A DNA stretch of 64,000 nucleotides. Source: Sphingobium sp. JS3065 (GTDB taxonomy: Bacteria > Pseudomonadota > Alphaproteobacteria > Sphingomonadales > Sphingomonadaceae). Every line of letters begins with the position of its first letter. Position 1 is the stretch's first letter. Where the stretch lies: positions 62,001 to 126,000 of the forward strand of contig NZ_CP102668.1 of NCBI RefSeq assembly GCF_026427355.1, given 5' to 3'. Of the stretch, positions 1 through 64,000 are shown one piece after another. Under the pieces are notes generated by a model. It searched no databases and had not been told where the DNA came from. It saw only the letters and a list, made by a program, of their open reading frames with translations. A program made the position numbers and the translations under genes.

Positions 1-1
1 T

Positions 2-2278
2 CTCATGATGATGTTCCGTCTCGAAGGGCTGGCTTTCGAGACGGCTGATCCGATCCACCTCAACGATTGGCACGAGAAGCTCAACGGCACCTGGCGCAAC
101 ATCGCCGACGATCGGCTTGCGATCTGGACCCACATCGTCCGCTCAGCCGTAGGGGACTATCCCGAAGGGCAGTTTCGTTCAAAGTTCGCCGCCGAGCTCG
201 ACGGTAAATATCGGGCGCGCGTCACCGCCAAGCGGATGTTCGTCAATGAGCATTATCTGACGCTTCTCATGCGTCCGGCCGTCGGATCGGCCGATCGAAC
301 CGGGCTGCTTCTCAAGCGGATCGCGAAAGCCAGGGCAGCGGAGAAGGAAGTCGATCCCGACGAACTGGCGCGCTTCGAGGAGAAGGCGCGCGACATCGAG
401 AAGCTGCTCCGCCGCTGCAGCCCGACGCGCCTCGCCCTCTACGAGCATAATGGCCTGATCTTCTCCGCCCCGCTTGAGGTGCTCGAGCAATTGATGATGG
501 GCGCGCGATCCAGGGTTCCGCTCGTCCGCGGTCATCTGGGATCGGCGCTTTATGGCGAGCGCGTGATCTTCGGACGCGAGACGGTCGAGATCCGTGCCCA
601 TGACGCGAGCCGCTGGCAGGGCATCTTGGGGATCAGAGAGTATCCCGCGCTGACGCGCCCGGGCCAGATGAATGCCTTGCTCGGCCAGGATTTCGCTTTC
701 GTCGTCTCGCAATCCTTCACCTTCATGGGCAAGGCGCGGGCAGCCGAACGTCTGCGCCGCCGGCAGAACCAGATGGCCTCGACCGAGGATGCGGCCGCGA
801 GCCAGGCGCTCGATCTTGCTGATGCCGCCGACGATCTGCAAAGCAACCGCTTCGTTCTTGGTGAGCATCATTTCTCACTGGCCGTATTCGCCGAGAACCA
901 GAGGCGGCTTGCCGATAATCTCTCGGCCGCGCGCGCGGCGCTGGCCGATGCCGGCCTGGTGGCGGCGCGCGAAGGACCAGCGCTCGAAGCGGCGTTCTGG
1001 GCGCAACTGCCCGGAAATTTCGCATGGCGGGCGCGGCCGGCGGCGATCACCTCGCGCAATTTTGCCGCCTTGGCGCCGTTCCATACCTATCCCGCGGGCC
1101 GTGCCAAGGGGAACCATTGGGGGCCTGCGATCGCCATGATGAAGACGGCCGCGCAATCGCCCTATTATTTCAACTTCCATGTCGGCGATTTGGGCCACAC
1201 ACTGATCATCGGTCCTTCTGGCGCGGGCAAGACCGTCGTCCAGAATTTTCTGATGGCGCAGCTCGAGAAGACGGGCGCGCAGCAGATCTTCATCGACAAG
1301 GACCGCGGCGCGGAGATCTATGTCCGATCCGCGGGCGGAATCTATCTAACGCTGAAGAATGGCGTGCCTACAGGTTTCGCGCCTCTGCGGGCACTCGACT
1401 ATGGTCCGCGCAATCTTGCCTTCCTGGGGCGCCTGATCCGCCAGCTCGTGACGCCGGTCGGAGGTCAGCTAGGGGTCACGCAGGAACGCATGATCGACGA
1501 GGGGCTGGCCTCGCTCGGGCGCCTCGCGCCGGAGGATCGCTCCATTCTCGCGCTTCGCCAGCTGCTCGGCCAGCGTGACCCTGAAGGCATCGGAGCTCGG
1601 CTGGAGAAATGGGCGCGGGGCGGTTCGCTCGGCTGGGTGTTCGACAATGAGATCGATGCCCTATCGCTCGAGGCGGCGTTTATCGGCTTCGACATGACCG
1701 ATTTTCTCGACAACCCTGAAGTCCGCACGCCGCTCATGATGTACATGTTCCACCGGATCGACGGTCTCCTCGACGGTCGGCGGCTTGTGATCGACATCGA
1801 CGAATTCTGGAAGGCCTTGGGTGACGACGCCTTCCGCGCCTTTGCGCAGGATGGCCTCAAGACCTACCGCAAGCAGAATGCCTTTCTTGTCTTCGGCACG
1901 CAAAGCCCTGCGGATGCGCTGCGTTCGGACATTTCGCACAGCATCATGGAGCAGGTTGCGACCAAGATACTGCTTCCCAACCCCTACGGCCGCGAAACGG
2001 ACTATGTCGATGGACTGGGTCTGACCCAGGCGGAATTCAAGCTCATCCGCCACGATCTGAATCCGGAATCCCGCCGGTTCTTGGTCAAGCAAGGCCATGA
2101 CTCAATCATCGTCGAGCTCGATCTTGGCGGTCTCTCCGACGAGCTGGCAGTTCTCTCGGGCACTACTGAAACGGTGACGCTGCTCGACGCTATCCGCGCC
2201 GAGGTCGGCGACGATCCCGAAAACTGGCTGCCCCTCTTTCACCAGCAGCGTCGGTCTCCATCGAGCAGGAAAGGATGA
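2..2278 (+). CDS. virB4: VirB4 conjugation ATPase, 5' end cut by window edge
   Basis: Cytoplasmic ATPase that powers assembly of a VirB/VirD4-type (type IV secretion) conjugation channel. The frame is open to the left edge. The first Met codons (base 5) fall inside family-conserved sequence (FRLEGLAFETAD), so the gene starts upstream and a short N-terminal piece is missing. Walker A GPSGAGKT lies near visible residue 404 and a Walker B-like stretch VIDIDEFW near residue 594; the 757 visible residues are close to the usual 780-820. It leads the virB operon; virB1-B3 should lie just left of the window. The TGA is followed 3 bases later by virB5. Family assignment is secure; substrate and mating range cannot be read here. 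Confidence 0.95.
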   Translation, partial: LMMMFRLEGLAFETADPIHLNDWHEKLNGTWRNIADDRLAIWTHIVRSAVGDYPEGQFRSKFAAELDGKYRARVTAKRMFVNEHYLTLLMRPAVGSADRTGLLLKRIAKARAAEKEVDPDELARFEEKARDIEKLLRRCSPTRLALYEHNGLIFSAPLEVLEQLMMGARSRVPLVRGHLGSALYGERVIFGRETVEIRAHDASRWQGILGIREYPALTRPGQMNALLGQDFAFVVSQSFTFMGKARAAERLRRRQNQMASTEDAAASQALDLADAADDLQSNRFVLGEHHFSLAVFAENQRRLADNLSAARAALADAGLVAAREGPALEAAFWAQLPGNFAWRARPAAITSRNFAALAPFHTYPAGRAKGNHWGPAIAMMKTAAQSPYYFNFHVGDLGHTLIIGPSGAGKTVVQNFLMAQLEKTGAQQIFIDKDRGAEIYVRSAGGIYLTLKNGVPTGFAPLRALDYGPRNLAFLGRLIRQLVTPVGGQLGVTQERMIDEGLASLGRLAPEDRSILALRQLLGQRDPEGIGARLEKWARGGSLGWVFDNEIDALSLEAAFIGFDMTDFLDNPEVRTPLMMYMFHRIDGLLDGRRLVIDIDEFWKALGDDAFRAFAQDGLKTYRKQNAFLVFGTQSPADALRSDISHSIMEQVATKILLPNPYGRETDYVDGLGLTQAEFKLIRHDLNPESRRFLVKQGHDSIIVELDLGGLSDELAVLSGTTETVTLLDAIRAEVGDDPENWLPLFHQQRRSPSSRKG

Positions 2279-2281
2279 GCT

Positions 2282-2995
2282 ATGCGTAAAGGCAAAACCG
2301 CAGCGATCGGTGCGATTATCCTGGGAACAGCAGGTCCGGCCGCCGCCCAAGGCATACCGGTCTATGACAGCTCTGGCTATTTGCAGGCGCTCGCCACGGT
2401 CAAGAACACCCTGTCAATGATCGAGCAGGGCAAGGAGCAGATCGCCGAGGCCAAGCAGCTCTACGGCAGCTTCAATCAGGTCACCGACGTCAACGGCATT
2501 GCCCCGTCGCTTTCCACCGACACGATGCGCCATCTGCTGCCGCGCGAGGCCCGCGACCTCGGCAGGTTGATGTCGTCGGACAATGCCAGGCTGGGATCGC
2601 TTGGCAGTGCCGCGACCCGGATTCGCGATGCCAACCGCATTGCGCTGCCGGACCTGCGGCCAGGCGCCTCAGCCTATGAGCGCGCGTCGCGCGACACTCT
2701 GTTGCGAAATGGCGATCTAGCCGCCCGCGATGCCGCGATCGCGGAGTCAGCCTATGGCGTCTCGGCCCAACGCACAACGGGCTTGGAAGAACTGCGCACC
2801 TCACTCGATACCGCTTCGGACGCGAAACAGGTCATGGACATCCAGGCAAGGGTAGGGGTCGAAAACGTCCACATCCAAAATGATGCCCTGCAATTGCAGG
2901 CGCTGCGGATGCGGCAGGAAGCCGACGTTCGGCTACGGTCGCAGCGCGAGAGCGAGACAATATTGGCTTCAAAGCTCGGGAGCCTATCACAATGA
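2282..2995 (+). CDS. virB5: VirB5-like pilus-tip protein
   Basis: Minor pilus component thought to sit at the tip of the conjugative pilus. The 237-residue product begins with a basic start, a hydrophobic core and an AAAQ cleavage-like site near residue 22 (signal peptide), then is almost entirely helical and Gln/Arg/Ala rich, as in VirB5/TrbJ proteins. The position between virB4 and virB6 supports the call. The start is 3 bases after the virB4 stop, and its own stop overlaps the next start (ATGA). VirB5 proteins diverge strongly, so assignment leans on position, signal peptide and helical composition. Confidence 0.85.
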   Translation: MRKGKTAAIGAIILGTAGPAAAQGIPVYDSSGYLQALATVKNTLSMIEQGKEQIAEAKQLYGSFNQVTDVNGIAPSLSTDTMRHLLPREARDLGRLMSSDNARLGSLGSAATRIRDANRIALPDLRPGASAYERASRDTLLRNGDLAARDAAIAESAYGVSAQRTTGLEELRTSLDTASDAKQVMDIQARVGVENVHIQNDALQLQALRMRQEADVRLRSQRESETILASKLGSLSQ

Positions 2996-3210
2996 CGGGC
3001 AAGGTTTTCTTGCTGGCGGCATTGGCGACAGCTGTCTTAACCGGGTGTGAGCGAGCGCCGCGCGGGAAGGACTATCTGAATTCCCATCCTGAGGAACTGA
3101 GCGAGCTTACTAAGGCTTGCGCCGATGGCTCGCACCAGAACCAGCAAGAGTGCTCGAACGCCGAAAGCCTTCGAACACTCAACAATAAAATGCAGTCGCT
3201 TTCACGGTAG
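2992..3210 (+). CDS. eexN: EexN-family entry-exclusion lipoprotein
   Basis: Small lipoprotein expected in the inner or outer membrane, where EexN relatives limit redundant plasmid entry from identical donors. The 72 residues show a signal peptide with lipobox LTGC near residue 19, then the family pattern of a DYL..HPEEL segment followed by two spaced cysteines (KAC and QEC) and an NAESL-like tail. The gene overlaps virB5 by 4 bases and precedes virB6, the usual EexN location. This stretch and virB6 look less GC-rich than the flanks, in keeping with exchangeable exclusion specificity. The functional role is by family only. Confidence 0.75.
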   Translation: MTGKVFLLAALATAVLTGCERAPRGKDYLNSHPEELSELTKACADGSHQNQQECSNAESLRTLNNKMQSLSR

Positions 3211-3226
3211 CGCGTTGGAATTCGGC

Positions 3227-4171
3227 ATGGCTACGGACTTGTTCAGCTCACTTTACACGAACATTGATGGAAAGCTGGACCTTTTCCTAAATGAGCGTCT
3301 TCAAAATGTGGTCGAGGTTGTGCGCGGGCCGCTGGCACTCGGCCTTGTAATCTATATCGCCCTTTTTGGTTACATGGTGATGCGTGGGATCATCAGCGAG
3401 CCTTGGGGCGAGCTGTTCTACCGGATGGTCAAGCTTTGCCTGCTGTATATTGCCGCAACGACGGTCGCCTATTCTGAGTGGATCACCACGCCGCTTTTTC
3501 ATGGGATGCCGGACGCGATCTCGCAGGCTCTCGCGGGGAAGACGATCGGGACAGCTGGCCAAGCTTTTGACGATTACTACGCCCAAAGCGATGTCATTAT
3601 AGCGCGCATTGAGACCGAGGCGGCGACTTACAGCGATATCAATCCTTATAAATTGGTACTTTATGCGTTGAGCTTGGGGCTTAAGGCGCTCGCAGGTCTC
3701 TCGGCGGCTATCGGCTTCGCAATTACGATATTTGCCAAAGTTGCACTCGCGATCATTATAGCCCTCGGCCCCATTTTCATCGCCCTCGCATTGTTCGAAC
3801 CGACAAGGCGTTTCTTTCATGGATGGCTTGGCCAAACCATAAATTACATTGTCTTGCTTGCTGTAATCATTGCGGTCACGACCCTGATTACTGATCTCGG
3901 AGCCGCTGCAACGGCAGCATCTGAAGGAGTCGTGGATACGGCATTCGGTGCCGTTCTGTTTGCTGCATACATATTTCTTGGCACAATCTTCTTCTTCCAG
4001 GCTCCTGCGATTGCCACCGGCATTGCGGGCGGGGCAGCCGCCGGGGTGGGTGCCTTCGCTGGGACCGCATGGGGGACAATGGCATCTCCCTTCCGACAAC
4101 GCCGCATTGCGCGCAACAGCCGCAATCTGGAGCGCGCCGCTCGTCGGGGCGGCTCCATCGAAACGGCATAG
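3227..4171 (+). CDS. virB6: VirB6 polytopic inner-membrane channel protein
   Basis: Inner-membrane subunit of the secretion channel contacting the transferred DNA strand. The start chosen is ATG 3227 (314 residues); the frame extends to 3125, but that extension overlaps eexN and is arginine-rich with no membrane character. At least five hydrophobic segments are visible, including VVRGPLALGLVIYIALFGYM near the N-terminus, a long pair around residues 170-225 and another near residue 255. The conserved-looking ALGPIFIALALFEPTRRFF motif is typical of VirB6/TrbL. Base composition is slightly lower in GC than in virB8-B11. It lies in order between eexN and the VirB7-like gene. Confidence 0.92.
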   Translation: MATDLFSSLYTNIDGKLDLFLNERLQNVVEVVRGPLALGLVIYIALFGYMVMRGIISEPWGELFYRMVKLCLLYIAATTVAYSEWITTPLFHGMPDAISQALAGKTIGTAGQAFDDYYAQSDVIIARIETEAATYSDINPYKLVLYALSLGLKALAGLSAAIGFAITIFAKVALAIIIALGPIFIALALFEPTRRFFHGWLGQTINYIVLLAVIIAVTTLITDLGAAATAASEGVVDTAFGAVLFAAYIFLGTIFFFQAPAIATGIAGGAAAGVGAFAGTAWGTMASPFRQRRIARNSRNLERAARRGGSIETA

Positions 4172-4183
4172 CGAGACATCACC

Positions 4184-4519
4184 ATGACCTTGCCCTGTCC
4201 TCAAAAATCGACGTTCACCATCCGCCAGGTTACTTTCTGCCTGATCGGCAGTCTTCCATTGCTTGGCCTCGCGGCATGCGCTTCCGGACCCAAGAAGCTG
4301 GCCGTTTGTAACGGGCACCATCTGCGTGACGTGAATATCTATGGGAGCGTTCTGCCCGGATCGCCGGTGCCGGCGACTACAGCGCCGCGCCCTGCGCCGC
4401 CCATTCCTCCCTTGTCTCATCCGCAGGTGGGAGATCCACCGCCTCCGCCCGCAGTGCCAGCGCCTCCGGACGACAAGGTTTCCTTTGCGCCAAGGGACAT
4501 TCGTTATGCGAGTTGCTGA
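4184..4519 (+). CDS. virB7: VirB7-like outer-membrane lipoprotein
   Basis: Probable lipoprotein that anchors VirB9 in the outer-membrane core complex. It has a signal peptide ending in a lipobox LAAC near residue 32, one further Cys in the mature part (AVCNG), and a proline-rich tail (about residues 60-95). At 111 residues it is longer than classic VirB7 (about 45-55), so the name is by position (between virB6 and virB8) and lipobox, not by clear homology. Its last 14 bases overlap the start of virB8. Confidence 0.65.
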   Translation: MTLPCPQKSTFTIRQVTFCLIGSLPLLGLAACASGPKKLAVCNGHHLRDVNIYGSVLPGSPVPATTAPRPAPPIPPLSHPQVGDPPPPPAVPAPPDDKVSFAPRDIRYASC

Positions 4520-5204
4520 CAATGGCGCGGAGGCGGTGCCTGGTTCCGGGCTCAAACGCTATTTCCAGGAAGCGCGAAGCTGGGACCAGGACAGGGTTCG
4601 ATCGGCATTGCGATCGACACGTATTGCTTGGACCGTGGCGGCACTAACCTCGGTGCTTGCGGCCGCATCCATTTTTGCTGTCGCCGCGCTGGCCCCGCTC
4701 AAGACCGTCGTGCCCTATGTCATTCGGGTCAATCAGACGACGGGCGCGGTGGATGTCCAGACAGCGCTGACCCAGCGGCCGATGCGCTATGATGAAGCGG
4801 TCACTAAATACTTTCTCGCGCAATATGTACGCACACGCGAAAGCTGGATACCGGCAGCTGCCGAGGAGAATTTCCGCTTCGTGACGATCCTGTCGCAGCC
4901 TGCGGAGCAGCAGCGCTGGGCGCGCTTCTTCAGCAACAACAATGCCGCAAGTCCCCAGAACGCCTGGGGGAAGAACGTCGTTGTGCAAGCACGAGTGCGC
5001 AACATCGCCTTCATCAATGATCGGGTCGCTAACGTGCGTTTTACGCGGCAGATCCAGACAGAGACGGATACGCAGAGCAGCGATTGGATCGCCACGGTCA
5101 CATTCGCTTATGCCAATGCCCCAATGGCCGAAGGCGACCGTTATCGGAACCCGCTCGGCTTCCAGGTCGAGAATTACCGCTCCGATCCGGAGGTGGTCCG
5201 ATGA
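4506..5204 (+). CDS. virB8: VirB8 bitopic assembly factor
   Basis: Inner-membrane protein that nucleates the secretion core. Start ATG 4506 gives 232 residues; the longer frame from 4341 lies inside the previous gene. A short cytoplasmic N-terminus (residues 1-40) precedes one transmembrane helix (about 42-65, TVAALTSVLAAASIFAVAAL), then the NTF2-like periplasmic domain with the family LAPLKTVVPYVIRV entry and a WIATVTFAY strand. It overlaps virB9 by 4 bases (ATGA), indicating translational coupling. Confidence 0.93.
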   Translation: MRVADNGAEAVPGSGLKRYFQEARSWDQDRVRSALRSTRIAWTVAALTSVLAAASIFAVAALAPLKTVVPYVIRVNQTTGAVDVQTALTQRPMRYDEAVTKYFLAQYVRTRESWIPAAAEENFRFVTILSQPAEQQRWARFFSNNNAASPQNAWGKNVVVQARVRNIAFINDRVANVRFTRQIQTETDTQSSDWIATVTFAYANAPMAEGDRYRNPLGFQVENYRSDPEVVR

Positions 5205-6058
5205 AAACATTGGTCGCTGCGGCTATCATCGCGTGGGCCTCGCCGTTTGCTGCCCATGCGGTCGAGGTCCCGCGTGGCGCTGCGTCTGACCCGCGCGTCA
5301 AGTTCGTCGATTATGCGGAGGCGCAGGTCTATCGCATCGTCGGGACCTTCCGGACAGCAACCCAGATAGTCCTGAGCGAGGACGAGACGATCCAGCACGT
5401 CGCGCTGGGCGACACCGTCTCCTGGGAGGTGGCCGTGGCTGGCCACATCCTGTTCCTCAAGCCGCGCGAACGCGCTGGACCGACCAACCTTATCGTCACC
5501 ACGTCTCGCGGCGGAACCTTAAGAAGCTATGCCTTTGAACTCACTGCTCGCAGCGGTCCGATCACCGGCCGCAACGGCCAGGCCTATTTCCAGGTGCGCT
5601 TCCGCTATCCGCGGGACGAGGCGGCGCGGGCCGAACGACTGAGAGCAGCACAGATCGCGATGCAAGCGGCGGCGCTGGAGGCCCAGGCTGTTCGCGGTGC
5701 CCTCGATCATGCGGTGATCGAGGGGCCGCGCAACATGAATTACAAGGTCCAGGGCTCGAGCGATTTGCAGCCGTCAGAGGTCTCTGACAATGGCCAATTC
5801 ACGGTGTTGCGGTTTCCGGCGAACCGGGAAGTTCCTGCCATTTATCTGGTGAGGCCAGACGGGTCCGAAACGCTGGTCCCCTTCGACGTTCGCGACGAAT
5901 TCGTTGTCGTTCATTTAGTGGCGCGTCAACTGCGCCTGCGCCGGGGCGGCGAGGTGCTGTGCATCTATAACCAGGCGCCAGAACCTTATGGCGTCGATCA
6001 CGGGACGAATACCGGATCGCCCCACGTCGAGCGCACCATCACCCATCCGCAGGAATGA
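5201..6058 (+). CDS. virB9: VirB9/CagX outer core protein
   Basis: Periplasmic/outer-membrane core subunit partnering VirB7 and VirB10. Start ATG 5201 gives 285 residues with a signal peptide (cleavage near AAHAVE, residue 20). The N-terminal domain carries the typical ALGDTVSWEVAVAG and LFLKPRE segments, followed by a charged linker (residues about 125-165) and the C-terminal beta domain with MNYKVQGSSDLQPSEVSDNG, PAIYLVRPDG and ETLVPFDVRDEFVVVH. It sits in the virB8-B9-B10 order. Confidence 0.95.
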   Translation: MKTLVAAAIIAWASPFAAHAVEVPRGAASDPRVKFVDYAEAQVYRIVGTFRTATQIVLSEDETIQHVALGDTVSWEVAVAGHILFLKPRERAGPTNLIVTTSRGGTLRSYAFELTARSGPITGRNGQAYFQVRFRYPRDEAARAERLRAAQIAMQAAALEAQAVRGALDHAVIEGPRNMNYKVQGSSDLQPSEVSDNGQFTVLRFPANREVPAIYLVRPDGSETLVPFDVRDEFVVVHLVARQLRLRRGGEVLCIYNQAPEPYGVDHGTNTGSPHVERTITHPQE

Positions 6059-6061
6059 ACC

Positions 6062-7285
6062 ATGGCCGATGAACCGTCCCCTGTTGCGCGCCCGCTGCCC
6101 GGTGGCGATCCAATGCCCGAAAGGCACGAAATCCTTCACGAGCGGGGAATCGAACCGATCGGCGGCATGACGTCCGCGCGGCGCAACACCGCGCTGATGT
6201 TCGCCGGCACGGCAATGGCCCTGGGCATTCTCTGGGTGAATTCCGGCACGGGCAAGCAGTCCTCGTCTCGTGACCTCACCGCGCCGGCAGGTTCAGCCCG
6301 GGAACGACCTGATATCGTCGCTCGGGAAACCGTCGATTATGCCGCGGTCGCGCCTCAACCTCGGTCGCTCGGGGCAGCCGGCGCAGACCCCAATGCGCCG
6401 GTGCTCAATCCTGCAGCTGGCGTACCCGGCCCTGACGGCCAAATTGTTCCCGCCATGCAGCCGGGCGCGGCACCGAGCGGGACCAGCGCCCCCCGGCCAA
6501 CACTTGCCGAGCAGGCGCGGCGGTCCACACTGATTGCCTATGGAGGTCGCGATCTCGGCGCTGGGGCTGGCGCTCCCACAGCTGCAGGGGCTGTGGGCGA
6601 AATGCCTGACAACGCTGCCGGGGCGCCAGAGAGCGGCGAGGGAAGGACGCCCAACGCGCTCGATCTCTTGCGGCAAAGTTCGTCGATTGGGGAAGCGCGG
6701 GCCTCGATGCTGCCGAACCGCAACTTCCTGATTACAGCGGGCACGTTGATCCCCTGTATCCTGCAAACCGCGATCAATTCCGCGCAGCCCGGTTACACGT
6801 CCTGCCTGATCCCGCGGGACGTCTATTCCGAGAATGGCCGGGTCGTACTCATGGAAAAGGGCACGCGCGTTCTCGGCGAATATCGCGGCGGCATCCAGCA
6901 AGGGCAAAATCGCCTGTTCGTCCTCTGGACGCGGGCGGTCACGCCCCAGGGCGTGCGGATCGATCTTGCCTCGCCTGGCTCCGATGCGCTCGGCCGAGCC
7001 GGGCTTGCCGGCGCGGTCGACAGCTTTTTCTGGGCGCGCTTTGGCGGCGCCCTGCTCCTCTCGCTCGTCGATGATGCCGCTTATATCGCCGGGCAAGCCG
7101 CCTCTAGCGGCAATGGCAATTTCAACAATGTGACCCGGGCGCCGAGCGAAGGCGCGGCGATCGCCTTGCAGAACAATATCAATATCCGGCCGGTGCTGAA
7201 GAAGAACCAAGGCGAGGAGGTCGGCATCTTCGTCGCCAAGGATTTCAACTTCGCCGACGTCTACAAACTGGAACTGCAGCGGTAA
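6062..7285 (+). CDS. virB10: VirB10/TrbI core protein
   Basis: Spans both membranes and couples ATP energy to channel gating. The protein has 407 residues: a cytoplasmic N-terminus, one transmembrane helix (about residues 40-58), a long Pro/Ala-rich periplasmic linker (about 65-200) and a C-terminal beta-barrel domain with the family signature around LITAGTLIPCILQTAINS, SENGRVVLMEKGTRVLGEYRG and a helical antenna region (FFWARFGGALLLSLV, about 320-345). Length and architecture are normal. It starts 3 bases after virB9 and is followed at once by virB11. Confidence 0.95.
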   Translation: MADEPSPVARPLPGGDPMPERHEILHERGIEPIGGMTSARRNTALMFAGTAMALGILWVNSGTGKQSSSRDLTAPAGSARERPDIVARETVDYAAVAPQPRSLGAAGADPNAPVLNPAAGVPGPDGQIVPAMQPGAAPSGTSAPRPTLAEQARRSTLIAYGGRDLGAGAGAPTAAGAVGEMPDNAAGAPESGEGRTPNALDLLRQSSSIGEARASMLPNRNFLITAGTLIPCILQTAINSAQPGYTSCLIPRDVYSENGRVVLMEKGTRVLGEYRGGIQQGQNRLFVLWTRAVTPQGVRIDLASPGSDALGRAGLAGAVDSFFWARFGGALLLSLVDDAAYIAGQAASSGNGNFNNVTRAPSEGAAIALQNNINIRPVLKKNQGEEVGIFVAKDFNFADVYKLELQR

Positions 7286-7288
7286 GCC

Positions 7289-8293
7289 ATGCGCGATACC
7301 GCCGTCCTCCGTCACTATCTCGCGCCGCTCCTGCCGCTCCTGGAGCCGGATGATGTGACGGAGCTGGTGGTCAATCGACCGGGGGAAGCGGGAATCGAGG
7401 ATCGCCAAGGGTGGCGTTGGCAGGAGATGCCGGAGCTGGACAGCGACTGGCTGGGGACGCTCGCCGTTGCTGCGGCGAGCTTTACGCACCAGGACATCGA
7501 TGGTCAGTCCCCGATCTGTTCGACGGTCCTGCCAGGCGGAGAGCGCTGCCAGATCGTCATCCCGTCGGTTACGACTAGCGGTTGTCCTTCCTTCACGATC
7601 CGCAAGCCGTCGACCGTGACCCTGCCGATCGACCAACTGGCTGGGGCCGGGCTGTTCCGCGCGACGCGCGCCAGCGCCAAGGGTCTCTCCGATGTCGATG
7701 CGCGGTTAGTGGCGCTGCGCGACGCGGGGGACTGGCCAGAATTCTTCAAGGTCGCCGTTCCTGCCCGCAAGAACATTCTGGTCAGTGGCGCCACGGGTTC
7801 GGGAAAGACGACCCTCGCGAAAGCGCTCATCCAGCTTATCCCTCCGGAGGAGCGGTTGCTCACCATCGAGGACACCCGAGAACTCGTCGTGCCTCATCGC
7901 AACGTCGTCCATATGGTCTATTCGAGCGAAGGGCAGGGCCTGGCCAAGGTTGGCGCCAAGCAGCTGCTCGAGAGCGCGCTGCGCATGCGGCCCGACCGCA
8001 TCCTGCTGCAGGAGCTGCGTGATGGCACGGCCTTCTTCTATCTGAGGAACGTCAATTCCGGGCATCCCGGATCGATCACGACCGTCCACGCCGGTTCACC
8101 CGCCGGCGCGTTTGAACAGCTGACGCTGCTCGTCAAGGAATCGGAAGGCGGCCGCGATCTCGCCCGCGACGATATTCGCGGGCTCCTTCGCATGCTTGTC
8201 GACGTCGTTGTGCAGACACGCCGTCACGGCGGGCGGTTTGAGGTCGAAGAGATCTATTTCGAGCCGAGGATGGGCGATGCTGGCGCAGCGTAG
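7289..8293 (+). CDS. virB11: VirB11 hexameric secretion ATPase
   Basis: Hexameric traffic ATPase at the base of the channel. In 334 residues it shows an N-terminal domain, Walker A GATGSGKTT (about residues 168-176), Asp box TIEDTREL, Walker B-like RPDRILLQELRD and the His box HPGSITTVHA, all in normal order. The start is 3 bases after virB10. The 3' end overlaps virD4 by 17 bases. Confidence 0.96.
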   Translation: MRDTAVLRHYLAPLLPLLEPDDVTELVVNRPGEAGIEDRQGWRWQEMPELDSDWLGTLAVAAASFTHQDIDGQSPICSTVLPGGERCQIVIPSVTTSGCPSFTIRKPSTVTLPIDQLAGAGLFRATRASAKGLSDVDARLVALRDAGDWPEFFKVAVPARKNILVSGATGSGKTTLAKALIQLIPPEERLLTIEDTRELVVPHRNVVHMVYSSEGQGLAKVGAKQLLESALRMRPDRILLQELRDGTAFFYLRNVNSGHPGSITTVHAGSPAGAFEQLTLLVKESEGGRDLARDDIRGLLRMLVDVVVQTRRHGGRFEVEEIYFEPRMGDAGAA

Positions 8294-10238
8294 TCCATGG
8301 GCGATTGGCCTCTGCGCCATTGGCGCAATTCTGCTGTGGGCCCTTATCACCCTGTTCGTTGCCCTGTTCGGACTCGGCCAGATCGGGCATAATATCGATC
8401 TCGGCACTCTGCCGGCCTGGCTCTGGTATTATCGCTGGGATCCGCTGCTCGGAGACTGGATCAAGCGGGGCGCGATGGCTGGTGCCGCCGTAGTCGCGCT
8501 TCTCGTCCTTACGATCCTGCGGCGAGGCCCATCCCTGCACGGCGGGGCGCGGTTTGCGCGCGAGGGCGAAATCCGACGCGAGGGGCTGCGCGCCCCATCT
8601 GGCATTGTCGTTGGACGCAAAGCAGGACGTTTCCTCATTTTCGGCGGGAACGAGCATGTCCTGCTCGAAGCGCCAACGCGCGCGGGCAAGGGGGTCGGTG
8701 TTGTCATCCCCAATCTGCTGACCTGGCCGGATTCAGTCGTCGTGCTTGATGTGAAGCGGGAGAATTGGAGTATCAGCGCCGGTTATCGTCAACGTGCCGG
8801 TCAATCGGTTTACCTTTTCGATCCGTTGGACCCGGAGGGCCGGACGGCACGGTATAATCCCCTGGCCCATATCCGGAGAGCTGATGACACCGACGTCGTC
8901 AACGAGCTTCAGAAAATCGCGGTCATGCTCTTCCCTGCGCCGGAACGGTCGGACCCGTTCTGGGCCGAGGCGGCGCGGGCGGCCTTCATCGGCGTCGGCG
9001 CACTCGTTGCGGCCAATCCTGGCATGCCCTTCACGATCGGCGAGATTTATCGACGGCTCACCACTGGGGATCCCAAGAGCGATCTTCCCAAGGCCCTGGA
9101 AGAGGCGAGGGGAGCGGGACAGCGGTTAAGTCAGGCATGCGTTTCGGCAATCCAGGATTTCGCTTCGGCTTCGGACAATACCTTTTCGGGGATCAAGCAG
9201 ACGATCACGGCGCGGCTCAATCTCTGGCTCAACCCTGTGGTCGATGCCGCGACCTCACAGAGCGATTTCGATCTGCGCGAAGTCCGGTCGCGGCGCATGT
9301 CGATCTATCTCGGGGTCTCGCCCGACAATATCGACCGGATCGCGCCAGTTTACAGTCTTTTCCTGCAACAGCTGGTCGATCTCAACACGCGCGATTTGCC
9401 CGATGCTGCCAGCAATGTCCCAGTCCTGATCCTGCTTGATGAATTCGCAAGGCTCGGGAAGGCCTCGGTCATTGCAGGCGGCTTTTCCTATGTCGCTGGA
9501 TACGGCTTGCGCCTGCTACCGGTGATCCAGAGCCGGGCGCAGCTGAGGGCCATTTACGGTCCCGATGTTACGGACGAAATTATCGCCAATTGCGGCCTTG
9601 AGGTGGTGTTCACACCCAAGGAGCTGAAGGTCGCGAACGAGCTTTCGGAGCGGCTCGGCTTCTTCACGATGAATGTGAAATCGCGCAGCCGAACGATCCA
9701 TGGGCTGCTGGCCAATCGCAGCATATCGGAATCCGATCAGCGCCGTGCGCTGCTGCTGCCGCAGGAACTGATGCAGATGCCCAAGACCGAACTCTTGTTG
9801 CTGCGCGGCGGGATCGCGCCGGTTCGGGGTAGGAAGATCGCCTTTTACCGAATGCAGCGCTTCACAAAGCGCGTGTTGGCGCCGCCCATTCTGCCGTCGC
9901 GGCCTATCCCCGCTGCTGAGCCCCCAACCGCTCTGCCGCCAGGTAGGCATCAGGTGGTGTCCCCTAGCAATGACGCGGAGGGACCAACGGCGAAGAGTAC
10001 GGGCGGGGCCTTGCTGGAGGAAACCAAGATGCGGGAAATGACCGACGGTGAACGGACGGGCGCGATCGAGATTACCGATGACATGCTCGTCCTGGGCGAC
10101 CTGACCGACTTGCCGCCGCCCGGCGATGAAGGAGCGGCCATCGCTTTTGTGTCGGCGATGATCGAGCGGGCGCTGGTGCAGCCGGCAGAGCCGTCATCTT
10201 CATCCCTCATCCAGGAAAGAGCAGATCATGGCCGATGA
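8277..10238 (+). CDS. virD4: VirD4/TraG coupling protein
   Basis: Inner-membrane ATPase that brings the relaxase-DNA complex to the channel. Start ATG 8277 gives 653 residues and places two transmembrane helices at the N-terminus (about residues 8-35 and 62-80); the frame from 8196 would add sequence inside virB11. Walker A APTRAGKG is followed by GVVIPNLL, and Walker B is LILLDEFARLGK. The C-terminal tail (about 545-653) is Pro/acidic rich and variable. It shares 11 bases with the following LPD7 gene. Confidence 0.95.
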   Translation: MLAQRSPWAIGLCAIGAILLWALITLFVALFGLGQIGHNIDLGTLPAWLWYYRWDPLLGDWIKRGAMAGAAVVALLVLTILRRGPSLHGGARFAREGEIRREGLRAPSGIVVGRKAGRFLIFGGNEHVLLEAPTRAGKGVGVVIPNLLTWPDSVVVLDVKRENWSISAGYRQRAGQSVYLFDPLDPEGRTARYNPLAHIRRADDTDVVNELQKIAVMLFPAPERSDPFWAEAARAAFIGVGALVAANPGMPFTIGEIYRRLTTGDPKSDLPKALEEARGAGQRLSQACVSAIQDFASASDNTFSGIKQTITARLNLWLNPVVDAATSQSDFDLREVRSRRMSIYLGVSPDNIDRIAPVYSLFLQQLVDLNTRDLPDAASNVPVLILLDEFARLGKASVIAGGFSYVAGYGLRLLPVIQSRAQLRAIYGPDVTDEIIANCGLEVVFTPKELKVANELSERLGFFTMNVKSRSRTIHGLLANRSISESDQRRALLLPQELMQMPKTELLLLRGGIAPVRGRKIAFYRMQRFTKRVLAPPILPSRPIPAAEPPTALPPGRHQVVSPSNDAEGPTAKSTGGALLEETKMREMTDGERTGAIEITDDMLVLGDLTDLPPPGDEGAAIAFVSAMIERALVQPAEPSSSSLIQERADHGR

Positions 10239-11091
10239 AAAACCTGTGGCGCCACGTAGTGCGAGCAAGCGTAACAATACGATCGGGCAGGACACGGGAG
10301 CCAGGCCGAGGACTGGGGCGCAACCGTCGCCCGCAGCAACCAAGAAGGTGAAGTCGATTGATCCGTCCGTCCTCCAAGCGGCGTCGCCCGGTGACATTCC
10401 CGATGCCTTGCGAAAGCGCTATTTCTCCACGACGAGCAAATGGTCGGGCGAGCCCGCATATTTCACGACGGCACAGGCAAAGGAACCGGCGTTCCGCGAC
10501 CAGGGCAGACGGCTCATCACCTCTAGCGAGAGCGACGAGGTTGTGCGCGATCTCGTTGCCATCGCTCGCCATCGCGGGTGGTCGCACGTCCATGTTACCG
10601 GCAGTGAGACGTTCCGAAGGGCGGCTTGGCTCGAAGCTAGTCGCCAAGGTTTGGAGGTGCGGGGATATCGGCCGAGCGAACGGGATTTGCAGGAGCTGGA
10701 CCGAGTCCGGCGCGATGCTAGTCGCAACAGCATTGCCCCTGCCGTCACGGCGCCGGCGTCGCGCGAACCCGGGCGGAATCGAGGCCAGCCCGATGAGGCG
10801 TCTAGACAAACACCGTCCGAACAAAGCCGGGAGAAGAATGCGCGGGCGGCCCAGAGCCAGCTTCGCGTGATCGAGACAGTGGTGCGCGCGGCATTATTCG
10901 ACAATCCCGATGCCGTTGCCAGGGTGATGAAGGTGGCAAACGACAAGGTGCAAACGCATTTGCAGGCGGGCCGGCAGTTTCAGGCAGCAAAGGTGCGGGA
11001 CACCTCGGTCCGGGCCGTTGAGCCGTCAGGCCGGAACCGGCGGGAACCCGGCAGGGAACGAGCGCCGCTGCAACGATCTCGAGCCCGTTGA
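10228..11091 (+). CDS. LPD7-domain protein at end of transfer operon
   Basis: Unknown function. Residues about 60-155 match the LPD7 (large polyvalent protein-associated) pattern: RYFSTTSKWSGEPAYF, a LITSSESDEVVRDLVAIARH helix, then GWSHVHVTGSETFRRAAW and GLEVRGYRPSERD. This domain is usually found at the end of TraI-like relaxases and in conjugative proteins. The N-terminus (1-55) and C-terminus (165-287) are basic and probably disordered, with a helix around 205-250. Overlap with virD4 indicates co-expression with the secretion operon. The stand-alone form suggests a role in DNA processing for transfer, which is inference. Confidence 0.7.
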   Translation: MADEKPVAPRSASKRNNTIGQDTGARPRTGAQPSPAATKKVKSIDPSVLQAASPGDIPDALRKRYFSTTSKWSGEPAYFTTAQAKEPAFRDQGRRLITSSESDEVVRDLVAIARHRGWSHVHVTGSETFRRAAWLEASRQGLEVRGYRPSERDLQELDRVRRDASRNSIAPAVTAPASREPGRNRGQPDEASRQTPSEQSREKNARAAQSQLRVIETVVRAALFDNPDAVARVMKVANDKVQTHLQAGRQFQAAKVRDTSVRAVEPSGRNRREPGRERAPLQRSRAR

Positions 11092-11136
11092 TCGAGAGGG
11101 ATTGAGCCTGACCAGCAAGGCTTTACCATATCGGGC

Positions 11137-11829
11137 ATGGCCTATCGCTATCCGCCCGGCAGCCCGCTGCACCATGAGACCTTGAAGGCCAAGCGGCGCG
11201 AGCTGCGTGGCGATTTTCCGGAGCCGCTGACGCTCAGGGTGCATCGCGCGCTGTCGTGGCTGCGCCGTGCCGAGGCCGAGAAGACCGATGAGGATGTGCG
11301 CTTCATTCTGCTCTGGATCGGCTTCAACGCTGCCTATGCCGGTGACGTCGAAGCTTCGCGCTCTTCAAGCGCCGCTGAGGGCGAACGGGGCTTATTCCAG
11401 ACGTTTTTCACGACGCTGGTGAGCTTTGATGGCAAACACCGGATCTACGACATGGTCTGGCAACGCTTCCCTCAGGAAATCCGGGTGCTGCTCGCAAACC
11501 GCTATGTCTTCCATCCCTTTTGGCAGTACCACAATGGTGCGCCCGGCTATGCCGACTGGGCTGAAAGGCTCGAGCGGTCGCGGACAGCGATAGGCGCCGC
11601 ACTGCGCGATCATGACACGGCGAAGATACTCTCGATCCTGTTCGACCGGCTTTATGTACTGCGCAACCAACTGGTGCATGGTGGCTCGACATGGAACAGC
11701 GATGTCAATCGCGCCCAGGTCAGGGATGGCGCCGCGCTGCTCGGCTGCTTGCTGCCGATCTTCATCGATCTCATGATGGACAATGCTGGGCATGAATGGC
11801 CAATGCCGAACTACCCGGTGGTGGAATAG
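11137..11829 (+). CDS. HEPN-domain protein (putative RNase-like)
   Basis: Helical 230-residue protein. It carries an R-x4-H motif in LRNQLVHGG (about residues 175-183), the catalytic signature of many HEPN ribonucleases and toxins, preceded by long amphipathic helices. A FILLWIGFNAAYAG segment near residue 55 resembles the first HEPN helix of Apea-like proteins. The gene is 3 bases upstream of a DUF3883 gene and certainly co-transcribed with it. HEPN proteins in such pairs are often toxins or defence effectors; that role is inferred. Confidence 0.6.
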   Translation: MAYRYPPGSPLHHETLKAKRRELRGDFPEPLTLRVHRALSWLRRAEAEKTDEDVRFILLWIGFNAAYAGDVEASRSSSAAEGERGLFQTFFTTLVSFDGKHRIYDMVWQRFPQEIRVLLANRYVFHPFWQYHNGAPGYADWAERLERSRTAIGAALRDHDTAKILSILFDRLYVLRNQLVHGGSTWNSDVNRAQVRDGAALLGCLLPIFIDLMMDNAGHEWPMPNYPVVE

Positions 11830-11832
11830 GGC

Positions 11833-12666
11833 GTGGCGGAAATCTGGTCCGATCAGGAAATTGATCACATCGTCGCCGACTATTTCGCCATGCTCACCGA
11901 CGAGCTGGTTGGTCGCGCCTTCAACAAAGCGGCGCGAAACCGCGATCTTCAGGCTGTGATTGACCGCAGCAAGGGCTCGATCGAGTTCAAGCATCAGAAT
12001 ATCAGCGCAGTCTTGCTCGGCCTCGGCCAGCCCTGGATCGAGGGTTACAAGCCGGCCGCCAATTTCCAGAATGCACTGGTCGATGGCGTCCTGCGGTGGT
12101 TGGAGGCGCGGCCCGAATGGCTGGCTCCCGACAGGCTCTCACGAGCTGGCCTTAATGTACCGGAAGCGCAAGGATCGCTGCGGATCGGGCCGCCGCCCAC
12201 GTTGCGCAACGAACCGTCGCCGATCGATCCAGCGTTCATGGCCGCGATCGGCCGCAAATATGATGTCGCCGAGCGCGATGCGCGCAACCGGGCGCTTGGC
12301 AAGGCGGGTGAAGAATGCGTGCTGCATCACGAGCGCCGCCATTTATCTGCCGCAGGCCGCGACGATCTCGCGGACAAAGTCCGCTGGACATCTGTGCAGG
12401 ATGGCGATGGATTTGGCTTCGATATCCGGAGCTTTGAAACGGACGGGCGCGAGAAGCTGATCGAGGTCAAGACCACCAACGGATGGGAGCGCACGCCTTT
12501 TCATATCTCTCGCAATGAGCTGTCCGTCGCCGATACAAGGCGCGAGGAATGGTGTCTCATGCGGCTGTGGAATTTCGCCCGGGCGCCGAGCGCCTTCACG
12601 CTACGCTCGCCCCTGAGCGATCATGCCCAATTGACGGCGACCAGCTTCCTCGCCGAGCTCAATTGA
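11833..12666 (+). CDS. DUF3883 (nuclease-fold-like) protein
   Basis: Begins with GTG at 11833 (277 residues). The C-terminal half (about 140-265) shows the DUF3883 pattern: a GKAGEECVLHHER helix, GFGFDIRSFE and LIEVKTTNGWERTPF. The D...E-x-K arrangement resembles the restriction-endonuclease-like core; then follow FHISRNELSVAD and a WCLMRLWNF strand. The N-terminal half is helical and unrecognised. It forms a two-gene unit with the upstream HEPN gene and faces the WYL regulator gene. DUF3883 domains are frequent in defence islands; nuclease activity is inferred from the motif only. Confidence 0.65.
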   Translation: MAEIWSDQEIDHIVADYFAMLTDELVGRAFNKAARNRDLQAVIDRSKGSIEFKHQNISAVLLGLGQPWIEGYKPAANFQNALVDGVLRWLEARPEWLAPDRLSRAGLNVPEAQGSLRIGPPPTLRNEPSPIDPAFMAAIGRKYDVAERDARNRALGKAGEECVLHHERRHLSAAGRDDLADKVRWTSVQDGDGFGFDIRSFETDGREKLIEVKTTNGWERTPFHISRNELSVADTRREEWCLMRLWNFARAPSAFTLRSPLSDHAQLTATSFLAELN

Positions 12667-12702
12667 AAACCGCCGCCACGAAGGGCGATACAAATTGGTC
12701 AA

Positions 12703-13686
12703 TCAGGGCAGGGCCGGGAAGTCGGGACGCGCATGGCCTTCGACCAGCGCCCGCAGTCCTGCCGGTTCCAGCACCTCGACCTTGTCGCCCCATTGATAAA
12801 GATGCCAGGCCATTTCCAGCCAGCCTGCGGCCTTGAACCGGACAATCAGGCTACCGTCGTCCCGATACTCGGCCGACTGGTTGGGGTGGAATTGGAACTC
12901 CGCCGCGCGCGACGCTGCCTCGGGAAGAAACCGCCAGACGATCTCACCATATTGGGCGGGGTCCTGATAAGCGCCGAAGGCCTGCGCCGCATGATCGTTC
13001 AAGGAAAACCCGGACTGGATGGGAAAACTCTCATCGAGACATTCAGCGCTGTGAATGCGATCGAGACGAAAATGGCGGAGATTTTCACCTCGATCTGCCT
13101 GGCGCGCAACGAGATAGCTACGTAATCCCAGCAACAGCCCATGCGGCTCGACCGTCCGGGTCTCTGCGTCAGTCTCGCCATAGACAATGCGCATCTTGAA
13201 CGGTCCGCGCAGCGCCTCGATCAGAACGTCGGTGACCTCCGGCTTCATCGCGACCTTTGGACCTGGCCGCGCCACTTGGCCCAAAGCCGATAGCACCGCC
13301 TCCGCATCGGCTTCGGAGCGCAGCGCATCTCGCGGCGAGAGGCGCGTGATCAGGCTGTCTCTGAGATCTTCCAAGGCGCGGGCATGGCGGAGCCGGTTCT
13401 CATCGCGGGCCGCGCGGGCGGCGATTTCCAAAGCCTCGATGGTGTTTTCCTGGCGCGGTTGCAGTCGCTCGGGGATGGGAGTTTGGATGCGCCAGCGCCG
13501 GCGGCGATCGTCATCTTCTACGACAACGACATTCGCGAAATTATCCTCCAGCGCACTTGTCATGCGCTGCGCTGTGCGGTGCGAAATGCCGAATTCCTGA
13601 GAGATTTCCTCAAGACTGATTCCCAAACGCCGCGAGGCGGCGAGCTGGGCGAGGCGCAGAAGATCGTTGGCCTTGGCGAAAGTCAT
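12703..13686 (-). CDS. WYL-domain transcriptional regulator
   Basis: Probable ligand-sensing repressor (327 residues) with an N-terminal winged helix-turn-helix (about residues 10-70, GISLEEISQEFGISHRTAQR), a central WYL domain (about 150-225, MRIVYGETDAETRTVEPHGL and LVARQADRGENLRHFRLDRI) and a C-terminal WCX-like extension. WYL regulators often control defence or DNA-repair operons and can bind single-stranded nucleic acid. It is transcribed divergently from the nuclease-helicase operon, about 100 bases away, so it probably regulates that operon. Confidence 0.85.
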   Translation of the reverse strand: MTFAKANDLLRLAQLAASRRLGISLEEISQEFGISHRTAQRMTSALEDNFANVVVVEDDDRRRRWRIQTPIPERLQPRQENTIEALEIAARAARDENRLRHARALEDLRDSLITRLSPRDALRSEADAEAVLSALGQVARPGPKVAMKPEVTDVLIEALRGPFKMRIVYGETDAETRTVEPHGLLLGLRSYLVARQADRGENLRHFRLDRIHSAECLDESFPIQSGFSLNDHAAQAFGAYQDPAQYGEIVWRFLPEAASRAAEFQFHPNQSAEYRDDGSLIVRFKAAGWLEMAWHLYQWGDKVEVLEPAGLRALVEGHARPDFPALP

Positions 13687-13790
13687 TATACGTCCATGTC
13701 AGAGATTGACACCCTTGCATGCTAAGGAACAGGGTAAAGCCTGTCGAGGTGATTCCCTCGTGGGCGGCGTTGGGCAATCAAGGGGGCCAA
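13687..13790. promoter_or_regulatory. Divergent control region, WYL gene / nuclease operon
   Basis: The only non-coding space between the divergent regulator and the nuclease-helicase operon. A TTGACA hexamer at 13706-13711 faces the operon, but no good -10 box lies 16-18 bases downstream. An AGGGGG ribosome-binding site (13781-13786) lies just before GTG 13791. That site is why I place the operon's first start there and not at ATG 13719. No clear palindromic operator was seen. Confidence 0.4.
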
Positions 13791-16700
13791 GTGAGGACGA
13801 TCGGGAACACCATCCTGTTTTCAGCGACGGACCTGATGCGCTTCGTTGGCTGCGCGCATGCGACAGCGCTCGACCTTGCCTATATGCGCGGCGAGCCGCT
13901 CACCCCCCGGGAAGATACCGCGGATGCCGCGCTGCTTCAGAAACAGGGCGATGCCCATGAGGCCGCTCATTTGGAGAAGCTGAAGGACGCGGGCCAGGGC
14001 GTAGTCGAGATCGCGCGCGGCGACCTTGCGCAGAACGCGGACGAGACGCGAGCGGCCCTGGCACAAGGCTCGCAGATCATCTTTCAAGGGGCTTTTCTCG
14101 CCGAGCGTTGGGGGGGCTGGTCCGATTTTCTCGAGCGGGTCGAGCGACCATCGTTGCTGGGGCCATTCAGCTACGAAGTGACCGACACCAAGCTCAAGTG
14201 CAAAGCCCATCCCAAGCATGTGCTGCAGCTCGTGCTCTATTCCGACCTTTTGGCGGAGATCCAGGGCGTGATGCCGGTGCACGCACATGTGCAGCTAGGC
14301 GATGGGACGCGCGCGACGCTGCGCTTGGCCGACTATGCCTATTATGCGCGCGATGCGCGGGCAAAGCTCGAGGCATTTGTCGCTTCCCCTGTGCCGACGC
14401 GGCCGATCCCTTGCGCGGATTGTTCGCTGTGCCGGTGGGCCAATCATTGCGACTCTGTCCTTACCAGCCAGGACAGCTTGTTCCAGGTCGCCAATATTAC
14501 ACGCGGCCAAGTGAAGAAGTTGGAGGCGTCCGGCATCGAAACTATGGCCGCGCTCGCCCGGCATGACGGCCCGGTGCGCGGCGTTGCGAGTGCGACGGCG
14601 GAGAAACTTGTCGGCCAGGCAAGATTGCAGCACGCGCGCAAAACCGGCGAACCCGCCTTCGAGTTGCGCCCGGCACAGCCAGGCAAAGGTTTTGACCTGC
14701 TCCCTCGGCCGCAGGCGGGCGATCTCTTCTACGATATCGAGGGTGACCCCCATTATGAGGGAGGTCTTGAATATCTACACGGCGTGTGGGCCGATGATAG
14801 CTTCCATGCCTTCTGGGCTCATGACCATGCCGCCGAAGCGCAAGCGCTCGAACGGCTGCTTGCCTTTTTTCGCGATCGCCTCACGGCTTATCCGGAGGCC
14901 CGCATCTATCATTATGCGCCGTATGAGATCACGGCGCTGCGGCGTCTCACCACGCGCTATGGCATCGGAGAGGCCTTCCTCGACCGGCTCATGCGCGAAC
15001 GCCGCTTTGTCGACCTCTATGCGGTCGTGCGCGGCGCGCTGATTGCTTCCGAACCGAGCTACTCCATCAAGGCACTGGAGGCCTTTTACGGCTTGAAGCG
15101 CGAGGGCGAGGTCAAGACGGCGGGCGGGTCGGTCGTTGCTTATGAAAATTGGCGCGAGACGGGCGATCAACAAATACTCGACGAAATCGAGGACTATAAT
15201 CGGATCGACTGCCAGTCGACCCAGCTTCTGCGCGATTGGCTAGTGGGCATCCGACCCGATGGTCCGTGGCCCGTGCTTGCGCAGGACGCGGCCGAGCAGG
15301 AGTCCGTCGAGGACGAGGAAACGACGGCGCTGCGCAATCGCCTGGCCGCATCCTCTCTGTCACCAGCACGTCAGGAACTGCTGTTCAATCTGGGGCTGTT
15401 CCACAAGCGTGAAGCCAAGCCTGCTCAATGGACGGTTTTCGACAGCGCGGCGCGCGATGAGGAAGAGCTTGTCGACGATCTCGACGCCCTTGCGGGACTC
15501 GAGGCGATATCCGGGATCGAACCCATCAAGCGCTCGGTGATGCGTACTTATCGCTTTCCGTCTCAGGAAACCAAATTGCGTGAAGGCGGCAAGGCCACTG
15601 TGCCCGGGATTGACGGGCCGCCGTCAACCGTCGCGATTGAGGCGCTGGATCGCGATGCGTGCACGATCACCCTGAAGGTCGGCGTGGCAAGGGCCGAACT
15701 CCTCACCGATCGGCTGACCCTGCATCCGGATTGGCCGCTCGATACCAAGGTGTTGGCCGCAGCGGTGCGCGACGTCATCGAGGATCAATGCGGGCCGCGG
15801 CGCTTGTCTGCCGTTGATGATCTGCTGTCGGGCGCCGCCCCGCGCCTGAACGGCATCGACGGCGATATCCTCTGCGGCGGGGAACCGGTGGCGGGCGCCA
15901 TGGCCGCTGCGCAAGCCATGGACCAGACATTGCTCCCGATCCAAGGACCGCCGGGAACGGGAAAGACGCACGTCACGGCCCGGGTGATCCTGGCGCTGGT
16001 TAAGGCGGGACACCGGGTGGCTGTGGCGTCGAACAGCCATGAAGCGATCCGCAATGTCCTGCTCGGCTGCCTGCGTGCTAGCGAGGAAGAAGGTGGCACC
16101 TTTCCCGTGTCGTTTGCCCACAAGGTTTCCGGAGGCGATGATGGCTATGCCAGCGATTGTCCCGTTCACCGCGCCACGGCCAATGACGACTTGATCCTCT
16201 CCCGCGCCAATGTGGTCGGCGGCACGGCCTTCTTCTTCGCGCGCGATGAGAATGTGCAGGGCTTCGATTGGTTGTTTGTCGATGAGGCGGGACAAGTGGG
16301 CCTCGCCAACATGGTCGCCATGGGTCGTGCCGCGCGCAATATCGTGCTGGTCGGCGACCCGCGCCAGTTGCCTCAGGTCATCCAGGGCGCGCATCCTGCG
16401 CCGGCCAACCTGTCATGCCTGGAGTGGATGCTGGGCGAGCATGCCACCGTCCCTCCCGATCGGGGCATATTCCTTGCCGAGACCCGGCGGATGCATCCCG
16501 CGGTCTGTGACTTCATTTCAGACCAGGTCTATGAGGGGCGGCTAGCCAGCCATAGCGATACCGAGCGCCAGAGCGTTACCGGAACGGCCTGGCCCACGGC
16601 CGGCGCGTTCTGGGTGCCGGTCGTCCATGACGGCAACGCCCAGATCGCCGCCGAGGAGGTTGCCGCGATCGGTGCTGCGGTCAAAGATTTGCTGAAGGGT

Positions 16701-17090
16701 AGTTGGACCGACAAGAACGGCGCCATGCGCCCTGTCGGCCCCAGCGACATCATCGTCGTCGCCCCTTATAATGCACAGGTCAACGCGCTGCGGGCAGGGC
16801 TGCCGAGCAGCATCCGCGTCGGCACGGTCGACAAGTTCCAGGGCCAGGAAGCCCCTATATGCCTGGTCTCCATGACGGCTTCCTCGGCCGATGAGACCGC
16901 CCGCGGCATGGAGTTTCTCTTCTCGCTCAACCGCATCAATGTCGCGGTTTCACGCGCCAAAGCGCTCGCGCTCGTTTTTGGCAGCGACCGCCTGCGCGAA
17001 GCCAACTGCAGCAGCATCGAGCAGATGCGGCTCGTCAACACGCTCTGTGCGCTTCCGCCGCGTTCTGCGCCCCACAATACGGGATCTTGA
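13791..17090 (+). CDS. TM0106-type RecB/Cas4-like nuclease fused to DEDD exonuclease and SF1 helicase
   Basis: Large DNA/RNA-processing enzyme (1099 residues from GTG 13791; the frame opens at ATG 13719). The N-terminal RecB/Cas4-like nuclease shows the DTKL motif (about residue 131) and an LQLVLYSDLL helix, closed by a four-cysteine cluster C-x2-C-x2-C-x5-C (about 209-221) expected to bind an Fe-S cluster. An RNase H-like DEDD exonuclease domain follows (FYDIEGDP about 313, YNRIDC about 468). The C-terminal UPF1/Dna2-type SF1 helicase has Walker A GPPGTGKT (about 720), VDEAGQV, GDPRQLPQV, TVDKFQGQE and NVAVSRAK. It is the first gene of an operon with phosphoesterase and SMC-like genes. The combination suggests end-processing in repair or anti-phage defence. 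Confidence 0.88.
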   Translation: MRTIGNTILFSATDLMRFVGCAHATALDLAYMRGEPLTPREDTADAALLQKQGDAHEAAHLEKLKDAGQGVVEIARGDLAQNADETRAALAQGSQIIFQGAFLAERWGGWSDFLERVERPSLLGPFSYEVTDTKLKCKAHPKHVLQLVLYSDLLAEIQGVMPVHAHVQLGDGTRATLRLADYAYYARDARAKLEAFVASPVPTRPIPCADCSLCRWANHCDSVLTSQDSLFQVANITRGQVKKLEASGIETMAALARHDGPVRGVASATAEKLVGQARLQHARKTGEPAFELRPAQPGKGFDLLPRPQAGDLFYDIEGDPHYEGGLEYLHGVWADDSFHAFWAHDHAAEAQALERLLAFFRDRLTAYPEARIYHYAPYEITALRRLTTRYGIGEAFLDRLMRERRFVDLYAVVRGALIASEPSYSIKALEAFYGLKREGEVKTAGGSVVAYENWRETGDQQILDEIEDYNRIDCQSTQLLRDWLVGIRPDGPWPVLAQDAAEQESVEDEETTALRNRLAASSLSPARQELLFNLGLFHKREAKPAQWTVFDSAARDEEELVDDLDALAGLEAISGIEPIKRSVMRTYRFPSQETKLREGGKATVPGIDGPPSTVAIEALDRDACTITLKVGVARAELLTDRLTLHPDWPLDTKVLAAAVRDVIEDQCGPRRLSAVDDLLSGAAPRLNGIDGDILCGGEPVAGAMAAAQAMDQTLLPIQGPPGTGKTHVTARVILALVKAGHRVAVASNSHEAIRNVLLGCLRASEEEGGTFPVSFAHKVSGGDDGYASDCPVHRATANDDLILSRANVVGGTAFFFARDENVQGFDWLFVDEAGQVGLANMVAMGRAARNIVLVGDPRQLPQVIQGAHPAPANLSCLEWMLGEHATVPPDRGIFLAETRRMHPAVCDFISDQVYEGRLASHSDTERQSVTGTAWPTAGAFWVPVVHDGNAQIAAEEVAAIGAAVKDLLKGSWTDKNGAMRPVGPSDIIVVAPYNAQVNALRAGLPSSIRVGTVDKFQGQEAPICLVSMTASSADETARGMEFLFSLNRINVAVSRAKALALVFGSDRLREANCSSIEQMRLVNTLCALPPRSAPHNTGS

Positions 17091-17093
17091 TCC

Positions 17094-18203
17094 ATGCGTT
17101 TCCTCCACACCGCTGACTGGCAGCTCGGCAAGCCCTTCGGCCGGTTCGATCCCGAGGTGCGCGCGGCGCTTGGCGAAGCCCGATTCGACGCCATCGACCG
17201 GATCGGCGAAGTCGCGGTCGCTAACCAGGTGGAACATGTGATTGTCGCAGGCGACATCTTCGATACCGAGGGTCCCGAAGATAGGGTTATCGTCCAGGCA
17301 GTCTCGCGCATGCAGCGCTATCCCTGCCGCTGGTGGCTGCTCCCGGGCAATCACGATTATGCCCGCAACGGCGGACTGTGGGACCGCGTCCGTCACAAAG
17401 CCTCGGACAACATCATCCTGCTAACTGAGCCCGTCGCGCAGGAGATGGAAGCGGGGATTTGGCTGCTACCCGCACCTCTCATCCACCGTCACAATCTCGA
17501 CGATCCGACCGAGCTGTTCGACAGCATGGAAACGCCAAGCGCGAAGCTGCGCATCGGCCTTGCACATGGTTCCATCCGCGATTTTACCGCGCGCGGCGAG
17601 ACCAAGAACCAGATCGCGCCCGATCGCGCGAAGCGGTCCAGTCTCGACTATCTGGCGCTCGGCGATTGGCATGGCACGCTCAAGGTCGATCCACGCACCT
17701 GGTATGCCGGCACCCCCGAAACCGACGGTTTTCAGCGCGATGAGCCGGGCCATGCCCTAATGGTCGAGCTTGCGCCGGGAGTGGAACCGAAGGTGGAGCC
17801 CCTGCGCACCGGCCGATTCCAATGGCTGCTCAGGGATTGGACCTTGCAGGACACGGCCGCCTTTTCCGCGGAATGCGACGTGCTGCTCTCGGCTATCGAT
17901 CCTGCGGCAACGCTGCTGCGCCTTTCGCTTGCAGGCATCACGAGCCTTGCCGACCGCGTCGAGATCCTCTCGCGGCTCGAAGATGACCTGCGGCATCGCC
18001 TCCGTTTCCTGGATGTCCGGGCGGACGATCTTGTCGGCCGGCCGGGCGAGCAGGACTTGGTGGATCTCAAGGTCGAGGGATTGCTCGGCATAGCGGCTGA
18101 GAAACTCACCGAGACAATCGCAGCCGGCGGGACTGAAGCCATATTAGCGCGGCGCGCGATGGAGCGGCTCTTTGTCGAATATCATCGGTGGAGCCAAGCA
18201 TGA
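17094..18203 (+). CDS. SbcD/YhaO-like metallophosphoesterase
   Basis: Calcineurin-like DNA phosphoesterase (369 residues), the nuclease partner of the SMC-like ATPase encoded next. Metal-binding motifs: HTADWQ (residues 5-10, Gln where most relatives have His), GDIFD (53-57), GNHD (85-88), LAHG (about 157-160) and GDWHG (about 189-193). The C-terminal 110 residues are a capping domain as in YhaO. It starts 3 bases after the nuclease-helicase stop and overlaps the ATPase gene by ATGA, so the three are one operon. Whether the Q-for-H change weakens one metal site cannot be judged here; DWQ also occurs in YhaO-type proteins as I recall them. Confidence 0.88.
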   Translation: MRFLHTADWQLGKPFGRFDPEVRAALGEARFDAIDRIGEVAVANQVEHVIVAGDIFDTEGPEDRVIVQAVSRMQRYPCRWWLLPGNHDYARNGGLWDRVRHKASDNIILLTEPVAQEMEAGIWLLPAPLIHRHNLDDPTELFDSMETPSAKLRIGLAHGSIRDFTARGETKNQIAPDRAKRSSLDYLALGDWHGTLKVDPRTWYAGTPETDGFQRDEPGHALMVELAPGVEPKVEPLRTGRFQWLLRDWTLQDTAAFSAECDVLLSAIDPAATLLRLSLAGITSLADRVEILSRLEDDLRHRLRFLDVRADDLVGRPGEQDLVDLKVEGLLGIAAEKLTETIAAGGTEAILARRAMERLFVEYHRWSQA

Positions 18204-20830
18204 GCCTCCAACTGCGGCGGATCAGCCTCAACAATTTCCGCAAGTTCCGCGAGCCCCTGACGATCGAAGGGCTGGGCGAGGGGCTCAACATCATCATCGA
18301 GCCCAACGAGAGTGGGAAATCCACGATCCTTGAGGCCCTGCGGGCGGCTTTCTTCGTCCGCCATGCCACGAAGAATCAGCTCGCCCAAAGTTTTGCGCCT
18401 TATGGCGAGGCGGTCGCGCCAGAAATCGAAGTCAGTTTCGACATTGGCACCGAAAGCTGGAAAGTCGCAAAGCGCTTTCTCAAAGGCCCCCAAGTCGAAG
18501 TCACGGGGCCGCAGGGTCGAGCGCAGGGCGAGGATGCCGAAAATCGGCTGCAGGCGCTTCTAGGGTTCGTCAAGGATAGCAGCCAGCGTGGTGACCCGAC
18601 CACCTATGGCGCGCTCGGTCTGCTTTGGGTTCCGCAGGCGCAGGCGCTCGAAGTGACGGCGCCCGGCAGCATCGTGCGCAGCAGCATCCAGGCGACGCTG
18701 GAGGCAGAGGTCGGGACGATCGTCGGCGGCGCTGCCTATGAGCGCGTCCGAAAGCGGATCGATGAACAATATGACATTTACTGGACACCGACTGGAAAAG
18801 CCCAGTCGAAGGGGCGCTGGCAAGCGGCGCGGGATCGTGACCAGCAGGCGCGGCAAACCGCTGCGGATGCGACCAAGCGGCTCGATGCGCTCGAAACGAG
18901 CTTCGGCGAGCTGGAGGCCGCGCGGGGCCGACTGAAAGTTATCGAGCGAGAGCTGGCGGACGAGACCGAGCAAGAACAGCGCGCCGGTCTTGTTCAGTCT
19001 CTGGAGATCGCCAGGGCTGCTGCGCAGATCCTGGAGACTCGCAAAGCCGAGCATGAGAATTTCTCTGCAAACCTCGATCGTCTCGACGATCTGCAATCGC
19101 AGCATGAGGCGGCGAAGGAAGCGCTGACGGCAGCTGGCAAATCTTTGATCGCAATCACCGCCGATCGCGATCAGCTTGCAGATCAGCTGGAAGCGGGACG
19201 CACGAAGGTGGCTGAGGCAAAGGCAGCGCTCGACAAGGCGCGCGATGATCGCGCCACAGCCCGTCAGGCGCTTGGCGAAGGGGAGGGACGTCTCGCTAGG
19301 CGTCAACGCCACGCGGCCATCACCGATGCACGCCAGCGGCACACCGAACTGCTAGATTTAGAATTGCAACTGGCCAATGCCCGCAATCAGGCCGCACAGG
19401 TCATTCCAGCTGAGGCGTTCGCTCGCCTGGAGGCCAATGACCGTGCTGTCGCGGAAGCGCGGGCAGCCGTCAATGCCGGCGCTACCACTATCGAGCTTAC
19501 GGGCGACGCTACGGGCATCACCATAAACGGCGAGCCCCTGACACCAAATAGCCCGCGCACCTTGACCGGTGAGACGCAGATTGCCCTGGGCGGGGGCATC
19601 CTCGTCATCCGTCCGCCGGCAACGGCAGCCAGTGCGGAAGCCCGCCTCGCCGAATTGCTCGAGCGACAGGAACTGGAACTGGCCGAATGGGACGTGGCCG
19701 GCCTCGCCGCGGCGCGAACGCGAAACGATACTGCGCGTGACGCGCAGGGGACCGTCCAACTGCTCGAAACCAAGATCGCCGGCCTGACGCCAACACAGCC
19801 GCTGTTGGATCTTGCGGCAGGCCCTGATGCGCTCAAGCTGTTCGTGGCAGGTGCTCCAGCGGAATCACCGGCGGCCGATGAAGACGAGATCTCGACCGAT
19901 CAGCTCACCCGACGCCTGGAAGAGGCGGAAACGGTCGTAGTGCGCGCTGAAACCCTGCACGACCAAGCCGTTCAGGACCTGCGAGAAATAGAGGATAGGG
20001 ACCGCCCGCTTGCCGCCGCGCAGGCGGGCGCGGAGCGCGATCAGACCCATGCCTCGGATCGCATCGCTCAGCTCGAAGGGAAGCCCGATTTTGCCGGGCT
20101 TGCCGACGCCATCGCCAAAGCCCGGGAGGATGTTGCCCAGGCCGCTGTCAAGCTGGCCGAAGCGAAGCGCAACGCCACCGCACATGATGTGCAGGCGATC
20201 AACCGCAAGATCGAAACGATTGATAGCCGGGCAAGGGCTGGTCAAACCCGGCGGAGCGACCTCGAAAAGGATATCGCCCGCCTTGAGGCGATCATTGAGA
20301 GCGAGGGTGGCAAAGGTCTGGCGAGCCTGGCCGCAGCTGCAGCCGAAGAAGCCGATGCCGCAACGCAGGCGCTGGCTCGGCTCGACGAAGAGGCGGCCAC
20401 GGTCAAAATGCTCAAGGATGTGCTGGACGAGGCGCGCGCGGAGGCATCTCGAACCTTCGTTGGTCCAGTCGCCCAGCGCGCTCGCGTCCATGTTGAGCGC
20501 CTTTTCCCCGGCGCCGACCTCAGCTTCGATGAAGAACTAGGCCTGGCCTCGGTCACGCGATCCGGCCTGAGCGAAGCCTGCGGAACGCTCTCAAAGGGAA
20601 CGCAGGAGCAGCTGGCGGTCCTCACCCGCCTCGCCTTTGCCGACATGCTGCTGGAGCAGGGAACACCAGTTTCGCTGATCCTCGACGATCCGCTGGTCTA
20701 TTCCGACGACGGCCGGCTCGATTTGATGACCGAGATCTTGGAGGAAGCCTCTCAGCGTATGCAGGTAATTTTGCTTACCTGCCGGGACCGGGCATTCCGG
20801 CATTTGTCCGCAAACCGCGTGCAGCTTTGA
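18200..20830 (+). CDS. SbcC/YhaN-like SMC-family ATPase
   Basis: ABC/SMC-type ATPase (876 residues) expected to form a Rad50/Mre11-like complex with the preceding phosphoesterase. Start ATG 18200 overlaps the upstream TGA. Walker A PNESGKST (residues 35-42; the usual leading Gly is Glu) follows an NFRKF segment. Long coiled-coil stretches rich in Ala/Glu/Arg run from about 215 to 740, broken by a small beta insert (about 430-480). The signature TLSKGTQEQLAVLTRLAFAD and Walker B SLILDDPLVYSD are near 795-830, in the AAA_23/YhaN manner. No CxxC zinc hook is visible. It ends the operon; 228 non-coding bases follow, in which I see no feature. Confidence 0.88.
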   Translation: MSLQLRRISLNNFRKFREPLTIEGLGEGLNIIIEPNESGKSTILEALRAAFFVRHATKNQLAQSFAPYGEAVAPEIEVSFDIGTESWKVAKRFLKGPQVEVTGPQGRAQGEDAENRLQALLGFVKDSSQRGDPTTYGALGLLWVPQAQALEVTAPGSIVRSSIQATLEAEVGTIVGGAAYERVRKRIDEQYDIYWTPTGKAQSKGRWQAARDRDQQARQTAADATKRLDALETSFGELEAARGRLKVIERELADETEQEQRAGLVQSLEIARAAAQILETRKAEHENFSANLDRLDDLQSQHEAAKEALTAAGKSLIAITADRDQLADQLEAGRTKVAEAKAALDKARDDRATARQALGEGEGRLARRQRHAAITDARQRHTELLDLELQLANARNQAAQVIPAEAFARLEANDRAVAEARAAVNAGATTIELTGDATGITINGEPLTPNSPRTLTGETQIALGGGILVIRPPATAASAEARLAELLERQELELAEWDVAGLAAARTRNDTARDAQGTVQLLETKIAGLTPTQPLLDLAAGPDALKLFVAGAPAESPAADEDEISTDQLTRRLEEAETVVVRAETLHDQAVQDLREIEDRDRPLAAAQAGAERDQTHASDRIAQLEGKPDFAGLADAIAKAREDVAQAAVKLAEAKRNATAHDVQAINRKIETIDSRARAGQTRRSDLEKDIARLEAIIESEGGKGLASLAAAAAEEADAATQALARLDEEAATVKMLKDVLDEARAEASRTFVGPVAQRARVHVERLFPGADLSFDEELGLASVTRSGLSEACGTLSKGTQEQLAVLTRLAFADMLLEQGTPVSLILDDPLVYSDDGRLDLMTEILEEASQRMQVILLTCRDRAFRHLSANRVQL

Positions 20831-21058
20831 AAAGCCGTGGCGCTCCGCAAGAACTGAAGACGATTTCCACACTGCGGCCGCGAGTGTCTACGAGCGAACT
20901 CCTGCGAAGTAACCCTGCGCACCCGCCTGATTTGAAAGCGTAACCTGCAACTCAAAAATTGCCGGCTAACCAGCTTTGCGATTGCTCCCGCAGCATGCTC
21001 CCCCTAAGCTGATCCAACAATAAACTGGTCCCATTCGGATTCGGTTGGGGGTGGCTTC

Positions 21059-21913
21059 GTGGATGACAGTTCAAATCTCAGGTGGGGCGTGGAGCACAAG
21101 CTCCAGTTCATCGAGTTCCGCCTGTTCTGGGAGGGCCACGTCAACCGGAGCGACCTGATCGACAAGTTCGGAGTATCCCAGAACCAGGCGTCGGGCGACC
21201 TCAACCGCTATATCGCACTCGCCCCGGAAAACATGGTCTATGATAAGAGCGGCAAGACCTACGTTCGCGGGGCAGTCTTCACTCCGCTTTTCCTGAAGCC
21301 CAATGCGACCCAATATCTGTCGCAGGTCCGCTCCTTAGCAGAAGGGATTGTCGCCCAGGAGGACGCATGGATCGGCAACCTCCCGGCCTTCGACGCGACC
21401 CCGGCCCCCGCACGCGGAATTGATCCGGCTGTCCTGCGCTCGCTCATCATCGCCATCCGGCGCCACGAGGCCATAGAGATTTTCTATCAGTCGATGTCGT
21501 CCCCCGATCCGGAGTGGCGCTGGATTGCGCCGCATGCCTTGGCCTTCGATGGGTTCAGGTGGCACGCACGGTCTTTCTGCGAGAAGAGCGGAGAATATCG
21601 CGATTTCGTGATTTCCCGGATTGTCGAAGCGCGCCAGACCCGACCGGCCGGCCAGCAGGCAACATCGGACATTGCCTGGCAGCAGGTGCTGGAACTCGAG
21701 GTCGGACCTCACCCGGAACTCAGCGCCAACCAGAGGCGGGTTATCGAGCTTGATTACGGGATGCAGGACGGGCGGGTGACAATCCCGGTGCGCCGCTCCC
21801 TCCTTTACTACGCCCTAAAGCGCCTCGGTCTGGATACCGACCCCGCCGCACGCAATCCACAGGATCAGCAGATTGTCCTGCTCAACCGGGAAGCGATCTA
21901 TGCAGATCATTGA
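21059..21913 (+). CDS. WYL-domain regulator of defence operon (BrxR/CapW-like)
   Basis: Likely repressor of the following defence operon. It uses a GTG start (21059) behind a G-rich ribosome-binding site. The 284 residues contain an N-terminal winged helix (about 10-70, HVNRSDLIDKFGVSQNQASG), a WYL domain (about 125-190, IAIRRHEAIEIFYQSMSS, WRWIAPHALAFDGFRWHARSF, YRDFVISRI) and a C-terminal dimerisation-like part. This matches the BrxR/CapW architecture that controls BREX and CBASS loci. It overlaps the helicase gene by 14 bases and appears intact although its target operon is destroyed. Confidence 0.82.
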   Translation: MDDSSNLRWGVEHKLQFIEFRLFWEGHVNRSDLIDKFGVSQNQASGDLNRYIALAPENMVYDKSGKTYVRGAVFTPLFLKPNATQYLSQVRSLAEGIVAQEDAWIGNLPAFDATPAPARGIDPAVLRSLIIAIRRHEAIEIFYQSMSSPDPEWRWIAPHALAFDGFRWHARSFCEKSGEYRDFVISRIVEARQTRPAGQQATSDIAWQQVLELEVGPHPELSANQRRVIELDYGMQDGRVTIPVRRSLLYYALKRLGLDTDPAARNPQDQQIVLLNREAIYADH

Positions 21914-24166
21914 CAACAATTCACACCTTTGGGGCGACGATCTCAAGCAGTCGCTGTCTCGGGGTGCGCGCGTAAAGATCGCCGCCTCCTGCTTTTCGAT
22001 CTATGCTTTCGAGGCGCTCAAGTCCGAGCTTTCGAGGGTCGAGAGCCTCCAGTTCATTTTCACCGCGCCCACCTTCACCCCGAACGGGGCGACTGATCGC
22101 CTGACCAAGGAACGCAGGGAGTTCTTCATTCCGAAGGCGCGGAGAGAGAACGGCCTTTACGGGACTGAGTTCGAGATTCAGCTCCGCAACAAGCTGACCC
22201 AGCGCGCAGTGGCCCGTGAATGCGCTGACTGGATTCGCAAGAAGGCCAAATTCCGATCCAACGGGACAAAGGCGCCAATGCAGCAGTTCATGCATGTGGG
22301 GGCCGCTGAGGGCGAAACCGCTTACATGCCGATCAGCGGCTTCACCGCGGTCGACCTGGGTTACCAGAAGGGCGATGCCGTCTCGAATTTCGTCACGCGG
22401 TTCGATGATCCGAACCACGCGCAGATATATCTCCAGCTGTTCGATCAGATCTGGTCGGACCCGGAGAGGTTGCAGGACGTCACGGCCGCCATCTGCGACC
22501 ACATCGAGTCTGTGTATCAGGAGAATGCACCGGAACGCATCTACTTCATGATGCTCTACAATATCTTCCGCGACTTCCTCGAGGAGGTCGACGAAGATGT
22601 CCTGCCGAACGACCTGACCGGCTACCGGGACAGCGTGGTCTGGAACAAGCTGTTCAATTACCAGAAGGATGCGGCCACCGGCATCATCAACAAGCTGGAG
22701 ACCTATAACGGCTGCATTCTGGCCGACTCCGTGGGGCTAGGTAAAACCTTCACCGCGCTGGCGGTGGTCAAATATTATGAGCTGCGCAATCGATCCGTCC
22801 TGGTGCTTTGTCCCAAGAAACTCGCGGACAACTGGCGCAACTACAACAGCAATCTGACCACCAACATTTTTGCGAAGGACCGGTTCAACTACGACGTCCT
22901 GTGCCACACCGACCTGTCCCGAACCAGGGGAGAGTCCTTTGGCATCCCGCTGAACCGGGTGAACTGGGGCAACTATGATCTGGTCGTCATCGACGAGTCC
23001 CATAATTTCCGGAACAATGACATCTTCAAAGACCGGGAGACCCGCTATCAAAAGCTGATGAACAAGGTCATCCGTGCCGGCGTGAAGACCAAGGTTCTGA
23101 TGCTGTCGGCAACGCCTGTGAACAACCGCTTCACGGACCTGCGCAACCAGCTGGCGCTGGCATATGAAGGACAGTCCGAGGCACTTGCCAAAAACCTCAA
23201 AACCGAAACCAGCATAGAGGAAATCTTCCGGCGCGCCCAGAGGACGTTCAACGAATGGACGGCCCTGCCGCCTGAAGATCGCACCGCGGCCTCGATCCTG
23301 AAGGCGCTCGATTTCGATTTCTTCGAACTGCTCGATTCCGTGACCATCGCCCGGTCCCGCAAGCACATCGAGACCTTCTACGACACGAAGGACATCGGCA
23401 AATTCCCGCAGCGCCGCAAGCCGCTCTCCTATCATTGTCCGATCACCCAACGCCCGGACGTAATGGGGCTGAACGACATCTTCGCGCAGCTGTCAGTGCT
23501 GAAGCTCGCGGTCTACGCGCCGATCAGTTACATCCTGCCGAGCCGGCTGCGAAAGTACGAGGACATCTAAGATACGCAGGTCGAAGGCGGCCGCGGCAAG
23601 CTGCGCCAGGCCGACCGAGAGCGCAGCCTTCAGGCGCTGATGACAACCAATCTGTTGAAGCGTCTCGAAAGCTCGGTCGCGGCGTTCCGGCTGACGCTTC
23701 GTTCGCTTGCCACCAATATTTCGCGCACGCTCGATGCCATCGCCGAGTTCGAGCGAACCGGGCGCGGTGGAAGCATCAGCGACCACATCGAAGAAATCAG
23801 CGATTTCGACTCCGAAGATGAAGACCTGGGCGGTCTCGACGAGTTTACCGTCGGCAAGAAGGTGCAGATCAGCCTTGGCGACATGGATCTGCCCTCATGG
23901 AAGCATGACCTGTCCGCAGACCTCGTGCTTATCGAGGCTCTCATCGCTTCAATGGATCTGGTCGCACCAGCCGATGATGCCAAGCTCCAGCACCTGCTCT
24001 CTCTGCTCCAGCAGAAGATCGATGCACCGCTCAATCCCCGCAACCGGAAGGTCATCATCTTCACGGCCTTCGCCGATACGGCGAACTACCTGTACGATAA
24101 CCTGGTGGCCTTCGCGCAGCAGCTGGGACTGCATGTCGGCAAGGTCACGGGATCCCACGCCCCTAA

Positions 24167-25097
24167 GAGCCAGATCCGAAAGTTGTTGAGCAATACCAGC
24201 CTGTTGTGATTCACGCCGTCCTTGCGAAGAGATGGAGTGCCCCATGGCATGGACTGGTATTGCCCGGCGGGAGCATAGCCGGGAAGGATTGAGATATCCA
24301 ACCGATATGACGGATCGGGAATGGGCGTTGGTTTCGCCTTTTATTCCTCCAGCCAAATCCGGCGGTCGCCGCCGAACGACCGACATGCGGGAATTGTTGA
24401 ATGCGCTGCTCTATCTTGCCGGGGGCGGGTGTGCGTGGCGCATGCTGCCCAAATGCTTCCCGCCGGTCTCGACGGTGCGGCGCTATTTCTACGCCTGGCG
24501 CAATGCTGGATTGTTCGAGGCGATCAACACGGTTCTGGTGATGAACCTGCGTGAGATCGAGGGACGCGACGCCTCGCCCAGCGCTGGGGTGATTGACAGC
24601 CAGAGTGTGAAGACCACAGAATCCGGCGGCCCCACGGGCTATGATGCAGGCAAGAAGATCAAGGGAAGGAAGCGCCATATCCTCACTGACACTTGCGGCT
24701 TTCTGATCTTCATCCTGGTCCATGCCGCAGACATCCAGGACCGGGACGGTGCCGTCGATGTCCTCAAAGCAGTGCGCCAACGCTTTCCTTGGCTACGACA
24801 CGTCTTCGCAGACGGCGGCTATGCAGGGGACAAACTCAGAGACGCACTGGCCTCGATGGGAAAGTGGACTGTCGAAATCATCAAGCGGTCCGACGCTGCC
24901 AAGGGCTTCCATGTCCTACCCCGCCGGTGGGTGGTCGAGCGCACTTTCGCATGGCTCGGCAGATGTCGTCGCCTCGCCAAAGACTGGGAGGCATCCATCG
25001 CCTCATCAACTGCTTGGACCCTCATTGCCTCCATACGCATGGTCACTCGACGAACCGCAAGGTATTGCTATGCTTGATAAACTTCTGAATCGGACAC
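24167..25097 (+). mobile_element. IS5-family element, copy 1 (931 bp)
   Basis: Insertion element bounded by imperfect terminal inverted repeats (left GAGCCAGATCCGAAAGTT; right, reverse complement, GTGTCCGATTCAGAAGTT; 12 of 18 match). It is flanked by a 3-base target duplication TAA (24164-24166 and 25098-25100), fitting the T-N-A targets of the IS1031-like branch of IS5. Comparison with the second copy (32337-33267) fixes both ends. It interrupts the helicase gene in the sense orientation. Confidence 0.92.
24232..25077 (+). CDS. IS5-family DDE transposase (copy 1)
   Basis: 281-residue transposase in a single frame. Catalytic positions are visible as D in IDSQSVKT, D in FADGGYAG and E in [12 protein letters not shown] (with the downstream R and K). 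The N-terminal [19 protein letters not shown] segment is the usual IS5 DUF4096-like region. ATG 24244, preceded by GGAG, is an alternative start four codons in. The protein is identical to that of the second copy. Confidence 0.93.
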   Translation: MECPMAWTGIARREHSREGLRYPTDMTDREWALVSPFIPPAKSGGRRRTTDMRELLNALLYLAGGGCAWRMLPKCFPPVSTVRRYFYAWRNAGLFEAINTVLVMNLREIEGRDASPSAGVIDSQSVKTTESGGPTGYDAGKKIKGRKRHILTDTCGFLIFILVHAADIQDRDGAVDVLKAVRQRFPWLRHVFADGGYAGDKLRDALASMGKWTVEIIKRSDAAKGFHVLPRRWVVERTFAWLGRCRRLAKDWEASIASSTAWTLIASIRMVTRRTARYCYA

Positions 25098-26099
25098 TAA
25101 GACCACGCTCAAGAAGTCCTACGATTTTCAGAGCGTCCTGACCCTATTCTCCCCGCGCTCCAAGGAAAAGGCCATTGTCCTGCCCAACGAGCCCGGCGAG
25201 CTGGACATCCTGATAGGTACGGATTGCATTTCGGAAGGCCAGAACCTCCAGGACTGCGATTTCCTGGTGAACTACGACATCCACTGGAATCCGGTCCGGA
25301 TCATCCAGCGTTTCGGCCGTATCGACCGCATCGGCTCCCCCAACAGCCAGATCCAGCTGGTGAACTATTGGCCGGACATCACGCTCGATGAATACATCAA
25401 CCTGAAGGAACGCGTCGAAAACCGGATGGTGATCGCAGACGTCACGGCAACAGGCGATGATAACGTGCTCACCGCCAAGTCGAGCGATATCGCCTACCGA
25501 AAGGAGCAGCTCAAGCGCCTCCAGGACGAGGTGATTGAACTCGAGGATGTGAAGGCCGGCATCTCGATCACCGACCTTGGCCTCAATGATTTCCGCATGG
25601 ACCTGCTCAATTACGTCAAGGAGCATGGTGAGCTCGAAAACGTGCCTTTCGGCATGCATGCCATCGTTCCGGCCCAGCCAGAGCCTGGATTGCAGCCCGG
25701 CGTTATCTTCGCGCTGAAGAACATCCATGACAGCGTGAATGTGAACCAGCAGAACCGGCTTCATCCGTTTTACCTAGTCTATATCGGCGACGACGGCGAA
25801 ATCGTCGCCGACCATACCGAGGTTAAACGGCTGCTCGACCTGATCCGCACCAGCTGCAAGGGGCATATCGAGCCCATCCGCGATGTTTGCCGGATCTTCA
25901 ACGAGCGGACCGATGATGGGCGCCAGATGGGGCGCTATTCCGACCTGCTATCCAGCGCAATCCGCTCAATGATCGAGGTAAAGGAAGAAAAGGACATCGA
26001 CAGCCTTTTCAGCGGCGGGCGAACCACGGCGCTCACCCACACCATCAAGGGGCTGGACGATTTCGAGCTGATCGCGTTCCTGGTTATCGAGGGGGGATC

Positions 26100-26867
26100 A
26101 TGATCCTCTACGAATGGCCCCGGGCCGCGGCGTTCGGGCGCGTCATCCCCAAAAACAAGATCTACGAACACGCCAGTGCCAACACCGCGCTGAAGGACCT
26201 CTTCGTGCGCGAGGTGGATCAGATCGTCTGGTCCCACAAGCTGGCCCCCGAGACAGTCAATCTGGCGGCCACGAAGCAGGTGGCGGAGATTCAGATTTTC
26301 CGCATCACCGCGCGGACGGCAACGCTGGACCCTGAGGTGCTGCGTGCCATCGACAAGGCCATCCCGTTCCCGCTGATTTTCGAGCTGGTCTACGGCAACC
26401 GCGTCAAGCTGGTCGCCGCTTACAAGCGTCCTAGTGAGGCGGACAGCTCGCGCTGGGTGGTGGGCGACTATTTTGAGGGTGACTGGCTACTCGAGGATGC
26501 CTCCCGAGCGCCCCTGCCGGTGGCGCTAAACCTTGGGGCGCTTTATGAGCGGCTTCTGAGCCCGCTGGTTGAGGGACAGACGGCCCGCCTGATCCCCGGC
26601 ACAGGCGACAGTCCGGCAACTTCCGGCAGTGCGACCGCACTCGAAGAACCCATCTCGCTGGAAGCGCGCATCGCGCAGGCAGAGGCGATCAAAGCCAAAA
26701 CCCGAGAGGTCGATCGGATCAAGGGGCGGCTGGCGCGCGAAAAGCAATTCAACAAGCGCGTGGCGATCAACGTCGAGCTGCGCGCAGCCAAACAGGAATT
26801 GGACCAGCTGACGGCGGGCACCGCCGGCACTGCTGCTACTAAATACCAAGAGGACGACCATGGATAA
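26100..26867 (+). CDS. DUF4391 protein of a type III-like restriction operon
   Basis: Intact 255-residue protein of unknown biochemical role. The N-terminal part (about 1-165) fits DUF4391: a YEWPRAAAFGRVIPKNKIYEH opening split by Gly/Pro turns, LFVREVDQIVWSHKLAPETV, a QIFRI strand, FPLIFELVYG and VKLVAAYKRP. Residues about 190-245 form a charged coiled coil. Genes of this family sit between PLD/SNF2 helicase and mod genes in type III-like defence operons, as here (ATGA overlap upstream, 8-base overlap with mod downstream). It is the only operon gene apart from the regulator that is undamaged. Confidence 0.75.
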   Translation: MILYEWPRAAAFGRVIPKNKIYEHASANTALKDLFVREVDQIVWSHKLAPETVNLAATKQVAEIQIFRITARTATLDPEVLRAIDKAIPFPLIFELVYGNRVKLVAAYKRPSEADSSRWVVGDYFEGDWLLEDASRAPLPVALNLGALYERLLSPLVEGQTARLIPGTGDSPATSGSATALEEPISLEARIAQAEAIKAKTREVDRIKGRLAREKQFNKRVAINVELRAAKQELDQLTAGTAGTAATKYQEDDHG

Positions 26868-27790
26868 GCTGAAGATGCATAGCCCCGACCTGAGCCAGGA
26901 CAACATTGCGAAGATCCGCTACATGTTCCCGGGCTGCGTGACCGAGGCGCGCGACGAGGCGACGGGCCAGCTGCGTCTGGCGGTCGACTTCGATCAGCTG
27001 CGTCAGGAGTTGAGCGACCACATCGTGGAAGGGTCGCAGGAGCGGTATCGGCTGGATTGGCCGGGGAAGCGGGAAGCCTTGGCACTGTCAAATGCACCTA
27101 TTGCAAAAACCCTTCGCCCTGCGAGGGATGAGAGCATTGACTTTGATGCCACAAAGAACCTCTTCATTGAGGGCGACAACCTTGACGCGTTAAAGCTTCT
27201 ACAGGAAATTTTTCTTGGTCAAGTAAAATTGGTATATTTGGATCCGCCCTATAATAGAAAAAAAGGCGAGAATTTGGTGTATAGAGATGACTTCTCAGGC
27301 AACACATACGAATACATGATTGCAAGCAATCAATTTGATGATCAAAATAATCGTTTGGTTTCAAATACTGAAGCAAATGGTCGATTTCATTCCGAATGGC
27401 TCGGCATGCTGTATCAGCGTCTCCGTATAATCAAAAACATCTTGTCGCCTACCGGTGTCGTGATGATATCGATTGACGATTCGGAAACCGCCAACGTCAT
27501 ACACCTATGCAATGAGGTTTTTGGAGAGAGTAATTTTGTCGGAACGGTCATATGGAAGAATGCGACCGACAATAATCCTACAAACATCGCGGTCGAACAC
27601 GAGTCCATCCATGTTTTCGCCAAAGATAAGACTACACTCGAAAGCATTTGGAAAAGCCCCGTCTCGGATATCAAGGATATCCTAAAGGATATCGGTGATA
27701 AGCTAATCGCGCAATTTGACGAACTTGGCGAGTTGCAGGCGGCGTATAGCTCTTGGTTCAGAGAGAATAAGTCTCAACTTGGCCCTCTAG

Positions 27791-29436
27791 CCTCTCTTAT
27801 TCACGACGCTCGGTTTCGGGCCCGCTCTGGGCATTTGCTGCGGCTGGCTGTATTGCGCGGACGACCGGCATCGCTGGCGTTTGTTTCACCGCATTCGGAT
27901 TGATGGGCTTTTCGGGTTGAAGGGCTGGGCTCGGAGTTCTGCGGCGCTGCCGCATGGGCTACGTCGGCGCAGGCTTCAGCCGGAGAACGAGGGCGCGGAA
28001 CAGGTCGGCATCCGGACAGGCGGAAGCGAAGGCAATGCGGATGCGGCTAGCACTTTCTACGACGCGCGCAGCGACCTTGAGCAGCCGCAGGCGCAAGGTG
28101 GTAAACTCCGCGCTTGCCAGAGCAGCGGTCCTGGGCATCGCCTGCTGGATGCGCCATAGCAGCCAGTATGCGGCAGTGTGCAGTATCAGGCGCATCTGAT
28201 TGGCATTGGCCGAGCGGCACGAGGTTCGGTCGCTGGCGAGCTGGGACTTGTGGCGCTTGATCAGGTTCTCGGCCTGACCACGCGCGCAGTAGAGCGTGTC
28301 GTAGATGTGCTCGGCCGATCCTGTTGCCAACGAGGTGACGACATAGCGGATGTCCATGCCCAGCGTGCTGGCCTCGATCCGTGCAACGACGCGACGCTGG
28401 CACTTCCAGGTCTTTGCCCCATAGCGGGTCTCGGCATAGTTGCGCAGGACGGGACACTGACGCTGGGCGCGCTTGACCGCGCAGGCATCGGCGACCGCAA
28501 CAATGGCGGGATCGGCGCGCAGCGCTGAATTGGTGGGCAGGCCGAACACGTAATCGACGCGGGCCGCATCGCAGTAGGCCATGACCTCGGGTCGACCATA
28601 GTGCCCGTCGCCGCGGATAGTGATGTGGGTATCGGGCCAATTACGGCGCAGGTGACGCACCAGGCGTCGGATGTGCCCCGCCGCCTCCTTTCCAGAAGGC
28701 GTCTTGCCTGTGCGCAGCAGCATGGCCACCGGCCTGCCGGTCGCGGTGTCGTAGATATGGATCGGTAGGAAGCAGCGCTCCCCATGATGCCCGTTCCAGA
28801 ACGAGAGCTGTTGATAGCCATGCACGACGTCGCACGTGTCGTCGATATCCAGCGTGACCGCTGTCGGAGGGGCGGGATAGCTGGCGCAGTAGATGTCGAT
28901 CATCGCGGCCATCATGCTGGCCAGTTCGCGCGTAGTCGGTGCATTTTCCCACCGGCTCATCGTCGGTTGGCTGGCCAGCCCCGCGCCCGATTCCGGCAGC
29001 TTGCCGAGCGCCAGGCGGAAGCCTGGATCGTCGCGCAGAGCATCGAGATCATCGGCATCCTCATAGCCGCACGCAATCGCGAACACACGGGCACGCAGAA
29101 TGTCATCCAGGCGATGGATCACCCGCGCTGGATCGCGCGGATCGGCAATACAAGCCGCCAGGCGCTGGCAAATCCCCATCGCGCGCTCGGCCTGTGCAAG
29201 CAGTAGAACACCGCCATCCGAGGTAAGCCGGCCACCGTCGAACGCAGCTGTGATTTTCTTGCGGCCGACTGCTGGGAATCCAAATGAGCTTGCGATATCA
29301 TCGTTCATGGCGGGTGTGGCCCGTGGCATTTTCTGCCCTGCGGCAGGTTCGGCTTAGACACCCAGTTCCTAATTCAGATCAGAGGCTTACGCCACTCCCG
29401 CCAACCCTTCAGGACACTTTTGGTGAATAAGGCGGG
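27791..29436 (-). mobile_element. IS1380-family element, copy 1 (1646 bp, reverse orientation)
   Basis: Bounded by terminal inverted repeats CCTCTCTTATTCAC and, on the other end, CCCGCCTTATTCAC (reverse complement; 11 of 14 match), with 4-base duplications CTAG at 27787-27790 and 29437-29440. Same length as copy 2 in opposite orientation, which fixes the ends. It interrupts mod after codon 310. Confidence 0.93.
27959..29329 (-). CDS. IS1380-family transposase (copy 1)
   Basis: 456-residue DDE transposase of the IS1380 family: the N-terminal TAAFDGGRLTSDGGVLLLAQ opening, LASQPTMSRWEN, the VTLDIDDTCDVVHG catalytic-Asp segment and the ITIRGDGHYG second-Asp segment are all present, as is the C-terminal CARGQAENLIKRHK with the catalytic Glu. 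It is identical to copy 2. Confidence 0.95.
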   Translation of the reverse strand: MPRATPAMNDDIASSFGFPAVGRKKITAAFDGGRLTSDGGVLLLAQAERAMGICQRLAACIADPRDPARVIHRLDDILRARVFAIACGYEDADDLDALRDDPGFRLALGKLPESGAGLASQPTMSRWENAPTTRELASMMAAMIDIYCASYPAPPTAVTLDIDDTCDVVHGYQQLSFWNGHHGERCFLPIHIYDTATGRPVAMLLRTGKTPSGKEAAGHIRRLVRHLRRNWPDTHITIRGDGHYGRPEVMAYCDAARVDYVFGLPTNSALRADPAIVAVADACAVKRAQRQCPVLRNYAETRYGAKTWKCQRRVVARIEASTLGMDIRYVVTSLATGSAEHIYDTLYCARGQAENLIKRHKSQLASDRTSCRSANANQMRLILHTAAYWLLWRIQQAMPRTAALASAEFTTLRLRLLKVAARVVESASRIRIAFASACPDADLFRALVLRLKPAPT

Positions 29437-29963
29437 CTAGACCGGTATAAGTACATCGACAAAGGCGGCGTCTATACTGGGAGTCAGAGCGTCCACAACC
29501 CTGGCAAAGAAGGGTATCGTTACGACGTCCTTCACCCCGAAACCGGTCGACCTTGCAAAGAGCCGCTCATGGGGTACAGGTTTCCAAAAACCACTATGGA
29601 TCGCCTTCTCGATGATCAGAGAATTCTCTTTGGTGATGATGAGAACAAGATCATTGAACTAAAAGTGTATGCACATGAATTTGAAGATAAGCTCTCCAGT
29701 GTTTTTGAACTGGACGGTCGGACTGGCCCTTATGACTTGAAAAATCTCTTCCCCGAAGGAAAAAAGGTCTTTTCCAACCCAAAACCTGTTACGCTAATGG
29801 AGCGACTTGTTTCGTTCGCAAGCGGCGACGGCGACATTTGTGTCGATCTCTTTGCTGGGTCGTCCACCCTCGCGCACGCTGTGTTGGAGCTCGCGTCCCG
29901 CGAAGGAAAGTCCCGACGATTTATTAGCGTCCAATACCCGGAAGAGATTGGGCAAGGCACTAA

Positions 29964-31609
29964 CCCGCCTTATTCACCAAAAGTGTCCTGAAGGGTTGGC
30001 GGGAGTGGCGTAAGCCTCTGATCTGAATTAGGAACTGGGTGTCTAAGCCGAACCTGCCGCAGGGCAGAAAATGCCACGGGCCACACCCGCCATGAACGAT
30101 GATATCGCAAGCTCATTTGGATTCCCAGCAGTCGGCCGCAAGAAAATCACAGCTGCGTTCGACGGTGGCCGGCTTACCTCGGATGGCGGTGTTCTACTGC
30201 TTGCACAGGCCGAGCGCGCGATGGGGATTTGCCAGCGCCTGGCGGCTTGTATTGCCGATCCGCGCGATCCAGCGCGGGTGATCCATCGCCTGGATGACAT
30301 TCTGCGTGCCCGTGTGTTCGCGATTGCGTGCGGCTATGAGGATGCCGATGATCTCGATGCTCTGCGCGACGATCCAGGCTTCCGCCTGGCGCTCGGCAAG
30401 CTGCCGGAATCGGGCGCGGGGCTGGCCAGCCAACCGACGATGAGCCGGTGGGAAAATGCACCGACTACGCGCGAACTGGCCAGCATGATGGCCGCGATGA
30501 TCGACATCTACTGCGCCAGCTATCCCGCCCCTCCGACAGCGGTCACGCTGGATATCGACGACACGTGCGACGTCGTGCATGGCTATCAACAGCTCTCGTT
30601 CTGGAACGGGCATCATGGGGAGCGCTGCTTCCTACCGATCCATATCTACGACACCGCGACCGGCAGGCCGGTGGCCATGCTGCTGCGCACAGGCAAGACG
30701 CCTTCTGGAAAGGAGGCGGCGGGGCACATCCGACGCCTGGTGCGTCACCTGCGCCGTAATTGGCCCGATACCCACATCACTATCCGCGGCGACGGGCACT
30801 ATGGTCGACCCGAGGTCATGGCCTACTGCGATGCGGCCCGCGTCGATTACGTGTTCGGCCTGCCCACCAATTCAGCGCTGCGCGCCGATCCCGCCATTGT
30901 TGCGGTCGCCGATGCCTGCGCGGTCAAGCGCGCCCAGCGTCAGTGTCCCGTCCTGCGCAACTATGCCGAGACCCGCTATGGGGCAAAGACCTGGAAGTGC
31001 CAGCGTCGCGTCGTTGCACGGATCGAGGCCAGCACGCTGGGCATGGACATCCGCTATGTCGTCACCTCGTTGGCAACAGGATCGGCCGAGCACATCTACG
31101 ACACGCTCTACTGCGCGCGTGGTCAGGCCGAGAACCTGATCAAGCGCCACAAGTCCCAGCTCGCCAGCGACCGAACCTCGTGCCGCTCGGCCAATGCCAA
31201 TCAGATGCGCCTGATACTGCACACTGCCGCATACTGGCTGCTATGGCGCATCCAGCAGGCGATGCCCAGGACCGCTGCTCTGGCAAGCGCGGAGTTTACC
31301 ACCTTGCGCCTGCGGCTGCTCAAGGTCGCTGCGCGCGTCGTAGAAAGTGCTAGCCGCATCCGCATTGCCTTCGCTTCCGCCTGTCCGGATGCCGACCTGT
31401 TCCGCGCCCTCGTTCTCCGGCTGAAGCCTGCGCCGACGTAGCCCATGCGGCAGCGCCGCAGAACTCCGAGCCCAGCCCTTCAACCCGAAAAGCCCATCAA
31501 TCCGAATGCGGTGAAACAAACGCCAGCGATGCCGGTCGTCCGCGCAATACAGCCAGCCGCAGCAAATGCCCAGAGCGGGCCCGAAACCGAGCGTCGTGAA
31601 TAAGAGAGG
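29964..31609 (+). mobile_element. IS1380-family element, copy 2 (1646 bp)
   Basis: Second copy, inverted relative to the first, with the same terminal repeats and its own 4-base duplication CTAA (29960-29963 and 31610-31613). It interrupts mod in the codon for Lys after GQGT. Only 524 bases of mod plus duplications separate the two copies, and recombination between them could invert that piece. Confidence 0.93.
30071..31441 (+). CDS. IS1380-family transposase (copy 2)
   Basis: 456-residue DDE transposase with the same sequence as copy 1 and all catalytic segments present, so this copy is presumably active. It reads in the direction of the host mod gene. Confidence 0.95.
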   Translation: MPRATPAMNDDIASSFGFPAVGRKKITAAFDGGRLTSDGGVLLLAQAERAMGICQRLAACIADPRDPARVIHRLDDILRARVFAIACGYEDADDLDALRDDPGFRLALGKLPESGAGLASQPTMSRWENAPTTRELASMMAAMIDIYCASYPAPPTAVTLDIDDTCDVVHGYQQLSFWNGHHGERCFLPIHIYDTATGRPVAMLLRTGKTPSGKEAAGHIRRLVRHLRRNWPDTHITIRGDGHYGRPEVMAYCDAARVDYVFGLPTNSALRADPAIVAVADACAVKRAQRQCPVLRNYAETRYGAKTWKCQRRVVARIEASTLGMDIRYVVTSLATGSAEHIYDTLYCARGQAENLIKRHKSQLASDRTSCRSANANQMRLILHTAAYWLLWRIQQAMPRTAALASAEFTTLRLRLLKVAARVVESASRIRIAFASACPDADLFRALVLRLKPAPT

Positions 31610-32336
31610 CTAAAGACGCGAAAGAAGCCTACAGTTTCTGTCAAAAAGTCGGCTTGCCGCCTTTGATTTCCGAGATCTCCAAAGAACGCATCCGCCGCGT
31701 CGGCAAGAAAATCCTCGAAGGCGAATGCCACTCTGACTGGAACCGCGATGTCGGCTTCCGGGTGCTTAAGGTGGACACGTCGAACATGAAGGACGTCTAC
31801 TACCGCCCCGACGAACTGAAGCAGTCCGACCTGCTCGACATGGTCGACAATGTGAAAGACGGCCGTTCGGCCGAGGACCTGCTCTTTCAGGTGCTGGTCG
31901 ACTGGGGCGTTGACCTGACGCTGCCGATCCGCCGCGAGACGGTGCAAGGCAAGACCGTGTTCTTCGTCGACGACAACGCCCTTGTCGCCTGCTTCGACCG
32001 TGGCGTGACCGAGGAGCTGGTGAAGGAGCTGGCGAAGCGCGAACCTCTGCGCGTCGTCTTCCGCGACAACGGCTTTGTCTCGGACGCGGTGAAGATCAAC
32101 GTCGAACAGATCTTCCGTCAGCTCTCGCCCTCAACCGACGTCAAAGCAATCTGAGGCTGCACCCATGAAGCTGAAATTCAAGGTCCAGCCCTATCAGACT
32201 AATGCTGTCGAAGCGGTGGTCGATTGTTTCGCGGGTCAGCCGAAGGTCGATGGTCTGACCTATCGCATCGACCCTGGCCAGAAGGCACAGGCGACCGCTT
32301 TCGAGGAAGGGTTCAAAAATGCCGACTTCGCGCTGA

Positions 32337-33267
32337 GAGCCAGATCCGAAAGTTGTTGAGCAATACCAGCCTGTTGTGATTCACGCCGTCCTTGCGAAGA
32401 GATGGAGTGCCCCATGGCATGGACTGGTATTGCCCGGCGGGAGCATAGCCGGGAAGGATTGAGATATCCAACCGATATGACGGATCGGGAATGGGCGTTG
32501 GTTTCGCCTTTTATTCCTCCAGCCAAATCCGGCGGTCGCCGCCGAACGACCGACATGCGGGAATTGTTGAATGCGCTGCTCTATCTTGCCGGGGGCGGGT
32601 GTGCGTGGCGCATGCTGCCCAAATGCTTCCCGCCGGTCTCGACGGTGCGGCGCTATTTCTACGCCTGGCGCAATGCTGGATTGTTCGAGGCGATCAACAC
32701 GGTTCTGGTGATGAACCTGCGTGAGATCGAGGGACGCGACGCCTCGCCCAGCGCTGGGGTGATTGACAGCCAGAGTGTGAAGACCACAGAATCCGGCGGC
32801 CCCACGGGCTATGATGCAGGCAAGAAGATCAAGGGAAGGAAGCGCCATATCCTCACTGACACTTGCGGCTTTCTGATCTTCATCCTGGTCCATGCCGCAG
32901 ACATCCAGGACCGGGACGGTGCCGTCGATGTCCTCAAAGCAGTGCGCCAACGCTTTCCTTGGCTACGACACGTCTTCGCAGACGGCGGCTATGCAGGGGA
33001 CAAACTCAGAGACGCACTGGCCTCGATGGGAAAGTGGACTGTCGAAATCATCAAGCGGTCCGACGCTGCCAAGGGCTTCCATGTCCTACCCCGCCGGTGG
33101 GTGGTCGAGCGCACTTTCGCATGGCTCGGCAGATGTCGTCGCCTCGCCAAAGACTGGGAGGCATCCATCGCCTCATCAACTGCTTGGACCCTCATTGCCT
33201 CCATACGCATGGTCACTCGACGAACCGCAAGGTATTGCTATGCTTGATAAACTTCTGAATCGGACAC
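32337..33267 (+). mobile_element. IS5-family element, copy 2 (931 bp)
   Basis: Same length, ends and orientation as copy 1. It is flanked by its own 3-base duplication TGA (32334-32336 and 33268-33270), again a T-N-A target, and sits in codon 58 of res. Confidence 0.92.
32402..33247 (+). CDS. IS5-family DDE transposase (copy 2)
   Basis: 281-residue transposase identical to copy 1, with D (IDSQSVKT), D (FADGGYAG) and E (WVVERTFAW) in place. The identity of the two copies points to recent transposition within this replicon or strain. Confidence 0.93.
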
Positions 33268-36200
33268 TGAGCGAAGCCCAAATCCTCGAGAACATCCAGG
33301 CTGTTCAATGCCGTCAGAACCTGCCCGTTGCTCAGCGACTGGACGAGTTCATGGTGCTCGACCGGAACAACCAGCGCGTGGCCGCGCCAGCGACCTATCG
33401 ACGCGATGCTCTGGCCGCGACCCGCATTCACCTCGACGTCGAGATGGAAACCGGCACCGGGAAAACCTATTGCTACATCAAGACGATTTTCGAGATGAAC
33501 AAGCGCTACGGCTGGTCGAAGTTCATCATCATGGTGCCGTCGATCGCCATCCGCGAAGGCGTTTATAAGTCCCTGCAGATTACCGCCGATCACTTCACGG
33601 AAAGCTACGGCAAGAAGGCGCGGTTCTTCATCTATAACTCCAAACGCCTGCACGAGCTGGAAAGTTTCTCCTCCGACGCCGGTATCAACGTCATGGTGAT
33701 CAACATCCAGGCGTTCGCCGCACGCGGGGCTGACAACCGGCGCATCTATGAAGAGCTGGACGACTTCCAGTCACGCAAACCCATCGACGTCATCGCGTCC
33801 AACCGGCCGATCCTGATCCTGGACGAACCACAGAAGATGGAAGGTGCGGCGACGATGGAGGCGTTGCCGAAGTTCAAGCCGCTGATGATCCTGCGCTATT
33901 CCGCTACGCACAAGACCCAACACAACCGCATTCACCGGCTGGACGCACTGGACGCCTACAACCAGAAGCTGGTGAAGAAGATCGCCGTGCGCGGCATCCA
34001 GACTCGCGGGCTCGCCGGGACCAATGCCTACCTTTATCTCGAAGGCATCGACATCTCGACGAAGGCCCCGGTAGCCCGGATCGAGCTCGAGGTGAAGCTG
34101 AAGTCCGGCGAGATCAAGCGCCAGATTCGGCGGCTGGAATTCCGCGATGACCTGTTCGTTGAGTCCGGCGATCTGGATCAGTATCGCGGCTTCACGATCA
34201 GCCAGATTGATTACAACACCGACACGGTCGAGTTCACAAACGGCATCGTGCTGCATGCAGGCGAAGCCAACGGTGATGTGTCTGAGCGCGATATCCGCCG
34301 CATCCAGATCCGCGAGACGATCAAGGCCCACCTCGACAAGGAAAAGCAGCTGTTCGCGCAGGGGGTCAAGGTCCTGTCGCTGTTCTTCATCGATGAGGTG
34401 GTGAAGTATCGTGACTACAGCCAGCCGGACGAGCAAGGCGAATACGCTCGAATCTTCGAGGAAGAATATCAGCTTCTCAAGGATGAGTACCTGTCCGAGC
34501 TGGCGATCGATAACGAGGCGTTCCGGAAATACCTTACCGCGATCGACGGGGCCAAAACCCACAACGGCTATTTCTCGATCGACAAGAAAACCAATCGCCT
34601 CAAGGATCCGGCGGTAGGTGCCCGTGCGGTCGATTCCGACGACGTCGATGCCTATGACCTGATCCTGAAGGACAAGGAACGTCTGCTGTCCTTCGCGGAA
34701 CCAACTCGGTTCATTTTCTCCCACTCCGCGCTTCGCGAAGGATGGGATAATCCGAACGTCTTCGTCATGTGTATGCTGAAGCACAGCGACAACACCATTT
34801 CGCGCCGCCAGGAAGTGGGCCGTGGGCTGCGGTTGAGCGTCGACCAGCATGGCGACCGGATGGATCACCCCGCAGTGGTGCATGATATCAACGTGCTGAC
34901 GGTGGTAGCCAGCGAAAGTTACAAAGTCTTCGTGGCGGGCCTGCAGAAGGAAATCGCGGAAACCCTGTCCTCACGTCCGCGTCAGGCCACCGAGCAGTAT
35001 TTCACCGGCAAGACGATCACCACTGAGCAGGGGCCGGTCGAGGTGACCGGCGCGATCGCAAAGCAAATCTACCGCTATCTGGTGAAGAACGATTACACCG
35101 ACGATACCGATCAGATTGCCGCCACCTACCACGAGGCCAAAGCCGCCGGGGCACTGGCGGAATTGCCCGAGGAGCTAAAGCCGTATGCCGATCAGGTGTT
35201 CCAGCTGATCGACAGTGTGTTCAGCGACGCGCAGCTGCCCAAGGTGGATGATGGCCGCAAGCCCAAGACCAATCCGCTCAATGCGAACTTTGAGAAGAAA
35301 GAGTTCCAGGAGTTGTGGGCGCGGATCAACCGCAAGGCGGTCTACCGGGTCGAATTTGACTCGGCGGAGCTGATCAGGAAATGCGTCAGCGCCCTTAACA
35401 GCCAGCTGCGCGTCACACCGCTGCAATACACCATCCAAGAGGGCTTCCAGAATGACGGCTTGCGGGATGACCAGCTCCGCGCTGGCGATGGCTTCACGAT
35501 CACGAACACGACGACCGAACAGGGCGGTTCGATCCATTCGCTAGTTAAATATGACCTAGTCGGTAAGGTTGCCGAAGGTGCACAGCTGACGCGAGATACG
35601 ACCGCAGTCATCTTGGGCCAGACCGAAGCTGCGGTATTCGGGCAGTTCAAAATGAACCCCGAACACTTCATTTCCGAAGCCTCGCGGATCATCGCCGAAC
35701 AGAAGGCCGCCATGGTGATCGAGCGTCTGGCCTACGATGAGGTCGCTGAGCGATACGACGTCGACATCTTCACGGCCAACCAGACCGGTCAGGATTTCTC
35801 GCGCGCCTCGGCGAAGCTTAAGAACCATGTCTACGATTACGCGATCACGGATTCGGACGTGGAAAGGGAATTCGTCAAAGAACTGGACACGAGCAGCGAG
35901 GTCGTCGTCTACGCCAAGCTGCCACGCGGGTTCCTTATCCCCACTCCAGTCGGGGATTACAACCCTGACTGGGCGATATCGTTTAAGGCTGGCAGCGTCA
36001 GGCACATCTACTTCGTGGCTGAAACGAAGGGGACGATGTCCTCGATGAAGCTGCGCGAGATCGAAAAGACGAAGATCGAGTGCGCCCGGAAATTCTTCGA
36101 TGAAATCAGCCAGCAGATCTCCAACGATCGCATAAAATATGACGTGGTCACGGATTACGGAAAGCTGATGGAAATCGTTGGCGTGAATTGACCTGTGAGG

Positions 36201-36276
36201 GGCTGGCGATCAGTTTCGTGCGCCAGTTCCACACTTACCCATCCCGCGGCGATACCGTTCTGAAGCCGGACTTTGC

Positions 36277-36304
36277 ATTTAACATAATACTTATTATCGA
36301 ACTA
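36277..36304. other. dif-like XerC/XerD recombination site
   Basis: Read on the minus strand, it has an arm TTATGTTAAAT identical over 11 of 11 bases to the XerD-binding half of E. coli dif, a 6-base centre TAAGTA, and a second arm TAGTTCGATAA that resembles XerC arms (TTCG-ATAA) but looks one base short. The 11-6-11 spacing is that of dif/pdif sites. An IS1202-like ISNCY element starts six bases beyond the weaker arm (five beyond if the arm is shifted by one), where members of that IS family are known to insert. This supports the call. It lies in the 119-base gap after res. Confidence 0.6.
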
Positions 36305-36310
36305 TTTGAC

Positions 36311-38015
36311 TGTAAGCGCCGGATAGAAATGACACCCCTCTGCTAGATAGAAATGACACCCTCGGGCGTCCTTAGCAGAGTCCGGTGGCATGGTCCTCCT
36401 GGCAGTTCGGGAGGACGCGCTTATGACGGTGGTGGCGATGAGCCATGGCGAGCTTTCGCGGTTTGACACATTGTCGCGCGTGGACCGCGGCGAACTTCGG
36501 GTTGAGGATGCGGCGACGTTGCTGGGCTTGAAGCGCCGGCAGATTTTCCGGTTGCTTGAACGTCTCCGAGTTGAAGGCGCTTCAGGCCTGGTGTCGCGCA
36601 AACGTGGTCGGCCGAGCAACCGACGTCACAGCAATGCCTTTCGCGAGCGGATCCTGTCACTGGTCCGCGAGCATTATGCGGATTTTGGACCGACCCTGGC
36701 GCGTGAGTATCTGGCGGAGCGCCACGATATCGCGGTGGGCTGTGAGACATTGCGGCAGATGATGATTGAGGCTGGTCTGTGGCAGGATCGCGCAGCTCGC
36801 CGGTCTCGCCCATATCAACCGCGCCACCGCAGGGAGTGTCGTGGCGAGCTGATCCAGATCGACGGCTCGGATCATGAATGGTTTGAGGATCGCGGACCGC
36901 GATGCACGCTGCTCGTCTACATAGACGACGCGACCAGCGAGTTGATGCACCTCAAGATGGTCGAGAGCGAAAGCACCTTTTCCTACATGGAAGCGACGCG
37001 CGAATATATCGAGCGGCACGGCAAGCCGGTGGCCTTTTATTCCGACAAGCACACGGTCTTCCGCAACGCTAAAGCGACCGCCAAGGGTGACGGCATGACG
37101 CATTTCGGGCGCGCGCTCGATGCGCTGAACATCGAGATCATTTGCGCCAACTCACCCCAAGCCAAGGGCCGGGTCGAGCGGGCGAACGGCACATTGCAGG
37201 ACCGCCTGATCAAAGCGATGCGCCTGGAAGGTATCTCGTCGATCGAAGAAGCGAACGTCTTTCTGCCGAGCTACATGGTTGGGCACAATGCGCGCTTCGC
37301 TCGTCCGGCCGCAGACAGTCGTGATCTACACCGCCCTCTGGCACTGCGGGATGATCTGCACTCCGTCATGGTCTGGCGCGAACAGCGGACGGTCACGGCC
37401 GCGCTGACGCTGCACTATAACAAAGTGCTGTTCCTTCTGGAGCCGAACCCGATCAGTAAGGAACTGGTGCGCAAGCGCGTGGATGTCTGTGAATATCCTG
37501 ACGGCACAGTCGAGATCCGCCACGAGGGGCGCTCCCTTCCCTATAGCCTGTTCGACAAGATGCCCCGGATCAATCAACCTGCCATCGTCGATAACAAGCA
37601 TCTCGACGCGGCACTGGCGCTAGCAAAAGAGATCCAAGCGGTCGCGCCGCATCATCGGCAGCGGAACAACTATGCCCCTGCTCGCCGCGACCAGCCAATG
37701 CATCTGTTCCCGGAACCGGAGGTGCCGGTGAAGATCGATGGGCGTCGGTTGGGTGGGGCCAAGCTCAAGCGCGGCCCCCGGCTCAGCCAGGCGGAATTAC
37801 GGGCGCGCGGCACGCTCGAGTTCGTGAAGGCGCGCTAAAGCGGCGCTGACCGAGCCCGCTGCCTGCGCAGCGGGTCCGTGCCCTTCCCCACCACTGTTAC
37901 GCCATCAGCAGGGTCTGCGCTGCGCTATCCCGAGGGCTCCACGCAGCCCCTGCTGTGATCAAGAGGTGTCATTTCTATCGGGGCCAGATAGTGTCTTCTC
38001 TATCCGGTGCGAACA
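36311..38015 (+). mobile_element. ISNCY (IS1202-like) element, copy A (1705 bp)
   Basis: Ends TGTAAGCGCCGGATAGA and (reverse complement) TGTTCGCACCGGATAGA match at 14 of 17 bases and start with TG. The 5-base duplication TTGAC is at 36306-36310 and 38016-38020. Each end holds two spaced copies of a GATAGAAATGACACC-like motif (36322-36336 and 36346-36360; inverted at 37965-37979, with a weaker version at 37991-38005), probable transposase-binding sites. It is followed directly by copy B in the same orientation. Confidence 0.85.
36423..37838 (+). CDS. ISNCY-family transposase (copy A, intact)
   Basis: 471-residue integrase-fold transposase. ATG 36423 is chosen because GGGAGG lies just upstream. 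It has an N-terminal HTH (ATLLGLKRRQIFRLLERLR), KRGRPSNRR, the rve catalytic domain with QIDGSDHEWFEDRGP (first Asp), FYSDKHTVFR (second Asp) and SPQAKGRVERANGTLQDR (Glu), then a beta-rich C-terminal domain. It is intact and may mobilise copy B's ends in trans. Confidence 0.92.
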   Translation: MTVVAMSHGELSRFDTLSRVDRGELRVEDAATLLGLKRRQIFRLLERLRVEGASGLVSRKRGRPSNRRHSNAFRERILSLVREHYADFGPTLAREYLAERHDIAVGCETLRQMMIEAGLWQDRAARRSRPYQPRHRRECRGELIQIDGSDHEWFEDRGPRCTLLVYIDDATSELMHLKMVESESTFSYMEATREYIERHGKPVAFYSDKHTVFRNAKATAKGDGMTHFGRALDALNIEIICANSPQAKGRVERANGTLQDRLIKAMRLEGISSIEEANVFLPSYMVGHNARFARPAADSRDLHRPLALRDDLHSVMVWREQRTVTAALTLHYNKVLFLLEPNPISKELVRKRVDVCEYPDGTVEIRHEGRSLPYSLFDKMPRINQPAIVDNKHLDAALALAKEIQAVAPHHRQRNNYAPARRDQPMHLFPEPEVPVKIDGRRLGGAKLKRGPRLSQAELRARGTLEFVKAR

Positions 38016-38099
38016 TTGACTGTAAGCGGGTGGATTCTATTTCGAAGTGCGAAATCCTTGGTTTTATAGGGGTTTGATCCCCTTCAAGGAAGGCACGAT

Positions 38100-39101
38100 A
38101 TGGAAGGCTATCAGCATTTGGGTCTGGATGAGCGACGCGATATTTATCGACTGATCGGAACCGGACGCTCAGTGAAGCAAGTTGCGGATGCGCTGCGACG
38201 GCATCCTTCGACGATTTATCGAGAGATTAAGCGCAACCGGCATTTTGATGAAGAACTGCTGTTCCGAGGATATTTCCCGACTGCTGCGCAGACCATGGCC
38301 CGCAATCGTCGCGTGCGCGGAGGCAAGATTGCTCGCAAGCCGGAACTCGCCGCCTACATTGCTGATCGCTTGTTGGCGGCCTGGTCGCCAGAACAGATTG
38401 CAGGTTATCTTCGGCGTCATCGCGGTCACCGGGAGGCGGTGTGCCACGAAACCATCTACCAGTATGTCTACGGCGCTGAGGGACGGCACCATAAGCTTTG
38501 GCGCCATCTGCCAGTTGCCCGCCGTTCGCGCCGGCAACGTTATGGCCGCAAACCGCGCGGTCTCCATATACCCGTGGCCAACACGATCGGCGCGCGGCCG
38601 CAGGAAATCGCGGATCGCAGCAACTTTGGACATTGGGAAGGTGATCTCCTGATCTTCCGGAGAGAATATGGCAAAGCCAATCTCACATCGCTGGTCGAAC
38701 GCTGCAGCCGCTTCACCTTCCTGACGCGTAATCCGAGCCGCCATTCCGCCGGTGTCATGGCCGGCATCGATCGACATTTGCGCGATATGCCTCCTCCCCT
38801 CCGGCGCAGCATCACCTTCGATCGAGGCACGGAATTTGCTGCCTTTGCGACCCTGCGAAACAGGCTCGGCATCACCAGCTATTTCTGTCTTCCCTCAGCG
38901 CCCTGGCAGAAAGGCGGCGTGGAAAATTGCAATGGGCGAATACGGCGCTTCCTACCCTCCGACACCGACCTTGCACTGCTCTCAGACAACGAAATCCAGG
39001 CTGTTGCCGATCGCCTCAACAGCACACCCCGCAAGTGCCTGGGCTATCGCACCCCGCATGAGGTTTTGGGGGAGCAAATCGCCCTCCTCAAAGCCGGATA
39101 A
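38100..39101 (+). CDS. IS30-family transposase
   Basis: 333 residues with an N-terminal HTH (RDIYRLIGTGRSVKQVADAL, STIYREIKRN) and an rve-like catalytic domain showing HWEGDLLI (Asp), FDRGTEFA (Asp) and VENCNGRIRR (Glu) as in other IS30 enzymes. ATG 38100 follows a good AAGGAAGG site. It looks intact. Confidence 0.94.
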   Translation: MEGYQHLGLDERRDIYRLIGTGRSVKQVADALRRHPSTIYREIKRNRHFDEELLFRGYFPTAAQTMARNRRVRGGKIARKPELAAYIADRLLAAWSPEQIAGYLRRHRGHREAVCHETIYQYVYGAEGRHHKLWRHLPVARRSRRQRYGRKPRGLHIPVANTIGARPQEIADRSNFGHWEGDLLIFRREYGKANLTSLVERCSRFTFLTRNPSRHSAGVMAGIDRHLRDMPPPLRRSITFDRGTEFAAFATLRNRLGITSYFCLPSAPWQKGGVENCNGRIRRFLPSDTDLALLSDNEIQAVADRLNSTPRKCLGYRTPHEVLGEQIALLKAG

Positions 39102-39108
39102 ATTTGGC

Positions 39109-39140
39109 CATCCGGGGTGGGGCTCGCCCCACCCCGGATG
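39109..39140 (+). terminator. Terminator-like hairpin at end of IS30 transposase
   Basis: Perfect 15-base inverted repeat CATCCGGGGTGGGGC with a 2-base spacer and GCCCCACCCCGGATG, seven bases after the transposase stop. No clear T-run follows, so it may only stall transcription or protect mRNA. Confidence 0.55.
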
Positions 39141-39294
39141 AAATGCTACGCATCACCTTAGGTGTCGCACTTCAAATCGAAACCGCCGCGCCGGATAGAA
39201 ATGACACCCCTCTGCTAGATAGAAATGACACCCTCGGGCGTCCTTAGCAGAGCTTGGTGGCATGATCCTCCTGGCAGTTCGGGAGGACGCGCTT

Positions 39295-40703
39295 ATGACG
39301 GTGGTGGCGATGAGCCATGGCGAGCTTTCGCGGTTTGACACATTGATGCGCGTAGAGCGCGGCGCGCTTCGGGTTAAGGATGCGGCAACGCTGCTGGGCT
39401 TGAAGCGCCGGCAGATTTTCCGGTTGCTCGAGCGTCTGCGCGCCGAAGGCGCTTCAGGCCTGGTGTCGCGCAAGCGTGGTCGGCCGAGCAACCGGCGTCA
39501 CAGCGATGCCTTTCGCGAGCAGATCCTGTCACTGGTCCGCGAGCATTATCGGGATTTCGGACCGACCCTGGCGCGTGAGTATCTGGCGGAGCGCCACGAT
39601 ATCGCGGTGGGCTGTGAGACATTGCGGCAGATGATGATTGAGGCTGGTCTGTGGCAGGATCGCGCAGCTCGCCGGTCTCGCCCACGCGCCACCGCAGGGA
39701 GTGTCGTGGCGAGCTGATCCAGATCGACGGCTCGGATCATGAATGGTTTGAGGATCGCGGACCGCGATGCACGCTGCTCGTCTACATAGACGACGCGACC
39801 AGCGAGTTGATGCACCTCAAGATGGTCGAGAGCGAAAGCACCTTCTCCTACATGGAAGCGACGCGCGAATATATCGAGCGGCACGGCAAGCCGGTGGCCT
39901 TTTATTCCGACAAGCACACGGTCTTCCGCAACGCTAAAGCGACCGCCAAGGGTGACGGCATGACGCATTTCGGGCGCGCGCTCGATGCGCTGAACATCGA
40001 GATCATTTGCGCCAACTCACCCCAAGCCAAGGGCCGGGTCGAGCGGGCGAACGGCACATTGCAGGACCGCCTGATCAAAGCGATGCGCCTGGAAGGTATC
40101 TCGTCGATCGAAGAAGCGAACGTCTTTCTGCCGAGCTACATGGTTGGGCACAATGCGCGCTTCGCTCGTCCGGCCGCAGACAGTCGTGATCTACACCGCC
40201 CTCTGGCACTGCGGGATGATCTGCACTCCGTCATGGTCTGGCGCGAACAGCGGACGGTCACGGCCGCGCTGACGCTGCACTATAACAAAGTGCTGTTCCT
40301 TCTGGAGCCGAATCCGATCAGCAAGGAACTGGTGCGCAAGCGCGTGGATGTCTGTGAATATCCTGACGGCACAGTCGAGATCCGCCACGAGGGGCGCTCC
40401 CTTCCCTATAGCCTGTTCGACAAGATGCCCCGGATCAATCAACCGGCCATCGTCGATAACAAGCATCTCGACGCGGCACTGGCGCTAGCAAAAGAGATCC
40501 AAGCGATCGCGCCGCATCATCGGCAGCGGAACAACTATGCCCCTGCTCGCCGCGACCAGCCAATGCATCTGTTCCCGGAACCGGAGGTGCCGGTGAAGAT
40601 CGATGGGCGTCGGTTGGGTGGGGCCAAGCTCAAGCGCGGCCCCCGGCTCAGCCAGGCGGAATTACGGGCGCGCGGCACGCTCGAGTTCGTGAAGGCGCGC
40701 TAA
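39295..40703 (+). pseudogene. ISNCY-family transposase (copy B), frameshifted
   Basis: Same gene as copy A but lacking 7 bases (the tatcaac of copy A after CGCCCA, near 39686). This shifts the frame after the HTH/linker region, so the first frame ends at 39717 and the catalytic domain continues in another frame to 40703. The first about 250 bases differ from copy A at many positions, while the remainder is almost identical, suggesting recombination or gene conversion between the tandem copies. Confidence 0.88.
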
Positions 40704-40899
40704 AGCGGTTCTGACCGAGCCCGCTGCTGCGCAGCGGGTCCGTGCCCTTCCCCACCACTGTTACGCCATCAGCAGGGTCTGCGCTGCGCTATCCCGAGGG
40801 CTCCACGCAGCCCCTGCTGTGATCAAGAGGTGTCATTTCTATCGGGGCCAGATAGTGTCTTCTCTATCCGGCGCGAACATACTGTTTGATATCAATATC

Positions 40900-42174
40900 T
40901 TAATAAGCCAGCGACTGTGCCTTCAGTGCCAACCGAGCAGCACGGTCGAGGACAATTGACGGGAGTTCACCGAGGCAGGCGCTGTCATCTAACCCTCGCA
41001 CGGTGACGCCACCTGAAATGACTTCTTGGACCCGGGCTGCGAGCGCCGCCACGCGGCGGCGAAGAAACGGTAGAGCCAATCCCGTATCGCCAGCAAAGCG
41101 CTCAAAGCTTCCGGCATCTATTTCCTCCAGCGTAGCGGCACGGCCGAAACGCATGGCGAGCTTCGCTGACAGCTCTGGCCACATGTGGGTTGCAACCAGA
41201 TCGTACAGCGGTGCGAGCACGACCTCGCCCTTGCTCTGGCGAAGGAGGCTGTAATTCTTCGCATGGGCGTCAGCGTTGCCGATGATCGCATTGAAGATTG
41301 CCGCGTCGGCGAGCTTCAGCACCTCGCGTGCCGGCCGGGTGGTCGCCTGGCGCACCAACGCGAAGCAATCGCGGAAGGTTGGCCCGCCTTCGCTGGCATA
41401 TTTGCGGTTGGACGGTACGCCCTGCGCCTGCGCAAAATCCTCCTGATGCAACCGGATCGTATGGCCCTCGCGATCCAGACGATCGTAGCGAGTGACCAGC
41501 AAATAGGGTTTATCAGCGACCTCTCGCCACTCTGCCATGGCAGCATCGAGACCCACTGCGCGCGCCAGTGCCAGGCAGAAGGCTTCATTGGCGGCAAGGC
41601 CGGGAAAGCGATCGGGCTCCGGCTTGATGAGGTGCGTAGATGGCTCACCTACGCGCGGCACGGCTACCCGCCCCTCGGCAAGCACGACGGGGAGCTTGCC
41701 CTGGGCGCCAGCCAAGCTGAGTCGTGCGCCCCCTTCCCCGGCCAGCATCGGTACGCGCGGCAGGCGACCGATCAAAACCGCGAGCTCAGCATCATCCAGC
41801 GCAGGGGGCGGCTCACCTTCAGGGGGCAGCGGCGGTTTCTCCCCTTCGGGCAGAAAGGCGAGCGCGCCTGCAACATCACCGCCGAGCGCAGCCAACAATC
41901 GAAAGGGGTTGTCAGGCGATACACCGAGCGCCCGCGCGATGGCTGTTCGCTGCCCCTCTTCGGGCAGGAGTCCACCAAAGACGGCCTTACATAACGCATC
42001 GCCGAATGGCTCTGCTTGCTTGGGAAGCGCGTGCGAAAGCGGGCCTGCCGCTGGATCGGCCAGCCAATCGTCGGCATAGATGAAATGCATCGCGCCGCCC
42101 CGGTCGATGGAAAGTTCACCGGCGATCCGCTGATCCGACCAAACGACAAGCCGCTCAAGAATGTCGGCGGTCAT
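40900..42174 (-). CDS. hipA: HipA toxin kinase
   Basis: Ser/Thr kinase toxin (424 residues), in known members acting on aminoacyl-tRNA synthetases and countered by HipB. Visible motifs: LSLAGAQGKLPVV (ATP-binding loop), THLIKPE, GLAANEAFCLALARAVGL, TRYDR, LHQEDFAQA, catalytic FNAIIGNADAHAKNYSLL, and APLYDLVAT (metal-binding Asp). Length is normal and no lesion is seen. It overlaps hipB by ATGA. The gene ends 20 bases from ISNCY copy B. Confidence 0.93.
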   Translation of the reverse strand: MTADILERLVVWSDQRIAGELSIDRGGAMHFIYADDWLADPAAGPLSHALPKQAEPFGDALCKAVFGGLLPEEGQRTAIARALGVSPDNPFRLLAALGGDVAGALAFLPEGEKPPLPPEGEPPPALDDAELAVLIGRLPRVPMLAGEGGARLSLAGAQGKLPVVLAEGRVAVPRVGEPSTHLIKPEPDRFPGLAANEAFCLALARAVGLDAAMAEWREVADKPYLLVTRYDRLDREGHTIRLHQEDFAQAQGVPSNRKYASEGGPTFRDCFALVRQATTRPAREVLKLADAAIFNAIIGNADAHAKNYSLLRQSKGEVVLAPLYDLVATHMWPELSAKLAMRFGRAATLEEIDAGSFERFAGDTGLALPFLRRRVAALAARVQEVISGGVTVRGLDDSACLGELPSIVLDRAARLALKAQSLAY

Positions 42175-42404
42175 GTTGGCTGTCCCGCGATCACGATCCC
42201 GTCGGGACGACGGATCTGAAGCTCGCAGCCTAAAGCCGCAAGAACCGTAATAACCTTGCCAATCTGTGCCGTTGCCTTGCCGCGCTCAAGTTCAACGATG
42301 AAGCGCAAGCCCACTCCGCTGGCAGCCGCCAATTCGTCCTGGCGCAGCCCCATTTCCTTTCGCTCGTCTCGAACAATCTGGCCGATCATCGTCATATCGA
42401 GCAT
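42171..42404 (-). CDS. hipB: HipB antitoxin / autorepressor
   Basis: 77-residue Xre-type HTH protein (start ATG 42404; an in-frame start at 42455 would cover the promoter). The HTH is IVRDERKEMGLRQDELAAAS followed by GLRFIVELERGKATAQIGKV, and the tail carries LQIRRPDG as in HipB. It binds HipA and represses its own promoter. Three palindromes upstream are probable binding sites. Confidence 0.9.
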   Translation of the reverse strand: MLDMTMIGQIVRDERKEMGLRQDELAAASGVGLRFIVELERGKATAQIGKVITVLAALGCELQIRRPDGIVIAGQPT

Positions 42405-42414
42405 ATGCCCTCGC

Positions 42415-42430
42415 TTTCCCGAACGGGAAA
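42415..42430. promoter_or_regulatory. hipBA operator 1
   Basis: Perfect palindrome TTTCCC-GAAC-GGGAAA (6-base arms, 4-base centre), 10 bases before the hipB start codon and overlapping the likely -10 box. Confidence 0.7.
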
Positions 42431-42455
42431 TATTCGGCTGGCCACAAGAATTCAA
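42427..42455 (-). promoter_or_regulatory. hipBA promoter
   Basis: On the minus strand, TTGAAT (42450-42455) and TATTTC (42427-42432) are separated by 17 bases. Operator 1 overlaps the -10 side and operator 2 lies just upstream of the -35 box, an arrangement suited to autorepression. The promoter is inferred from spacing. Confidence 0.5.
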
Positions 42456-42463
42456 GTCCGAAG

Positions 42464-42479
42464 TTTCCCGATCGGGGTA
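42464..42479. promoter_or_regulatory. hipBA operator 2 (imperfect)
   Basis: TTTCCC-GATC-GGGGTA, matching operator 1 in one arm and imperfect in the other, exactly 49 bases from operator 1. Confidence 0.6.
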
Positions 42480-42512
42480 TTTAAGGCACGATCATACGCT
42501 AAGTCTTCGAAC

Positions 42513-42528
42513 TTTCCCTATCGGGAAA
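42513..42528. promoter_or_regulatory. hipBA operator 3
   Basis: Perfect palindrome TTTCCC-TATC-GGGAAA, exactly 49 bases from operator 2 and ending one base from the stop of the DUF6088 gene. Confidence 0.65.
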
Positions 42529-42529
42529 T

Positions 42530-43132
42530 TTAACCGCGCACTGCCTGGACCTTCAGGACAATGTCGCCCATCCAGCCCGGCATGGCCGGACGGCCCGCGA
42601 CGAGCACGCGCGTATCGGCATCGTCAAGCCGCGCGGCGATGCGCCCGATCGCATCCGCGTCTATATTGCCCTTCCCCAGATGCGCGAGCACCTGAACGAT
42701 CGCATTCACAGACTCCGGCGCGTCAAGCACGGGCGCGCGGCTGTGCTTCAAGGCGACGGTGCGGCCACCCGCCCTGACGGTGCGCGTACGGCCGCTGGTG
42801 GCGTAGCTTACCCGGGCGGGCACCTGCGTCGAGAGACCAAGGCTATTGGCCGCCGCCGCTCCCGACAGCGCGAGCGCATCGCCGCTCTGCGCGGAGAGCG
42901 CCTGGGCCACCTGCCCGGGATCCGGGCTCAGGGCACCAAGCGTGTTATGCTGGCGGGGATAGTCGTAGAGACCGCGACCGATCCGGCGGATGTCGCCGGC
43001 ATGCGCGAGACGCGACAGCGCCATGTCGACCGAGCCGCGTGTACCGAAGTCGACGAACTGCTTGGGCGTAAACACCCAGCCACGGCCCTTGCCGCGCACA
43101 CGCTTCATAATCCGATCAGCCACCGCAGGCAT
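42530..43132 (-). CDS. DUF6088 / AbiEi-like antitoxin-type protein
   Basis: 200-residue protein with an N-terminal winged helix (about residues 10-60, RGWVFTPKQFVDFGTRGSVD, ALSRLAHAGDIRRIGRGLYDYP) as in type IV AbiEi antitoxins and DUF6088, then a domain with ALALSGAAAANSLGLS, PARVSYATSGRTRTV and VALKHSRAP. An AGGAG site precedes ATG 43132. No nucleotidyltransferase (AbiEii) partner is next to it, since hipB follows. It is either an orphan or acts alone. The 145 bases upstream contain a 6-base inverted repeat TGTTAG...CTAACA (43148-43177) that could be an operator. Confidence 0.7.
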   Translation of the reverse strand: MPAVADRIMKRVRGKGRGWVFTPKQFVDFGTRGSVDMALSRLAHAGDIRRIGRGLYDYPRQHNTLGALSPDPGQVAQALSAQSGDALALSGAAAANSLGLSTQVPARVSYATSGRTRTVRAGGRTVALKHSRAPVLDAPESVNAIVQVLAHLGKGNIDADAIGRIAARLDDADTRVLVAGRPAMPGWMGDIVLKVQAVRG

Positions 43133-43277
43133 GTCGATGCTCCTATCTGTTAGGTAATAACATGGTTTTTTCTAACAAGATTTGGCCGCAAAAAGCGCTA
43201 ATTCCCTCGACTTTCCAAGATATTATAGCACTTGGTGTTGGGAGCATCCCTTCGCAAGATAAACCGCCCCATGCGAA

Positions 43278-44384
43278 TCAACGCTCCCGCCCACGCTCCG
43301 GCGCTGGCCGCTCGGGACCAGCTCCACCCTCCAGCTCGCGCGTCGGCTGTGTCGCTTGCCGCCCCTGCATCATCTCGCGGGCCAGGGCGAGACGTCGGGA
43401 GACCGCCGGCGGCATAGCCGCCAAGAAACCCGCAATTTCGTCGGAAAGCGCCTGGTCGTCGGCCTCGCCGGTACGTGCAAGCGCCACCGCCGCCTCGGCA
43501 TAAGCACCGCGTATCTGCTTCTGGCGAACCAGCGCCATCACGTCTTGCGGCCGCCGTTCCTCATCGCGCGCGTGCGCAAAGGCCCGGGCGCGCAGCACGT
43601 TGAGTTCATCCATATTGAGCCGGCGCCCCTCCTGACCGATCCGAGCATCGAGATGCAGCGCTGCAGAGCGCACACGCTTTTGAACGTGACCGCGCGCCCG
43701 CCTGGGCGTCGCCTCAGCCGCGATGCCGCGCGCCCGTAGCTCATGCGCGAATGTCTCTCGCATATGATGGAGGTCGGCCTTGCGCGGATTGAACCGCGTG
43801 CCGTCCGCACCTTCTGTGGCCACCGTCAGATGGACATGCGGATGATCGGTATCTGTGTGGAGCGCCAGCATATAGGCGTGATTGTCCTCGAACAGGATCC
43901 GGGCGAACGCCTGGACGGCGTCCTGCAGCGTCTCGGGATCGGTCGAACCGCCGGGCATGGAGAGGACCAGCGACAGCGAGGTCGGCCGATCGCGGCCATG
44001 CTCGTTCATCGCCTCGTCGAGCATAGCCCAGTCCTGCGCGATCTCCTTCAGGCGCTTGGGATCATCAATGATCTCGCCTTCGCTTGAGCGTACCGCAAGC
44101 TTCCCGTGCCGCGCAACATAGCCGAAATGCTCGGATAGATGATGCGCGCCATATTGCTTTCCCGAGACCTTGACCATGACCTCCGGGGCCTTGCGCACGA
44201 TCCGCTCGAGCTTGGCCCGAGCCTCGGCCTGGCTCAGCGGCACGGGCCGCCCCGGCCCTCCCCGGCCCGATCCGCCTCGCCCGACGCGGACATAAGCCCC
44301 CCGCAGTATCCGTTTCCCGCCGGTGGGCGGCCGCCATGCCTCCATGAGGCTGGGCAGCGGCAGGATGCCCTCCTCCTCAAGCAT
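43278..44384 (-). CDS. Relaxase (VirD2/MobA-like)
   Basis: Nicks oriT and pilots the strand into the recipient. Start ATG 44384 (368 residues) is chosen because it overlaps the mobC end by 8 bases; the frame continues to 44495 inside mobC. The metal-binding histidines are in HTDTDHPHVHLTV (about residues 165-177), with an upstream HLSEHFGYVARHG segment and LSLVLSMPGGSTDPE. The active Tyr is not obvious; KQYGAHHLSEHFGYV offers candidates. The C-terminal third is Arg/Ala-rich and helical. The relaxase lies 32 kb from the T4SS operon, separated by cargo. Confidence 0.85.
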   Translation of the reverse strand: MLEEEGILPLPSLMEAWRPPTGGKRILRGAYVRVGRGGSGRGGPGRPVPLSQAEARAKLERIVRKAPEVMVKVSGKQYGAHHLSEHFGYVARHGKLAVRSSEGEIIDDPKRLKEIAQDWAMLDEAMNEHGRDRPTSLSLVLSMPGGSTDPETLQDAVQAFARILFEDNHAYMLALHTDTDHPHVHLTVATEGADGTRFNPRKADLHHMRETFAHELRARGIAAEATPRRARGHVQKRVRSAALHLDARIGQEGRRLNMDELNVLRARAFAHARDEERRPQDVMALVRQKQIRGAYAEAAVALARTGEADDQALSDEIAGFLAAMPPAVSRRLALAREMMQGRQATQPTRELEGGAGPERPAPERGRER

Positions 44385-44913
44385 CGAGGCTGTCCCAATA
44401 GGCAAGATCGCCCTTGAGCGCGGCGCCGAGACCGGCAAGCGCCGTCCCGATTTCCGCCCGGAAGCTTGCCACCCGCGCCGCCTCGCGGGCAACATCGAGC
44501 CCGGATTCCACCATCACCGAGGCATTGAGCGCCCGCGTCGCCTGATTGAGATTGATGCCGATCCGGTTGAGCTCGCGCCACGCCTGAGCCACTGCCGCCC
44601 GCTCTTCAAGCGGCAGCGATGCCGCCGAATGCAGCCAGCGGCGCACCAGCCTTGTCACCCAGTCTGTGCGCTTCATACCCAAAGCATCAGCCTCGGCATC
44701 CAGCGCGGCAATTTCTGCATCGCTCAGCCGGATCTCAAACCGCCGTGTTGCTCGCTCCCGCCGGCGGACTGGCCCCGACCGCTCGCCCTCCTCCGCGTCC
44801 ACTGCATTCATGACGAGGCGCCGCAGCAAAACCGAGCGGCCACCGGCGCTCTCCGCCACAGCATCGAAGCGCTGAGCGACTGCATCGTCGAGACGAAAGG
44901 TGAAGACGGACAT
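44377..44913 (-). CDS. mobC: MobC-like oriT accessory protein
   Basis: 178 residues with an RHH-like N-terminal half (SVFTFRLDDAVAQRF; RRFEIRLSDAEIAALDAEAD, KRTDWVTRLVRRWL) and the MobC signature ELNRIGINLNQATRALNA (about 113-130). Such proteins bind oriT and assist nicking. It is the first gene of the mob pair and faces the putative oriT. Confidence 0.82.
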   Translation of the reverse strand: MSVFTFRLDDAVAQRFDAVAESAGGRSVLLRRLVMNAVDAEEGERSGPVRRRERATRRFEIRLSDAEIAALDAEADALGMKRTDWVTRLVRRWLHSAASLPLEERAAVAQAWRELNRIGINLNQATRALNASVMVESGLDVAREAARVASFRAEIGTALAGLGAALKGDLAYWDSLDA

Positions 44914-44986
44914 GCATCAAAGGCTATTGTCATACATCCCCGGCGTCACGCCTATCCGGCCCTCACCTTCACTCAACTCATCTGAT

Positions 44987-45004
44987 AGTCTGCTTGAGCA
45001 GACT
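44987..45004. repeat. Palindrome AGTCTGC-TTGA-GCAGACT, copy 1 (parS-like?)
   Basis: 7-base arms around TTGA. An identical site in reverse orientation lies at 47178-47195, so the pair brackets parB, parA and the small ORF. Candidate centromere (parS) or ParA/ParB operator. A partial match (TCTGCTTGAGC) recurs at 63248. Confidence 0.6.
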
Positions 45005-45090
45005 TCGACCATATTTGGCAAAATGCGCCTATCATTTACGCCTGATCCACGAGGGCGGCGCCGACGGCGCCGCCCCGGCTCGTATCTACG

Positions 45091-45121
45091 GAAAAGGCCG
45101 CACCCCAAAAGGGGCACGGCC
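45091..45121 (-). terminator. Rho-independent terminator of parAB
   Basis: On the minus strand, GGCCGTGCCCC-TTTT-GGGGTGCGGCC pairs over 11 bases (two G-U) and is followed by TTTTC. It lies 43 bases after the parB stop. Confidence 0.75.
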
Positions 45122-45163
45122 GACATACACACGAACAGGAAATGCGAACGCGGAGGAAGAGGG

Positions 45164-46096
45164 TCAGAGCATCGCGGCGTCGGGGCGTCCCTCAGACACG
45201 GCGCAAAGTCGTTCGGTCGCCACCTCCTGCCGAGAACCATCGCCAAAGATCACGACGACACGCGGGCCAAGAACAAGACGCGCGGGACGGCCATCAACTT
45301 CAACGGGAAGGCTGGCCTCTGGCGTTTGCGCCCCTGGTCGCGCGACTGGCTCAGTCCCTGCCTGCGGTTCGGGACGGACGGCGGGCACCGGCGCGGCCTG
45401 CACCTGTGCTGCCTCGATACTGGGAGCGTCCGTCTTTCCCTTCAGTCCGGCAATGAATCGTGCGCCTTCCGCCAATGTCGCGCCGCTCTCATCCCAGGCG
45501 CCCACATAGGCCTCGACTTCCGCAGGATAATCCCTGGCTGTGCGATGCAGGTCGTAGAGCAGCCGGATCGACGCGCGCGGCAGCACTTCCCGGAGATAGG
45601 CAGGCATGTCCCCATAGGCTGCATAGAGCGAGACAAACTGCTTTGAGCGGCCCAGCGCAGCGGCGATCTCGACCTGGCTCATGCCGCCCTTGAGCATACG
45701 GGCAATCGCATGAGCGAGCTCGACCGAAGACAGGTTCGCACGCTGATCGTTCTCAACGATCTGATCGGCGAGCAGATGGGTTCCCTCCCCCTCGGCCACG
45801 ATGATCGCCGGGATCGTCACCCGGCCCGCGAGTTGGGAGGCACGAAAGCGCCTCTCGCCCAAACGGATGCGATGCAAGCCGGCGGCGTCGGCGGGCGCAA
45901 CCGTGATCGGCTGCAAGAGCCCGCGGGCCGCTATGGAGGCCGCAAGCTCGGCCAGGGCGTCATCGTCGAAACTGCGCCGGGGATTGCCGGGGTCGGGGAT
46001 GACTCGATCCAGAGGGATTTCCTCGATCCGGCGCGCTGTTTCATGCGCGCCGACGAGCAGGCCGAACTCCTCGATGCGTTCGTCGAACTTACCCAT
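45164..46096 (-). CDS. parB: ParB partition protein
   Basis: 310 residues from ATG 46096, which overlaps the parA stop by one base (TGATG); the frame extends to 46426 inside parA. ParB/Spo0J N-terminal domain: IPLDRVIPDPGNPRRSFDDD, LQPITVAPA, LGERRFRASQLAG and VENDQRANLSSVELAHAIARM; HTH: MSQVEIAAALGRSKQFVSLY. A Pro/Ala-rich linker (about 225-265) leads to a short C-terminal dimerisation region. Partners with ParA in plasmid segregation. Confidence 0.92.
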   Translation of the reverse strand: MGKFDERIEEFGLLVGAHETARRIEEIPLDRVIPDPGNPRRSFDDDALAELAASIAARGLLQPITVAPADAAGLHRIRLGERRFRASQLAGRVTIPAIIVAEGEGTHLLADQIVENDQRANLSSVELAHAIARMLKGGMSQVEIAAALGRSKQFVSLYAAYGDMPAYLREVLPRASIRLLYDLHRTARDYPAEVEAYVGAWDESGATLAEGARFIAGLKGKTDAPSIEAAQVQAAPVPAVRPEPQAGTEPVARPGAQTPEASLPVEVDGRPARLVLGPRVVVIFGDGSRQEVATERLCAVSEGRPDAAML

Positions 46097-46860
46097 CAGA
46101 TGGCGGCCGCTGGCGCTGAACCGAGCCGCCGTTCGATCTCGGCGAGGATCGGCCGAATTTCCTCGGCCGCCGCCTTGGCGCCGCCACCACCCTCCATCCA
46201 GACCGGCCGATGATTTTCCGCGGCATGCTTGTAGGTCGGTCGCGCCTTGATAAAGGCCGGGAACATCAGCCGCTCGCCCACCGCGTGCGCGAGCTTGACG
46301 GCATTGTCTATTTCGCGCCGGTCGAACGGGTTGACCATCGATGGCAGCAATCCGAGGAAATCGATCTTGCGCCCTGCCCTCGCCGCCTCGGCCTTGCGCA
46401 GCGCGGTCAGCAGCATCTTGGCGCACTCGACCGAATCTTCGGCGACCTGGACGGGCGCGATCACTGCGTCGGCGACCGCGAGAGCGCTCAGGGTCAGCTC
46501 ATCCCATTTGGGACCGGTATCGATCACGCACAGGTCGAAATGGGGCGCGAGCGCAGGAAAGCGGCCGAGAAAGTCGCGCACATCCTGCGCCGCCTTGATC
46601 ATTTGCAAACGCTGATCGGCGGCGAGCAAAGTGAGACCGACCCGACCGTCGGCGGCAAGCGCCGCCGACGGATCGAAGAGATCGGCCGCGAAGCCACCCG
46701 GCCGCTCGCGGGCTAGACGGCGCGACGAACTGCCTTGCGGGTCTAGGTCGACGAACACGACCCGGCGCCCTGCCGCTTCGGCCAGATACCAGGCGAGATG
46801 CGTGGCGAGAAAGGTCTTGCCTACCCCGCCCTTGAGAAGGCTCACGGCGATCGTTCTCAT
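46096..46860 (-). CDS. parA: ParA partition ATPase
   Basis: 254 residues from ATG 46860. Deviant Walker A KGGVGKT (residues 10-16), Walker A' VFVDLDPQGSS and Walker B-like FDLCVIDTGPKWDEL. There is no N-terminal HTH, so it is the short (type Ib-like) ParA; autoregulation would then fall to ParB or the palindromes. It is second in the order small ORF-parA-parB. Confidence 0.93.
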   Translation of the reverse strand: MRTIAVSLLKGGVGKTFLATHLAWYLAEAAGRRVVFVDLDPQGSSSRRLARERPGGFAADLFDPSAALAADGRVGLTLLAADQRLQMIKAAQDVRDFLGRFPALAPHFDLCVIDTGPKWDELTLSALAVADAVIAPVQVAEDSVECAKMLLTALRKAEAARAGRKIDFLGLLPSMVNPFDRREIDNAVKLAHAVGERLMFPAFIKARPTYKHAAENHRPVWMEGGGGAKAAAEEIRPILAEIERRLGSAPAAAI

Positions 46861-46873
46861 CGGTGCGGCCAGC

Positions 46874-47050
46874 TCAGCAATAGTCGTCCGGACCGTCGCG
46901 CAGATTGCGCTCATAATGGTCGCGCGATAACCAGTCGCCGCCGCCGCCGATGCCGGGACCGACATAGCGGAACAGGTAGACGGTGAGCGCGAAACAGCCG
47001 AACGCAAAGAGGATCGCGTGATCGGGATGCGCGGCGAAATAGGCGGACAT
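46874..47050 (-). CDS. 58-residue membrane protein upstream of parA
   Basis: Small gene starting at ATG 47050 behind a strong GAGGAG site and ending 13 bases before parA. The product has an N-terminal hydrophobic helix (AILFAFGCFALTVYLF, about residues 13-28), then VGPGIGGGGDWLSRDHYER and an acidic tail. One membrane span with a cytoplasmic tail is likely. I do not recognise the family. The spacing makes it the first gene of the par operon. Confidence 0.65.
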   Translation of the reverse strand: MSAYFAAHPDHAILFAFGCFALTVYLFRYVGPGIGGGGDWLSRDHYERNLRDGPDDYC

Positions 47051-47467
47051 GGCGTTAACTCCTCAAATGGTCTGATCCCGCGCCGGTTCACAGCTTTGCA
47101 TCGGCCGCACGGGGGCGATGCTCCGGTGCACCCTCCCCTCCCCGAGCGCACTTGGTGCGTGGACATCCTTTGCGCGCAGTCTGCTCAAGCAGACTTTTCA
47201 CGGCCATCCCCCCGGTCGGGGGGAGGCCGTGCCGATCAGTATTCCTCGGCGAGTAGGATCGTCAGAACCCGAGTGGTGACGTCGGGATTGGCTGGATCGG
47301 GTGAGCCCCAGGCAAGCTCGAGATCACGTCACGAGCCGCGCGCTCCATTGACCCCGACAGAGTTTGTCACCCCATTGAGCTATAATTTGCCTATCTAGAA
47401 AGATGAAAGATCGACAGAACTAAAATCTGCTCGAACTTCAGTTTCATGCGGAGGAAAGCGACACGGA
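47051..47467. other. Intergenic control region between par operon and mcrBC operon
   Basis: 417 bases between divergent operons. It contains palindrome copy 2 (47178-47195), a GC-rich hairpin (CGGCC-AT-CCCCCC, GGTC loop, GGGGGG-A-GGCCG, 47201-47229) and, on the minus strand near 47235-47325, a short open stretch without a start codon ending TILLAEEY, perhaps a gene remnant. AT-richer sequence near 47380-47440 probably holds the promoter of the restriction operon. Confidence 0.45.
47178..47195. repeat. Palindrome AGTCTGC-TCAA-GCAGACT, copy 2
   Basis: Exact reverse complement of the site at 44987-45004, located 128 bases upstream of the small ORF that begins the par operon, so suited to a centromere or operator role. 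Confidence 0.6.
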
Positions 47468-47878
47468 ATGACAAGACCAATCGAACGCTATCTGAGCGAA
47501 CTGACGCAAAAAGCTCAAGCCGCCGGTCTGGACATGGCGAAGCCCGGTTCAAACTGGGCGCCAATGCGACCCCTGATTCGCGGTACACATATCAGCACCA
47601 GCGTCACCAAGGATAAGGTCCAGGTGAATCTCAATAATGATCGCGACGAAGATCGGCAGCGCTACAACGCGCTCGTCGTTGATCGCGCCACAATCGATAC
47701 GGCCATCGGCATGGGTTTGAAATGGGAGAAGGAAGGCAGCGTCAAAAAGACCGTTATCCGCGCGACGCGTGACGGAGGATATGACGTTTCCGACTGGGAC
47801 GAGCAGCATGAATGGGCCATCACGATGATGAAGGCCTTCATCGATCAATTCGGTCCGCGCCTTGCGCGCTTCGGCTGA
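47468..47878 (+). CDS. DUF4268-like protein at head of mcrBC operon
   Basis: 136-residue protein with the DUF4268 C-terminal pattern: IDTAIGMGLKWEKEG, a charged strand pair and WDEQHEWAITMMKAFIDQFG. A GGAGG site precedes ATG 47468. DUF4268 domains often accompany restriction genes; the exact role is unknown. It ends 8 bases before mcrB and is almost certainly co-expressed. Confidence 0.6.
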   Translation: MTRPIERYLSELTQKAQAAGLDMAKPGSNWAPMRPLIRGTHISTSVTKDKVQVNLNNDRDEDRQRYNALVVDRATIDTAIGMGLKWEKEGSVKKTVIRATRDGGYDVSDWDEQHEWAITMMKAFIDQFGPRLARFG

Positions 47879-47886
47879 CTGACTTT

Positions 47887-50688
47887 ATGCAGGACCATGC
47901 GTTCAAGGCTGCGCTCAGTGCCGAGGGACAAGCTACCTCCAGCATCTCCACCCGGCTCTCCGATGCGCGTCGTATAGAAAAGCATTTCGGTGATCTTGAT
48001 GCCGCCTTTGCCCGAGATGGCTGCGCCGCGATCATGCAGGCGCTGACCTATACGACTTCGGACCAAGCGGCAGGTAGGGCCAATCCTTCGGGCATGCCCA
48101 TTGAGGGAAATCTCTATGATTCCCTGAGCAGCTACAGATCGGCTTTATCGGCCTATATTCGTTTTTTGAACGCATCACAGACTAATGTCGATGAATCCCA
48201 GGCTGACCGCATCCGCCAGTTTGTTGCGAGACATTATGCCGATAGCGCGCGCCAGGAGGGGCGCAAGCACTTCACGGTGATCTCAGGTCAGGTGCATCGT
48301 GACATGAATCTTCACAACGCCATGCCCGCTATCTGCAGCGCGCTTGGGTCCAAGAAATTCACTGCGATGATTGATGCCGAGCTTGCCGAGCGCGCAGGTC
48401 CCACCAATAGCTCGACGGTCAAATTTACCTTTGCCTTTCACCCAGACGGCAATTTTGACATCGCCGCAGCCGATCGAGAGCTACGCCGACGCTATGGCGA
48501 TCCCATTCCCACGATCAAACCCGAAGGCAACCAGAAGATCATCAGCTTCGCCCTGCATGATGAAAGACAGATTGCTCTTGAACTAGAGGGGAAAAGCGTC
48601 CGCCTGTGGCTAGAGGACGATGCGGACGCACCGCCGCCGCCTTGCGAGAAATTCGACACCTATCTTCCGAGCCAAGGCCGTCAAACCAATCTTCCGAGCC
48701 GCTTGCGGCACAATCCGCCGGGCGACATGCAAGCGCGACGTGTCATCAAAGCAGTTATTCCCCAGCTATCGACGCTGACCGCCGTGCTGGACTGGTACGA
48801 GGCAATCCACGAGGATATTATGCAACTGACCCGCGAGGCCGTCATTGAGGCAATGGCTGAATGCGATGCGCTAGGCGTTCAGCAGTTTCTCACCACGCAT
48901 GATTTCAGAAATCCCAACAGCTATTGGGTGGAGGAAAAGGGCAGGCATTATCCTGCAAAGGCGATTGCCAATGTCGGGTTACGCGCGATCCTCGGGCCAT
49001 CAACGAAAATCGTCGATGCAACCCGGTCGCGCGACATGCTTACGCGGCTTGGTTTTCTCGTGATCGACCGCAACGCCCAGGAAGATACAACACCGTCGGA
49101 CGAGCCGTTGCTACCGGAAAAACAACTGCCGCAAACCACGAACCTGATCCTGTACGGCCCGCCCGGAACCGGCAAGACCTACGCCACGGCGTGGGAAGCC
49201 GTGCGGCTCTGTCTCGGAGACGCTGCGGCGGCGCAATTGCGCCACGACAGGGATCGCCTGATGGCCGAATATCGCCGCCTCGCTGGCGAAGGGCAGATCG
49301 AGTTCGTCACCTTCCACCAGTCCTTCTCTTATGAGGATTTCGTCGAAGGATTGAGGCCGACGACCCGAACCGAGCTGGAGGGTGACCAGGAGCAGGATGT
49401 TACCGCATCAGGCGGCTTCAGCCTCAAGCCGCATGCCGGTGTCTTCAAGCTCATCAGCGAAAGGGCGCGGCTCGACACGGGTGATGCGCCCACGCGCCGG
49501 CTCGACCGCTCGAGATCGATTTATAAGATCGCCCTCGGACAGCGCGGCAATCAAGAGGATCGCATTAAGGAAGGGCTCGACGGCGCGCTGATCCATCTGG
49601 GCTGGGGTGGCGATATCGACTGGTCCGACGAACGCTTCGACGATTTCGAAGAAATTCGGAAGGAGTGGAACGAGAAAAAGGATCCCGATGCCTCCGGCAA
49701 GGACCCCAATATCGAGATGACCTACGCTTTCCGATCGGGCCTTCAGATCGATGATTATGTGGTCATTTCTGATGGACGGGATAGCTATCGCGCCTTTGGG
49801 CAGGTGACCGGCGAATATCGGTTCGATCCCGATGCCAGTTTCCATCCCCACCGCCGCAGCGTCAAATGGATATGGCGCGATGACGAGGGCGCAGAGCGAA
49901 GCGCCTTCTACCCGCGGAACTTTCGGCGGCAGTCCGCCTATCGATTGGATCCGGACGAGATCGATTGGGATGCGCTGGAAACCGTCGTCATTGGCCCCAA
50001 CGCGGAGCGCCCCGTCGCTGGCGCACGGCCACATGTGCTGGTCATCGACGAAATCAACCGGGCCAACATCTCGCGGGTGTTCGGCGAGCTGATTACGTTG
50101 CTCGAAGTGGACAAACGCTTGGGCTGCGAGAACGAAGTAAGGGTCCGGCTACCCTATTCCGGAACAAGCTTCGGCGTACCGTCGAACCTTCACATCATCG
50201 CCACCATGAACACCGCTGACCGTTCAATCGCGCTGCTCGACACCGCGCTGCGCCGCCGGTTCACGTTCCGCGAGTTGATGCCAGACACCGAAGCGCTTCG
50301 CGGAGCGCTGGCGGCAAAGCAAATCGACGCCAATAATGTCGACGGAATCGATCTGTGCAAACTGATGCGAACCATCAATGAACGGATCGAGTATCTTTTC
50401 GATCGAGAACACCAAATCGGTCACGCCTATTTCACAGGATGCCGCAGACGTGCGGACGTCGAGGACGTCATGCGCCACAAGGTCATCCCGCTTCTGGCCG
50501 AGTATTTCTATGAGGACTGGTCAAAGGTCGCTGCCGTACTCGGCGACAGCGACGGCGCGGCGGGTGCTCGGTTCATTGGGGCAAAAAGGCTTTCCACGCC
50601 GGCGAGCTTTGCTGAAGATGAATTTGGGGGCGACAAGCTGCGCTGGAGCGTGAAGGCAAGCTTCGATTTTTCGGAATTCGAAATCTGA
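47887..50688 (+). CDS. mcrB: McrB-type GTPase/AAA+ motor with an internal EVE-like domain
   Basis: Motor of a type IV (modification-dependent) restriction system, 933 residues from ATG 47887. The N-terminal part (1-230) is unrecognised. A segment near 325-390 (REAVIEAMAECDALG, FLTTHDFRNPNSYWV, RHYPAKAIANVGLRAILG) resembles the ScoMcrA head domain. Walker A GPPGTGKT is near 424, then FHQSFSYEDFVEGLRP. An insert at about 540-705 (ALIHLGWGGDIDWSD, LQIDDYVVISDG, GQVTGEYRFDP, PHRRSVKWIW) has EVE/PUA-like features. VLVIDEINRAN (about 717) and the McrB-type ATMNTADRSIALLDTALRRR complete the motor. It overlaps mcrC by one base. Confidence 0.9.
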   Translation: MQDHAFKAALSAEGQATSSISTRLSDARRIEKHFGDLDAAFARDGCAAIMQALTYTTSDQAAGRANPSGMPIEGNLYDSLSSYRSALSAYIRFLNASQTNVDESQADRIRQFVARHYADSARQEGRKHFTVISGQVHRDMNLHNAMPAICSALGSKKFTAMIDAELAERAGPTNSSTVKFTFAFHPDGNFDIAAADRELRRRYGDPIPTIKPEGNQKIISFALHDERQIALELEGKSVRLWLEDDADAPPPPCEKFDTYLPSQGRQTNLPSRLRHNPPGDMQARRVIKAVIPQLSTLTAVLDWYEAIHEDIMQLTREAVIEAMAECDALGVQQFLTTHDFRNPNSYWVEEKGRHYPAKAIANVGLRAILGPSTKIVDATRSRDMLTRLGFLVIDRNAQEDTTPSDEPLLPEKQLPQTTNLILYGPPGTGKTYATAWEAVRLCLGDAAAAQLRHDRDRLMAEYRRLAGEGQIEFVTFHQSFSYEDFVEGLRPTTRTELEGDQEQDVTASGGFSLKPHAGVFKLISERARLDTGDAPTRRLDRSRSIYKIALGQRGNQEDRIKEGLDGALIHLGWGGDIDWSDERFDDFEEIRKEWNEKKDPDASGKDPNIEMTYAFRSGLQIDDYVVISDGRDSYRAFGQVTGEYRFDPDASFHPHRRSVKWIWRDDEGAERSAFYPRNFRRQSAYRLDPDEIDWDALETVVIGPNAERPVAGARPHVLVIDEINRANISRVFGELITLLEVDKRLGCENEVRVRLPYSGTSFGVPSNLHIIATMNTADRSIALLDTALRRRFTFRELMPDTEALRGALAAKQIDANNVDGIDLCKLMRTINERIEYLFDREHQIGHAYFTGCRRRADVEDVMRHKVIPLLAEYFYEDWSKVAAVLGDSDGAAGARFIGAKRLSTPASFAEDEFGGDKLRWSVKASFDFSEFEI

Positions 50689-51998
50689 TGCCATCCTACA
50701 TCGTTCGCGAGTGGGACAAACTCACTTATGGCGACGGCGCGGTCCAGATTCCCCCGCACCACGCTGATAAGCTGGCCAGCCTAGCCGCCCAATCGGCATT
50801 TGCCGGGCGGGGCGGAGGCGGCGTGCTCGACCACGGTCGACACGCCTTGCGCGCGCGGGGCGTGGTAGGAATTCTGGCGGCCCGCGATTGCAGCTTGGAG
50901 ATTCTACCCAAGATAGACGTAGCGCCAGGCGAAACGATCGATCATCAAAATGCGGCGATCCGAAAACGCCTGATCCACATGCTGGCTGTCGCGCTCGATC
51001 TCAAAATCGACCTTGGTGCGGTGACTGATCTTGCCTGGCAGCGCGAAACGCTGCTTGAAATCCTGATCCGCATCTTCTGCGACAAGCTGACCGAAGCCCT
51101 GCGCAAGGGCACGCCGCGTCGCTATGTCGGGCATGAGGAAGATCTGCCGACACTGCGCGGCAGGCTCGACATTACCCGGCAGTTCACCCGCCATGCCGTC
51201 AACCCATCCCGCCTGGCCTGCCGCTTCGATCTTCTGTCGGAGGACATAGCGCTCAACCGCATCATGAAGGCGGCCATTTCGCACGTGTCCCGCATATCGC
51301 GTCGTCCGGCCAACCAACAGCGATTGCGCGAACTCGCCTTCGTCTACGCGGACATAACCGATGTACCGGTGTCGGGCCTACGATGGGATGAAGCGGTCAT
51401 CGATCGCACCAATCGTCCTTGGCGAGACTTGTTCGGCATGGCCCGGCTTCTCCTCCAGAGCCGCTACCAAACAACGACCGGCGGCACCGGTCAGGGGACC
51501 GCCCTCCTCTTCGAAATGAACACCTTGTTTGAGGAGTATGTCGGGCGGCTGATAGCACGCGCGCTTGCCGGAACGGAGTTTACCGTATCTCTGCAGGGCG
51601 GGCGATTGTTCTGCCTCTCTGCCGAGGACAGCGGCCGCGGCCTGTTCCAGACCAAACCGGACATTCTGATCCGTCGTTCGGGCGTCGTGGTACATGTGAT
51701 CGACACCAAATGGAAAAGGATCGCATCACGAATGGATGATCCCAAGCAGGGGGTCTCCCAAGCCGACATCTATCAGATGATGGCCTATGCGCAGCTTTAT
51801 CATGCTCCGCGGCTAACGCTGCTATATCCGCACCATCCAGGCTTGGGCATGACAGAGGCGGTCCACGCCCAGCACCGCATCACCGGCCACACAACCCTTT
51901 TAGAGACAGCGACCGTCGATGTGTCGAGCAGCGTCGACATGCTTGCGCGCCTGCGCCGCCTGCTCCTGTGCGAAGATGCCGCCCTCAGCGCATCCTAA
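50688..51998 (+). CDS. mcrC: McrC nuclease subunit
   Basis: 436 residues. N-terminal McrC domain, LEILPKIDVAPGE, DLPTLRGRLDITRQF and RFDLLSEDIALNRIMKAA in the middle, and a C-terminal PD-(D/E)xK nuclease with TKPDILIRR and VIDTKWK (about 322-345) followed by DIYQMMAYAQLY. It works with the McrB motor to cut DNA bearing the modified bases that the complex recognises. The gene is intact and ends 46 bases from the convergent AAA gene. Confidence 0.92.
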   Translation: MPSYIVREWDKLTYGDGAVQIPPHHADKLASLAAQSAFAGRGGGGVLDHGRHALRARGVVGILAARDCSLEILPKIDVAPGETIDHQNAAIRKRLIHMLAVALDLKIDLGAVTDLAWQRETLLEILIRIFCDKLTEALRKGTPRRYVGHEEDLPTLRGRLDITRQFTRHAVNPSRLACRFDLLSEDIALNRIMKAAISHVSRISRRPANQQRLRELAFVYADITDVPVSGLRWDEAVIDRTNRPWRDLFGMARLLLQSRYQTTTGGTGQGTALLFEMNTLFEEYVGRLIARALAGTEFTVSLQGGRLFCLSAEDSGRGLFQTKPDILIRRSGVVVHVIDTKWKRIASRMDDPKQGVSQADIYQMMAYAQLYHAPRLTLLYPHHPGLGMTEAVHAQHRITGHTTLLETATVDVSSSVDMLARLRRLLLCEDAALSAS

Positions 51999-52044
51999 AC
52001 GCTGACAGACAATGCACTTCAACAGATGGGGACGGAGAACCAGA

Positions 52045-54300
52045 TTACGTCTCGGAGAGTTTTCTCAAGCCTTCGTAGTGAAGCGGCGCCACAGACTTAA
52101 TCATATCCAATAAATATTCTGCGTTCTTTTGCGCCTCTGCCACGAGGGCAGGATCAAAACTCTTTCCTGTATGGTGCGACAGGTCATTTGCAAATTTATA
52201 AATTGCCGTCTTTTTGATCGGGTCATAATCCACGTCATCCATTTTCTGATAAAGCGACTTGCGCGATGGAACATGGAAGTCGAGAAACGTCTCAAGTACT
52301 TTACGAGAAATATTTGGAACATGGTAACAACCGAGAATCGTTCCATCTGATTTGAATGTATGGAGCACCTTGAAGAGATAGTGATACTCGGTCGCATGAT
52401 CGATCAAAAGCCTATCCAACGGAGTTATCCTCGCAGATCGACCTTCTTCAGTCTCCGTGCATAGCACCATCGAATAGGATTTCGTATTTTCTTGGCCGCG
52501 CACATTCTGCAGCCAGTTTATGATTAACTTAAGGAATTCAAAATTATGGGTCAGGATGAATAGTTGCTTCGCGCGCTGGGTCTCGTTCTTGAGGAATGCG
52601 AAGGCCTGATAGATCGCCGAAGCATCAAGACTGGAAATCGGATCGTCGATGACGACGATTCCTTCGCCAATGTTAAAATCCTGATCCTTAAGTTGCACGA
52701 GGAAATAGATGAAGGCGACGGCTGTCTTTTCGCCCTCACTCAGGCGCTTGGCCGGCTTGCCGCGCCGCAGGACGCGATAGCCCTCATCGCCGGACTCAAA
52801 GCGTAGCTCCGTCCTGCCAAGGAACTGTTTGAGAAGGTCGGTCAGGCCAAGCCCGCCCGCATGTGCACTTGAAACCTTGGCTTGCTTCTCTCGAATTGAC
52901 TGAGACAGAGCCTCGATCCCGCGTTTGTCCTCAAGATCCTCACCGCCGTTTTGCCACAGTTCGATTTCAGCATTCAGCTTTGCAGCCTTGTCAGTTAATT
53001 CTTCGACATCGGCTTTGATGGACAGAAGATGATGCGCCTCAATGGCGTCGCGGGCCGCCCGCTTCTCTCGCTCGAAGCCTGCCGTTTTGTCATTATGGCG
53101 CGCGATGAGCGCCTTAATCATGCCCAGCGCTGCGGTCAGCTGTATCGTATCACAGGCGATTTCCGGCTCATAAGCCGTGGTCCGCAAGGTCAGCTTTTCG
53201 GTCAGGATCCCATCGATCTTCTCCAGGCTCAGCTGCAGGGTCGCGAGCTCAGCTTCAACCGATGTCTGCGCGGCGTCGTAATCTGCTCGAAGTTCGGAAT
53301 AGAACATCAGACGATCGGGCAGCGCCGTCCTGCCAAGCGCATCGATGATGGCGCGGAGGCTGAGGCGCTCCGCGTCGATTTCTTCCTTCAGCCTTTGGTC
53401 TTCGACACTGAAATGGTCGGAAAGTGCCCTGAGGCGGTCAGCAGGCATGATCTGGTCGCAGAATTCGCAGCGACCGGTTGCATGTTTGGCATGGATACCA
53501 ACGCCTTGTTCGGCCCAGAGGGCTATATCGGGGTTTTCCGCAAGACGGGCGATGACGGCCGACTGCGCCGAACGCATCGTCAGTGCCTTGGCACGATCCC
53601 CGGCGCCAGCGGCAGCCTGCAAGGCGCTGATGGGCTCCTGCCCCGGTCGTTCGGGACCCCGCGGGATGGTGAGCGGGTTAATCTCGGGCATTTGCTCCTG
53701 ACGAACGGTGCCGCGATGAACCTCGTATTCGCCTTCGGATAGAGCCCTCTCATCCCCAAGCTTGACGTAGGCTGCTTCAGCGTCGGGCTTGCGATAACTG
53801 CGAAGGGTTGACCCGCTGGTGGCCTCACCAATGGTCTTGGCGATGGCGGAAAACAACTTGCCCTTGTCATTCACAAGCTTGACCACGGCAGCCTCATTGG
53901 CCTGGACACGCTTTACTCGATCGTCGCGAATGGCGATTTCAGCCTTCAGCTCCTCGGCAATGGCCTTGTTCTCTTCGCCGAGGATGAGAATATGCCGAAG
54001 CGGCCCGTCGAAACGACCGATATTCGCTTCAACAAAGTCGCTGTTGAAGACACGTACGCGGCGGCCATACTTCACTCCCTTCGTGAGCTGGCCGGACTGC
54101 GATTCAACTGTGAACTCAAGATCGGGGTGATCGGGATGCTCACCCGATTCCAGGCAGGCAAGCAGCCGCGAGAGGGTTGTTTTGCCAGAGCCATTCTCGC
54201 CATAAACTACGTTGTAGCGGCCAAAGGCGGGAAAATCGGCGGCCGCCGCGTAATCGCCAAAAACGCCTAAGCCCTTAATCTTCTTGATCTGAGTAAGCAT
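52045..54300 (-). CDS. RloC/PrrC-like AAA ATPase with putative HEPN nuclease end
   Basis: 751 residues. ABC-type head (AAA_13): Walker A YGENGSGKTTLSRLL (about 33), signature RLSEGEKTAVAFIYFL and Walker B GIVVIDDPISSLD late in the protein, with coiled coils between. A CEFC zinc-hook-like motif sits at residues 278-281. The C-terminal part has R-x3-E (R666, E670 in SRKVLETF) and NDLSHHTG (His about 709-710), resembling the R/E/H catalytic set of PrrC and RloC anticodon nucleases. These cut tRNA when phage or DNA damage is sensed. The gene end (52045-52560) is AT-richer than the rest. The tRNase role is inferred. Confidence 0.65.
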   Translation of the reverse strand: MLTQIKKIKGLGVFGDYAAAADFPAFGRYNVVYGENGSGKTTLSRLLACLESGEHPDHPDLEFTVESQSGQLTKGVKYGRRVRVFNSDFVEANIGRFDGPLRHILILGEENKAIAEELKAEIAIRDDRVKRVQANEAAVVKLVNDKGKLFSAIAKTIGEATSGSTLRSYRKPDAEAAYVKLGDERALSEGEYEVHRGTVRQEQMPEINPLTIPRGPERPGQEPISALQAAAGAGDRAKALTMRSAQSAVIARLAENPDIALWAEQGVGIHAKHATGRCEFCDQIMPADRLRALSDHFSVEDQRLKEEIDAERLSLRAIIDALGRTALPDRLMFYSELRADYDAAQTSVEAELATLQLSLEKIDGILTEKLTLRTTAYEPEIACDTIQLTAALGMIKALIARHNDKTAGFEREKRAARDAIEAHHLLSIKADVEELTDKAAKLNAEIELWQNGGEDLEDKRGIEALSQSIREKQAKVSSAHAGGLGLTDLLKQFLGRTELRFESGDEGYRVLRRGKPAKRLSEGEKTAVAFIYFLVQLKDQDFNIGEGIVVIDDPISSLDASAIYQAFAFLKNETQRAKQLFILTHNFEFLKLIINWLQNVRGQENTKSYSMVLCTETEEGRSARITPLDRLLIDHATEYHYLFKVLHTFKSDGTILGCYHVPNISRKVLETFLDFHVPSRKSLYQKMDDVDYDPIKKTAIYKFANDLSHHTGKSFDPALVAEAQKNAEYLLDMIKSVAPLHYEGLRKLSET

Positions 54301-54472
54301 TCTTCCCCCTCTACTCGTAACCTATCACAGCCGACGCCCGAGGAAGAGAGCTTCACTGGCAAAATAGCGCACCGCCCGCGGCAGGGATCGTCACCCGAAT
54401 GGGCTGAGACTTGGAAAGCCAAGGCTCAGGGCGAAGCCTAGAGCCCGGTCCGGCATCGCCGGAACCGCCCGT

Positions 54473-54994
54473 TCAGATCTTTACGGTTCGCCGGAAATTG
54501 CCAAGAACGGAGCACAGCTTCTGGCTTTTGCGCTTCAGATCGACGAGCCTTTCGTCAGCTTCGGCTTGCTCGAAAAGCAGCATCAAGCGTTCAGCTTGCT
54601 GCCCGCGGATCGAGACATGGCGCAATATCACGGTCCATTTGCCGGTTCGCTCAAGCGCGATCTTTGCCTGACCATGAGCCAGAAATGACCGTAGACCCTC
54701 GAGCGTGCGGAGATCCAATAGAGCCTTACCCGCCGCCTTGCCTTCCTTTGCGAAAGCGCCATCCGCCTCGATAAGTTTGCTGAGGTCATCGAAACGCTGA
54801 CCGATCAAATGCCGCAACCGTACTGCCTCCCCTCTACCCGGAATGGCCTTGAGAAGGAGCAGCGTTTCGGTGACGGCCGCTTCAGCCGCCGAGAAATGCT
54901 GCAGACACGCGCCGCGCCACGCGTTCACATCTTGGATCGCCTGGTTCCATAAGGGATCATCGCTGGCAATTTCGATTGGCGCACCGTCATCCAT
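54473..54994 (-). CDS. Small helical protein with R-x4-H (HEPN-like) motif
   Basis: 173-residue, all-helical product. Helices with AWRGACLQHFSAAEAAVTET, LRHLIGQRFDDLSKL and TLEGLRSFLAHGQAK (R102-x4-H107) give a HEPN-like pattern, followed by a basic RLVDLKRKSQKL helix. No family name recognised. It lies upstream of the RloC-like gene on the same strand with a 172-base gap holding a short GC-rich repeat, so it may or may not share its promoter. Confidence 0.5.
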   Translation of the reverse strand: MDDGAPIEIASDDPLWNQAIQDVNAWRGACLQHFSAAEAAVTETLLLLKAIPGRGEAVRLRHLIGQRFDDLSKLIEADGAFAKEGKAAGKALLDLRTLEGLRSFLAHGQAKIALERTGKWTVILRHVSIRGQQAERLMLLFEQAEADERLVDLKRKSQKLCSVLGNFRRTVKI

Positions 54995-55087
54995 GCCAAA
55001 CGCCTAGCGCTGCTCCCTTTATTTTCGTTGAATCAATGACACGTCCTCCATGGCAAAGCCGGGAGCCGTAGGCTCCCGGAGGAGCCA

Positions 55088-55252
55088 TCAGGCGAATGGA
55101 TCATATTCGGCCACCAGGGCAACGCTGCCGTCCGCATCCTCCGAGGTGATAACCCCATATTGCTGCCCAATGGCGATGACGAAGGTGACCACCATGAGGC
55201 TGCGCGAGAGACTGAAGGCGTGACGACGAGCGGTTGCGATGTCGGTGAACAT
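55088..55252 (-). CDS. 54-residue membrane protein
   Basis: Starts at ATG 55252 behind AAGGAG; the frame upstream to 55348 is not needed. The product has one hydrophobic span (SLMVVTFVIAIGQQYGVI, about residues 18-36) and an acidic tail ending EYDPFA. Small single-span proteins of this kind are common on conjugative plasmids. Function unknown. The 269 bases before it carry GC-rich inverted sequences but no gene I can support. Confidence 0.55.
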   Translation of the reverse strand: MFTDIATARRHAFSLSRSLMVVTFVIAIGQQYGVITSEDADGSVALVAEYDPFA

Positions 55253-55521
55253 GTTGGGGCTCCTTTGCGCGCCGGCGGGTCCGTCCCGCTCGACTGGCGC
55301 CCGACGTGTCCGGCCGGCGGCCGCGATCACTTTTTTAGCGCAGCCCAAAAAGCCGTAGCGCAGCGACCGGACCCCTTGCGGGTTGATCGCAAAAGGCCGC
55401 CGGTCGGACCAAGGATTGCGCCCGATTGAGAGCGGGTAGACCCGCCGGCCAGACCCCGTGATCCCGCCGATATTTGCCTAGGCGGTTACTCCCGCCCCGC
55501 CGGTCTGACGGATGGCACACC

Positions 55522-55992
55522 ATGACAAGCACGTGCCTCTGGGCTAGTGTCGCCGCTATGCTGTTCGCACTCCTGCTTGCCGCCACCGTCATTCCCGATG
55601 GCCAGGTCTTCACCTGCACACCTACCCGCGTCTGGGATGGAGATGGACCGATCTGGTGCCGCGGAGGCATACATGTCCGCCTCGCCGGAATTGCAGCGCG
55701 AGAGATGGACGGGAGTTGCCGGCCAGGTCAGCCTTGCCCCGAGGCGAGTGCCCTTGCCGCCCGTGACGCTCTTGTTAATCTGCTCGGCGGCGCTCAGGGG
55801 CGGACCAGCACGGGCCACATTCTGGTCGATGGTCCCACCATGCGCTGCCTTTCAACCGGCAATGCGCGCGGCAACAGGACCGGCGCCTGGTGCGCCGCGC
55901 CCTCTATCGGCGACCTGAGCTGCGCTATGATCCGCACCGGCACCGTGCTGCGCTGGGATCGCCATGCCCAGGGGCGATGCCGATCCCGTTGA
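55522..55992 (+). CDS. SNase-like (thermonuclease-fold) secreted or anchored protein
   Basis: 156 residues from ATG 55522. The N-terminal hydrophobic segment (about 5-24, SVAAMLFALLLAATVI) may be a signal or anchor. RVWDGDGPIW and HVRLAGIAAREMDG match the beta-strands and the Arg/Glu active-site area of staphylococcal-nuclease-like proteins, and six or more cysteines in the mature part suggest disulphides. It is shorter than a full SNase fold and the catalytic set is not fully evident. It is the only + strand gene among minus-strand neighbours. Confidence 0.6.
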   Translation: MTSTCLWASVAAMLFALLLAATVIPDGQVFTCTPTRVWDGDGPIWCRGGIHVRLAGIAAREMDGSCRPGQPCPEASALAARDALVNLLGGAQGRTSTGHILVDGPTMRCLSTGNARGNRTGAWCAAPSIGDLSCAMIRTGTVLRWDRHAQGRCRSR

Positions 55993-56067
55993 ACCGCTTG
56001 CGTCATTTCGTGCCTGAACAGGAAAGGAGGCCCGGCGGCGACGCCGCCGGGCCTGATGGGACCGGTC

Positions 56068-56475
56068 TCAGAATGGGATTTCATCGTCCTCAGGCTCATG
56101 GCCACCGCCTGCGTTGTCGTTCGCCTTGGCGCGGGTGAGGAAGGTCACTTCATCGGCGATGATCTCGACGCCGTAGCGCTCGATATTCTCGTTGTCGGTC
56201 CAGCGGGTGTAGTGAATGCGGCCACGGACCATGACCTTCATGCCTTTGTCGACATACTGCTCGACCGTCTTGCCGACCCCGTTGAAGCAGGTGATCCGAT
56301 GCCATTCGGTATCCTCGAGCCGGCGGTTATTGTCGTCGCGGAGGATCTTGCCGTTGCTGTCGCGCTTCGGGCGCGAGGTGGCCAGGCTGAAATGGGTGAT
56401 ACGGGTGCCGCCCTGGGTGGTGCGGGCTTCGGGCGTGGCGCCGACATTGCCGGCGAGGATGACGAGATTCTGCAT
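56068..56475 (-). CDS. ssb: Single-stranded DNA-binding protein
   Basis: 135 residues from ATG 56475 (GAAGGAA upstream). OB fold: MQNLVILAGNVGATPEAR, ITHFSLATSRP, TEWHRITCFN, VDKGMKVMVRGRIHYTRW and EIIADEVTFL, then an acidic tip DDEIPF that recruits partner proteins. Plasmid SSBs in the leading region coat the incoming strand after conjugation and limit SOS induction. A conserved motif lies about 100-155 bases upstream. Confidence 0.95.
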   Translation of the reverse strand: MQNLVILAGNVGATPEARTTQGGTRITHFSLATSRPKRDSNGKILRDDNNRRLEDTEWHRITCFNGVGKTVEQYVDKGMKVMVRGRIHYTRWTDNENIERYGVEIIADEVTFLTRAKANDNAGGGHEPEDDEIPF

Positions 56476-56908
56476 GGCTGAAGTTCCTTCGAACTGGGTC
56501 CAAGGGACCGTCCCTTCGACTGATCCCCGGCCAAGGCGGACAGGACGGACCATCCACCGGCAGGCGCAGCGCCGGGAAACCCCGAGACAAGGGGTGGTGC
56601 GGGCAGCCGTGGGACACGGCAACTCGGCCCGAGGGCTCGCGGGTTGGATGGGCTGGATGGCCGACTTAGGGGTCAGATGAGGAGAAGGACGTTTCGTCGC
56701 TTGGCCGTGCCAGGAACCCCTCCATGGTAATCATGGGCATCCGCGAGCTATGGGACCACGCCGGTCCAACAGCTTGGCGAACCTCAAACTCGACTTTGCC
56801 CCGCCCGCCGCCTCAAACCGCGCGGCGAACGGACCATGTTCCGCGCCGCGGTCCGGCGGAACCCAAACGATGGCATGCTTATGCAAGGGGATAGGCAAGA
56901 AGGCGCAG
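56476..56908. other. Non-coding region upstream of ssb
   Basis: 433 bases. The part nearest ssb (to about 56645) holds a structured motif shared with the DUF2493 leader. The rest (56646-56908) has GC-rich inverted stretches such as around GGACCACGCCGGTCC (56752-56766) and no supported gene. Confidence 0.5.
56574..56631 (-). promoter_or_regulatory. Conserved leader motif, copy 1 (upstream of ssb)
   Basis: Reading the minus strand: GGCCGAGTTG, CG-hairpin (CCGTG-TCC-CACGG), CTGCCCGC, CCACC, TTGTC, CGGGG, TTTCCC. The same ordered blocks occur upstream of DUF2493 (58695-58752) with changed stem sequences (GCGC-TTG-CGCGC), i.e. compensating changes that keep a hairpin. It could be a structured mRNA leader or a single-strand promoter like the F-plasmid Frpo. 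Confidence 0.6.
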
Positions 56909-57537
56909 TTACGGCGCCGGCATCGGCAGGCTTAGTCCGGCCGCCACGGCATCGAGGAGCGAGCCCGTCGCGCGCAGTGCGGCCGCGAAATCGCAAACAT
57001 AACCATCCGCCACCAGCGCGTCGATGCGATGCGCGGCATAGGCGGGACCGAGGCTTGTAAGAACATCGACGAGAATACGGCTCCGGGACGGGAGGCCGAG
57101 CTGTCGCGCCTCTTCAAAGGCGGTAAGGAGGTCGTGACCGATATCGCTCGCGACCTCCTCGTGCGACCAGCCCCGGCTCATAAGATAGGCTTTGAGTCCC
57201 AGCTCGCAGGATATCGCCAGCAGGTGCAGCGCCGGGGCAGAGGCAACGGTAGCTCCAAAGCGTGCCCCTTCGTGAAACTCGCGCGCGCGATCAAGGAAGA
57301 TCGAGGCGGCCTGCCGATCGCCGAGCTCCGCCAATCTCTCGATCGCGCGCCAGCGGTGCGACGATAGCCGGCGAAGCCATGCCGGGCCGGCCTGGTTGCG
57401 CAACTGGCGCAGGCACGCGCCTCTTCGATGTCGCGGCCGGTTGACCACAAGAACAACAGCTTCGCTTTCCAGTAGCGGCCATACGCCGTGCGAAAAGCCA
57501 GGAGCGCGCGCGCCGTGGGGTGATCGGGCATGAACAT
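56909..57537 (-). pseudogene. Frameshifted helical gene (HEPN-like?)
   Basis: Translation should begin at ATG 57537 (GGAGG 8 bases upstream) with MFMPDHPTARALLAFRTAYG and continue through LLFLWSTGRDIEEAR. At about 57415 the plausible sequence moves to another frame: ACLRQLRNQAGPAW, then AIERLAELGDRQAASIFLDR, CELGLKAYLMSRGWSHEE and IGHDLLTAFEEARQLGL, to the stop at 56909. One base appears missing in a GC repeat (GCGCGTGCC). The GLKAYL...GHDL pattern recalls HEPN-like proteins. It is either a real frameshift, a sequencing error, or less likely two genes. Confidence 0.5.
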
Positions 57538-57611
57538 GGTGCAAACCTCCGGGAAAACAGGACGCCACCGTCCTGCCCTCCTCCCCTCCGGCATTTGCAG
57601 CATTTCGAAAC

Positions 57612-57640
57612 GGGGAAAGCCGGCCGCCGAAGCGGCCGGC
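57612..57640 (-). terminator. Terminator after DUF2493
   Basis: On the minus strand, GCCGGCCGC-TTCG-GCGGCCGGC is a perfect 9-base stem with a stable TTCG loop followed by TTTCC, 8 bases downstream of the DUF2493 stop. Confidence 0.8.
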
Positions 57641-57648
57641 GCGGCGGA

Positions 57649-58590
57649 TCAACCGCAGGATCGCGACGCTGGCGGCGTGCCAAGCGGTCCGCGGCGATCA
57701 ACGACGTGGATGCCGCGCGCCTTGGCCTCGATCACCAGCCTTTCAGTGACACCATTGCCTTGAAAGGCGATGACGTAGCGCGGCTTGACCGAAAGCATCT
57801 GCTCATTGCGGCGGAACCCCGCGCGATCGCCGAGCTTGCGATCGAGCCCGAACCGCAGCTGCTGGATACCGTTCTGCTCGGCCCAGGACGCGGCCAGGCG
57901 CTCAATGCCTTTCATGTCGCCGCCATGGACGAGATACATGTCGCCCACCCGCTCACGAACGGCATTGAGCGTTCGCAACAGGTTATCCGCGAACTGCTTG
58001 GCATCGTCGTCGCTGGCGAAACGCAGCCGCCCGCCGGCGAAGATCACGGGCGTGCCATGGACCATATTGGCATCGCGCACCCTTTCTCGCCGCGCCTGGA
58101 GATAGGACCGGCCATCGACGATCGCCGCGGTCGTGCCGAGCGAAATGCGGTTGCCCGACGCCGGCACCCAGGAACGGCCCGTCTCGTGGAGATAATGGCG
58201 GGCCGCCGTGTCGCGCATGGTCTCATAAGCCTCGGCGGACTGCTCGATCTTGCGGGCGAGATCGATCTTGTCCTCAAGGTCGGCGGTCGCGACCTCCGAG
58301 CCATCCTGCTCGGCGAGCACGAGCCGAATTTCGTCCGTCAGCCGGTCGATCATCTGGTGCTTCTTGGCGGCGGCGCGGTGGAAAAGATTGACCAGGCCCC
58401 AGCCCAGATCCTCGATGTCGCGCTCGAGCGCACTAAAGGGAAAAAGCGCGAAAAGATCGCTCCAGACAGCGCTGACAGTTTGTTCCATGGCTTCGGCGGG
58501 GGGCGGCGCCTCTAGGGTGCGCAGGTCGCTGGTGCGATCAAGATGACCGAGTTCGAGCGCGGAGAGTATCGCTGAGAGAGTGCTGGTCAT
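57649..58590 (-). CDS. DUF2493 (Rossmann/SLOG-like) protein
   Basis: 313 residues from ATG 58590; the frame continues upstream into the leader. The N-terminal two thirds are helical (EQTVSAVWSDLFALFPFSAL). The C-terminal third (about 190-300) is DUF2493: RERVRDANMVHGTPVIFAGG, the nucleotide-binding-like DMYLVHGGDMKGIERLAASW, and PRYVIAFQGNGVTERLVIEA-type strand/helix. Related SLOG proteins bind nucleotide-derived ligands. Frequent on alphaproteobacterial plasmids; function unknown. It has its own leader motif and terminator, so it is a monocistronic unit. Confidence 0.75.
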   Translation of the reverse strand: MTSTLSAILSALELGHLDRTSDLRTLEAPPPAEAMEQTVSAVWSDLFALFPFSALERDIEDLGWGLVNLFHRAAAKKHQMIDRLTDEIRLVLAEQDGSEVATADLEDKIDLARKIEQSAEAYETMRDTAARHYLHETGRSWVPASGNRISLGTTAAIVDGRSYLQARRERVRDANMVHGTPVIFAGGRLRFASDDDAKQFADNLLRTLNAVRERVGDMYLVHGGDMKGIERLAASWAEQNGIQQLRFGLDRKLGDRAGFRRNEQMLSVKPRYVIAFQGNGVTERLVIEAKARGIHVVDRRGPLGTPPASRSCG

Positions 58591-59163
58591 GAGCTTTGCC
58601 TTTCGTTCCACTTGGGGCCGGCGGCCCATCCGCCGGATGCGCAGCCTCCGGGCCATCGAAGGAAGCGGCGGCAGCACCGCCGGGCAAAGCCCAAGGGAAA
58701 CCCGGGACAATGCCAGGTGGAGCGGGCAGGCGCGCAAGCGCCAACTCGGCCGGATTGGCCCCGGGTTGCGGCCGCCAGCGCGATGGCCCAAGCATGCGCA
58801 TCCTCTGGCGAGGGGCCAAGGTCTCAACGGGAAGAGCAGGCGCTTGCTGGCCGGAACAGCGACTATGCAGTGCCGCGCTCGCTCGTGGGGATGGGACGGG
58901 CGTGCCGAACCGGTCCGTCGTCGGCACGCCCGTCTCCAACATGCGGCTCAATCACCGCACGCGGCCGGTCCATATGACGGCCGGCCTGGTGGGCTTCCTG
59001 CGGGATCGCCGCCATTCCCACCGCCATGCTCGATCCGCCCCATCGTGCGGCGTCTCCCATGGTCCCCGCGCTTATCGGGTCCGGGTCCCCATCATCCGTC
59101 CACCTGAGCTGACATTGTGCCGATTGCCTCGATCTCAGCGATCCGCTGAAATTCGCCGAGATA
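58591..59163. other. Non-coding region between DUF2493 and the ParB/recombinase operon
   Basis: 573 bases. The DUF2493 leader occupies 58591 to about 58760, with the conserved motif at 58695-58752. A perfect hairpin with 14-base arms GACGGGCGTGCCGA / TCGGCACGCCCGTC and a 12-base loop lies at 58895-58934, possibly a bidirectional terminator. No supported gene. Confidence 0.5.
58695..58752 (-). promoter_or_regulatory. Conserved leader motif, copy 2 (upstream of DUF2493)
   Basis: Minus strand: GGCCGAGTTG, hairpin GCGC-TTG-CGCGC, CTGCCCGC, CCACC, TTGTC, CGGG, TTTCCC; same order and near-same spacing as the motif before ssb. It lies 105-162 bases before the start codon. Confidence 0.6.
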
Positions 59164-60054
59164 TTACTGGCGATGATTGGAAAGCCACCGCGAAACCCGC
59201 GCATTGCCGAGCAGCTTGGCGATATAGCCGCGCGCCACGGTCAGGTGGAGATTGTCGATCCCGTAACTATCCTCGACCGACTTGACTTGGGTCTGCAGCG
59301 CCGCGAGCTCGCGTTCCATGCGCGCGATCTGCTGGCTCGTCGGACCAGAGGCATCGGGCCTTGTCGATTTCCGTTGGGCGACTAGCTGCTCATCCGGCGT
59401 CGCGGCCAGGAGCGCGCGCGCGAACATGAGGGTAAAGTTGTTCTGGCCGATCATCAGGTCCGCCGCCTCGATTTGGCGTACCGCCGACATGCGCCGCAAG
59501 ATATCGAACACCTTCATCGAGCAATTGGTGTCCTTCAGCATATCGGCGGCTTCCGGAGTGATGCCGTCGAGCAAACGGAAGCGCCGCCGTATCGACTGTA
59601 CCTCAAGGCCGAGCGCGTCGGCGATCATCGCCGAGGCGACCCCGCGCTCAATGGCCCGGACGATCATTCTGTGTTCCTGCACCGGCGGTAGGCGGTTGAC
59701 CCTTTTGTTGTAGGTATAGGTCTCGTCGTCCGTCGCGATCAGGCAATCGACGCTTTGCACCTCAAGCTGCTTGAGCGCCTCGATGCGCAGATGGCCATCG
59801 AGCAGGAAATATTTCCCGGGATGCTGCGTGTCGGGAACGACGGCGGGCGCCTCGACAAGGCCGATCGCCTTGATAGAACTCACGATCTGCGCGAATTTCC
59901 GGCTATCGCGCACCCCTTCCCGCAACGACTTCAGGGCGACGATGGCATCGATCGGCACGGTTACGGTCTCGCGCTCGAAGCCAAGGCTCACGCGATTGTC
60001 GGTGCCCGTTTCGTCCATTCCGCCGCCGTCCAATGCCCAGTCAGTCATCGTCAT
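59164..60054 (-). CDS. ParB-like protein with RepB-type C-terminal domain
   Basis: 296 residues from ATG 60054, overlapping the previous gene by 14 bases. ParB-N-like domain (VTVPIDAIVALKSLREG, FAQIVSSIKAIGLVEAPAVV, YFLLDGHLRIEALKQL), an HTH (VASAMIADALGLEVQSIRRR) and a RepB-like C-terminal helical part with a coiled coil near 235-260. It is the last gene of the recombinase operon. It is not near parA, so classical partition is unlikely; it probably acts with the recombinase or the other ParB-like protein. Confidence 0.8.
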   Translation of the reverse strand: MTMTDWALDGGGMDETGTDNRVSLGFERETVTVPIDAIVALKSLREGVRDSRKFAQIVSSIKAIGLVEAPAVVPDTQHPGKYFLLDGHLRIEALKQLEVQSVDCLIATDDETYTYNKRVNRLPPVQEHRMIVRAIERGVASAMIADALGLEVQSIRRRFRLLDGITPEAADMLKDTNCSMKVFDILRRMSAVRQIEAADLMIGQNNFTLMFARALLAATPDEQLVAQRKSTRPDASGPTSQQIARMERELAALQTQVKSVEDSYGIDNLHLTVARGYIAKLLGNARVSRWLSNHRQ

Positions 60055-60940
60055 CTCCTGCGATCCGGAGGGCGAGCGCGCGCGGCATTGTCTCAAGGCA
60101 CTCAGCGCGCAGCAATGTCACAAACCCCTCATCAGCGAGGAGGTCCTTCATGGCCTCCACAATGAACAGCAGCCGGGTCTGGGTAAAATCGGATTTCTTG
60201 ACCAAAAGGCGCTGCTTTTCAGCCTCTCGCTGGTAGACCTGCATGAGGTCGTTGGCGGTCATCTTCCGGTTGGCATTTTTCCGGCCCAACCGCCCCTGCG
60301 AGAGCGACCTGTTGCGACCACGCATGCGCAAATCAAGAAGGCGGCGGACAGCCGCCAGTTTCTTGCCTCGCAGCTTGCCGGTTTCATAGGCCTCAAGCAG
60401 GAGACTTTGCGCCTCCTCGGTCTCAGCGCGGGATATCTCCATAGCGAGACTGATGGGAATCAGGCCGGTCTCGACCGCCGCGACGAGCCGCTCCTCGCCC
60501 CGCTCGAGCAGTGAAACGACCATGCTGACCCAGGAGCTGGCGACGCCGATCTTCCGTCCGATTTCCGCCTCGCTATATCCGCGATTGCGCAAGGCGCCGA
60601 CCTCGCGCATCACGTCGATCGGCCGCTGCACCCGACGCGCAATATTCTCGACCAGGCTCATCACCAGACATTCGTTCTCGCTGGCTTCGATCACCACCGC
60701 GGGAATTTCCGACTGGCCGAGCATTTGGAAGGCCTCGAGGCGGCCCTCTCCGCAGACCAGATCATAACGCGGGCCACTCGGGCCATCATGGCGGCTCACC
60801 GTGATCGGACGTTTGAGACCAATGGTCTCAATATTGTTCACGATCTCCCGGTGCTGCCGCTTGTTTCGGGCGCGTGGATTAAGGACGGTAATCCGCGAGA
60901 TCGGGATGAGCTCGATCTGCTGTGGGCGTGTGGCGGACAT
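60041..60940 (-). CDS. ParB/Spo0J-like protein coupled to a serine recombinase
   Basis: 299 residues. ParB-N domain: LIPISRITVLNPRARNKRQH, IGLKRPITVSR, YDLVCGEGRLEAFQMLG, NECLVMSLVENIARRVQRPI; HTH: YSEAEIGRKIGVASSWVSMV. The C-terminal half is helical and basic. Its ATG overlaps the recombinase stop (TGATG), and its 3' end overlaps the next ParB-like gene. The enzymatic role (CTP-dependent clamp as in ParB) is by family only. Confidence 0.85.
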   Translation of the reverse strand: MSATRPQQIELIPISRITVLNPRARNKRQHREIVNNIETIGLKRPITVSRHDGPSGPRYDLVCGEGRLEAFQMLGQSEIPAVVIEASENECLVMSLVENIARRVQRPIDVMREVGALRNRGYSEAEIGRKIGVASSWVSMVVSLLERGEERLVAAVETGLIPISLAMEISRAETEEAQSLLLEAYETGKLRGKKLAAVRRLLDLRMRGRNRSLSQGRLGRKNANRKMTANDLMQVYQREAEKQRLLVKKSDFTQTRLLFIVEAMKDLLADEGFVTLLRAECLETMPRALALRIAGDDDD

Positions 60941-62526
60941 CAGGCTGCCTCCGCAATGGCGATCGGTGCGGCGATTTCATACAGCAGGTCGAGGGTGTCG
61001 AAGCGATAGGCGTCAAGGCTAAGGCCATTGTCTTCTGCAAGCCGCAGGCGGTCGGCGACAAGATCGAGGCGCGGAAACAGATAATAGTCGAAAGCGGCCC
61101 GGTTGGCGGTATCCATGCGCACGACGATGGTGATGTCGGGCATCCGCGACGTGTCGAAGCGGATCTTCCAGCGCAGCAACCCCGTGGGCGTAGGGTTACA
61201 ACGGACGATGGCGACCGAGAGGCTGAATTCCTCGTTGACGATCACGCGGTCGGTCTGGAAGTCCTGAACGGCCTCGCTGCCCATATCGCGCAGGCCATCG
61301 AGCACTTGGCCGAGGATCTCCGGATGAAGTTTGCGCAAGGCCCGATTGATCGCGACATATCGATAGTCCCGATCCGGCGTATATCCGACCAGATCATATG
61401 CGCGCAGCAGGCTTCCGAACCGGGAGCTGTAGGCACTGCTCGAGGGCATGCCCTCGCACTCGTCGATGATTATCCCCGACAAGAGGCCCCGTCTGTCCAA
61501 GAGGACCTTTAGCGCGCTCAGCATTTCGGTGTCCGACAATCGGAACGAACGAGCGCCGATGATTGCCTTGGCGGCTTCGAAGAGGTCACGCTCGACGATG
61601 GCATCGAACGCGCCGGCAGCCCGGATCCACATTTCCGGGTCGTTGCGGACGCGCTTCTTCTTCAGCTTGAAGGATTGCCGGTTCCACACATTGTCACCGG
61701 CATATTTCTCGTTGATCAGCACTTGGTGGACGGTTCCCCGGGTCCAGGGACGATCAAGATCGGTCGGAATATGGCGGCGGTTGAGATCGTCGGCGATGTC
61801 CTGTTCGCTGCGCCCCTCATGCACGAAGGCGTGATAGATATCCCGAACAATGGCGACTTCTTCGGGCGGGCCAGGCGTGAGGATCACGCGGTCGGTCTGA
61901 ATGCTCTTATGCTCTCCGCGCGTCAGAATCCCTTTTGTTTCGCCGCGCTCATCGACGAGGGTGCGCCGAAGCCCAAATCCAGCAGGCCCGCCCTGGCGAA
62001 AGCCCTTTTCGATGAGGCGTCCCTGCCCGGCGAACACCTTGACCGACAATTCGCGGCTATATTCTCCGGCCATCGCGCGTTTGACGCCCTTGACGATCGT
62101 CGACACCGGACTGCCGTCATTCTCGAACTGCTCGGTGCAATATTCGACGGATATCCCTGAGCGTTTGCAGATATATTCATAGTAGGCGCTTTCATCGGCG
62201 TCCTGGAATCGGCCCCACCGGCTGACGTCATAGACGAGCACCATGGTATAATCGGCAACACCCGTCTGAACGTCGTCGATCAGTTGCTTGAGGGCGTCCC
62301 TGCCATCGATCTTGAGACCGCTTTTGCCGGCATCGGCATAGGTCCGGACGATCTCGATACCGTGGGCGGCGGCATAGTGACGGATCGCCTCGGCCTGGTT
62401 CTCCGTCGAGTATTTCTGGTGATCGGTGGACATGCGAACATATTCGGCGGCGCGCACGATCGGCGATGCCGGGTCATGGTCGGTGCCGTCTTGAGTGCGC
62501 CAGTCCTCCAAGGCTCGCCTCTCCAT
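60940..62526 (-). CDS. Large serine recombinase
   Basis: 528 residues from ATG 62526; the open frame extends to 62649 across the start of the divergent gene. Resolvase domain with YVRMSTDHQ (catalytic Ser33), LVYDVSRWGRF and FENDGSPVSTIVKGVKRAMA; recombinase domain with GFGLRRTLVDERGETKG, SEQDIADDLNRRHIPTD and GTVHQVLINEKYAGDNVWNR; a long C-terminal region with no obvious zinc ribbon. Such enzymes integrate or excise elements at att sites. I found no att repeats in the window. It is co-transcribed with two ParB-like genes. Confidence 0.85.
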   Translation of the reverse strand: MERRALEDWRTQDGTDHDPASPIVRAAEYVRMSTDHQKYSTENQAEAIRHYAAAHGIEIVRTYADAGKSGLKIDGRDALKQLIDDVQTGVADYTMVLVYDVSRWGRFQDADESAYYEYICKRSGISVEYCTEQFENDGSPVSTIVKGVKRAMAGEYSRELSVKVFAGQGRLIEKGFRQGGPAGFGLRRTLVDERGETKGILTRGEHKSIQTDRVILTPGPPEEVAIVRDIYHAFVHEGRSEQDIADDLNRRHIPTDLDRPWTRGTVHQVLINEKYAGDNVWNRQSFKLKKKRVRNDPEMWIRAAGAFDAIVERDLFEAAKAIIGARSFRLSDTEMLSALKVLLDRRGLLSGIIIDECEGMPSSSAYSSRFGSLLRAYDLVGYTPDRDYRYVAINRALRKLHPEILGQVLDGLRDMGSEAVQDFQTDRVIVNEEFSLSVAIVRCNPTPTGLLRWKIRFDTSRMPDITIVVRMDTANRAAFDYYLFPRLDLVADRLRLAEDNGLSLDAYRFDTLDLLYEIAAPIAIAEAA

Positions 62527-62629
62527 GGGTTTGCTGCAGCAGCCAGGGCGACCATCCGCTGCCGCACGAAACCCACGACTGCTCGCCTCTACGTTCTCAT
62601 CAGCAGTGTAGCTGCGAAAGGAACGGGAG

Positions 62630-63244
62630 ATGTTGCCGAAAAAGGGCAAGAAGTTACCGGCTTGGAAAGGGGCGTTGGCCGGGCGCCAGGCCTATGCAGA
62701 CGTGATGGCCGACTTACTGAAGAAGGAACACGGGGACAGCCACCGCGCCGTCAAGCTGCTCATGCGCCAAACGGACGCGAGCGAACGCACCATAAAGCAC
62801 TGGCTTGCCGCTCAACATGGCCCGGATACGGTGTTTTTTCTGCGGCTCGTTGCGACATCGCCCGTCATCCGCGCGTTTGTCCTGGGCGTTATCGAAAGCC
62901 CTGTGATGGCCCGGCAATCCTCTCGGCCCATGCGCTGGGATGTCGTGCCGCTAACACCCCAAACGGCTGCAGCAAACACGATGCGTCAGCATCCCGTCGG
63001 AAATGACCCTATAAATGACCCTGATCATGACCCCATAAATGGCCCAATGACGGAGGGCCTGAATGAACGTCAGCGCTGGTTTCTCGACCGAGTCGGCAAG
63101 GGAGATCGCCCCAAGGCCTGGGATATCATGGCTCACTGGCAGGTCAGCCCCAAGACGGCCCGGCGCGACATCCGGGGGTTGCAGTCTGCTGGCCTGCTGC
63201 GTTTCGAAGGCGCCCGGCGTAATGGGCGATATAGGCTTGTCTAG
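62630..63244 (+). CDS. Two-HTH DNA-binding protein divergent from recombinase
   Basis: 204 residues from ATG 62630 (AAAGGA upstream). The N-terminal helical domain carries a HTH (RQTDASERTIKHWLAAQHGP) and resembles phage or plasmid adaptor-like HTHs. After a linker with repeated DPIN/NDP motifs (about 122-140), the C-terminal winged helix (about 145-203, RPKAWDIMAHWQVSPKTARR, LQSAGLLRFEG) may bind the shared promoter region (62527-62629). Likely regulator of the recombinase operon (inference). Confidence 0.6.
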   Translation: MLPKKGKKLPAWKGALAGRQAYADVMADLLKKEHGDSHRAVKLLMRQTDASERTIKHWLAAQHGPDTVFFLRLVATSPVIRAFVLGVIESPVMARQSSRPMRWDVVPLTPQTAAANTMRQHPVGNDPINDPDHDPINGPMTEGLNERQRWFLDRVGKGDRPKAWDIMAHWQVSPKTARRDIRGLQSAGLLRFEGARRNGRYRLV

Positions 63245-63298
63245 TGATCTGCTTGAGCGAACTTGACCTTGCCTCCCTCCAGCCAGCATGTTTGCGCC

Positions 63299-64000
63299 AT
63301 GGCTCTCAGTTGCCTTGATGACAGCGACAATCGGCTTCAGTCGTTCGATCTGAGCGATGCGGATTGGCGCGAACTCGAAGTCAAAAATCGGCGTTTGCAC
63401 CACCTGCGAATGGACTGCTGCTCGGCAACGGTTGTTCTCAAACGGTCTTCGAGGGGAACGAAATTCTTTGCCCATCGGACTGCCGGTCCCTGCACTTCAG
63501 CCAACGAAAGCGAAGAGCATCGTCATTTGAAGATGACGGCGGTCGAGATCGCGCGATCCTCGGGCTGGCAGGCCGCAACCGAAGTGGGCGGCACAACGCC
63601 AACCGGCGAACCGTGGCGAGCTGACGTCCTCGCGGGGAAGGGGAACGCCAAGGTGGCAATTGAGATACAATGGTCGGGGCAGACCAATGAGGAGACCCTG
63701 CGGCGACAAGAGCAATACCGTCTATCCGGAATCCGCGGGCTTTGGTTGCTGCGTCAACCGGGCTTCCCGATCGTCCATGATCTGCCCGCGGTCTGCATCG
63801 GCGGCTCGCTGGCCGAGGGCTTTCAGGCTCTCATTCCTGCCCATGACCGCATGCTCGCGCGCCATCGTCGTCTGCCGGAAAGCTGGCGGCAGACATTACC
63901 GATGGACGCATTCCTTCGCGCCGCATTTGATCGAAGGTTGGGGTTTCTTACGCCGCTGGAAGCCGTTGGCGAGAATGCGACAATCGCCGTCGAGACCGCG
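63299..64000 (+). CDS. CoiA-like nuclease-family protein, cut by window edge
   Basis: Open from ATG 63299 to the window end (234 codons, no stop). Residues about 85-165 fit the competence protein CoiA family nuclease core: an SSGWQAATE helix, EPWRADVLAG, then KVAIEIQWSGQTNEETLRRQ and YRLSGIRGLWLLRQ (the D...E-x-Q-W-S pattern of CoiA-like restriction-endonuclease folds). Upstream are 54 non-coding bases containing TCTGCTTGAGC, a partial match to the par-flanking palindromes. The role on a plasmid is unknown. Confidence 0.65.
   Translation, partial: MALSCLDDSDNRLQSFDLSDADWRELEVKNRRLHHLRMDCCSATVVLKRSSRGTKFFAHRTAGPCTSANESEEHRHLKMTAVEIARSSGWQAATEVGGTTPTGEPWRADVLAGKGNAKVAIEIQWSGQTNEETLRRQEQYRLSGIRGLWLLRQPGFPIVHDLPAVCIGGSLAEGFQALIPAHDRMLARHRRLPESWRQTLPMDAFLRAAFDRRLGFLTPLEAVGENATIAVETA

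Follow-up and report, generated by a model that had tools for sequence, protein, structure and literature searches.

Single-strand promoters are established for a few enterobacterial plasmids. In phage N4, the promoters of the virion RNA polymerase are DNA hairpins with a purine-rich loop of three letters, which serve the transcription of single-stranded DNA and depend on that dedicated phage polymerase. According to the consulted part of PMC9849209, Frpo2 of plasmid F precedes ssb and is required for its early expression. A survey sought further elements, in the sections of PMC11541004 drawn on here, by similarity or by −35/−10 and UP boxes, which are not visible in the element described below. 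The latter also resembles STAXI, for which, in the consulted text of Weinberg 2010 (PMC2864571), a role in single-stranded DNA was also considered, in being structured and in its association with ssb, anti-restriction, and DNA-handling genes. However, STAXI as described there is a pseudoknot occurring in two or three repeats, whereas the present element forms a single long, imperfect hairpin before each gene, and its two copies in the window, the whole stretch of 64 kb from Sphingobium sp. JS3065 that was analysed, lie ~2.1 kb apart.

The first-pass annotation of the window had reported two 58-base blocks with the same ordered elements ahead of ssb (56068..56475, minus strand; 135 aa, 94.8% identity to the pSLPG protein annotated as single-stranded DNA-binding) and of a DUF2493 gene of the YAcAr/YspA SLOG family (57649..58590, minus strand; PF10686, Pfam 61.7 bits). 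This observation is confirmed and is stronger than first stated, both blocks being on the minus strand with their elements in the order given; the block is longer, at ~75 bases once the outer stem P1 is counted. The core of the ssb copy, a P1-P2-P3 hairpin, occupies 56573..56646 on the minus strand (91.6 bits with the initial covariance model, R1, and 85.9 bits with its replacement, R2), and that of the DUF2493 copy occupies 58694..58768 on the same strand (R2, 72.1 bits). Between motif end and start codon, ssb has 97 nt and DUF2493 has 103 nt. Moreover, both leaders have in common a further hairpin, P5, ahead of the ribosome-binding site, at 56502..56516 for ssb and at 58618..58636 for DUF2493 (both minus strand), the latter assigned by reading the sequence and by its likeness to other DUF2493 leaders, in one of which, the near-identical L155, the P5 scan chose a different register. 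The pattern GCCGAGTTG-N5-20-CTGCCCGC-N-CCACC has two sites in the 5.1 Mb genome, which are these two, with no control matches, and covariance models bring the genome copies to five, adding C1:390215, C3:239269, and C1:387919.

The element is a long hairpin made up of P1 (the outer stem), P2 (also a stem), a nearly helical conserved stretch that contains an A/T mismatch, and P3, a hairpin that varies. In the ssb copy, P1 (56578..56645, minus strand) joins 56636-56645 (AACCCGCGAG) with 56578-56586 (CTCGGGGTT) through pairing that is strand-neutral and leaves one bulged G, and P3 (56606..56620, minus strand) is the stem that varies across the family. Model R2 replaced R1 because the GGTT end pairs with the AACC start (P1), as more sequences show; the third hairpin of R1, ACCCC..GGGGT, was dropped. 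The compensating stem changes noticed at first reading are borne out: in a set of 18 sequences, two-sided changes occur in 9 of 15 pairs (32 cells), as high a value being reached by neither measure in 500 shuffles, which do not preserve the relatedness among the sequences, and the signal collapses once pairing partners are slid. When arms were cross-paired among the representatives of eight complete-linkage clusters, one for each, the own P1/P2 arms as a set outscored all but 2 of 20,000 swaps, with five of the eight ranking first. The ssb type of the window ranked fifth of eight (own arms 17.5 vs. a crossed mean of 18.2), so that support for its fold comes from P3 and from the family, its P1/P2 arms pairing no better than crossed ones. 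In P3, the Watson–Crick fraction is 0.93 for own and 0.49 for crossed arms (61 hairpins), and 33 distinct stems occur among 129 unique cores with Watson–Crick pairs in 754 of 799 cells, the three G.T in this count all coming from one DUF2493 form type with a misread P3 register. The P3 loop reads GNA on the transferred strand in 71 of these 129 cores, and GNA loops are especially stable in DNA. The conserved letters CCGWGTT and TGCCCGCWCC flank the variable stem. The variable letter in CCG[W]GTT is T in 116, A in 62, and C in one of the 179 ssb/DUF2493 matches, and the same pattern with G or C at this position is absent from all 296 genomes; thus, the mismatch seems to be kept within the CG-W-G / C-C-CG stretch.

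Rather than being absent from relatives or a mere duplication, the element recurs on other plasmids and on chromosome-sized contigs, with named hosts chiefly in Sphingomonadales and Rhodobacterales and a few in Hyphomicrobiales. The proposed covariance-model search for gene linkage gave 195 matches, 148 before ssb, 31 before DUF2493, 8 at locus edges, and 8 elsewhere, these being matches and not independent cases, since the separate searches drew partly on the same sources; the non-redundant set consists of 152 unique leaders in 38 clusters at 85% identity. Away from locus edges, 179 of 187 matches precede ssb or DUF2493, at 80-125 nt from the former and 94-107 nt from the latter. Among the eight matches elsewhere, five (L073-L077) score 24.6-28.6 bits with R1 and are seemingly fortuitous; L072/L221, L125, and L166 seem genuine, yet precede other genes. 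Conversely, five of 120 pattern loci (L118, L130, L171, L179, and L200) have no R1 match. The strict pattern had no matches in viral contigs, leaving a phage origin unsupported. Rfam 15 gave no match over the 64 kb at E 1 and, for two short stretches searched up to E 10, one and five matches, the best scoring 16.8 bits where gathering requires 59.5; no Rfam family thus came near its gathering score, and no description of it was found in Rfam 15 or in a non-exhaustive search of the open-licence literature.

The neighbouring genes fit a leading-region position on a conjugative element. A MobA/VirD2-like relaxase (43278..44495; PF03432, Pfam 56.8 bits) and MobC (44377..44913; tblastn, 73% to the annotated MobC of pSLPG and 54% to that of pEP2) are followed by a likely oriT region (44914..45163), where alignment reveals a plus-strand block, GCCTATCCGGCCCT, common to four plasmids and presumably resembling the RP4 nic site; the pattern YATCCTGY is absent from this region. 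ParB (45164-46426) and ParA (46096-47166), assigned by Pfam and spanning 45164..47166, lie between MobC and the ssb side. In agreement with the first-pass annotation, which had them reading toward oriT, ssb and DUF2493 are oriented in the direction of the relaxase, and the relaxase, MobC, and ParB/ParA are all on the minus strand. This arrangement recurs elsewhere: in all 25 best matches to relaxosome genes, which come from 15 of 107 loci of at least 5 kb, the gene shares its strand with the element and lies downstream of it, and ArdC is upstream in 20 of 20 matches. Judging by how the genes are arranged about the likely oriT, the transferred strand, here the plus strand, would serve as template for ssb and DUF2493. 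CTGCCCGC was also considered as a relaxase site; this reading was rejected because the sequence is not on the transferred strand but on its complement, and because the element is found alongside both MobA/VirD2-like and TrwC relaxases.

Mismatches within the stems allow the folding strand to be addressed, since an A.C mismatch on the mRNA strand is a G.T wobble on the complementary, entering strand. In P1-P3, which could be parsed in 146 of the 152 unique sequences (the other six, all DUF2493 leaders, lack P3), the mRNA strand shows 17 A.C vs. 3 G.T across the 38 clusters, whereas P5 shows 3 A.C vs. 21 G.T in the same clusters (Fisher 1.8e-6); event counts vary with clustering, and with 17 clusters they are 14:3 and 3:15, respectively (Fisher 1.5e-4). 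Such opposite leans in adjacent helices are not expected from a single-strand mutation bias and suggest that P1-P3 has been selected as folded single-stranded DNA and P5 as RNA. Counter-cases are three G.T events in P1/P2 and, additional to these, a G.T in P2 (pair 18-57) of the DUF2493 copy of the window. Folding energy by itself is not decisive for either strand. P1 and P3 occur together in 51 of 114 predicted optima of the transferred strand as DNA vs. 65 of 114 of the mRNA strand as RNA, the predicted transferred-strand DNA optimum of the ssb copy of the window differs from the consensus fold, and the transferred strand is predicted to be lower in energy in 119 of 122 cases with DNA parameters, partly from its G-rich loops. 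It is the covariation together with the asymmetry of mismatches that points to a conserved fold in the transferred strand.

The first-pass annotation had left open a single-strand promoter or an RNA leader, and its interpretation is supported in part. A structured motif at leading-region genes, its recurring geometry, and its covariation all stand, and for P1-P3 the mismatch asymmetry favours a fold of the transferred strand. That P1-P3 is instead an RNA leader (an attenuator, autoregulatory site, or riboswitch-like structure) in the ssb and DUF2493 messengers appears rather unlikely. It would agree with the narrow distance to the start codon, with the RNA-like P5, and with the predicted optima, in which the mRNA strand as RNA keeps P1 and P3 best of the four cases; however, mismatches in RNA helices lean the other way, G.T being commoner than A.C, and Rfam offers no match near gathering. 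P5 looks RNA-like, and the results suggest that promoter and RNA leader are both present in tandem, P1-P3 as DNA and P5 as RNA.

Given the observed fold, gene linkage, leading-region geometry, and strand asymmetry, it is slightly better than an even bet that P1-P2-P3 is a DNA hairpin in the entering transferred strand that drives early transcription of ssb and DUF2493 while this strand is single-stranded. The hairpin would form on entry into the recipient, and its near-continuous imperfect duplex could mimic double-stranded DNA, so that the host transcription machinery might start on the fold and ssb and DUF2493 would be made before the second strand. Synthesis of the latter would then abolish the hairpin and silence both genes again. 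The transcript would start between P1 and P5, thus placing P5 inside the mRNA, adjoining the ribosome-binding site. A −35/−10 scan found no enrichment over shuffles, a scan without power, as F Frpo itself does not stand out in it.

The strand test would also agree with P1-P3 being a single-strand initiation site that primes second-strand synthesis, its place before ssb being historical, and F Frpo also makes primer RNA, to judge from the title of Masai and Arai 1997 cited in PMC11541004. Nevertheless, this is improbable, as the near-constant distance before two different genes, in 179 of 187 non-edge matches, is hard to reconcile with a site that has no role in expression. A folded single-stranded site for a protein, such as the plasmid SSB, the DUF2493 product, or a part of the relaxosome, acting in autoregulation and not as a promoter, is less probable still; CCGWGTT and TGCCCGCWCC around the variable stem do resemble a recognition surface for a putative binding partner. 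A double-stranded operator or promoter with incidental repeats can hardly be credited, since, although a protein could read the conserved letters on double-stranded DNA, P3 keeps its pairing and not its sequence (33 stems) and the P1/P2 arms covary as a set.

Beyond the DNA hairpin promoter favoured for this locus, a broader reading can be put forward tentatively, with somewhat less than even confidence: alphaproteobacterial conjugative elements, MOBP and MOBF, plasmid- and chromosome-borne, may own an independently evolved class of single-strand promoters coupled to a 5′ leader RNA hairpin. It covers a G+C-rich DNA hairpin with a mostly GNA-type triloop and a kept mismatch, with ssb and a SLOG-family gene on only while the DNA is single-stranded. 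If true, this second, unrelated class would mean that early expression from the incoming DNA has arisen repeatedly, and the element could serve as a marker for leading regions in alphaproteobacteria. DUF2493, which is unnamed in the main text of PMC11541004, would become a candidate establishment or anti-defence factor. Moreover, comparing A.C and G.T mismatches within covarying helices, controlled by an adjacent hairpin that is RNA-like, may help to separate DNA from RNA folds elsewhere.

As described in the consulted parts of PMC9849209 and PMC11541004, the Frpo/ssi elements of F, ColIb-P9, and relatives share with this element a place in the leading region and before ssb, a transferred strand that folds and is the gene template, and more than one copy ahead of different leading genes. 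However, the element is ~75 nt with 71% G+C, vs. a predicted fold of ~300 nt with 56% G+C for F Frpo, and it differs in its hosts, in its variable apical stem, and in showing no visible −35/−10 boxes; R2 matched nothing at E 0.05 in the leading region of F (46000-67000). As a yardstick for the mismatch lean, Frpo is equivocal, the A.C to G.T ratio in eight sequences being 7:3 for pairs predicted on both strands, 15:4 for transferred-strand pairs, and 8:8 for mRNA-strand pairs, so that the lean has the same direction as in the element on two of the three pair sets and is absent on the third. With the N4 promoters, the element shares a DNA hairpin and a three-letter loop but differs by its long mismatched stem. 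It is best read as a putative single-strand promoter that would be Frpo-like in its working and unrelated to Frpo in sequence.

The two blocks that the first-pass annotation had placed upstream of ssb and DUF2493 are present on the minus strand, as read directly from the sequence and by alignment, at 56573-56646, 97 nt before the ssb start codon, and at 58694-58768, 103 nt before that of DUF2493. A strict pattern (two fixed sequence blocks with 5-20 nucleotides between them, then N-CCACC) matched only these two sites in the whole genome and had no control matches. Rfam 15 gave no match for the 64 kb at E 1, and its matches in the two short stretches all fell far under the gathering scores. When the two halves were paired without preference for a strand, the outer stem, P1, joined AACC... 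to ...GGTT over 13 pairs at most, in many cases with a bulged G; P2 has 3-5 pairs (GGG/CCC, CCGG/CCGG, CGAG/CTCG and, read by eye, CCCAG/CTGGG), CCGWGTT is conserved opposite TGCCCGCWCC, and the variable hairpin P3 takes 33 distinct stems among 129 unique cores. In an 18-sequence alignment, pairing cells amounted to 92.5%, 9 of 15 pairs changed on both sides and the covariation signal was destroyed by sliding the pairing partners; none of 500 shuffles, which do not preserve relatedness, reached the observed score, so the compensating stem changes noticed at first reading are borne out. When P1/P2 arms were swapped among 8 representatives, the observed sum was reached in 2 of 20000 permutations and the own partner ranked first in 5 of 8, the window's ssb type ranking only fifth. 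P3 arms paired at 0.93 with their own partner vs 0.49 when crossed (61 hairpins). Of 179 cases, W is T in 116, A in 62 and C in 1, and the conserved pattern with G or C at this position was found in none of 296 genomes; since W faces C where CG-W-G and C-C-CG are complementary at all other positions, a mismatch appears to be maintained. P3 is missing from 6 of 152 unique leaders, all before DUF2493 (loci L132, L101, L152, L177, L183 and L163), in which the P1 letters and the CCGTGT and TGCCCGC parts are kept, fused. Three ssb leaders (L035, L036, L038) have an outer inverted repeat around the whole element, CCCTTCGAC upstream and GTCGAAGGG downstream.

Covariance-model searches beyond this plasmid, as proposed with the first-pass annotation, recovered the element in sampled genomes and again linked to ssb or DUF2493. 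The model R1, from 14 sequences, had matches in 59 of the 296 genomes sampled from the order and in 10 of 385 from the class (6 of these 10 weakly, at 24.6-29.7 bits); R2, from 18 sequences, had them in 5 of 385 class genomes and 7 of 299 phylum genomes at E 0.01, with this genome among those matched. A pattern scan of genome_contigs gave at least 120 stretches, and R1 also matched 115 of the 120 listed, the other five being titled Lentzea (4) and Actinobacteria bacterium (1); the strict pattern had no match in viral_contigs. Host titles were mostly Sphingomonadales and Rhodobacterales, with orders read from names, and included some Hyphomicrobiales (Shinella, Mesorhizobium and a Devosia MAG) as well as one MAG titled Phenylobacterium (Caulobacterales) and one titled Henriciella (Hyphomonadales); plasmid-record taxonomy lines confirmed Rhodobacterales and Hyphomicrobiales. 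By blastn, the ssb copy occurred in 44 plasmid records, of which 31 are typed as conjugative, 6 as mobilizable and 7 as non-mobilizable, and 31 records contained the DUF2493 copy; among the matches listed no annotated feature lay under either copy, one listed record (two rows) being unannotated. Among 195 R1 matches, 148 had ssb 80-125 nt downstream, 31 had DUF2493 at 94-107 nt, 8 were too close to the locus edge for a gene call and 8 lay elsewhere. Five of the last were weak; the others precede a DUF3768 gene (L125, 1753-1823; Paracoccus), adjoin a DUF6876 gene (L166, 6812-6847; a MAG titled Phycisphaerae) or precede a short frame that is followed by an N6_Mtase-like gene (L072/L221; L221 1501-1574), and these genes may be real further targets. 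Later R2 matches lay before ssb (L223, L224) and DUF2493 (L227). A weak match outside the class (L225, 1501-1563; 27.4 bits) is near a TraG_N gene.

On the minus strand, the window reads DUF2493, a frame without Pfam match, ssb, ParA, ParB, an intergenic stretch, MobC and relaxase, the same order as in pSLPG and pEP2, with McrBC-type genes (plus strand) and an AAA_13 gene (minus strand) between ssb and ParA. This interval (47468-54300) resembles a restriction/defence cluster (DUF4268, AAA_5 with McrBC, AAA_13), none of which lies between ssb and ParA in pSLPG. The ParB-MobC stretch carries, on the plus strand, GCCTATCCGGCCCT, common to four plasmids and presumably similar to the RP4 nic site. 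YATCCTGY occurs 17 times in the window, where 7.7 would be expected and none of 100 shuffles reached that number, perhaps through codon bias; it is absent from the likely oriT stretch. Elsewhere in this genome, the largest contig (C1) has the element together with ParB-like, ArdC, DUF2493, ssb, TrwB and TrwC genes, and some 2 kb past TrwC it encodes a CD-NTase (SMODS; L207, 10009-11454). The element accompanies TrwB and TrwC on another contig of this genome, C3, and in genome G399, and ParB-like, ArdC, DUF2493 and phage integrase genes in G297, with no relaxase recognised among the G297 proteins scanned. Among 107 loci of at least 5 kb, 15 contained best hits to four relaxosome proteins; these hits numbered 25, and every one lay downstream of ssb and on its strand. 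ArdC was found in 20 cases, always upstream and again on the ssb strand. Leading-region genes that read toward oriT are arranged in this way, which is the orientation originally ascribed to ssb and DUF2493; their template is therefore the transferred strand, the plus strand in the window.

An RNA helix tolerates a changed pair as G.U, and the changes tolerated by a fold of the complementary strand read A.C on the mRNA strand. The count took in mismatches with a Watson-Crick pair on either side, each entered a single time for a given site in a given sequence cluster, and all kinds were penalised equally. On the mRNA strand of 38 clusters, P1-P3 had 17 A.C and 3 G.T, vs 3 A.C and 21 G.T in P5, a separate hairpin beside the ribosome-binding site (Fisher 1.8e-6); with 17 clusters, the counts were 14:3 vs 3:15 (1.5e-4). 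Because P1-P3 and P5 share the same leaders, one-strand mutational bias does not explain the contrast. Other mismatches leaned as well, with 53 pyrimidine-pyrimidine vs 9 purine-purine in P1-P3 (the former being purine-purine on the transferred strand) and 7 vs 16 in P5. Transferred-strand P3 loops were GNA in 71 and ANA in 23 of 129. Contrary to the P1-P3 lean, a single G.T, read on the mRNA strand, occurs in P2 of the window's DUF2493 copy; predicted optimal folds did not separate the strands, and their folding-energy difference is confounded by G-rich loops. P5, a conserved hairpin whose variable stem surrounds a GGAYRG.CC-like core and whose G.T lean is RNA-like, is found in most ssb and DUF2493 leaders, and in the window lies at 56502-56516 (ssb) and 58618-58636 (DUF2493), just 5' of the ribosome-binding site.

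A single-strand promoter would most simply account for a fold that appears to be selected in the template strand of early genes and for the RNA-like hairpin that follows it, just before the ribosome-binding site. P1-P3 would fold in the transferred strand, the template of the early-entering genes, and transcription would start between this fold and P5; no -35/-10 boxes are visible in the element, in a scan where F Frpo does not stand out from shuffles either. Priming or protein binding at a site in the transferred strand would be compatible with the strand test too, but either explains the linkage to these genes less well than a single-strand promoter does. The element is not STAXI, which consists of repeated pseudoknots (PMC2864571).

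Homology to Frpo, the single-strand promoter of the F leading region, is not shown, because the element has no match in that region and differs from Frpo in size and base content. In eight F-type copies of Frpo, A.C : G.T was 7:3 for pairs predicted on both strands, 15:4 for transferred-strand and 8:8 for mRNA-strand predicted pairs; thus, in these few sequences, the lean matches the element's direction on two pair sets and is absent from the third. In F, once Frpo1 or Frpo2 had been deleted, the downstream fusions, ssb included, did not rise significantly in recipients (PMC9849209). If the single-strand reading is right, the element would work like Frpo.
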